Part shown: positions 1-23,857 of the stretch, one piece after another | Position numbering within the stretch: position 1 is the first letter of the stretch | Layout of the letters: the number at the start of each line of letters is the position of its first letter | IMG/VR virus record: IMGVR_UViG_3300010391_002477 | Span: 1-23,857 of that record | Strand: one strand, 5' to 3' | Length of the DNA: 23,857 bases | From: a virus | Translations under genes and position numbers: made by a program | The notes under the pieces: generated by a model | Told to the model about the DNA's origin: nothing | The model's input: only the letters and a program-made list of their open reading frames with translations | The model's database searches: none

Positions 1-58
1 AAAAAAAAGCTTTCGTATTTGGTCTATAAACGATTTTTTTCAGGCAGGCAATGCTTTG

Positions 59-358
59 CTATTCCCCCTTTTTCCCAACTTTGTTCTCAACATGAATTTT
101 CCCATCTTTGACGACATAATATTCAGAAATCCATCCATCAGGGAGTTTATAATTAACCTGGACTCTATTATTTATCTCATCAAATTTGATATTATCAAGT
201 AGGGGTTCAAAATTTTGAACCCCTACCGGGTTGTTGGGTATCTTCTTTGCGCAACCTGAAAATATAAAAAAAACTGATATGATCAAACAACCCCAAAGCA
301 AACAAAACGGCATATTTTTTAAAGTTTGTGCGTTTCTTTTAAAATAGATTCTTGCCAT
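59..358 (-). CDS. Small putative lipoprotein interrupted by a palindromic repeat
   Basis: 99 aa. Residues 1-36 form a basic start, a hydrophobic stretch (FCLLWGCLIISVFFIF) and a lipobox-like FSGC, so it is probably exported and lipidated at Cys36. The mature part is short and polar, with no family I recognise. The ATG at 358 has a good ribosome site (AAAGGAG, 8 nt upstream). It is the last gene of the leftward early operon visible here. A perfect 28-bp palindrome (199-226) lies inside the gene and is translated in frame as VGVQNFEPL. Since palindromes of the same sequence occur between genes elsewhere in the window, this segment is probably a later insertion. The position and lipoprotein nature would fit a spanin subunit or an exclusion lipoprotein, but nothing in the sequence decides this. 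Confidence 0.7.
   Translation of the reverse strand: MARIYFKRNAQTLKNMPFCLLWGCLIISVFFIFSGCAKKIPNNPVGVQNFEPLLDNIKFDEINNRVQVNYKLPDGWISEYYVVKDGKIHVENKVGKKGE
199..226. repeat. Perfect 28-bp palindrome (copy 1, intragenic)
   Basis: GTAGGGGTTCAAAA followed directly by its exact reverse complement. It lies inside the lipoprotein gene, in frame. Copies of the same sequence occur at 2409-2438, 3025-3050 and 19098-19123. Confidence 0.9.
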
Positions 359-375
359 AAAATTTCTCCTTTTTT

Positions 376-397
376 GTAGCGGTTCAATTTATTGAAC
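376..397. repeat. Palindromic repeat, ATTTAT-loop type, upstream of an RBS
   Basis: GTAGCGGTTCAATTTATTGAAC: arms GTTCAA/TTGAAC around TTTA, with the GTAGCGG lead seen in the copies near 3286-3412 and 19061-19083. It sits about 5 nt upstream of the ribosome site of the lipoprotein gene, on the side of its leader. Confidence 0.7.
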
Positions 398-399
398 TC

Positions 400-687
400 T
401 TAAATCCCCCTTCTCTTCATTATAAGTGCCAAAAAACTATAATTAATTAAATCCTTCAACGTATCCTCAATATTTTCATCAGATACTTTTAATTCACCGC
501 TGCGGCAGAAGTTTTTTAACCGATGATATTTGTCCCCGATCCTCACCACAACTCCCTTCCATCCAAAATCCCCTAAATTGCTAAAAATATCTTCTCCCGA
601 ATAATCGTTACTTTTTGCCTGCATAAGCGGTAGTAGTTCATTAATCAGGATATTCTCAATCGCTTTGTCTCTTTCCTGCCCGGTCAA
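400..687 (-). CDS. Nmad1/DUF1599-like phage protein
   Basis: 95 aa. The pattern of an N-terminal helix, an NDYSG motif, the block GDFGWKGVVVRIGDKYHRLKNF and a closing IEDTLKDLINYSFLALI helix is what I know from the phage DUF1599 family (nucleotide modification associated domain 1). Those are small all-helical proteins, probably MazG-like in fold and linked to nucleotide metabolism; the exact reaction is not established. The start is a TTG at 687 whose codon overlaps the upstream gene's TGA (684-686), a typical coupled start within an operon. Family assignment is by memory of the motif, not by a search. Confidence 0.75.
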   Translation of the reverse strand: MTGQERDKAIENILINELLPLMQAKSNDYSGEDIFSNLGDFGWKGVVVRIGDKYHRLKNFCRSGELKVSDENIEDTLKDLINYSFLALIMKRRGI

Positions 688-971
688 GCAATATCCTCCT
701 TTTGTTCAGACTTTTTTATTTCTTCTTTTGGTAATGTCGTTATTTCCTCCATCCCCTTCACAATCCTTGCATTTACGCACCGGCAGGGGATTACCCTATT
801 GGTGTGAACGTTTCTGCCCATAGACCCTCTGCCAAAGCAAAGCTTGCAGTTCTTCTTAGGCTCAGTTAGATTCAAGGTCATAAATTTATTTGCCGCCACA
901 GCTTCCCGCAGCTCAGTTAAATTCTGAAATTCAATAACCCTATATTTCTTTCCTTTATAATCAATTTCCAT
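684..971 (-). CDS. Small protein with a four-Cys zinc-binding motif
   Basis: 95 aa. Cys42-x2-Cys45-x-Gly-x-Gly and Cys63-x-Cys65 resemble half of a DnaJ-type zinc repeat and should bind one zinc ion. The N-terminal 40 residues form a short alpha/beta segment; the C-terminus is Lys/Glu-rich. It starts at ATG 971, just downstream of the stop of the 68-aa gene, and ends overlapping the next gene's start. The role is unknown; short Cys-motif proteins are common in phage early operons. Confidence 0.7.
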   Translation of the reverse strand: MEIDYKGKKYRVIEFQNLTELREAVAANKFMTLNLTEPKKNCKLCFGRGSMGRNVHTNRVIPCRCVNARIVKGMEEITTLPKEEIKKSEQKEDIA

Positions 972-974
972 CTC

Positions 975-1181
975 TTAAACCCAATGCCCTTCAGGTGTGA
1001 TTGTAAGCCTCATTTTCTTTCTTTTCTCATTCATCAATTCAAGGATATCTTTGTCGGAAAACCTGCAAAGCTCCTCAAAAGTGATTCGATTAGTTTCCTT
1101 TATCTGTGCAATACTTTGGGATTCTTTCAATCCCTCTCTTTTTGTCACAATAATTGAGAATTTATGTTCATTAATTGCCAT
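975..1181 (-). CDS. Hypothetical early protein, 68 aa
   Basis: No family recognised. The sequence is polar with a helical, Lys-rich C-terminal half (FSDKDILELMNEKRKKMRL). A strong AAAGGAGG ribosome site 7 nt before ATG 1181 supports the call. A palindromic repeat (1201-1224) lies directly upstream of that ribosome site. It is followed closely by the Cys-motif gene in the same operon. Confidence 0.7.
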   Translation of the reverse strand: MAINEHKFSIIVTKREGLKESQSIAQIKETNRITFEELCRFSDKDILELMNEKRKKMRLTITPEGHWV

Positions 1182-1200
1182 ATAATCCCTCCTTTATTAA

Positions 1201-1224
1201 GCAGCGCAAGGCGCTGCAGCTACA
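1201..1224. repeat. Palindromic repeat next to an RBS
   Basis: GCAGCGC-AAG-GCGCTGC followed by AGCTACA on the plus strand. Read on the minus strand it starts TGTAGC, ends in GCTGC, and runs straight into TTAATAAAGGAGG, the ribosome site of the 68-aa gene. The copy at 19061-19083 has nearly the same arrangement. Confidence 0.75.
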
Positions 1225-1239
1225 TTTAGTTCTTGGTGG

Positions 1240-1258
1240 GACAGGCATCTTGCCTGTC
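1240..1258. repeat. Palindromic repeat GACAGGCATCTTGCCTGTC
   Basis: Perfect arms GACAGGCA/TGCCTGTC with a 3-nt centre. It is in the 120-bp gap between the OB-fold gene and the 68-aa gene, 15 bp from another palindrome. The same 19-mer is, as far as I remember, a frequent interspersed repeat in environmental bacterial genomes. Confidence 0.75.
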
Positions 1259-1278
1259 ATTCATCCATTTACCCGGTT

Positions 1279-1296
1279 GCTGAGCGGATTCGAAGC
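1279..1296. repeat. GAGCGGAnTCGAA-type repeat (copy 1)
   Basis: GCTGAGCGGATTCGAAGC, just beyond the 3' end of the OB-fold gene. Related copies occur at 3497-3520, 3758-3797 and 8259-8273, the last three inside coding sequence. Confidence 0.5.
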
Positions 1297-1301
1297 AACG
1301 G

Positions 1302-1910
1302 CTAACCTTCCGGATTTCTCTGCACAATGTACTGAATATAAGGTCTTATTATGCCCCCTGGAGCTCCAAAGAAATCCTCAGGGTCTTTGGTCCGTAAAAG
1401 ACCTTTTATTTCTACCAAATCGCCAGGCTGATAATCTTCGCAATCTTTTCCGGTCTGGATCCAAAGCTCAAAATTCTCCTCAACATCAGCATATCCATCT
1501 CTTCCCTCTCTTAAACATTTCACGCAAATCTTGCCTTCTTCTTCGATTTTTTCAGCCTTGGAAATGGTTCCGACAATAACAAAAGCCGCCCTAAGAGGGG
1601 TTTCTTCATGGACTAAACCCGAAGTAATTTGCCAATCATACAAAGTATAATTGCTGTTTACTTTCCCATCTTTTTCATATTGATTGAAAAACCCTCTGAA
1701 ACGGAAAATTGCCCCGGGGTTTGTTTTGTAAGCCTCATTAAATTTATTTATTTTGTCCTGATTCCAAAGCCTGCCATAAACCTTAACCGGTCCATATTTT
1801 TCATTCGGGCATTCAATCAATAAAGAAATATAAGAAGTTCCTTTCTCACTTTTTTCAGCCTTTGCCTCCAAAACCCTTCCCCATATGTTCCCGGAATTAA
1901 AATGTTTCAT
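1302..1910 (-). CDS. Two-OB-fold protein, possible ssDNA-binding protein
   Basis: 202 aa. It appears to be two beta-barrel halves of about 90 residues, split near residue 100. Each opens with a G-x-V/I strand (IWGRVLEAK; IVGTISKAEK) and ends in a strand pattern typical of OB folds (FRFRGFFNQYEKDGK; DLVEIKGLLRTKD). The first half resembles phage ssDNA-binding proteins (residues 10-95, with the SYISLLIE and VKVYGRLW strands). This would fit replication or recombination in an early operon. There is a Cys128-Cys131 pair whose role I cannot judge. Start ATG 1910 has an AAAGGAT ribosome site. The fold is inferred from sequence pattern only. Confidence 0.6.
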   Translation of the reverse strand: MKHFNSGNIWGRVLEAKAEKSEKGTSYISLLIECPNEKYGPVKVYGRLWNQDKINKFNEAYKTNPGAIFRFRGFFNQYEKDGKVNSNYTLYDWQITSGLVHEETPLRAAFVIVGTISKAEKIEEEGKICVKCLREGRDGYADVEENFELWIQTGKDCEDYQPGDLVEIKGLLRTKDPEDFFGAPGGIIRPYIQYIVQRNPEG

Positions 1911-1985
1911 TAATTATCCTTTCTTCCCCGTATCCCTCACTTCAATCATTCAAAATTGAAGCTACTCCACCGCCAAAAGCATCAG

Positions 1986-2002
1986 GGCGGGTTTTACCCG
2001 CC
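1986..2002. repeat. GC-rich hairpin GGCGGGT-TTT-ACCCGCC
   Basis: Perfect 7-bp arms with a 3-nt loop in the 158-bp gap upstream of the OB-fold gene. It has no T-tract on either side, so it is not an obvious terminator. The rest of the gap (1911-2068) holds no convincing gene; a degenerate inverted repeat CTTCAAT/ATTGAAG lies near 1940-1963. Confidence 0.6.
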
Positions 2003-2068
2003 ATAGCAATTACGACGCAAAGCCATTCACGGTGTCCCTGCTATCCCTTTCGGGCTAATGCAAGTCAT

Positions 2069-2389
2069 CTATGCAGCAGGAGTCCCGGCCACAACTGCAT
2101 TTGCAAGGTCATCTGCAACAACATTTAGTTTCGCTGTTACAGCAGAGACAACACCAGCATCAGCGCCAGCTTCTGCAAGCATTGCAGGTATCCCTGCAAT
2201 CAATGCCTTTACACTTCCGGTGACTGTCTCAACTCTTGTTACTGTTTCTACTAAAGCATCAGTTACTTTTGACATACTAATCTCCCTTTGTTTAGATTCC
2301 TGCAATAATTGCAGGATTTGGTTTAACTTATCATTCATACCCTGACCATCAGGATAATAATGATAATGATTCACTTCAAAAAATTTCAC
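2069..2389 (-). CDS. Phage protein with coiled coil and Ala/Val-rich helical C-terminus
   Basis: 106 aa. A His/Tyr-rich start (NHYHYYPDGQG) leads into a leucine-zipper-like helix (LNQILQLLQ) and an Ala/Val-rich amphipathic region ending DDLANAVVAGTPAA. This pattern (long helix, Ala-rich repeat, terminal LANAV..TP) is common in small phage proteins of unknown role. The start is GTG at 2389, chosen because AAGGAGG lies 4-5 nt upstream; an ATG at residue 18 is a weaker alternative. A palindrome (2409-2438) lies just before the ribosome site. Confidence 0.7.
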   Translation of the reverse strand: MKFFEVNHYHYYPDGQGMNDKLNQILQLLQESKQREISMSKVTDALVETVTRVETVTGSVKALIAGIPAMLAEAGADAGVVSAVTAKLNVVADDLANAVVAGTPAA

Positions 2390-2408
2390 TTTTCCTCCTT
2401 TCCGTACC

Positions 2409-2438
2409 AGTAGGGGTTCAAAATTTTGAACCCCTACT
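2409..2438. repeat. Perfect 30-bp palindrome (copy 2, intergenic)
   Basis: The same 28-bp palindrome as 199-226, here extended by one pair (A...T). It is between the 82-aa gene and the GTG-started 106-aa gene, 10 nt before the latter's AAAGGAGG. Confidence 0.9.
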
Positions 2439-2439
2439 A

Positions 2440-2688
2440 CTAAATCCCAGCGATCGTTCCATTAAGATTTTGATGTTCAGTTTTAATGAAAACTAATTCT
2501 TGAATTTCAAGATTTTTGATTTCGTCTGTAATAATTGCCTCCCCATACTTCTGGACAAAATATTCAAAACCCATTGATTCGCAAGCTTCTTTATAGGCTG
2601 AAAATTGTTTCAATCCCTCAAAATACTTGCCCAATTTTTCAACCTCATGGTCATCAAAAATCATTTTACCGTCAGATGTTTTTCTCAT
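2440..2688 (-). CDS. Hypothetical early protein, 82 aa
   Basis: Mostly helical (residues 15-45) with a beta-like C-terminal end; no family recognised. ATG 2688 follows the stop of the tiny membrane-protein gene by 2 nt, and the GGAG at the end of that gene is its ribosome site, so the two are probably translationally coupled. It ends 2 nt before the palindrome at 2409-2438. Confidence 0.65.
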   Translation of the reverse strand: MRKTSDGKMIFDDHEVEKLGKYFEGLKQFSAYKEACESMGFEYFVQKYGEAIITDEIKNLEIQELVFIKTEHQNLNGTIAGI

Positions 2689-2690
2689 TT

Positions 2691-2807
2691 TTAAAGCTCC
2701 AATATTTTATAGCTAAAAGTTACTATAAACCCCAAAACACAAGCCGCAATAAACATTTCAAGAATCCCCTGAAACCCCAAAATCCCTATATATTCTCTTA
2801 ATCCCAT
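2691..2807 (-). CDS. Tiny single-span membrane protein, 38 aa
   Basis: The reading frame opens MGLREYIGILGFQGILEM and continues with a hydrophobic span (MFIAACVLGFIVTFSY) ending KILEL, so it looks like one transmembrane helix with a short tail. Support is a well-placed AAGGAAGGG ribosome site before ATG 2807 and tight packing between two other genes of the operon (10 nt and 2 nt gaps). Role unknown. Confidence 0.6.
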   Translation of the reverse strand: MGLREYIGILGFQGILEMFIAACVLGFIVTFSYKILEL

Positions 2808-2818
2808 TTTCCCTTCCT

Positions 2819-2989
2819 TTATGAATATTTTTTTGGAATCCATCCTGTTTCTTTTGCAATATTATAAAGACGAGCTTTTGTTAATCCTGTAAGCCGCATA
2901 TAAACTTCAAAAATATTTCCTGTTTTTTTTCCTGCTGAAGAAAGCAATTCAACAAGTTCAGATCTCCAAAACTGTTCTTCTTTTTTCAT
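2819..2989 (-). CDS. Small basic protein, possible helix-turn-helix, 56 aa
   Basis: Starts MKKEEQFWRSELVELLSSAG and ends KETGWIPKKYS. Residues 27-50 (FEVYMRLTGLTKARLYNIAKETGW) have the helix-turn-helix rhythm seen in small phage DNA-binding proteins, but this is a pattern judgement. ATG 2989 has a modest GGAAAA ribosome site. It fills a gap between the 154-aa and 38-aa genes, all on the same strand. Confidence 0.6.
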   Translation of the reverse strand: MKKEEQFWRSELVELLSSAGKKTGNIFEVYMRLTGLTKARLYNIAKETGWIPKKYS

Positions 2990-3024
2990 TCTTTATTTTC
3001 CAAATCCTTAATTCTCTGGTTGTC

Positions 3025-3050
3025 GTAGGGGTTCAAAATTTTGAACCCCT
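3025..3050. repeat. Palindrome GTAGGGGTTC... (copy 3) with a TTATnnGTTAT tail
   Basis: The perfect core is 3027-3050. It is followed by a GTTAT-rich tail (CTGTTATCAGTCATAGGTTATT) that closely matches the tail of copy 4 at 19098-19123, so these two share a longer element of about 60 bp. Both lie just past the 3' end of a minus-strand gene. Confidence 0.85.
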
Positions 3051-3074
3051 CTGTTATCAGTCATAGGTTATTAG

Positions 3075-3539
3075 TTATGTGTTACTCTTTGGCGCCCTTC
3101 CCCCTGTTTTCTTCAAAAACGCATCAAGCGGTTTCCTGTCTCCGTTCCTTGCAAAAATCTGAATTGCTGTTTGGAATTCATGTTTTAAATCCTCCGGATT
3201 ACTTAACCCTCTATCCGAAGCCTTCCTTATATCTTTCAATATTTCATCAATTACTGCCTCAAGCTTCTCAATCCTCTCAACCATTGTAGGGGCGGGATTT
3301 ATTGCGCCTGATTTATGGGTTCGATAAATCGAACCGCTACCTTGTTTATTGTCTGCAGCGTGATTTATCACGCCCGGGTCCTCAACCAATGTAGCGGCGT
3401 GATTTATCACGCTTTTCTTCTCATTATCTGAAGGCGCGCAAGATTCGGGTTCTGCCTCCCTATCTTGCTTCTTTAAGGAGAGTTGTTTTTCCTGCGCCCT
3501 GAGCGTAGCCGAAGTGTCAGTTTCTACAAATTTTATCAT
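3075..3539 (-). CDS. Early protein assembled around in-frame palindromic repeats
   Basis: 154 aa. The C-terminal 70 residues (from VERIEKLEAVIDEILKDI) look like an ordinary helical domain. The N-terminal half is largely repeat-derived: DTSATLRAQ comes from a CCCTGAGCG-type repeat (3497-3520), and SVINHAAT, GVINHAAD and GAINPAPT come from three palindrome copies read in the same frame (3286-3412), with GSGSIYRT from a fourth. The gene starts at ATG 3539 inside the end of the CII-like gene (4-nt overlap), so it is expressed in the operon. No family recognised; the functional part is probably the C-terminus. Confidence 0.65.
   Translation of the reverse strand: MIKFVETDTSATLRAQEKQLSLKKQDREAEPESCAPSDNEKKSVINHAATLVEDPGVINHAADNKQGSGSIYRTHKSGAINPAPTMVERIEKLEAVIDEILKDIRKASDRGLSNPEDLKHEFQTAIQIFARNGDRKPLDAFLKKTGGRAPKSNT
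3286..3412. repeat. Cluster of four ATTTAT-centred palindromes inside a gene
   Basis: Units: 3286-3311 (GGCGGGATTTATTGCGCC), 3318-3340 (GGTTCGATAAATCGAACC then GCTAC), 3358-3373 and 3397-3412 (both GCGTGATTTATCACGC, the latter preceded by GTAGCG). Most carry a GTAG-GGC / GCC-CTAC type end. Three are in one frame and encode the same peptide pattern (I-N-H/P-A). Confidence 0.8.
3497..3520. repeat. CCCTGAGCGTAGCCGAAG-type repeat (copy 2)
   Basis: Located at the start of the 154-aa gene and translated as DTSATLRA. It matches a family of interspersed repeats of form CCCTGAGCGnAGnCGAAGGG that I know from diverse bacterial genomes. Confidence 0.6.
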
Positions 3540-4042
3540 AAATTGCTTTCTTTGATTTTCTTAATAAAAAAGTTAACATTTTCAATTAATTGCCATCCCG
3601 CTTTATTAATTTGTTCAGCCTCAAGCTTAGTTATTTTTTTATCTAATAATGCCTCTGAAACATCCTTAGCCAAATCTCCAAATTTGCCTATTGCAGTAAG
3701 CAAATCCTCTGAAAGTTCGCTTATTTTTGATTTTTCTTCTTTTGGTTGTTGAGCGGGCCCTGGGCGGAGTCGAAGGGCGGAGTCGAGGGGAGTGAGGATG
3801 AGGTTGAATTTTTGTGCTAAAAAAAAGATAGGGGCAAAGGCTTCTTCTTTGGGGATCCCAAGAGCAATGGATGTTTCAATGATTGTTTCAATGCGGTCCA
3901 AAGGGTTATATGCCCCACTGTCGGTAAAGTCAGTACAGGGTTCCTGCCACTTATGAAGCAGTGCAGCCGACAGCCCCAGCTTCTTTGCGTGCTCTATTGT
4001 CTTCCCATTTATCGCTTTTTGAATCGCCTCATAACTTTTCAT
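3536..4042 (-). CDS. CII-like phage regulatory protein
   Basis: 168 aa. The first 75 residues match the pattern of the phage regulatory CII family (Phage_CP76): EHAKKLGLSAALLHKWQEP, then a TDSGAYNPLDRIETIIE block. Residues 15-33 would form the DNA-binding helix-turn-helix. The C-terminal half (residues 102-168) is a helical, probably oligomerising region. Between them, residues 83-100 (TPLDSALRLRPGPAQQ) are encoded by a GAGCGGAGTCGAA-type repeat (3758-3797), so the linker is probably an insertion. Its place directly after the first early gene and near the repressor fits a regulator of the lysis-lysogeny choice. ATG 4042 overlaps the preceding stop by 4 nt. Confidence 0.75.
   Translation of the reverse strand: MKSYEAIQKAINGKTIEHAKKLGLSAALLHKWQEPCTDFTDSGAYNPLDRIETIIETSIALGIPKEEAFAPIFFLAQKFNLILTPLDSALRLRPGPAQQPKEEKSKISELSEDLLTAIGKFGDLAKDVSEALLDKKITKLEAEQINKAGWQLIENVNFFIKKIKESNL
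3758..3797. repeat. Doubled GGGCGGAGTCGA repeat (copy 3), inside the CII-like gene
   Basis: CCCTGGGCGGAGTCGAAGGG followed at once by a second GCGGAGTCGAGGGGAG unit. It encodes the linker of the CII-like protein and is far more GC-rich than the surrounding gene. Confidence 0.65.
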
Positions 4043-4350
4043 AATTTCCTCTGTGATGAAGCAAGTGCTTTCCGAATTGCATCCGACAAATGACCAAAAG
4101 CAAAACTAAGTTTGATTAAGGAGGGATGAGTATATAATTTCCCTTCTTTGGTAATTTTAAAATAACCTTCATAAGCTAAAATTTCTAAATTCTCCTGGCA
4201 ACTATCATTTAACTTTTGTATTTTCTGATAAAAACGGTCTGCTCTTTTTTGTTGGTAGGTATTTGTTATAATATGAGGTATTTTCTTTATATTTTTATCT
4301 TCTAATCCTCCCCCTATTTTTTCTATAGAATTCTTATTTTTTCCCCTCAT
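4039..4350 (-). CDS. First gene of the leftward early operon, 103 aa
   Basis: A Lys/Asn-rich, probably helical protein with residues such as KRADRFYQKIQKLNDSC and a C-terminal SFAFGHLSDAIRKALASSQ. No family recognised. ATG 4350 has AAGGGG at 7 nt. The upstream 150 bp are AT-rich with several weak -10-like hexamers, none of which I would call a promoter; an imperfect ATCCTT/AAGGAT inverted repeat lies at 4441-4464. It overlaps the CII-like gene by 4 nt. Confidence 0.65.
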   Translation of the reverse strand: MRGKNKNSIEKIGGGLEDKNIKKIPHIITNTYQQKRADRFYQKIQKLNDSCQENLEILAYEGYFKITKEGKLYTHPSLIKLSFAFGHLSDAIRKALASSQRKL

Positions 4351-4548
4351 TATAAAACCCCTTAAAATTTATAATTGCTTTTAAAAAAATAGTTCCTATT
4401 TTAAATATCAAAGACAAATTTTATTATTTTTCTGGTTATTATCCTTAATTTAATAAAAAAGGATTGTTCTCTAAAACAGATTTTTTTACGAAGAGCCGAG
4501 AGTTTAGGACATGCATATGATTCCATTTTCAAACCCCTTTTTTAAAGA

Positions 4549-4618
4549 CTTCCTTACCTCTTGTGGTATATTAAGAGTCAACACACTAAACCCCATAACC
4601 ATAGAGGAGGTAAGGAAG
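4549..4618. repeat. 12-bp inverted repeat flanking a promoter-like site and covering an RBS
   Basis: CTTCCTTACCTC (4549-4560) and its exact reverse complement GAGGTAAGGAAG (4607-4618), 46 bp apart. The right arm overlaps the Shine-Dalgarno of the 60-aa gene and ends one base before its ATG. If both arms are in one RNA the ribosome site would be paired. If transcription starts between the arms, they may instead be a pair of protein-binding sites. Confidence 0.75.
4564..4572 (+). promoter_or_regulatory. Possible extended -10 promoter for the 60-aa gene
   Basis: TGGTATATT fits the TGn-TATAAT extended -10 pattern. No good -35 is seen at the usual distance. The start would fall near 4579, between the two arms of the 4549-4618 inverted repeat. 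Confidence 0.35.
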
Positions 4619-4801
4619 ATGAAAGACACAGAACTTAATGAAAATATTAAAAAGCTCACTGCTGCAATCCTTTTAAATTCGATTTTTCAAGCATTCCAAC
4701 TAAAAGATGTGTTACCGGACATTGACAAGGACAATTACAAGGAAATAATCGCTTCTGTTTTGACAATGTGGAGAGAGATTCAGGCAAAGACCCTTTATTA
4801 A
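4619..4801 (+). CDS. Small helical protein in the switch region, 60 aa
   Basis: Starts MKDTELNENIKKLTAAILLN and continues as an amphipathic helical protein with one Trp near the end (MWREIQAK). ATG 4619 is chosen over upstream ATGs because GAGGAGGT lies at the right distance. No family recognised. It is convergent with, and overlapped by, a weaker minus-strand frame (4656-4880). The inverted repeat over its ribosome site suggests controlled expression; a role in immunity or the lysis decision is inference from position alone. Confidence 0.6.
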   Translation: MKDTELNENIKKLTAAILLNSIFQAFQLKDVLPDIDKDNYKEIIASVLTMWREIQAKTLY

Positions 4802-4880
4802 GAGCTTTATTTATTTTTAAAAGAAGATTGGCAAGATTTTCAGCACTGCCTTCACATGCGGTTAATTTTTTCTTAGCCAT
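4656..4880 (-). CDS. Possible leftward gene antisense to the 60-aa gene, 74 aa
   Basis: Opens MAKKKLTACEGSAENLANLL and continues with a helical KINKALNKGS segment, which looks protein-like; the C-terminal half (a Cys/Pro cluster around residues 47-55) is antisense to the 60-aa gene and is less convincing. ATG 4880 follows the stop of the 43-aa gene by 11 nt, with only a weak ribosome site. The same frame is open upstream to 5072 but that part runs in a different frame from the 43-aa gene. It may be a second cistron of a leftward transcript, or the remains of a longer gene. Confidence 0.35.
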   Translation of the reverse strand: MAKKKLTACEGSAENLANLLLKINKALNKGSLPESLSTLSKQKRLFPCNCPCQCPVTHLLVGMLEKSNLKGLQQ

Positions 4881-4891
4881 TTCTGCCAGCT

Positions 4892-5023
4892 CTATAAATA
4901 AATATCCGGGGACTGGGTCTGGTAGAACAAAATCTTTGATCCGTGGAGGGACAAAAGATACCAGCCCCCAGATAAGGGTTTTCTTTTTTTTGTTTTTGTT
5001 GATTTTGATTTTTGTTCTACCAT
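4892..5023 (-). CDS. Candidate leaderless gene in the cro position, 43 aa
   Basis: A very basic protein starting MVEQKSKSTKTKKRKP and ending with an aromatic-rich tail; no family recognised. There is no Shine-Dalgarno, but a strong promoter (5031-5060) would begin transcription at 5024 or 5023, the A of the ATG, so the mRNA would be leaderless. It is divergent from the repressor gene, where cro or an equivalent early gene usually lies. A competing minus frame runs through the same DNA from 5072, so reading frame is uncertain. Confidence 0.45.
   Translation of the reverse strand: MVEQKSKSTKTKKRKPLSGGWYLLSLHGSKILFYQTQSPDIYL
4913..4990 (+). terminator. Possible rightward terminator after the 60-aa gene
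   Basis: Imperfect stem CTGGGtCTGGTA (4913-4924) with TACCAGccCCCAG (4959-4971), with an inner ATCTTT/AAAGAT pairing, then from 4979 a T-rich run. The loop is large, so efficiency is doubtful. An additional perfect 12-bp inverted repeat GGTAGAACAAAA / TTTTGTTCTACC (4921-4932 and 5010-5021) overlaps it. Confidence 0.35.
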
Positions 5024-5030
5024 GAAAGGG

Positions 5031-5060
5031 AATATATGCCAAAACGAATAAGTTTGTCAA
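5031..5060 (-). promoter_or_regulatory. Strong leftward sigma-70 promoter in the switch
   Basis: Minus strand TTGACA (5060-5055), 18-bp spacer, TATATT (5036-5031). Predicted start at 5024, next to ATG 5023. The -35 shares bases with that of the rightward repressor promoter. Confidence 0.7.
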
Positions 5061-5082
5061 GAAAAAATTCATTTAGCATATT
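5054..5082 (+). promoter_or_regulatory. Rightward promoter for the repressor gene
   Basis: TTGTCA (5054-5059), 17-bp spacer, CATATT (5077-5082). The start would be near 5089, about 12 nt before ATG 5101. It overlaps the leftward promoter at the -35, so only one polymerase can be accommodated at a time. Confidence 0.55.
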
Positions 5083-5094
5083 TCTTTTAAAAGA
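5083..5094. promoter_or_regulatory. Palindrome at the repressor start, candidate operator
   Basis: TCTTTTAAAAGA, a perfect 12-bp palindrome covering the predicted start of the repressor transcript. Binding there would block repressor transcription; autoregulation is inference. Confidence 0.35.
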
Positions 5095-5100
5095 TAATTT

Positions 5101-5568
5101 ATGTTTACTCAAATATCCATATTGCCAAATAGTCAAAATGATAAATTTATTTTATCATTAAACATGATTATTTTTGATGTAGATAATTTAATAAGTACTA
5201 ATTTAAGTCGTATTATAAAAAAATATAATATTTCCCAAAATAAATTAGCTGCGATGATAGGAACAACTCCTGTAACAATTAATCAAATAATAAAAAACAA
5301 AAAAGGTATGGGTAAAGATATATTGGAACGTATCTGCAAAACTCTCAATATCGAGCCTGCTGAATTTTATATCCAACAATATACTCCTATCGCAAATTCA
5401 GAACTTCAAAAAAGAGCTGTTTATGAGACAAGGGAAGCAGAGGGAAAACATTTTTCCTCTGTAGCAGAAGAATCTATTGAATATATACCCTATAGAATTA
5501 AACAAATAAAAAAAGCGACATCGAAGGGCACTGATAAGGGCAAGCCTACTAGGTATAAGACTCGTTAA
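5101..5568 (+). CDS. Cro/CI-type (XRE) phage repressor
   Basis: 155 aa. Residues 34-90 are a Cro/CI helix-turn-helix domain: LSRIIKKYNISQNKLAAMIG, then TTPVTINQIIKNKKGM as the recognition region and a closing ILERICKTLNIEP helix. The rest is polar and basic, without a LexA-like Ser/Lys self-cleavage domain, so induction would not be by RecA-triggered self-cleavage as in lambda CI. ATG 5101 lacks a clear ribosome site; an ATG at 5164 is an alternative that keeps the HTH. It is the first gene of the rightward lysogeny module. Confidence 0.8.
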   Translation: MFTQISILPNSQNDKFILSLNMIIFDVDNLISTNLSRIIKKYNISQNKLAAMIGTTPVTINQIIKNKKGMGKDILERICKTLNIEPAEFYIQQYTPIANSELQKRAVYETREAEGKHFSSVAEESIEYIPYRIKQIKKATSKGTDKGKPTRYKTR

Positions 5569-5595
5569 ATAATTCTATCTACAAAGGAGAATTTA

Positions 5596-6447
5596 ATGGC
5601 ATCAATTCCTAAAAAAACAATTGAAAGATTTTTAAAAGAAGTTAGTAAATTTCAGCAAATTCTTCAAAATGCAAAAAATAGAGATATAAACGAAGCCGAT
5701 ACAGTCACTATAGTTACAGACATTCTCTGTTATATCTTTGGTTATGATAAATATTCTGAAATCACCGGTGAATTTGCTATTCGAGGAACTTATTGTGATC
5801 TTGCGGTAAAACTTGATGGTAATGTTAAATTTCTTATAGAAGTTAAAGCCATTGAACTTTCTTTAAAGTCAAATTATATTCGGCAAGCATTAGATTATGG
5901 GGCAAATTTAGGAATTCAATGGATTATCCTTACAAATGGAATTATGTGGGAAATATATCAGGTATATTTTGAAAAACCTATAAGAGCCGAAATTGTTTTT
6001 TCCTTTAATTTTCTTGAACTCAATCCCCGTAAAATTGATTGCCAGGAAAAACTATTTTTACTTTGCAAAGAAGGTTTAAAAAAAGCTGCAATTGATGAAT
6101 TTCAAGAACATAGAAAAATAGTAAATAGATTTAATATCGCAGCAATAATACTTGGAGAAACGGTATTAAATACAATTAGAAGAGAACTTAATAAAATATC
6201 TCTTCAGCGAGTTGAAATTTCTGAAATAGATAATATTCTGGAAAATGAGATATTTAAAAGAGATGTTATTGATGGAAAAGAAGCAATGAAAGCTTTAAAT
6301 TCTTTTAAAAGGGCAACCACAAAAAAACAAACTTCTCAAATAAAAAAATCTGAATTACAAGAACAACAATCACCAGAACAACAAGAACAACCACAAATTA
6401 AACCCGAAGAAGCAGATTTAGAACCATCGCAGAAGACTCCACAATAA
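5596..6447 (+). CDS. HsdR_N / PD-(D/E)XK nuclease-like protein, probable defence or exclusion gene
   Basis: 283 aa. Residues 10-130 look like the N-terminal nuclease-fold domain of type I restriction R subunits: Asp68 (YCDLAVKL), Glu82-x-Lys84 (FLIEVKAI), and a downstream Gln97 in IRQALDYGANLGIQWIILTNG, matching a PD-(D/E)XK core with a QxxxY element. There is no helicase part, so it is not a full restriction enzyme. The middle is helical; the C-terminal 40 residues are Gln/Pro/Glu-rich and probably disordered. It has an AAAGGAG site before ATG 5596 and follows the repressor, a usual place for genes expressed in lysogens. Whether it cleaves DNA or only binds is unknown. Confidence 0.7.
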   Translation: MASIPKKTIERFLKEVSKFQQILQNAKNRDINEADTVTIVTDILCYIFGYDKYSEITGEFAIRGTYCDLAVKLDGNVKFLIEVKAIELSLKSNYIRQALDYGANLGIQWIILTNGIMWEIYQVYFEKPIRAEIVFSFNFLELNPRKIDCQEKLFLLCKEGLKKAAIDEFQEHRKIVNRFNIAAIILGETVLNTIRRELNKISLQRVEISEIDNILENEIFKRDVIDGKEAMKALNSFKRATTKKQTSQIKKSELQEQQSPEQQEQPQIKPEEADLEPSQKTPQ

Positions 6448-6518
6448 GGACAGAACAACTTGAGTTAAGAGTTTTAAATAATAATTTGCCTTAATAGAAT
6501 TTTAAAAGGAGATTTAGT

Positions 6519-6812
6519 ATGAAAAAAATGTTTGGAATTATATGTCTTTTTATTTTCCTAACTGCTTGCGCTTACGCTCGCCCATCGTTCATTCCTAAAA
6601 GAATAGTACAGATAAGAATTGGAATGTCAAAATCAGACGTTCTGAAAATAATGGAAGTATCCCCTGGCATCAAAGTAATTCAGAACACAGAATATCTTGT
6701 TTATGAAACTCATTGGGGGGATTACCTGGTTAGAATTACAGATGGTAAAGTGGATGCTTACGGACAGTATTATGACAAGGATAAGGTCCCGTCTTTTACT
6801 CTACAACAATGA
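6519..6812 (+). CDS. SmpA/BamE-like lipoprotein
   Basis: 97 aa. A signal peptide (MKKMFGIICLFIFLTAC) ends in a lipobox, with Cys17 the likely lipid-attachment site. The mature part has the SmpA/OmlA pattern: IRIGMSKSDVLKIM (helix start, residues 32-45), then beta strands through YLVYETHWGDYLVRI with a short acidic C-terminus. BamE-like proteins sit in the outer membrane; a phage copy expressed with the repressor would suit superinfection exclusion or host surface change, which is inference. The ribosome site AAAGGAG precedes ATG 6519 by 8 nt. Confidence 0.75.
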   Translation: MKKMFGIICLFIFLTACAYARPSFIPKRIVQIRIGMSKSDVLKIMEVSPGIKVIQNTEYLVYETHWGDYLVRITDGKVDAYGQYYDKDKVPSFTLQQ

Positions 6813-6826
6813 TAGGAATTGTTTAA

Positions 6827-7087
6827 ATGGAAAAGCTTATTATTCCAAGAGTAAGAGGCAGGTGTCCTGCAGTTTCAATTTGCAAACACTTAGGAAATTT
6901 AAGACCGGAATGTATTGATGCAAAAGGACGTTTTTTTGATATGAATTCAGAAAAATGCTGTGCGAGTATGGTTATGCTTCTTGCCGATCTTGCGAAGATT
7001 GAGCTGGAACCTCTTCCGGCTTCACCAAAGATTGAAGGGTTTTCTCATCAAAACCAAGAGACTGTAAATAAAATAAAGAAAGGTTAA
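6827..7087 (+). CDS. Cys-rich small protein
   Basis: 86 aa with Cys13, Cys19, Cys29, Cys44 and Cys45 in the first half, which could bind metal or form disulfides; the second half is an amphipathic helix and a polar tail. No family recognised. The start at 6827 has a modest AGGAA ribosome site and lies 15 nt after the lipoprotein gene. Its 3' half overlaps the minus-strand gene 6972-7211. Confidence 0.55.
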   Translation: MEKLIIPRVRGRCPAVSICKHLGNLRPECIDAKGRFFDMNSEKCCASMVMLLADLAKIELEPLPASPKIEGFSHQNQETVNKIKKG

Positions 7088-7211
7088 TAAGAATTGTGAG
7101 TTTGTCATCAATAGAGTTAAGTAAATCACCCGGGGAAGGAGATATTTTTAATCTGCCAAATTCATTTTCAACAAAATAACTTTTTTCCTTATTTGGATTA
7201 TAAAATTTCAT
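6972..7211 (-). CDS. Candidate leaderless minus-strand gene, 79 aa
   Basis: Starts MKFYNPNKEKSYFVENEFGR, followed by SPSPGDLLNSIDD and a helical LTILINLSLFYLQSLGFDE segment; no family recognised. No ribosome site, but a near-consensus promoter (7218-7246) puts the start at 7211, exactly the A of this ATG. An in-frame ATG at 7232 lies inside the promoter and is unlikely. The gene opposes the lysogeny genes and its 3' end overlaps the Cys-rich gene. Position just upstream of int is where excision or control genes can lie; the sequence does not show which. Confidence 0.6.
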   Translation of the reverse strand: MKFYNPNKEKSYFVENEFGRLKISPSPGDLLNSIDDKLTILINLSLFYLQSLGFDEKTLQSLVKPEEVPAQSSQDRQEA

Positions 7212-7217
7212 AGCTAT

Positions 7218-7246
7218 ATTATATATTCCCAATTAAACTTTTGCAA
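7218..7246 (-). promoter_or_regulatory. Leftward sigma-70 promoter TTGCAA-17-TATAAT
   Basis: Minus strand -35 TTGCAA (7246-7241), 17-bp spacer, perfect -10 TATAAT (7223-7218). The predicted start is 7211, the first base of the 79-aa gene. Confidence 0.75.
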
Positions 7247-7257
7247 GAATAATCTTC

Positions 7258-8346
7258 ATGTCCATTCGTATCCGCAATAAAAGATTTGTTGTTGACTACT
7301 ATCCTGAAGGCAGGAAGGGGCAGCGGATCCGTTTGAGCCTGCCGGAGTCTGTAACAAACATTGAAGATGCCCGAGCAATTGAAAAAGGTTTTAGAACTGC
7401 AAAAGATAGTCCGGGTAGTGAGGTCCCGAGCAATGCTATTATTAACGATTCATTCCCGCAGTATTTATCCTGGTACGAGCTTCACCGGGCAAAAAGAACT
7501 TTTGAGGATGTCTCAAGCGTATACAAAAACCATATATCCCCGATCCTTGGCAAAGAAAGAATTGAGAATATCACTTTAAACCATATCAATGTTTACAAGA
7601 GAATTCGCAAAACTGACAAAACCAGTCTCACAAACCGCACAATCAACAAAGAACTTAACTATTTCTCAGGTTTTTTGAAGTGGTGTGAAAGATATGCAGG
7701 TATGAAGCCCAAAGCCTTCAGGATCGAGAAACTCCCCTATACCCGACCTATCCCCATGGTCCTGACCTTTGATGAAGCCCAGCGCCTGATTCAGGCTGCT
7801 GACACCCCCTACAAAGTCTTCTTCCTTGCCTTATTCAGTCTCGGGTTAAGGTTTAATGAGGCTTCTAAACTTAAATGGCAGGATGTGGACTTGGCAAACC
7901 GCACACTTAAGATAACAGGGAAGGGGGGCAGAACAAATATTCTTCCAATTTCAGACTGGCTTTATCAGGAGCTCAAGGATTTAAAGAAAATATCTGCTTC
8001 TGTATGGGTCTTTCCTTCAAAGAAAAAGGACCAGCCCATATCAGATATCAGGCAGGCGATTAAGAGGGCAAAAGCAAAGGCTGGCATAGATAAACATATC
8101 TATCCGCATCTATTACGCCATAGCCTTGCAACTTATTTACTTGAAAAAAATGTTAATCTGCGTACAATACAAGAAATCCTGGGACACAGGCAGGTAAGCA
8201 CAACCGAATTTTATACGCAGGTTGCCATGGAATCGAAAAGAAAAGCCCTAATGGTCATTGAGCGGAGTCGAAATGCAACGGATTTTAAGAAAGGCTTCCC
8301 AGCAGGTGACCACAAAAAGGTTAAGAAAATCAAAGGGAAAAGGTAA
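7258..8346 (+). CDS. int: Tyrosine recombinase, phage integrase
   Basis: 362 aa. Residues 1-50 are an arm-binding-type N-terminus, about 60-160 the SAM-like core-binding domain, and 165-330 the catalytic domain. The catalytic residues are visible: Arg198 (LGLRFNEASKL), Lys222 (GKGG), His284-Arg287 (HLLRHSL), His310 (LGHRQ) and the nucleophile Tyr319 (TTEFYTQV). It is a full-length phage integrase of the lambda/P4 type that would recombine attP with the host tRNA-Lys. The C-terminal tail of some 40 basic residues includes ERSRNA, encoded by a GAGCGGAGTCGAA repeat (8259-8273). ATG 7258 has no clear ribosome site. The tRNA-like core lies 67 bp downstream. Confidence 0.93.
   Translation: MSIRIRNKRFVVDYYPEGRKGQRIRLSLPESVTNIEDARAIEKGFRTAKDSPGSEVPSNAIINDSFPQYLSWYELHRAKRTFEDVSSVYKNHISPILGKERIENITLNHINVYKRIRKTDKTSLTNRTINKELNYFSGFLKWCERYAGMKPKAFRIEKLPYTRPIPMVLTFDEAQRLIQAADTPYKVFFLALFSLGLRFNEASKLKWQDVDLANRTLKITGKGGRTNILPISDWLYQELKDLKKISASVWVFPSKKKDQPISDIRQAIKRAKAKAGIDKHIYPHLLRHSLATYLLEKNVNLRTIQEILGHRQVSTTEFYTQVAMESKRKALMVIERSRNATDFKKGFPAGDHKKVKKIKGKR
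8259..8273. repeat. TGAGCGGAGTCGAAA repeat (copy 4) in int
   Basis: In frame near the end of the integrase gene, past the catalytic Tyr codon, translated as ERSR. Same motif as 3758-3797 and close to 1279-1296. Confidence 0.5.
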
Positions 8347-8412
8347 TTAGGTGACTGGTTAGAAACTTAAAAAAGCTTAAATATCAAAGGGCTGCAACCT
8401 CTCGGTATATGC

Positions 8413-8454
8413 CTCTTAATCCGTAGGTTACTGGTTCGATTCCAGTGCGGCTCA
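8413..8454 (+). other. 3' half of tRNA-Lys(CUU), probable attP core
   Basis: Reads as an anticodon loop CTCTTAA (anticodon CTT), 3' anticodon-stem strand TCCGT, variable AGGTT, T-arm ACTGG-TTCGATT-CCAGT, acceptor strand GCGGCTC and discriminator A. The matching 5' parts (GAGCCGC acceptor strand, D-arm, ACGGA stem) are absent upstream, so this is not a working tRNA. Phages that integrate in a tRNA carry such a 3' copy so that the host gene is restored. Its place directly after int supports attP (or one att end). Confidence 0.8.
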
Positions 8455-8508
8455 ATAAATAAATCAAAGAGTTATGTTAGATATTTTGGAAAATTATAAA
8501 ATTGAAAT

Positions 8509-8529
8509 TGACTACAAAGTGACTACAAA
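8509..8529 (+). repeat. Direct repeat TGACTACAAA x2, candidate integrase arm sites
   Basis: TGACTACAAA at 8509-8518 and 8520-8529, one base apart, 55 bp from the tRNA-like core. Integrase arm-type sites are short direct repeats at this kind of distance; function is inferred. The second copy overlaps the 3' end of the neighbouring gene. Confidence 0.5.
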
Positions 8530-8846
8530 AATCCATCTAATACCTGCGGAACTTGATTGTCTGTTAATTTAATATCGGGAATAGGGGCTTTCTGGAATCT
8601 TTTTAAAGCCAGAATCAACCATCCACACTCAAAAAACTCCTCATGGATAACTATCTCGTCTATATAGTTATCAAGAATCCAATCCTTGCCGCATATGTTT
8701 TGTCCAAACAATTTTAAAACTTTTTCATAACAATTTTTCTCTGCTTTGGCATAATCATTAAATTCATTAAATTCCAAAACTTGCATTGCTGCCCGTCTAT
8801 ATCTGTAAATTACAGCAAGGATTTTCTTAATCTCAACATCATTCAA
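8523..8846 (-). CDS. Last late-operon gene, hypothetical 107 aa
   Basis: A helical protein with several Trp and Cys residues (e.g. CGKDWILDNYIDEIVIHEEF) and no family I recognise. TTG 8846 is chosen because AAGGA lies 5 nt upstream and no ATG is well placed. It ends at the putative arm sites, so the late transcript runs up to attP. Confidence 0.55.
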   Translation of the reverse strand: MNDVEIKKILAVIYRYRRAAMQVLEFNEFNDYAKAEKNCYEKVLKLFGQNICGKDWILDNYIDEIVIHEEFFECGWLILALKRFQKAPIPDIKLTDNQVPQVLDGFL

Positions 8847-8904
8847 TTGCTTCCTTATCCTTTTTCAAAATATGCCACGGCGGTGAAGGGGTTAGCTTAC
8901 TCAT
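8839..8904 (-). CDS. Possible 21-aa peptide gene coupled to the next gene
   Basis: Frame MSKLTPSPPWHILKKDKEAI ending in one more Glu; its stop overlaps the TTG start of the 107-aa gene by 8 nt. No ribosome site, and it lies inside the inverted-repeat region 8871-8937, so it may be chance. It is listed because the amino-acid content looks protein-like and the overlap with the next start suggests coupling. Confidence 0.3.
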   Translation of the reverse strand: MSKLTPSPPWHILKKDKEAIE

Positions 8905-8937
8905 ACCAAGCTTAAAAAACTTGGGATCCGTGGCATA
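8871..8937. repeat. Nested inverted repeat in the tail-gene gap
   Basis: Outer arms TATGCCACGG (8871-8880) and CCGTGGCATA (8928-8937), with an inner CCAAG/CTTGG pair (8906-8910 and 8920-8924). RNA from either strand could form a branched hairpin. It is not followed by a good T-tract, so I do not call it a terminator. Confidence 0.6.
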
Positions 8938-8951
8938 CATAAAATACATTT

Positions 8952-9341
8952 TTACACCGTATAAAGCGTTCCGAACACCATGCACTTATTCGTTGCCCCG
9001 CCTGCCTGGTTGCTGACGTTGGCTTTGAATGGCGTTGATGAAGAATAGGTTTTTTGTTTCACAGGAGTTGCATTTGGCACTGGCATAAGCTTTACCATAT
9101 CATATTGCGCATCAAGATTTGAGAGAGTCTGAGCTGCAAGAAAATCATTGTAAGCCGTGCTGTTTCCCCCAAAAGTTACCTGTGTAGTTCCTGCATCTGC
9201 CCCAGCCTCAATCTTTACATGATCAGGCAGAAATCTCTTGCCGGACGGAGCAGTATATAAGGTTGTCGCTCCATCAGCATTTAACGGCAAATTGACTGTC
9301 GCAAGTAAAACTATTAAGTTTTCTCTTCCTTCTACTGGCAT
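8952..9341 (-). CDS. Small beta-rich virion-type protein, 129 aa
   Basis: Starts MPVEGRENLIVLLATVNLPL and runs as alternating beta strands with Gly/Thr/Asn turns (LYTAPSGKRFLPDHVKIEAG; FGGNSTAYNDF), ending KCMVFGTLYTV. This composition is typical of small structural or fibre-associated phage proteins; I do not recognise the family. AAAGGAGG lies 8 nt before ATG 9341. It follows the large hub/tip gene, where accessory tail-tip or fibre proteins are often encoded. Confidence 0.65.
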   Translation of the reverse strand: MPVEGRENLIVLLATVNLPLNADGATTLYTAPSGKRFLPDHVKIEAGADAGTTQVTFGGNSTAYNDFLAAQTLSNLDAQYDMVKLMPVPNATPVKQKTYSSSTPFKANVSNQAGGATNKCMVFGTLYTV

Positions 9342-9376
9342 GACTAAAACCTCCTTTTATTATAATTTTTAAACTA

Positions 9377-12300
9377 TTAAACTGCTATATAAACTGTATT
9401 TCCAGACCCAAGCTCCAATATCTCAGAATTGATATATACGATATTGCCATACTCTGCTACCATCGTATGGTCCTCACTTGCCATTTCCACAGTATAGACT
9501 CTATCTGTGCTTACTTCCGCACCGTCTTTCTTCCATCTTAAAAAGAGTTTATTAAGTAATGATGGGGCAGTAAGCCTTATAAAATCCGTAGCTCCGACAA
9601 TAATATTTTGGGGGGTTGACCAAGGAGCAAGATTAAATCCGTAGGTAGAGCCTGAATAAAGCCCTGTCACCCCGGAAGCAGGGCAGGTAGATTCTATTCT
9701 TAAAGTATTAAGAGCTTTCGCCTTGAATACGGCAAGCAGCGTATGGTCAAGACTATTAATGGGGAAGCTTATCGTTCTGCTTGTAGTAGTAGGGATAATG
9801 GCTTGTGAACCATCATAAACTATAAGTCCGTCTATCGTTACATTTACACCGTCTATCTGAATAATTGCCGCCTCATCAATCCAGGCGTCAAAGACCTTCC
9901 CTGCAAAACCTGTCAAGGCATCAAGCTCAATTGTATCCGTTGCCCCTACAACTAAAGTTTTAGGAGTAGTAACAATACCGGTTGCAGCACCTAAGCTATT
10001 ACCGGAATATTCAACCTGTAATCCGGTAATAGGATTCTCTGAGTGAATAATAAGATTATTATTTGTCGGGTCGTCGTAGGTTGCAATGATAGTATGATTA
10101 GCATTATTCATATCAAGGTCAAGAGTAAGGGAAGTTGTTAAAAGCGTTATCCCTTCATACCATCCTAAGAATGTTTTACCATCCAGTACAGGAGCGATCA
10201 ATCTTATAGAGGCGTAACTTTCCAGGGTTAGAACAAATTCTGTATCACCGCTGCCTGTAATCGTATTATCAAAAAAAGTATATTGATAATACACAGACAC
10301 CCCGCTTGCAGGGACGACTGACTGGACAGTCAAATTCTTAGTGCTTGTTGAAACGACTTTATAATGAACCCTGACTTGTCTGTTTGCATTATTCATCGGG
10401 ATGGTAGCTTTTCTCGTGCCTGTTATATATCCATTTGCCTCAGTGAGAATTACTCCATTGATGCTGAAATAAGAAAAGTCATACCCACCATAGGTAGCAG
10501 GGGCGGTGAGAACAATGCTATCATCACTGTTTACAATTATAGAGTTAGGGGTTGTTATTGTGCCAGACGCCACATCCCCGTAGGTATTCCCGCTATAAGT
10601 AATATCTACACCTCTGTTAACCCCTGCACCGCCGTCTGGATTCTCTGAGATAACCTCCAGCTCATTGGTCCCTGCCACAGCATCCGTATATTTGGCAGTA
10701 AGGGTATGAGGGAGGCTTGCGATTTCTAATAAATGAGTATTGCTGCTTGTTAAAACCTCTTCACCTTCAAGCCATTGAAAGGTTTTTCCGGCTACTTCAG
10801 GAGCAACAAGAACAACAGAATCTTCAACTCCAACTTTAATACTAAATGGAGTTGCCATGTCTGTAAAAATCTCTCCTGAGGTTTGATTTATTACAGTTAT
10901 TAAAACCCCGCTATCAGGATTTTCAGATTCAATATATAGGTCTATCTTTGTAGCATCGTCATCTAAATCATCTGCTGCTTTCAGGTCATGGATTGTAGTA
11001 ATTTCCTCTACCGTCTTTAGAGGCACTTTGTAATCAGGGGTTATGGTCTTCTGCAATATCCTTATTTTCTGATTGCTAACCTCAAGCCCTGAGTCTGTCA
11101 GAGTGTGGACAGAGCCTTGCAATATGTCTATATTTTTTAGTCCTGCGGCGAATTGATATTCAGCAGGGTCACACATTGATTTTCTCTTTATCCGAGTTGC
11201 CATAAAGTCAGCCCGCTTTAGAAGCATTATCCCATCCAGGCGTACAGTCTTAGAGTCAAGACCGTTTGTCTTGATATCTATAGGATCACGGGACTTCGCC
11301 GTTGCCCTGCGGTACTTTCTGACAATATCACCATTATTTTTAGTTGTAGACACCCGCCTCATAAAGGCAACAAGAACCTCATTAGTTTTTTCTTTGCTCG
11401 CCTGAGAGATTTTCTGTACTGGGGATTTATTTTTTTCAATCAGGATATTATTATTGATTATAAAATCCACATCAGCAGTCTCTGACTTATACTGCATATA
11501 ATCAAACTTGCCTGCCTCCCATCGAATAAAACCGTCATGGTGAGATAATATATAGGCAAGCAAATCATTCATACGCATTTGCTGGTTTACGTTAATTGAC
11601 ATCAGCAAATCTCTGTCAGCATCAGCACACCATGCATCGGTTTCAGCTGTAATAGTTTGATTCCACATCGTCGTAGGCATACCTGCCCCGAAGAAGCCAT
11701 TTGTCAGGGCATCGTAGGCAATGTTGGAGGGCAGAACATCAAGACCGGCAAATCTGATTTTATAAATATCATTCGTAGTAGCTCCTAAATAAAGAAAGTT
11801 AGAATCTGCAAAAAGAAAAGATTGGTCATTCGCTGCCCCGACATTAAGCGAGGTAATAGTAGATAAATCTTCAATATTTAACAAATATAGTGTTTGACTT
11901 CTTGTACCAACTGCAAGCATACCTTTATAAATACAAACAGAGTCTAATTTAAGAGAATTAAACTTTACTCTTGCACTCAATGTCATATCAGAGATTCTTA
12001 TTTTCCATATATTATAAACATCTGCGGTAGAATTATTGACTAAAACAAGATATAGAAATCCATTATTCAGTATCATTTCGATAACTTCATCGCTGTGGTC
12101 AAGAGTATAATTATCAACTTCAGTAACATCAGAGATTCTTATTTTATGGATAATAGGAGTTGGGGAAGCCTCTGAGGTATAAACATACACCCCTTCATCA
12201 TCAACAACTAATTCTTCTATCAGATATGTTGTAGGGTCTGTTGCCATAGCGACCTGAACTATTCCCAAGAATTTTAACTCATAGCCATTATTTAATACCT

Positions 12301-13471
12301 GAACTTTTTTGAAATGATGGTAAGGAGTGCTAAGAGGGTTATTTTCAGAACCCATATACAAATATCCGTTATTATAAAACATACATGTAGCATATCTTGC
12401 AGTTGCATATACAGTTCCTGCACTCCATGTCTTTGTTTCACCATCATTAATATTATCAGGGATTAATGTCCATTTCCCAGTCCAAGGATTGCCGGGAGGC
12501 TGTATGTTTGACCCATTAGAAACATGAGATTGAGCACAAAAATATTTATTTCCGTCTGTTCCTAAAACAACATCACCTGCGTATCCTCTGGCTTTTTTCT
12601 GCATAGTGACAGGGTCAATAACTATAAGAGTCCCTTCTGAAGAGACTAAAAATATATTCCCATCACCGATGCACATAAATCTATTGCCTGAAATATTATC
12701 ATTAGCTGCAAGGGTTAAGGTAGCAACGACCTCCATCGTATTGGCGGATATTTTTTTTATCACGCCTTGAACGTAAGTAAATATATATCCTGCATAAAAT
12801 ACTGAAGCCGTTGCAGTAAAAACTCCAGGCTGAACCTCATTTACGATTTCAAGCTCATGCTTGTCAGAGACTTCAAACAGGCAATCCGGGGTACGGGTCG
12901 TATAACCACAGCCAAGCTTACGAATAAAGGCATAGGATAGACCCTTCCATGTAGGGACACGCTCACCTGCTTTTTCTTTAAAGTATTGAATTGTCGGGTC
13001 AGGTTCTGTTTGCTTACCGTCGTAAAAGTAAATCTGGTTTGCCGTCTCACCCTTGTTGTGGGTGTAATCACCAGCGTCAAAATCACGCTGGTATTTCTCC
13101 ATTTCCTTATCATTTTTCCACCAGCGTAGAAGAGTTTTAGGACGGTCTGCACTTGTAATGCACAAACCGAAGGCAACGTCCTTGTACCATTTCAGCTTGC
13201 TCTTGCCCTGATAAGGCTCGCTTTCCCAAATAACATTACCTGCAAAGGCAGGAGGCGTGCCCCGCGTATAGGGAATAGGAAGGTCATTTGCCTGCGTATT
13301 AAATTGCTGCCCTGCATTTTCCGGTCTTGGTTGCTCTGCATCAGGGGAAGACGGGGCAGATAAAAAACCAGCCCCCATAGCAAGAAGCCCGATACCCGGA
13401 AAGGCAGCATTGGCTAAAACTGCAGTGCCGATTTTTGCAATAGGCGAAGGTATAAAATCAAATAGTCCCAT
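9377..13471 (-). CDS. Giant tail hub/tip protein with beta-propeller insert and InlB-like repeats
   Basis: 1364 aa. Residues 12-38 are hydrophobic (IGTAVLANAAFPGIGLLAMG). The parts around 45-205 and 590-835 look like the J/megatron-type tail hub found after DUF2163 proteins. Between them, about 210-575, lies a run of beta-propeller-like repeats (YIFTYVQGVIKKI; NIFLVSSEGTLIVID; FLYLVLVNN; YKGMLAVGTRSQTLYLL). From about 845 to the end there are five repeats of 90-115 aa with the pattern S-E-N-P-x-S-G ... D-x-I-x-L-x-A-P ... G-K-x-F-x-x-W ... M-N-N-x-x-H-T-x-x-A-x-Y, close to the divergent InlB B-repeat/Flg_new type. The repeats probably form a fibre or receptor-binding extension. ATG 13471 follows the upstream stop by 3 nt. 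Confidence 0.75.
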   Translation of the reverse strand: MGLFDFIPSPIAKIGTAVLANAAFPGIGLLAMGAGFLSAPSSPDAEQPRPENAGQQFNTQANDLPIPYTRGTPPAFAGNVIWESEPYQGKSKLKWYKDVAFGLCITSADRPKTLLRWWKNDKEMEKYQRDFDAGDYTHNKGETANQIYFYDGKQTEPDPTIQYFKEKAGERVPTWKGLSYAFIRKLGCGYTTRTPDCLFEVSDKHELEIVNEVQPGVFTATASVFYAGYIFTYVQGVIKKISANTMEVVATLTLAANDNISGNRFMCIGDGNIFLVSSEGTLIVIDPVTMQKKARGYAGDVVLGTDGNKYFCAQSHVSNGSNIQPPGNPWTGKWTLIPDNINDGETKTWSAGTVYATARYATCMFYNNGYLYMGSENNPLSTPYHHFKKVQVLNNGYELKFLGIVQVAMATDPTTYLIEELVVDDEGVYVYTSEASPTPIIHKIRISDVTEVDNYTLDHSDEVIEMILNNGFLYLVLVNNSTADVYNIWKIRISDMTLSARVKFNSLKLDSVCIYKGMLAVGTRSQTLYLLNIEDLSTITSLNVGAANDQSFLFADSNFLYLGATTNDIYKIRFAGLDVLPSNIAYDALTNGFFGAGMPTTMWNQTITAETDAWCADADRDLLMSINVNQQMRMNDLLAYILSHHDGFIRWEAGKFDYMQYKSETADVDFIINNNILIEKNKSPVQKISQASKEKTNEVLVAFMRRVSTTKNNGDIVRKYRRATAKSRDPIDIKTNGLDSKTVRLDGIMLLKRADFMATRIKRKSMCDPAEYQFAAGLKNIDILQGSVHTLTDSGLEVSNQKIRILQKTITPDYKVPLKTVEEITTIHDLKAADDLDDDATKIDLYIESENPDSGVLITVINQTSGEIFTDMATPFSIKVGVEDSVVLVAPEVAGKTFQWLEGEEVLTSSNTHLLEIASLPHTLTAKYTDAVAGTNELEVISENPDGGAGVNRGVDITYSGNTYGDVASGTITTPNSIIVNSDDSIVLTAPATYGGYDFSYFSINGVILTEANGYITGTRKATIPMNNANRQVRVHYKVVSTSTKNLTVQSVVPASGVSVYYQYTFFDNTITGSGDTEFVLTLESYASIRLIAPVLDGKTFLGWYEGITLLTTSLTLDLDMNNANHTIIATYDDPTNNNLIIHSENPITGLQVEYSGNSLGAATGIVTTPKTLVVGATDTIELDALTGFAGKVFDAWIDEAAIIQIDGVNVTIDGLIVYDGSQAIIPTTTSRTISFPINSLDHTLLAVFKAKALNTLRIESTCPASGVTGLYSGSTYGFNLAPWSTPQNIIVGATDFIRLTAPSLLNKLFLRWKKDGAEVSTDRVYTVEMASEDHTMVAEYGNIVYINSEILELGSGNTVYIAV

Positions 13472-13474
13472 TAT

Positions 13475-14359
13475 TTACTCATCCTCATTCTTGCCTCGTA
13501 GGCTTAAACTTGACCCCAAGCCCTCAAACATCAAAGAATTTGCATAGTTGTCAAACTTCTTTTCACAAATCCAGCCTGAGAAATCACACCCTGCCCAGGT
13601 TATGAAGGTGTCGTCTTCCTGAGGATCTGATGGCAAAGGTCTTATCAGGTCAACGTAAGTATCCCCATGGTTTATTATTGTTTCTTCAACTCCGTCATTA
13701 TCCCCAGAAGTAAATTTTATGCTTCCAAGCTCAAAAAAACCTTTATAGTCACTATCATCAGGGTTTGGTGTTACCTGCCCGTTATGGTCAAAAAGGGTTG
13801 AATAAATCCTAAGCCTATTTGAGACAGGGGTATAAATATCAATAGAGCCGGTATGCTTCCATTTTGAAAGGGTATTATCTATTCCGCAACGATTATCATA
13901 GAGCAAGTGATTGCAACGCTCGGAATAAAATTTATTAGGGAACATTACATTATATTTATCCAGAGGAGAGGAAACTATAAAAACAAGTTCCATCTCGCTA
14001 AACGGTACGGCTTTGGCAATGTACCCCTGAAAAAGTTCTGTTGGGGTATCTGCTGCTACGGTATCAAAGGATTCAAGCTTATAGTGAGCATTATTGAAAA
14101 GCCTGCGGGCAATTACCTTCGGGATTGAAAGAGAAGAGCCTCCAAGAGTGACCCCTACTGTACCGATAGACACGTTCATCGAGTCAATCTGGAGGTTTGT
14201 ATATTTATTGATATCACTACGTTTAATAGGTAGATGTTTGTAGGTATGTCCGCCGTAGCTTATATCTTTATCAAAATCTGTAAAATATCCAATATCCCCA
14301 TTGGTTAGGGTGATGGTGTGGAGTTCTGCAATAGTAATTTCTGTTTTTGTTATATCCAT
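13475..14359 (-). CDS. DUF2163-like baseplate/hub protein (GTA gp13 type)
   Basis: 294 aa. The start has the TNGDIGYFTDFDKDISYGGHTY pattern of DUF2163/TIGR02218 phage proteins, and residues 147-162 carry the conserved ERCNHLLYDNRCGID element with Cys149 and Cys158. In gene transfer agents and related phages this protein sits at the tail tip between the distal tail protein and the hub; the Cys pair often binds metal or a cluster, though that is not shown here. It fits the order DUF2460, DUF2163, hub. ATG 14359 lies 3 nt from the upstream gene's stop. Confidence 0.8.
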   Translation of the reverse strand: MDITKTEITIAELHTITLTNGDIGYFTDFDKDISYGGHTYKHLPIKRSDINKYTNLQIDSMNVSIGTVGVTLGGSSLSIPKVIARRLFNNAHYKLESFDTVAADTPTELFQGYIAKAVPFSEMELVFIVSSPLDKYNVMFPNKFYSERCNHLLYDNRCGIDNTLSKWKHTGSIDIYTPVSNRLRIYSTLFDHNGQVTPNPDDSDYKGFFELGSIKFTSGDNDGVEETIINHGDTYVDLIRPLPSDPQEDDTFITWAGCDFSGWICEKKFDNYANSLMFEGLGSSLSLRGKNEDE

Positions 14360-14362
14360 TTA

Positions 14363-14908
14363 TCAAGATGTCTCAATCAGCGTTATTTCACCACTCTCAT
14401 AAAGTTGATGGTGAATATATTTAAAACCAAATTTTTCATCTCTCAAAGCCACAATATAAGCGTTCTCAGTCCAGACAACATTTCCATCTGTAGGCTGTAC
14501 AGCATTATCCCCTGTTGTCCATACAGGCTGCGTTGTTGCGTGTGATGTCCCGGCGGTCGTACATTTATAGCTATGCCCGTTGCTTGTCGTAGGGATAGTA
14601 ATATCATTTTCTGCGTAGACGTGATTTGCTAGCCAGACAAAAGCAGGATTATAAATCTCTTCTCTGTTGCGAAAATAGAAGGCTTCGTAATTCCCTTTAC
14701 GGGATTTTAAAAAACTTATGATTTTTTGTTTATCTGTTGATTGATGTGTCCCAAATTTCAAGGTAAACATTGTAATAGGAGTAGAGCTTCTTGAAATTGA
14801 TTGCCTATTTTTCCCACCATAGCTAAGAGCTATGTTGTCGGAAAATGAAAAATCAACTCCAATGGGGAACATGGGTACGACATCTGTGGGAAAGGTCTGC
14901 ATGGTCAT
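14363..14908 (-). CDS. DUF2460-like distal tail protein with an inserted beta domain
   Basis: 181 aa. The start (FPIGVDFSFSDNIALSYGG) and the block IISFLKSRKGNYEAFYFRN followed by a C-terminal FGFKYIHHQLYESGEITL strand resemble the DUF2460/TIGR02217 family (GTA gp12, distal tail). Residues about 92-148 break this pattern with a Trp-Tyr-Thr-rich module (WLANHVY, PTTSNGHSYKCTTAGTS, QPTDGNVVWTE) of a type I know as a small virion or carbohydrate-binding domain. ATG 14908 overlaps the tape-measure stop by one base (TAATG), so translation is coupled. Confidence 0.65.
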   Translation of the reverse strand: MTMQTFPTDVVPMFPIGVDFSFSDNIALSYGGKNRQSISRSSTPITMFTLKFGTHQSTDKQKIISFLKSRKGNYEAFYFRNREEIYNPAFVWLANHVYAENDITIPTTSNGHSYKCTTAGTSHATTQPVWTTGDNAVQPTDGNVVWTENAYIVALRDEKFGFKYIHHQLYESGEITLIETS

Positions 14909-17900
14909 TAATAATTTCCCCTTCTGAGTTTTCGCCTTGCAGGGTGATTGTCTTCAAGAGAGGCCATTACACCGGAAGCTATCTGGTGATTTATTTCCGG
15001 TATGTAGTCTGCAACCGATTTTGAATCTAAGGCATGAATCGTAAAGTTTAAATTCACATCATATTTATTTTGATAAATAGATTGTTTGTTGCTGCTGAAA
15101 TTAGCAGGGTCAAAAGCTTGTGGTTTTCTATCTGAAAAATTATTCCCTCCAACAACCCCGCCGTCTTCAAAGAAAGAGATTTTCTCTTTTTTTAAAGCAT
15201 CCAGAAAAGGAATTCCTATTCTGGCTGTATCTTTTTTAGAAAATACATATTCACCCTCTTCCATTAACGCTAATAATTCTTTGCCACTATGTTTCTTACG
15301 GTTAGGGTCTCCGAGTTTAACCTCTCCGCCTTCCTCAAAAAACCCACTCATAAAATTTCCACCCATTCCACCGAGTAGTCCACCTAAAATAGTTCCAACT
15401 CCGGGGAACAGGAATGTTCCTATCAATGCACCGAGAGCCGTCCCTCCGCCTGAGAAGGCAGCTCCCTTTTCATCTCCTGCTAATAATTGCATTAAGGGGC
15501 CGATAGCTAAGCCCAAGGGACCTAACAAACTACTCATTCCGCCTGCAGCTGCAGCTCCCGCCCCTGCTTCTGCTCCGGCGGCCGGGGCAACAGTAGTCAA
15601 AAACTTATCTATCCCGATTGGCTGCCCTATAGTTGATAAAGAAACACTCCCAGGCCCGACTGTGGAAGTAGGATTTGTCATTGAGAGAAACTGGCTGATA
15701 TCAAAGCCTCCTGAAGGCGCCTGAGCTGCCGGCTGTACCCATTCTGAAGGGATCCCTGGGAAACCTGCTCCGCCTGAAGGCGTTTGGCTTGCTGGAGTTT
15801 CAGGACTCCCGAATATTTTAGATAAGATATCCTGACTTCCGGCTGGCATTGAGGGACCTGTTGCTGTCGCGCCAGTTGGAGATGTCCCTGCAGAACCGAG
15901 ATTAGGCGTCCCTGCCGAACCCGTCTTTGCAATATTAAGGTCTTTATATGCCTGTATGAGCTGGTTTACGACTATAGCTTCCTTACTGAATTCTCCTTGT
16001 ACTGCCTCGCTTGTACTAACTAAATCTTTGTTAGCATCATTGACATTTTCTTTCTCTGGAAATAAACCTGAGAACCATTCAGAGATAGGCTTCATCGTTG
16101 CCTTTGAAAGCCAACTTGTGAATTGATTAAGGATTGTCTCGCCTAAATGTTTACCATAATTAAAACCAGCATTCTTAGGGTCTTTGATTAAATCTTGAAA
16201 GAAATTATTCGTTGCATCTTGCATATCATTTAGAGCCCCTGACCATGCGCTTTTAGACCAATCTACTGCATTGCCAAGATTTTTCTTGTATTCTTCAATC
16301 CCTTTAGTAGCTCCCTCTAAGAATGCTGCCCCACCGGTAAGCTCCGCAAGGCGTTTTTGTTCTTCAACCTGAGCTTTCTTTGCCTCTAAAATCTTATTTT
16401 CAATATCTGCCTGGACTGAGAGAATTTCTTTGCCGTCAAAAAGGGTGGTATTTTTCTTAATATTGTTTTCAATTTCAATATCAATAGCCTCAATCTGCTT
16501 GTCATAAGCCTCTGAGATTTTTCCCTGCAATTGCAGGGCTTCTGCCTGGAATTCAAGATAGGTTTTCCATGCCTCATTAGCATCAATAATGCCTTTTTTT
16601 ATTCCCTCAGGCTCTTTTTTGCCTATCTCTTTTGAGGCTTCATTCTGTTTGTAAAGTAGATCAAGAGTTTCATTTACCTTCTTTTCGCCTTCGTCAGCAA
16701 GTTTTAAGGTTTCTTCTGTAACTTTTTTTGATAACTCTAACTGCTTATTTGCTGCATTAAGGTCAATCACAAGATAGCTATCTTTTATTTTTTTATATTT
16801 TTCTAAATCAGCAAGTCTCTCAAGATTGATTTTTGTCAGGGCATCCTGGTTCATTAACACAGTTGCTTGGTAGTATTTAGCCCAGTCAGAAAGGAGTTCT
16901 TTTGGAATAGCAACTGCAGATATCGTACTTCCTGTTGCCAGATTATCAAGTGTAGTTGTTGGTTTTTCTGCCCTGCCACTTTTAGTTTGTGCAATTTTAT
17001 TTCTTAATTCAAGCATCCTTCTTTGCTGATCTGCAGCTGTAGTCAGCAATCTATCATTTGCTTCTTTTGCACCTTCAGCTAATTGAGTGTAGTAGCGGAA
17101 ATCTTCCTCTGCTTGTTTTGCTATGGCTGGATTTTTGGTTAATGGCTTTGCCAACATGGCTTGAAATTTTGCATACCACTCAACTGCAGTCATTATATTT
17201 GCAGTTAAAAAATTAAAAGTAGCTCCGACTCCTTCAAAGCCAGCTACCAGCAAAGAAGCAACATCATTTTCTTTTATAAAATTAAAAAATTGGATAAAAA
17301 CAGGAAGTAGCTCTCTCCCAATAGTTTCTTTTAAATTATCCATTATCGCTTTATACATCTGGAATGTCTCGGCAGATGATAAAGTTTCAAGATTTATAGA
17401 TTTCATCTTATCTTTCATTTCATCATAGACAACTCCGAGTAAAGCTAATCGTTTTTCTGCTATTTGTGCTTTACTTCCAGTTTCTTCAATACCATCTCCA
17501 AATTGCTCCTGAGCTTTTTTTGAATCAATTATTATTCCAATATCTTTTAACATTATTGGCTGGATAGCACCTATTCCCGTAGCCAAAGAATTAAAAGCCT
17601 CTGCTAAATCCATCCCCATTCTACGACCCTGAACCCTTGCAATAACCATAAGATTTGCGATGTGTTCAATAGGTATACCTAAAGCAATAGCTCTTGATGA
17701 GAGTTTATAAATATCTCCTTCATCAAGGATTCCTGCGGTAGCTTTTTTAATTTTGGAAAATTCTTCCTCTGCATTTTTCCCCATGTCCTTCATTGCAAGA
17801 TTGAAGGATTCCTGTGCCTGGTCAATTTTTGCAGCGAATTCAGCAAAAGCAAACCCCTTTTGTATGGCAAAATAGACAGCATAGATTTTCGCTGTGAGTA

Positions 17901-18081
17901 ATAGCCATTGTGCTTTAATCCCGCCAATAGCCTGTTGGGTTATGCTTTCAGCTTCCTTAGTGGCAGTAGCAACAGCACCAACACCGGTTTTGACCCCACC
18001 GAGTTGGCTCTTTAATTCATTAAGAACAGCATCGCCCTTCTTAATGACTTCGAGGATTATCTGTAGTTTCTGGTCGTTCAT
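14908..18081 (-). CDS. Tail tape measure protein
   Basis: 1057 aa, setting tail length and filling the tail tube. The N-terminal half is long coiled-coil helix, the middle is more coiled coil (about 390-600), and about 690-815 is a Pro/Gly/Ser/Thr-rich linker. Residues 860-915 are hydrophobic Gly-rich segments (GALIGTFLFPGVGTILGGLL) that could insert in the membrane during DNA entry. The end has the EEGGEV ... LMEEGEYVFSKKDTARIG ... EDGGVVGG block typical of tape measures. No lytic or peptidase domain is seen. If the usual ~1.5 Å per residue applies, the tail would be about 160 nm; this is a rough rule. It lies directly after the chaperone genes and the 68-aa gene. Confidence 0.88.
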   Translation of the reverse strand: MNDQKLQIILEVIKKGDAVLNELKSQLGGVKTGVGAVATATKEAESITQQAIGGIKAQWLLLTAKIYAVYFAIQKGFAFAEFAAKIDQAQESFNLAMKDMGKNAEEEFSKIKKATAGILDEGDIYKLSSRAIALGIPIEHIANLMVIARVQGRRMGMDLAEAFNSLATGIGAIQPIMLKDIGIIIDSKKAQEQFGDGIEETGSKAQIAEKRLALLGVVYDEMKDKMKSINLETLSSAETFQMYKAIMDNLKETIGRELLPVFIQFFNFIKENDVASLLVAGFEGVGATFNFLTANIMTAVEWYAKFQAMLAKPLTKNPAIAKQAEEDFRYYTQLAEGAKEANDRLLTTAADQQRRMLELRNKIAQTKSGRAEKPTTTLDNLATGSTISAVAIPKELLSDWAKYYQATVLMNQDALTKINLERLADLEKYKKIKDSYLVIDLNAANKQLELSKKVTEETLKLADEGEKKVNETLDLLYKQNEASKEIGKKEPEGIKKGIIDANEAWKTYLEFQAEALQLQGKISEAYDKQIEAIDIEIENNIKKNTTLFDGKEILSVQADIENKILEAKKAQVEEQKRLAELTGGAAFLEGATKGIEEYKKNLGNAVDWSKSAWSGALNDMQDATNNFFQDLIKDPKNAGFNYGKHLGETILNQFTSWLSKATMKPISEWFSGLFPEKENVNDANKDLVSTSEAVQGEFSKEAIVVNQLIQAYKDLNIAKTGSAGTPNLGSAGTSPTGATATGPSMPAGSQDILSKIFGSPETPASQTPSGGAGFPGIPSEWVQPAAQAPSGGFDISQFLSMTNPTSTVGPGSVSLSTIGQPIGIDKFLTTVAPAAGAEAGAGAAAAGGMSSLLGPLGLAIGPLMQLLAGDEKGAAFSGGGTALGALIGTFLFPGVGTILGGLLGGMGGNFMSGFFEEGGEVKLGDPNRKKHSGKELLALMEEGEYVFSKKDTARIGIPFLDALKKEKISFFEDGGVVGGNNFSDRKPQAFDPANFSSNKQSIYQNKYDVNLNFTIHALDSKSVADYIPEINHQIASGVMASLEDNHPARRKLRRGNY

Positions 18082-18143
18082 TGTTTTCTCTTAGCTATCA
18101 GCGTTCAGCTCTCAGTTATTAATTGTAAAGCTTTAATTTTAAA

Positions 18144-18350
18144 TTAGGGTAAGTCCTCTATATGTAAGCAATCCTTTAAATTAACATATTCTTTATTTCT
18201 GTCTATAATTATGCTTGGGACTACATTCCCGTTACAAGTATCAGATTGTGGGTTTATAGATATAAGAACTCCGCCAATTGGTTTTTCCGAGCAGTTTTTA
18301 CCGACTATCTCATCACCTATCTTTGCTTCTCTTCCGTTTTTATAGTGCAT
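18144..18350 (-). CDS. Small beta-barrel-like protein, 68 aa
   Basis: Starts MHYKNGREAKIGDEIVGKN, a pattern of small SH3/KOW-like barrels seen in phage proteins of this length, with Cys-containing loops. AGGAGATATCAA gives a good ribosome site before ATG 18350. It sits between the frameshift chaperone and the tape measure, a place where few extra genes are found; role unknown. The gap 18082-18143 holds AGCTATCAGC / GCTGATAGCT-type short repeats and no gene. Confidence 0.6.
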   Translation of the reverse strand: MHYKNGREAKIGDEIVGKNCSEKPIGGVLISINPQSDTCNGNVVPSIIIDRNKEYVNLKDCLHIEDLP

Positions 18351-18378
18351 TTGATATCTCCTATTTTTTAAAATTGTT

Positions 18379-18747
18379 TTATTCTTTTAATTCACAGTTA
18401 GAGCAAGTCCATTCAAAATACCTGCCATGTTCTAACCTGCACTGTGCTTTTTTCTTATCATCACAGATTTGCTTTATTTCTTCTTTGATTCCAAAAATCC
18501 AATTTCTTATGACTACTTCCCTGAAGAGAACTTCCCGGTTTTTAAACTTTATATAGGGCTCACATTCTTTTGGAGTAAACCCCCAGAGAACTTCATCACG
18601 TTTTAAAATATCCCCGCCTGACAGAAGCAGGACTTGATTATTTATTGATTCAATCCAATCGGATTTTCTTTCTGGTCTTTTTTCAAGAATGTCTTTTGAA
18701 ACGCTCCTGTCAACTTCTCTATAAGTGAAGCTGTCGGGGTTATATCC
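18379..18747 (-). CDS. Frameshift extension of the tail assembly chaperone (GT-type)
   Basis: Reading in the -1 frame from the U_UUU_UUG site gives 122 codons: GYNPDSFTYREVDRSVSKDI, then an ILEKRPERKSDW region, LSGGDILKRDEVLWGFTPKE, a helical part and a Cys pair near the end (WTCSNCELKE). It has no ATG, GTG or TTG start with a ribosome site near its beginning, so it is most probably made only as a fusion to the upstream chaperone after slippage, like lambda G-T. The fusion would be about 221 aa. TTG and GTG codons inside are out of place for a separate gene. It ends just before the 68-aa gene. Confidence 0.75.
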   Translation of the reverse strand, partial: GYNPDSFTYREVDRSVSKDILEKRPERKSDWIESINNQVLLLSGGDILKRDEVLWGFTPKECEPYIKFKNREVLFREVVIRNWIFGIKEEIKQICDDKKKAQCRLEHGRYFEWTCSNCELKE

Positions 18748-19043
18748 AAAAAATCCTCTATTATCTCCGGTATCTGCTCAGATGTAACAGCAAAGTCTAA
18801 CTCCTTTGCAAGAGCATCAACATCTTTATCTTTTGGATGTTTGCCTTCCTCTGTAAGTAATACCGCAATAGCTTTATGGATATCATTCCCTAAAGCTATT
18901 ATCAGTCCAACAGTATCAAAGGTAGAAATTTTTATATCCTTGATGATACCAATTAACTGCCTCCATTGCCCTAAGAGCAAAGGCTTCTGGACATAGACTT
19001 TGTTGTCTATTGTATATTTCTTTTCCATTACCTTATCAGTCAA
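18642..19043 (-). CDS. Tail assembly chaperone, short form (G-type)
   Basis: About 133 aa from TTG 19043, chosen because AAGGAGGGG ends some 4 nt before it; an in-frame ATG lies 15 nt downstream at 19028, and one further upstream (19067) falls inside the palindrome. The protein is helical and acidic (YTIDNKVYVQKPLLLGQWRQ; QIPEIIEDFLDITPTASLIE), as are G-type chaperones that keep the tape measure soluble. Its place between tail tube and tape measure fits. The slippery site lies at codon 99, so ribosomes that slip make the longer GT-type product. Confidence 0.7.
   Translation of the reverse strand: MTDKVMEKKYTIDNKVYVQKPLLLGQWRQLIGIIKDIKISTFDTVGLIIALGNDIHKAIAVLLTEEGKHPKDKDVDALAKELDFAVTSEQIPEIIEDFLDITPTASLIEKLTGAFQKTFLKKDQKENPIGLNQ
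18747..18753 (-). promoter_or_regulatory. -1 ribosomal frameshift site T_TTT_TTG
   Basis: In the chaperone frame the codons are GAT TTT TTG, giving the canonical X_XXY_YYZ heptamer with X, Y = T. The -1 frame is open from the site for 122 codons, while the zero frame ends at 18642. A weak hairpin AGCTTC/GAAGTT begins about 14 nt downstream and may or may not help. Confidence 0.75.
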
Positions 19044-19060
19044 ATTTCCCCTCCTTATTA

Positions 19061-19083
19061 GCAGCATAAATGCTGCCGCTACA
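19061..19083. repeat. Palindromic repeat GCAGCATAAATGCTGC-CGCTACA
   Basis: Perfect GCAGCAT/ATGCTGC arms. On the minus strand it starts TGTAGCGGCAGC and runs into TAATAAGGAGG, the ribosome site of the chaperone gene, nearly as at 1201-1224. It lies back-to-back with the 19098-19123 palindrome. Confidence 0.8.
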
Positions 19084-19097
19084 ATTATTTATTATCT

Positions 19098-19123
19098 GTA
19101 GGGGTTCAAAATTTTGAACCCCT
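19098..19123. repeat. Palindrome GTAGGGGTTC... (copy 4) with GTTAT tail
   Basis: The same core as 199-226, perfect from 19100 to 19123, followed by a GTTATTTGTTATAGGTTATT tail that matches copy 3 (3025-3050). It is in the gap between the tail tube stop and the chaperone. Confidence 0.88.
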
Positions 19124-19159
19124 GTTATTTGTTATAGGTTATTGGTTATAAGTTAATTC

Positions 19160-20446
19160 TTACGCTGGTATCTGTCCGTAAGCTGCTACTTCATTGGCTA
19201 CTGTCCAGATAGATGTTGCATAAGTCCCGCCATCCATGACCTCAGCCTCAACCGTCTCTACATTTCGTTTGTCATTATTGGCCAAGCTGACCTTTGTGAT
19301 ATTACAGTCAGGACAAATGCCTTCAACGTAGAAGTTCTTGCCGGTCTCAAACTCCGCACCGGTTGCCTTCATACTTATCGCGAAATGAGCGTTGTCTTCC
19401 ATTAACTGCCTCATAGAGAAGTCCCTTGACTCTCTTACAATTTTTACTGTCTGGTGCCTCTGTCTCCTCCATGCATAGCTTGCGTATAATCCAGTCCCAC
19501 CCGGACGATATTCAACGACAAGATCATTGGTCAAGGCGTACTCAACTGAATCACACTCGATGGAAATATCATGTCCGCCGAGGTAGGCAGATCCATTCCA
19601 TTTCCCGCCGACTTTTACAACAAGGTCGGTTGTCCTCATTGGTGATTCCTCAACTGGTGAAGGGAATGTCATCCAGCCAGCTTCAACAGGGAGATAGATT
19701 ATTTCGTAGGTTGTTGACGTGGCAGCTACACCCGGAGCTACTATTGTAATAGCTGCAGGAACGGCATTGCTGACAGCCGTATAGACGACATCTGCATACT
19801 CTCCTGTCGTAGGAGTGAGAACCCTTATCCTCTGGACATTATCCAATCTTTTTGCTGCATTATCTCCGGCATCCTGTACTCCATTTGCAGCAAGGGTTAA
19901 TGTCGTGGCATTAAAGGCAGCAGTTACAGTTTCTTTTACAACGCTATTGGTGTGCTTGCCTGTGCCCTTTATTCCCAGATTAAGCTTTAGCCATTCATCT
20001 TTTGCAAAGGTCGCTGTAAGGGTGTCAACAAACAACCCGTCCAACTTCATTTTGTTTATTGTATCGCCTTCTCTCATTCCCGCAGAGAAGGAAGGCATTG
20101 CATTGCCAAGTTCCGGGACTATTACGTGTTTAAACCCACCACCCCATGCAGATCCAGCAGCAGGATTGCCAAGACCATAGGCAAGCCCAAAGGCGAAGTG
20201 TTGAGGCATCCCCTTGCCAAAAGGCATTGCAAAGTTAGACAGGAAGCCCATATCATAAGACTTGTCCGCTTCCTCCCTGCCTGTTAGTTCGTCAATGTTT
20301 GTTTCCCTACGTGGCTCTGCCAGAAAGATGGTACTGGCATCAACCATCATAAGAGTGTCAAGGTCAGCACCGGCATTAAGGGCGGATTCCCTCTCTGCTG
20401 CACCGACTACAATTTGATTCATTTTCGCTATAAAATTTCTTGCCAT
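19160..20446 (-). CDS. Major tail tube protein with an inserted domain
   Basis: 428 aa from ATG 20446 (MARNFIAKMNQ), preferred over an upstream ATG at 20497 because AAGGAG lies 8 nt before it. The N-terminal half (RETNIDELTGREEADKSYDMG; FGKGMPQHFAFGLAYGLG) and the C-terminal half (LGGHDISIECDSVEYALTND; AISMKATGAEFETG) follow the phage tail-tube pattern for large tube proteins. Between them, roughly residues 185-265, is a Thr/Val-rich beta segment (TTLTLAANGVQDAG, TTGEYADVVYTAV) that looks like an inserted surface domain. It stands after its own terminator and just before the chaperones, the normal order for a tube. Confidence 0.75.
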   Translation of the reverse strand: MARNFIAKMNQIVVGAAERESALNAGADLDTLMMVDASTIFLAEPRRETNIDELTGREEADKSYDMGFLSNFAMPFGKGMPQHFAFGLAYGLGNPAAGSAWGGGFKHVIVPELGNAMPSFSAGMREGDTINKMKLDGLFVDTLTATFAKDEWLKLNLGIKGTGKHTNSVVKETVTAAFNATTLTLAANGVQDAGDNAAKRLDNVQRIRVLTPTTGEYADVVYTAVSNAVPAAITIVAPGVAATSTTYEIIYLPVEAGWMTFPSPVEESPMRTTDLVVKVGGKWNGSAYLGGHDISIECDSVEYALTNDLVVEYRPGGTGLYASYAWRRQRHQTVKIVRESRDFSMRQLMEDNAHFAISMKATGAEFETGKNFYVEGICPDCNITKVSLANNDKRNVETVEAEVMDGGTYATSIWTVANEVAAYGQIPA

Positions 20447-20482
20447 AATTAAATTCTCCTTTTTAATTTTAAAATTTTTCCC

Positions 20483-20527
20483 AAAAAAAAAGCTCATTCC
20501 TGCTTGTGCACAAGAACGAGCTTTTTT
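20483..20527. terminator. Intrinsic terminator, bidirectional
   Basis: AAAAAAGCTC and GAGCTTTTTT arms with an inner CTTG/CAAG and loop TGCA, an A-tract on the left and a T-tract on the right, so it works on both strands. On the late (minus) strand it lies between the 617-aa gene and the tail tube gene. Confidence 0.8.
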
Positions 20528-20539
20528 ATCTTTTTGGGT

Positions 20540-20564
20540 TTTCTCCGGGGATCAGCCGGAGAAA
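20540..20564. repeat. Perfect hairpin TTTCTCCGG / CCGGAGAAA
   Basis: 9-bp arms with a 7-nt loop, 35 bp past the end of the 617-aa gene on the late strand and 13 bp before the terminator. No T-tract follows it on the minus strand, so it may be an mRNA 3'-end structure. Confidence 0.65.
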
Positions 20565-20598
20565 GAAACTATCAAAAACTTATCTTACTTTTCCATTC

Positions 20599-22452
20599 TT
20601 AATTCCCCCACATTAAAGACTGTGAAACTACTCTCATCATTCCAGTAGGAGCTATTAAATCATAAACCTTTGGTCCAATATCACACTCCCCAAGAATCCC
20701 TTTTTTCTTTCCGTTAACACAAACACCCATGCCGAAAATCGGAGCTTTTGCCGTAGGGGTAAAATCATAGGTAGGATAAGTAGTGTCTTTGAAGAGCTGT
20801 GAAATACCGCTATTATTTAAAGAAGTATTGGCCAATATTGATGCCATATCCTGCGGCACTCCGATATCTCTTAAAGTCTGCGTCTGCCACCCAGCTAAAT
20901 TTCTAAGACCAGAGGGGTCATTCGTTTCACAGGTATAAGGAGATGCCGTACAATAGCTACTTCCCGGACAAGTTCTATTAACATTTTCAGGAGGATAGCA
21001 AACTCTCCAAGAAAATAACTTGGCATTAAGACCATCCTGAGTCTCAAACAGATTATAATTGGAAGAATAATTAGAATATGTCTCATTATGAAGAGCAACA
21101 AGGTTCGCTCCATAACGACTCAGGGTTTGATTAATATTAAAAATAATATTGTTCCTGATTAACATGTTAGAAACATCAGACCCACCTGTAGAAGATAACA
21201 AAACAGGAATTCCCGTCAGCGTTCCATCCTCAGTCGTTCCGTTGGCATTAACCTCATAGTCAATGGGTTTCAAAACATTGTCAGTAACTATATTCCCTTT
21301 TGAATCTACATTTATCTGTCCTGTTAAGTTATCATAGACAGTATTATTAGTTATTTTGTTTCTTATGTTTTGGTAATCCCCTGATAATTGATAACGAATA
21401 TAGATTCCATTTCCCCTGCAATTATAAATTTCATTATTATCAATAGTATTATCAGTTGCGACTGCTGAGGCTCCGCCACTAGAACCAATTTCAATACAAC
21501 TGCCACCAATGTCGTGTATTTTAGAATTTTTTATTATATGAAATGTTGATGTAGACCCGCTTCCACTTCTAAGATATATTCCTGTTCCCATAGAAGTAAA
21601 TTCTGAATTATTAAATGTAATATGGTCTGAAGCTCCAAGAACAATAGGGTCTTGCCCCACAGTATTTATATTCCCTCCACCCCTAAATTCCAGCCCATTA
21701 AAAGTGATATAGTTTTTATTACTCCCTATGACAATTAGTCTCTTATTGTTCCCCATTAAAACATTATGAACATTATCATTAGCAGGAGGATAAGATGCAG
21801 GAGTGTCCCTTGCTCCTGCATCTCCGAAACGAATATATATATATCCTGAGCTGTCCATACAGCCAGTCCCATATTCAAAATCTATTATTCCATTCGTATC
21901 ATTCCATCTATGCCCTTCTATTCCATTTAGAGAATTTTCTACGTTTGCAGCCGTGCAATCAGCAATCTGAACAGGGGTGTATAATCTCATTTTCATTCCT
22001 GTTCCCTGCCAGAAATAATACTTAGTTTTTGTTCCGCTATAAACGGAATTAGATTTCCAGACATGGGTATTAGGAGAGCCCTGCTGCGTCCAAGCAAAAC
22101 TACCTGTAATATCGCTTCTGTCAGTAATCACGGGCTTGTTATTTAAATCCTGCCCTGTGTAAAGAATAGGGGCAGTAGCTGTGCCTGTATTTGTAATAGG
22201 AGGATTTGCAGCAGTTGACTCTGGAGCTGTGCCGATTAAGTATGTTCCTGCCGCCACTGTTACTGTATCACCTGCTGTTGCAGTTGCAAGCCCTTTAGAA
22301 AAAGTAAGCCATGGGGTTGCCCAAGAAGTGCCATCGTTAGAATCATTGCCGACTGTTCCGTTTACTCCGTCTTTGTCAACATAGTAATTTGTCCCATAAG
22401 ACAGAGAGGAAATGAAAAGAAAAAGAATTATAAGAAATATTTTCTTACTCAT
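20599..22452 (-). CDS. Secreted right-handed beta-helix protein, 617 aa
   Basis: A Sec signal peptide (MSKKIFLIILFLFISSLSYG) is followed by the DUF1565-like opening YYVDKDGVNG ... NDGTSWATPWLTF ... AGDTVTVAAGTY and then many parallel-beta-helix repeats (residues ~230-440, e.g. NKNYITFNGLEFRGG, IKNSKIHDIGG, IDNNEIYNCRGNGIYI, ITNNTVYDNLTG, LIRNNIIFNIN). Beta-helix proteins bind or degrade polysaccharide, but no catalytic triad can be assigned here. Signal peptides are unusual in tail-module genes. It is directly downstream of the 246-aa secreted protein gene and ends before the terminator. It could be a lysogenic-conversion or depolymerase gene; its function is unknown. Confidence 0.75.
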   Translation of the reverse strand: MSKKIFLIILFLFISSLSYGTNYYVDKDGVNGTVGNDSNDGTSWATPWLTFSKGLATATAGDTVTVAAGTYLIGTAPESTAANPPITNTGTATAPILYTGQDLNNKPVITDRSDITGSFAWTQQGSPNTHVWKSNSVYSGTKTKYYFWQGTGMKMRLYTPVQIADCTAANVENSLNGIEGHRWNDTNGIIDFEYGTGCMDSSGYIYIRFGDAGARDTPASYPPANDNVHNVLMGNNKRLIVIGSNKNYITFNGLEFRGGGNINTVGQDPIVLGASDHITFNNSEFTSMGTGIYLRSGSGSTSTFHIIKNSKIHDIGGSCIEIGSSGGASAVATDNTIDNNEIYNCRGNGIYIRYQLSGDYQNIRNKITNNTVYDNLTGQINVDSKGNIVTDNVLKPIDYEVNANGTTEDGTLTGIPVLLSSTGGSDVSNMLIRNNIIFNINQTLSRYGANLVALHNETYSNYSSNYNLFETQDGLNAKLFSWRVCYPPENVNRTCPGSSYCTASPYTCETNDPSGLRNLAGWQTQTLRDIGVPQDMASILANTSLNNSGISQLFKDTTYPTYDFTPTAKAPIFGMGVCVNGKKKGILGECDIGPKVYDLIAPTGMMRVVSQSLMWGN

Positions 22453-22453
22453 A

Positions 22454-23194
22454 TTACTTTATTCCTTTTACCCAAATATTCATAACCGCAGCGGTAGATG
22501 CCGTTGTACTGAATTGAGTTCTTGGTAAAGCAACCCAAAACCAAGAGCCACCTGTAATCTTGAAAGGAGTAGAGCCCGTAATTGTAATAGCGGCTGCCGT
22601 AGGAGCAGTTAACGGACTATAAGCCGATGTATTATTTGTACGTAAATAAACAGGGGAAATATCAGCTGAAACGGTTGTCGCTGCTATTGCTCCCTGAACT
22701 ATTTCTACAAAGCATAAGCCTTCGGTAAATCTATTAAAATCAACTGGAGCCATTGCAGCCGTATCAGAGCTTCTATCACCTGTATAAGAACGGACAAGAG
22801 TCCATGAAGAAGTCGGATCTGAATTGGTATAGCCTGGCTGTGCAACGGTAAAAGAAACATGAAGAGGAGAAGGTCCGGAGATTGTTACCGGCTGCGAGTA
22901 GTTAGTAACCCAAGGGTCAGAGGGCGCTTGCAAAAATCCTGGCTGTGCGACTGTAAAGGAGACCGGAAGAGGAGAGGGACTTGTAATATTAACATCAAGA
23001 GTCTCCGGGAATGTTACTTCCGGGAAAGTTGCCATTGAAACGGGTTGAGTATATGCATCCCAGCCAGCAGGAGGTCCCTGAAGCAATGCCGGTTGAAGCT
23101 GCGTCGAAGTTCCGACAGTTCCTCCTTTTACATCCTGACCTATAATAATACAAAAACAAATTATCAACAAACCCAAAATTAATTTCTTCTTCAT
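22454..23194 (-). CDS. Secreted protein with Pro-rich tandem motif, 246 aa
   Basis: A signal-peptide-like start (MKKKLILGLLIICFCIIIG) is followed by a low-complexity Pro/Ser/Val region with internal duplications: PSPLPVSFTVAQPG (73-86) and PSPLHVSFTVAQPG (108-121), and related Trp/Tyr-Gln-Pro-Val segments near 43-53 and 95-104. The C-terminal 110 residues are beta-rich (TVSADISPVYLRTNN; ITITGSTPFKITGGSWFWV). No family recognised. AAAGGAG lies 7 nt before ATG 23194. It is probably translated with the beta-helix gene, whose ribosome site lies in its last codons. Confidence 0.65.
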   Translation of the reverse strand: MKKKLILGLLIICFCIIIGQDVKGGTVGTSTQLQPALLQGPPAGWDAYTQPVSMATFPEVTFPETLDVNITSPSPLPVSFTVAQPGFLQAPSDPWVTNYSQPVTISGPSPLHVSFTVAQPGYTNSDPTSSWTLVRSYTGDRSSDTAAMAPVDFNRFTEGLCFVEIVQGAIAATTVSADISPVYLRTNNTSAYSPLTAPTAAAITITGSTPFKITGGSWFWVALPRTQFSTTASTAAVMNIWVKGIK

Positions 23195-23208
23195 CTCAAA
23201 CTCCTTTA

Positions 23209-23475
23209 TTATTTTGATAGTTTATCTAAAATATTATCTATTCTTTGTGTCTGATCCTTGATACATTCTTTCATATCTCGAAGGTGATTCTCATTCATTC
23301 GATATAACGACTCTATTCCTTGCTTTAAAGTATCAATTCTGACAACAACTGTTACCAAACAAGACTCTCTAAGGTTGTTGCAATCCTCTGAATTTAATTT
23401 CAGATCATTTCTTTCATCTATCTCATTCATCCTTCTCTCGTGTTCATCAAGTTTCCCCCAGATAGATTTCTGCAA
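23209..23475 (-). CDS. Small coiled-coil protein, 88 aa
   Basis: Charged helical protein (WGKLDEHERRMNEIDERND; QGIESLYRMNENHLRDMKEC) with Cys residues mid-sequence. The TTG at 23475 is the likely start, 3 nt after the stop of the 28-aa gene; an in-frame ATG 14 codons in is the alternative. Membrane-anchored or free coiled-coil proteins of this kind are common next to phage lysis and tail genes; no specific role can be given. Confidence 0.55.
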   Translation of the reverse strand: MQKSIWGKLDEHERRMNEIDERNDLKLNSEDCNNLRESCLVTVVVRIDTLKQGIESLYRMNENHLRDMKECIKDQTQRIDNILDKLSK

Positions 23476-23478
23476 TAA

Positions 23479-23565
23479 TCACCCAACAACGGCGAGGAAA
23501 ACCGCCACGATATATCCAATAGCCTTTTCTCCAACAGCGATATAATTAGCTGGTTCATTTGCCAT
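23479..23565 (-). CDS. Possible 28-aa membrane peptide
   Basis: MANEPANYIAVGEKAIGYIV followed by AVFLAVVG: a short polar start and one short hydrophobic stretch. Its ATG is 7 bases from the end of the upstream gene and its stop 3 nt before the next start, as in an operon, but the ribosome site is poor. It may be a tiny membrane protein or a chance frame. Confidence 0.4.
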   Translation of the reverse strand: MANEPANYIAVGEKAIGYIVAVFLAVVG

Positions 23566-23571
23566 TTTTTT

Positions 23572-23857
23572 TCATGTGTTTCCCGGCACTCTGTATTGTA
23601 ATATCTGCACATCCATCACCATAAAATAGATTGGATGAAATTTCCCCTCATCGTTGATACTTGAAACCGGGTCTGTATCAAGTGCATAAGCCCCCCGCAT
23701 AGAATCCTTAAGCAAGACGTCATCAATTATTTCCTCAAATTCTATAAAATTTTCTAATGCCTGACGTTTGTCATTCTGTAAAAAACCGCAATAAAGCCTG
23801 ACGATATTTTTGTTTTCTCTGTCGCCGCCAATTCGGAAGGATTTTTCTATGGAAGGT
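23572..23857 (-). CDS. Partial phage protein, possibly tail terminator type (5' end outside window)
   Basis: 94 codons remain, in a frame open to the window edge: SIEKSFRIGGDRENKNIVRL, then a mixed alpha/beta region (QALENFIEFEEIIDDVLL) and a C-terminal strand YFMVMDVQILQYRVPGNT. The closing beta strand and length suggest a tail terminator or head-tail connector of the lambda gpU/DUF3168 kind, whose gene is usually just upstream of the tail tube gene. This is a resemblance only. Confidence 0.5.
   Translation of the reverse strand, partial: PSIEKSFRIGGDRENKNIVRLYCGFLQNDKRQALENFIEFEEIIDDVLLKDSMRGAYALDTDPVSSINDEGKFHPIYFMVMDVQILQYRVPGNT

Follow-up and report, generated by a model that had tools for sequence, protein, structure and literature searches.

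Tail assembly chaperones made by frameshifting have been described in several phages. In phage lambda, a low-level -1 frameshift yields two chaperones, G and GT, from one start at a locus lying between the genes for the major tail protein and the tape measure protein. G, alone or as the first half of GT, binds the tape measure protein, and the T domain has the major tail protein as its partner (PMC5009743). Phage P2 uses a frameshift on TTTTTTG in its E/E+E' chaperone genes (PMC3091744; PMC3931495). Outside phage tails, the dnaX cassette places a Shine-Dalgarno (SD)-like element about 10 nt before its homopolymeric slip site (PMC5009743; PMC3711429). The dnaX site is A_AAA_AAG and is combined with a 3' hairpin. 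One review puts U_UUU_UUA and U_UUU_UUU far below A_AAA_AAG in slipperiness in E. coli (PMC5009743).

We analysed a 23,857-nucleotide stretch of viral DNA, referred to here in its entirety as the window, in which one locus very probably yields two tail assembly chaperones from a single start, the minor one by a -1 slip on U_UUU_UUG. With P2 the locus shares TTTTTTG, the -1 direction and the place before the tape measure gene, but its extension is 122 aa long as opposed to 57 aa, and the neighbouring tail genes differ, those of P2 being contractile tail genes. Comparison by hhalign with ten P2-like E and nine E' sequences gave probabilities of 0.3% and 0.2%, so neither half has a detectable sequence relation to its P2 counterpart and homology was rejected at the profile level. 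The T6-based heptamer common to both reflects a shared mechanism and not shared sequence ancestry. Among the P2-like E genes, that of Mannheimia phage PHL101 has no in-frame T6 heptamer, unlike the other nine examined. Neither Pfam nor PHROGs gave a sequence link between lambda G/GT and the genes of the window. The dnaX cassette resembles the locus in the distance of its SD-like element from the slip site, but it belongs to a different gene with a different purpose, and the family described here has U_UUU_UUN and no convincing conserved 3' structure.

Slippery site, reading frames and neighbouring genes

The features of the locus, all on the minus strand, are as follows.

19160 to 20497, minus strand: major tail protein gene, with homologues at the equivalent position in relatives L005-L008, L012 and L017
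19048 to 19056, minus strand: ribosome-binding site of the chaperone gene, AAGGAGGGG, read in the sequence
18642 to 19043, minus strand: zero-frame, G-like tail assembly chaperone gene, 133 aa, assigned from the ORF, the structural model and the match to 2ob9
18765 to 18768, minus strand: GGAG, SD-like element and proposed frameshift stimulator, 11 nt 5' of the heptamer
18747 to 18753, minus strand: slippery heptamer T_TTT_TTG, with TTTTTT plus C, T or G at the corresponding position of all 42 loci
18379 to 18747, minus strand: -1-frame extension, 122 codons and TAA, with core GGDILKRDEVLWGFT and four conserved cysteines, from profile and alignment
18144 to 18350, minus strand: 68-codon ORF that starts with ATG behind an AGGAG-like site and separates the extension from the tape measure gene
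14908 to 18081, minus strand: tape measure protein gene, 1057 aa, with homologues at the equivalent position in L019, L008, L031 and others

The chaperone ORF starts at TTG 19043, with an alternative in-frame ATG at 19028. Relative to TTG 19043 the heptamer lies in codon phase 0, preceded by the GAT codon at 18755-18753. The zero frame runs on for 34 codons beyond the slip site, giving 133 aa in total, while the -1 frame is open from 18747 to 18382 (122 codons) and closes with TAA at 18381-18379. The closest -1-frame stop 5' of the heptamer is 24 nt away, and no ATG, GTG or TTG occurs in the -1 frame between that stop and the conserved core. The predicted fusion product is 221 aa long, and IIEDFLGYNPDSF or IIEDFFGYNPDSF would be expected as its junction peptide. 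The initial annotation had placed an in-frame GAT TTT TTG at 18753-18747, a 122-codon open -1 frame without a usable start ending at the TAA at 18379, and a fusion of about 221 aa; our reading of the ORFs agrees with it on all of these. The slippery heptamer of lambda is a different one, G_GGA_AAG.

In-frame X_XXY_YYZ heptamers are common in the window, which has 38.7% GC, with 36 in the 4345 codons of eight minus-strand ORFs, and TTTTTTG occurs 24 times against 19 expected. The bare heptamer alone is therefore weak and non-significant evidence, and the case for frameshifting rests on the relatives.

The gene directly upstream of the locus encodes a Phage_tube_2 tail tube protein in 9/11 relatives tested with Pfam. 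Directly downstream, TMP_3, Tape_meas_lam_C or PhageMin_Tail (the last just below cut-off) identified a tape measure gene in six of the 12 relatives tested, Pfam giving nothing relevant for the remaining six; the tape measure gene of the window itself has a weak Tape_meas_lam_C match. The chaperone pair had been annotated as lying just upstream of the tape measure gene. That gene is indeed downstream, but the 68-codon ORF (18350-18144), for which we found no family match, intervenes in the window, whereas in most relatives the tape measure gene directly follows the extension.

Three other regions of the window were also noted. The gene for a predicted secreted right-handed beta-helix protein (20599-22452, minus strand) lies immediately upstream of that for the major tail protein, an odd place for it. 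The gene at 14363-14908 (minus strand) encodes a DUF2460-like tail protein into which a stretch similar to the carbohydrate-binding module CBM_5_12 is inserted, and also has a PHROG head-decoration match. On the plus strand, 5101-6447 encodes an HTH protein of the Cro/C1 type and, after it, a protein with a domain like the N-terminal one of the type I restriction protein HsdR (HSDR_N_2).

Conservation of the site in relatives

A search with the extension identified a first relative, L002 (42% identity), which has GAT TTT TTG at the same place and a homologous -1 frame. Used alone as queries, neither the G-like protein nor the tape measure protein retrieved any relatives, and a two-sequence G alignment retrieved L002 only. 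The query that opened the family was a four-sequence alignment of the extension, and iterated alignment searches yielded L003-L038. We also scanned 296 genomes from the phylum of the Nitrospiraceae MAG behind L004, the one phylum whose host genomes were searched systematically, and recovered L040-L043 in addition to L004 itself. The resulting extension profile matches the window with an E value of 5.5e-35.

All 42 loci (the window and 41 relatives) have TTTTTT followed by C, T or G at the equivalent site, in the frame by which a -1 slip connects the two ORFs. At the slip site the Phe codon is TTT in 38/38 genes, compared with 42% of the other Phe codons in the same genes, and the codon before it is GAT in 36/38, compared with 52% elsewhere; these 38 genes include three near-duplicates. 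Were the genes independent, an all-TTT Phe codon would have a log10 P of about -18, a figure whose significance is overstated by that assumption. Because the extensions of the relatives are only 22-46% identical to that of the window, synonymous sites should be well mixed. Beyond the site, the zero frame stays open for another 25-78 codons in the 38 loci measured, so both frames are coding here. Judged from sequence comparison, the conservation of site and frame and the invariant TTT codon are significant, unlike the lone heptamer. The most divergent relative, L043:1091-1800, has CAT for GAT before the run and a degenerate core, and keeps the T-run site and the frame.

Upstream element and alternative readings

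In the window, the duplex of GGAG with the anti-SD has a predicted energy of -6.6 kcal/mol. Across the family the best anti-SD pairing averages -6.2 kcal/mol compared with -4.26 +/- 0.36 kcal/mol in synonymous reshuffles, none of 500 being as good, in a test that draws on few codons per gene and on relatives that are non-independent. Pairing is at or below -4 kcal/mol in 29/39 loci and weak (above -4) in 10/39. The amino acid encoded at offset -14 varies (E, Q, K, G, R, S and others), yet its codon nearly always ends in G and usually precedes GT, generating AGGT; among K, E and Q codons at this offset, 26/28 are G-ending against 18.5 expected. These results suggest that the SD-like element, some 10 nt before the heptamer, is constrained and likely acts as an upstream stimulator.

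GAGG adjoining the heptamer (offset -5/-4) was rejected as a stimulator, being explained by Glu-Asp codons and too close to act. Downstream of the site, the RNA of the window folds better than shuffled sequences (z -2.25) but with a 13-nt spacer, and family-wide the mean z is -1.2 just after the site versus -1.05 in a control stretch. Given this spacer and a control stretch that is nearly as structured, we do not claim a downstream hairpin. SD-like pairing just 5' of the T6 heptamer, at about -5 to -10 kcal/mol, is also present in several P2-like E genes (L047, L049, L053 and L056), though not in all.

The position of the SD-like element, 10 nt upstream, could also suit a ribosome-binding site, with the extension translated as a separate gene from its own internal start. 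However, the -1 frame lacks ATG, GTG and TTG from its last stop to the core in 28 of the 39 non-redundant loci, among them the window, 37/39 have no -1-frame start preceded by an SD, and no extension start codon is conserved among the 39. A separate gene would also leave the strict TTTTTT run unexplained, and we consider it very improbable. Relatives in which stops interrupt the second frame, or in which that frame has its own conserved start and ribosome site, were looked for and none was found.

It is similarly hard to credit that the frame changes during transcription, through slippage on the T run that would generate a mixed mRNA population. Poly-T can slip, though it is Tn with n above 8 that is implicated (PMC3711429), and seven or more T are present in 10/39 loci; the other 29, again including the window, have only six. 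Moreover, the phase of the heptamer is strict, and an SD-like element placed as far from the slip site as in dnaX is meaningful for ribosomes only. Homopolymer runs are also error-prone, and a sequencing or assembly error, or decay of the gene, might have split one ordinary ORF. This explanation has a negligible probability, as the same frame relation recurs in 42 loci from many independent assemblies and the zero frame continues past the site in two-frame coding. The initial annotation proposed that a gene for a tail assembly chaperone undergoes a programmed -1 frameshift. Synteny, the predicted chaperone-like fold and the conservation of heptamer and frame in 41 relatives all support this.

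Predicted proteins and proposed mechanism

We modelled the 133-aa protein with AlphaFold2 using 35 sequences (mean pLDDT 86.9). The best PDB match of the model was the HK97 tail assembly chaperone 2ob9 (Foldseek probability 0.95, E 0.043), with a modest Z of 4.9 over 84 residues at 3.9 Å and only 13-14% identity; the next match had a Z of 2.7. Several BFVD matches of the model are annotated as tail assembly chaperones. The zero-frame protein is thus predicted to have a chaperone-like fold; the score is modest, but a match to a tail assembly chaperone fits the position of the gene.

The model of the extension is helical (pLDDT 75.6) and gave no fold match. Cysteines 95, 103, 115 and 118 of the extension are present in at least 90% of members, spaced as C-x7-C...C-x2-C or C-x2-C...C-x2-C, and may form a zinc site. 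For the members tested, Pfam, PHROGs and NCBIfam contained no credible match to either the chaperone or the extension; weak PdxJ-like and AtzG-like matches were judged to be due to chance. INPHARED gave no match for four queries, nor did a sequence search of the PDB.

We propose that most ribosomes finish the 133-aa G-like protein, and that a minority, probably held by pairing of 16S rRNA with the SD-like element some 10 nt before the heptamer, shift back by one base on U_UUU_UUG and produce the 221-aa fusion as a minor product. The efficiency of this event could be low, since U_UUU_UUA and U_UUU_UUU are rated so much less slippery. The additional 122 residues of the fusion would form a domain of their own, mostly helical and with four conserved cysteines. 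If lambda is a guide, the G half common to both products would coat the tape measure protein and the extension would recruit the major tail protein, and therefore the ratio of the two products would matter for tail assembly. The initial annotation had the extension binding the tape measure protein, for which we found no support; because the lambda T domain binds the major tail protein (PMC5009743), the extension would instead be expected to contact the tube protein.

Because P2 uses the same TTTTTTG, the mechanism is a known one, heptamer included, whereas the family, as far as sequence searches can tell, is new to the catalogues searched (Pfam, PHROGs, NCBIfam and INPHARED). A likely upstream stimulator and the Cys-rich extension are its distinguishing details. 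More tentatively, and with slightly less than even confidence, we suggest that this uncatalogued chaperone family combines U_UUU_UUN with an internal SD stimulator of the dnaX kind, and that its four-Cys module, made only by frameshifting, binds metal and contacts the tail tube protein.

Annotation would otherwise overlook the 122-codon extension or take it for a spurious ORF, and its initial description as easily missed was fair, given that it matches no model in Pfam, PHROGs or NCBIfam. The family alignments can be used to annotate such phages, and the approximately 39 sites offer a natural series in which to study how a U-rich slippery site is boosted. By comparison, these results imply that the tail-chaperone frameshift reaches phages that have no match in the isolate collection searched.
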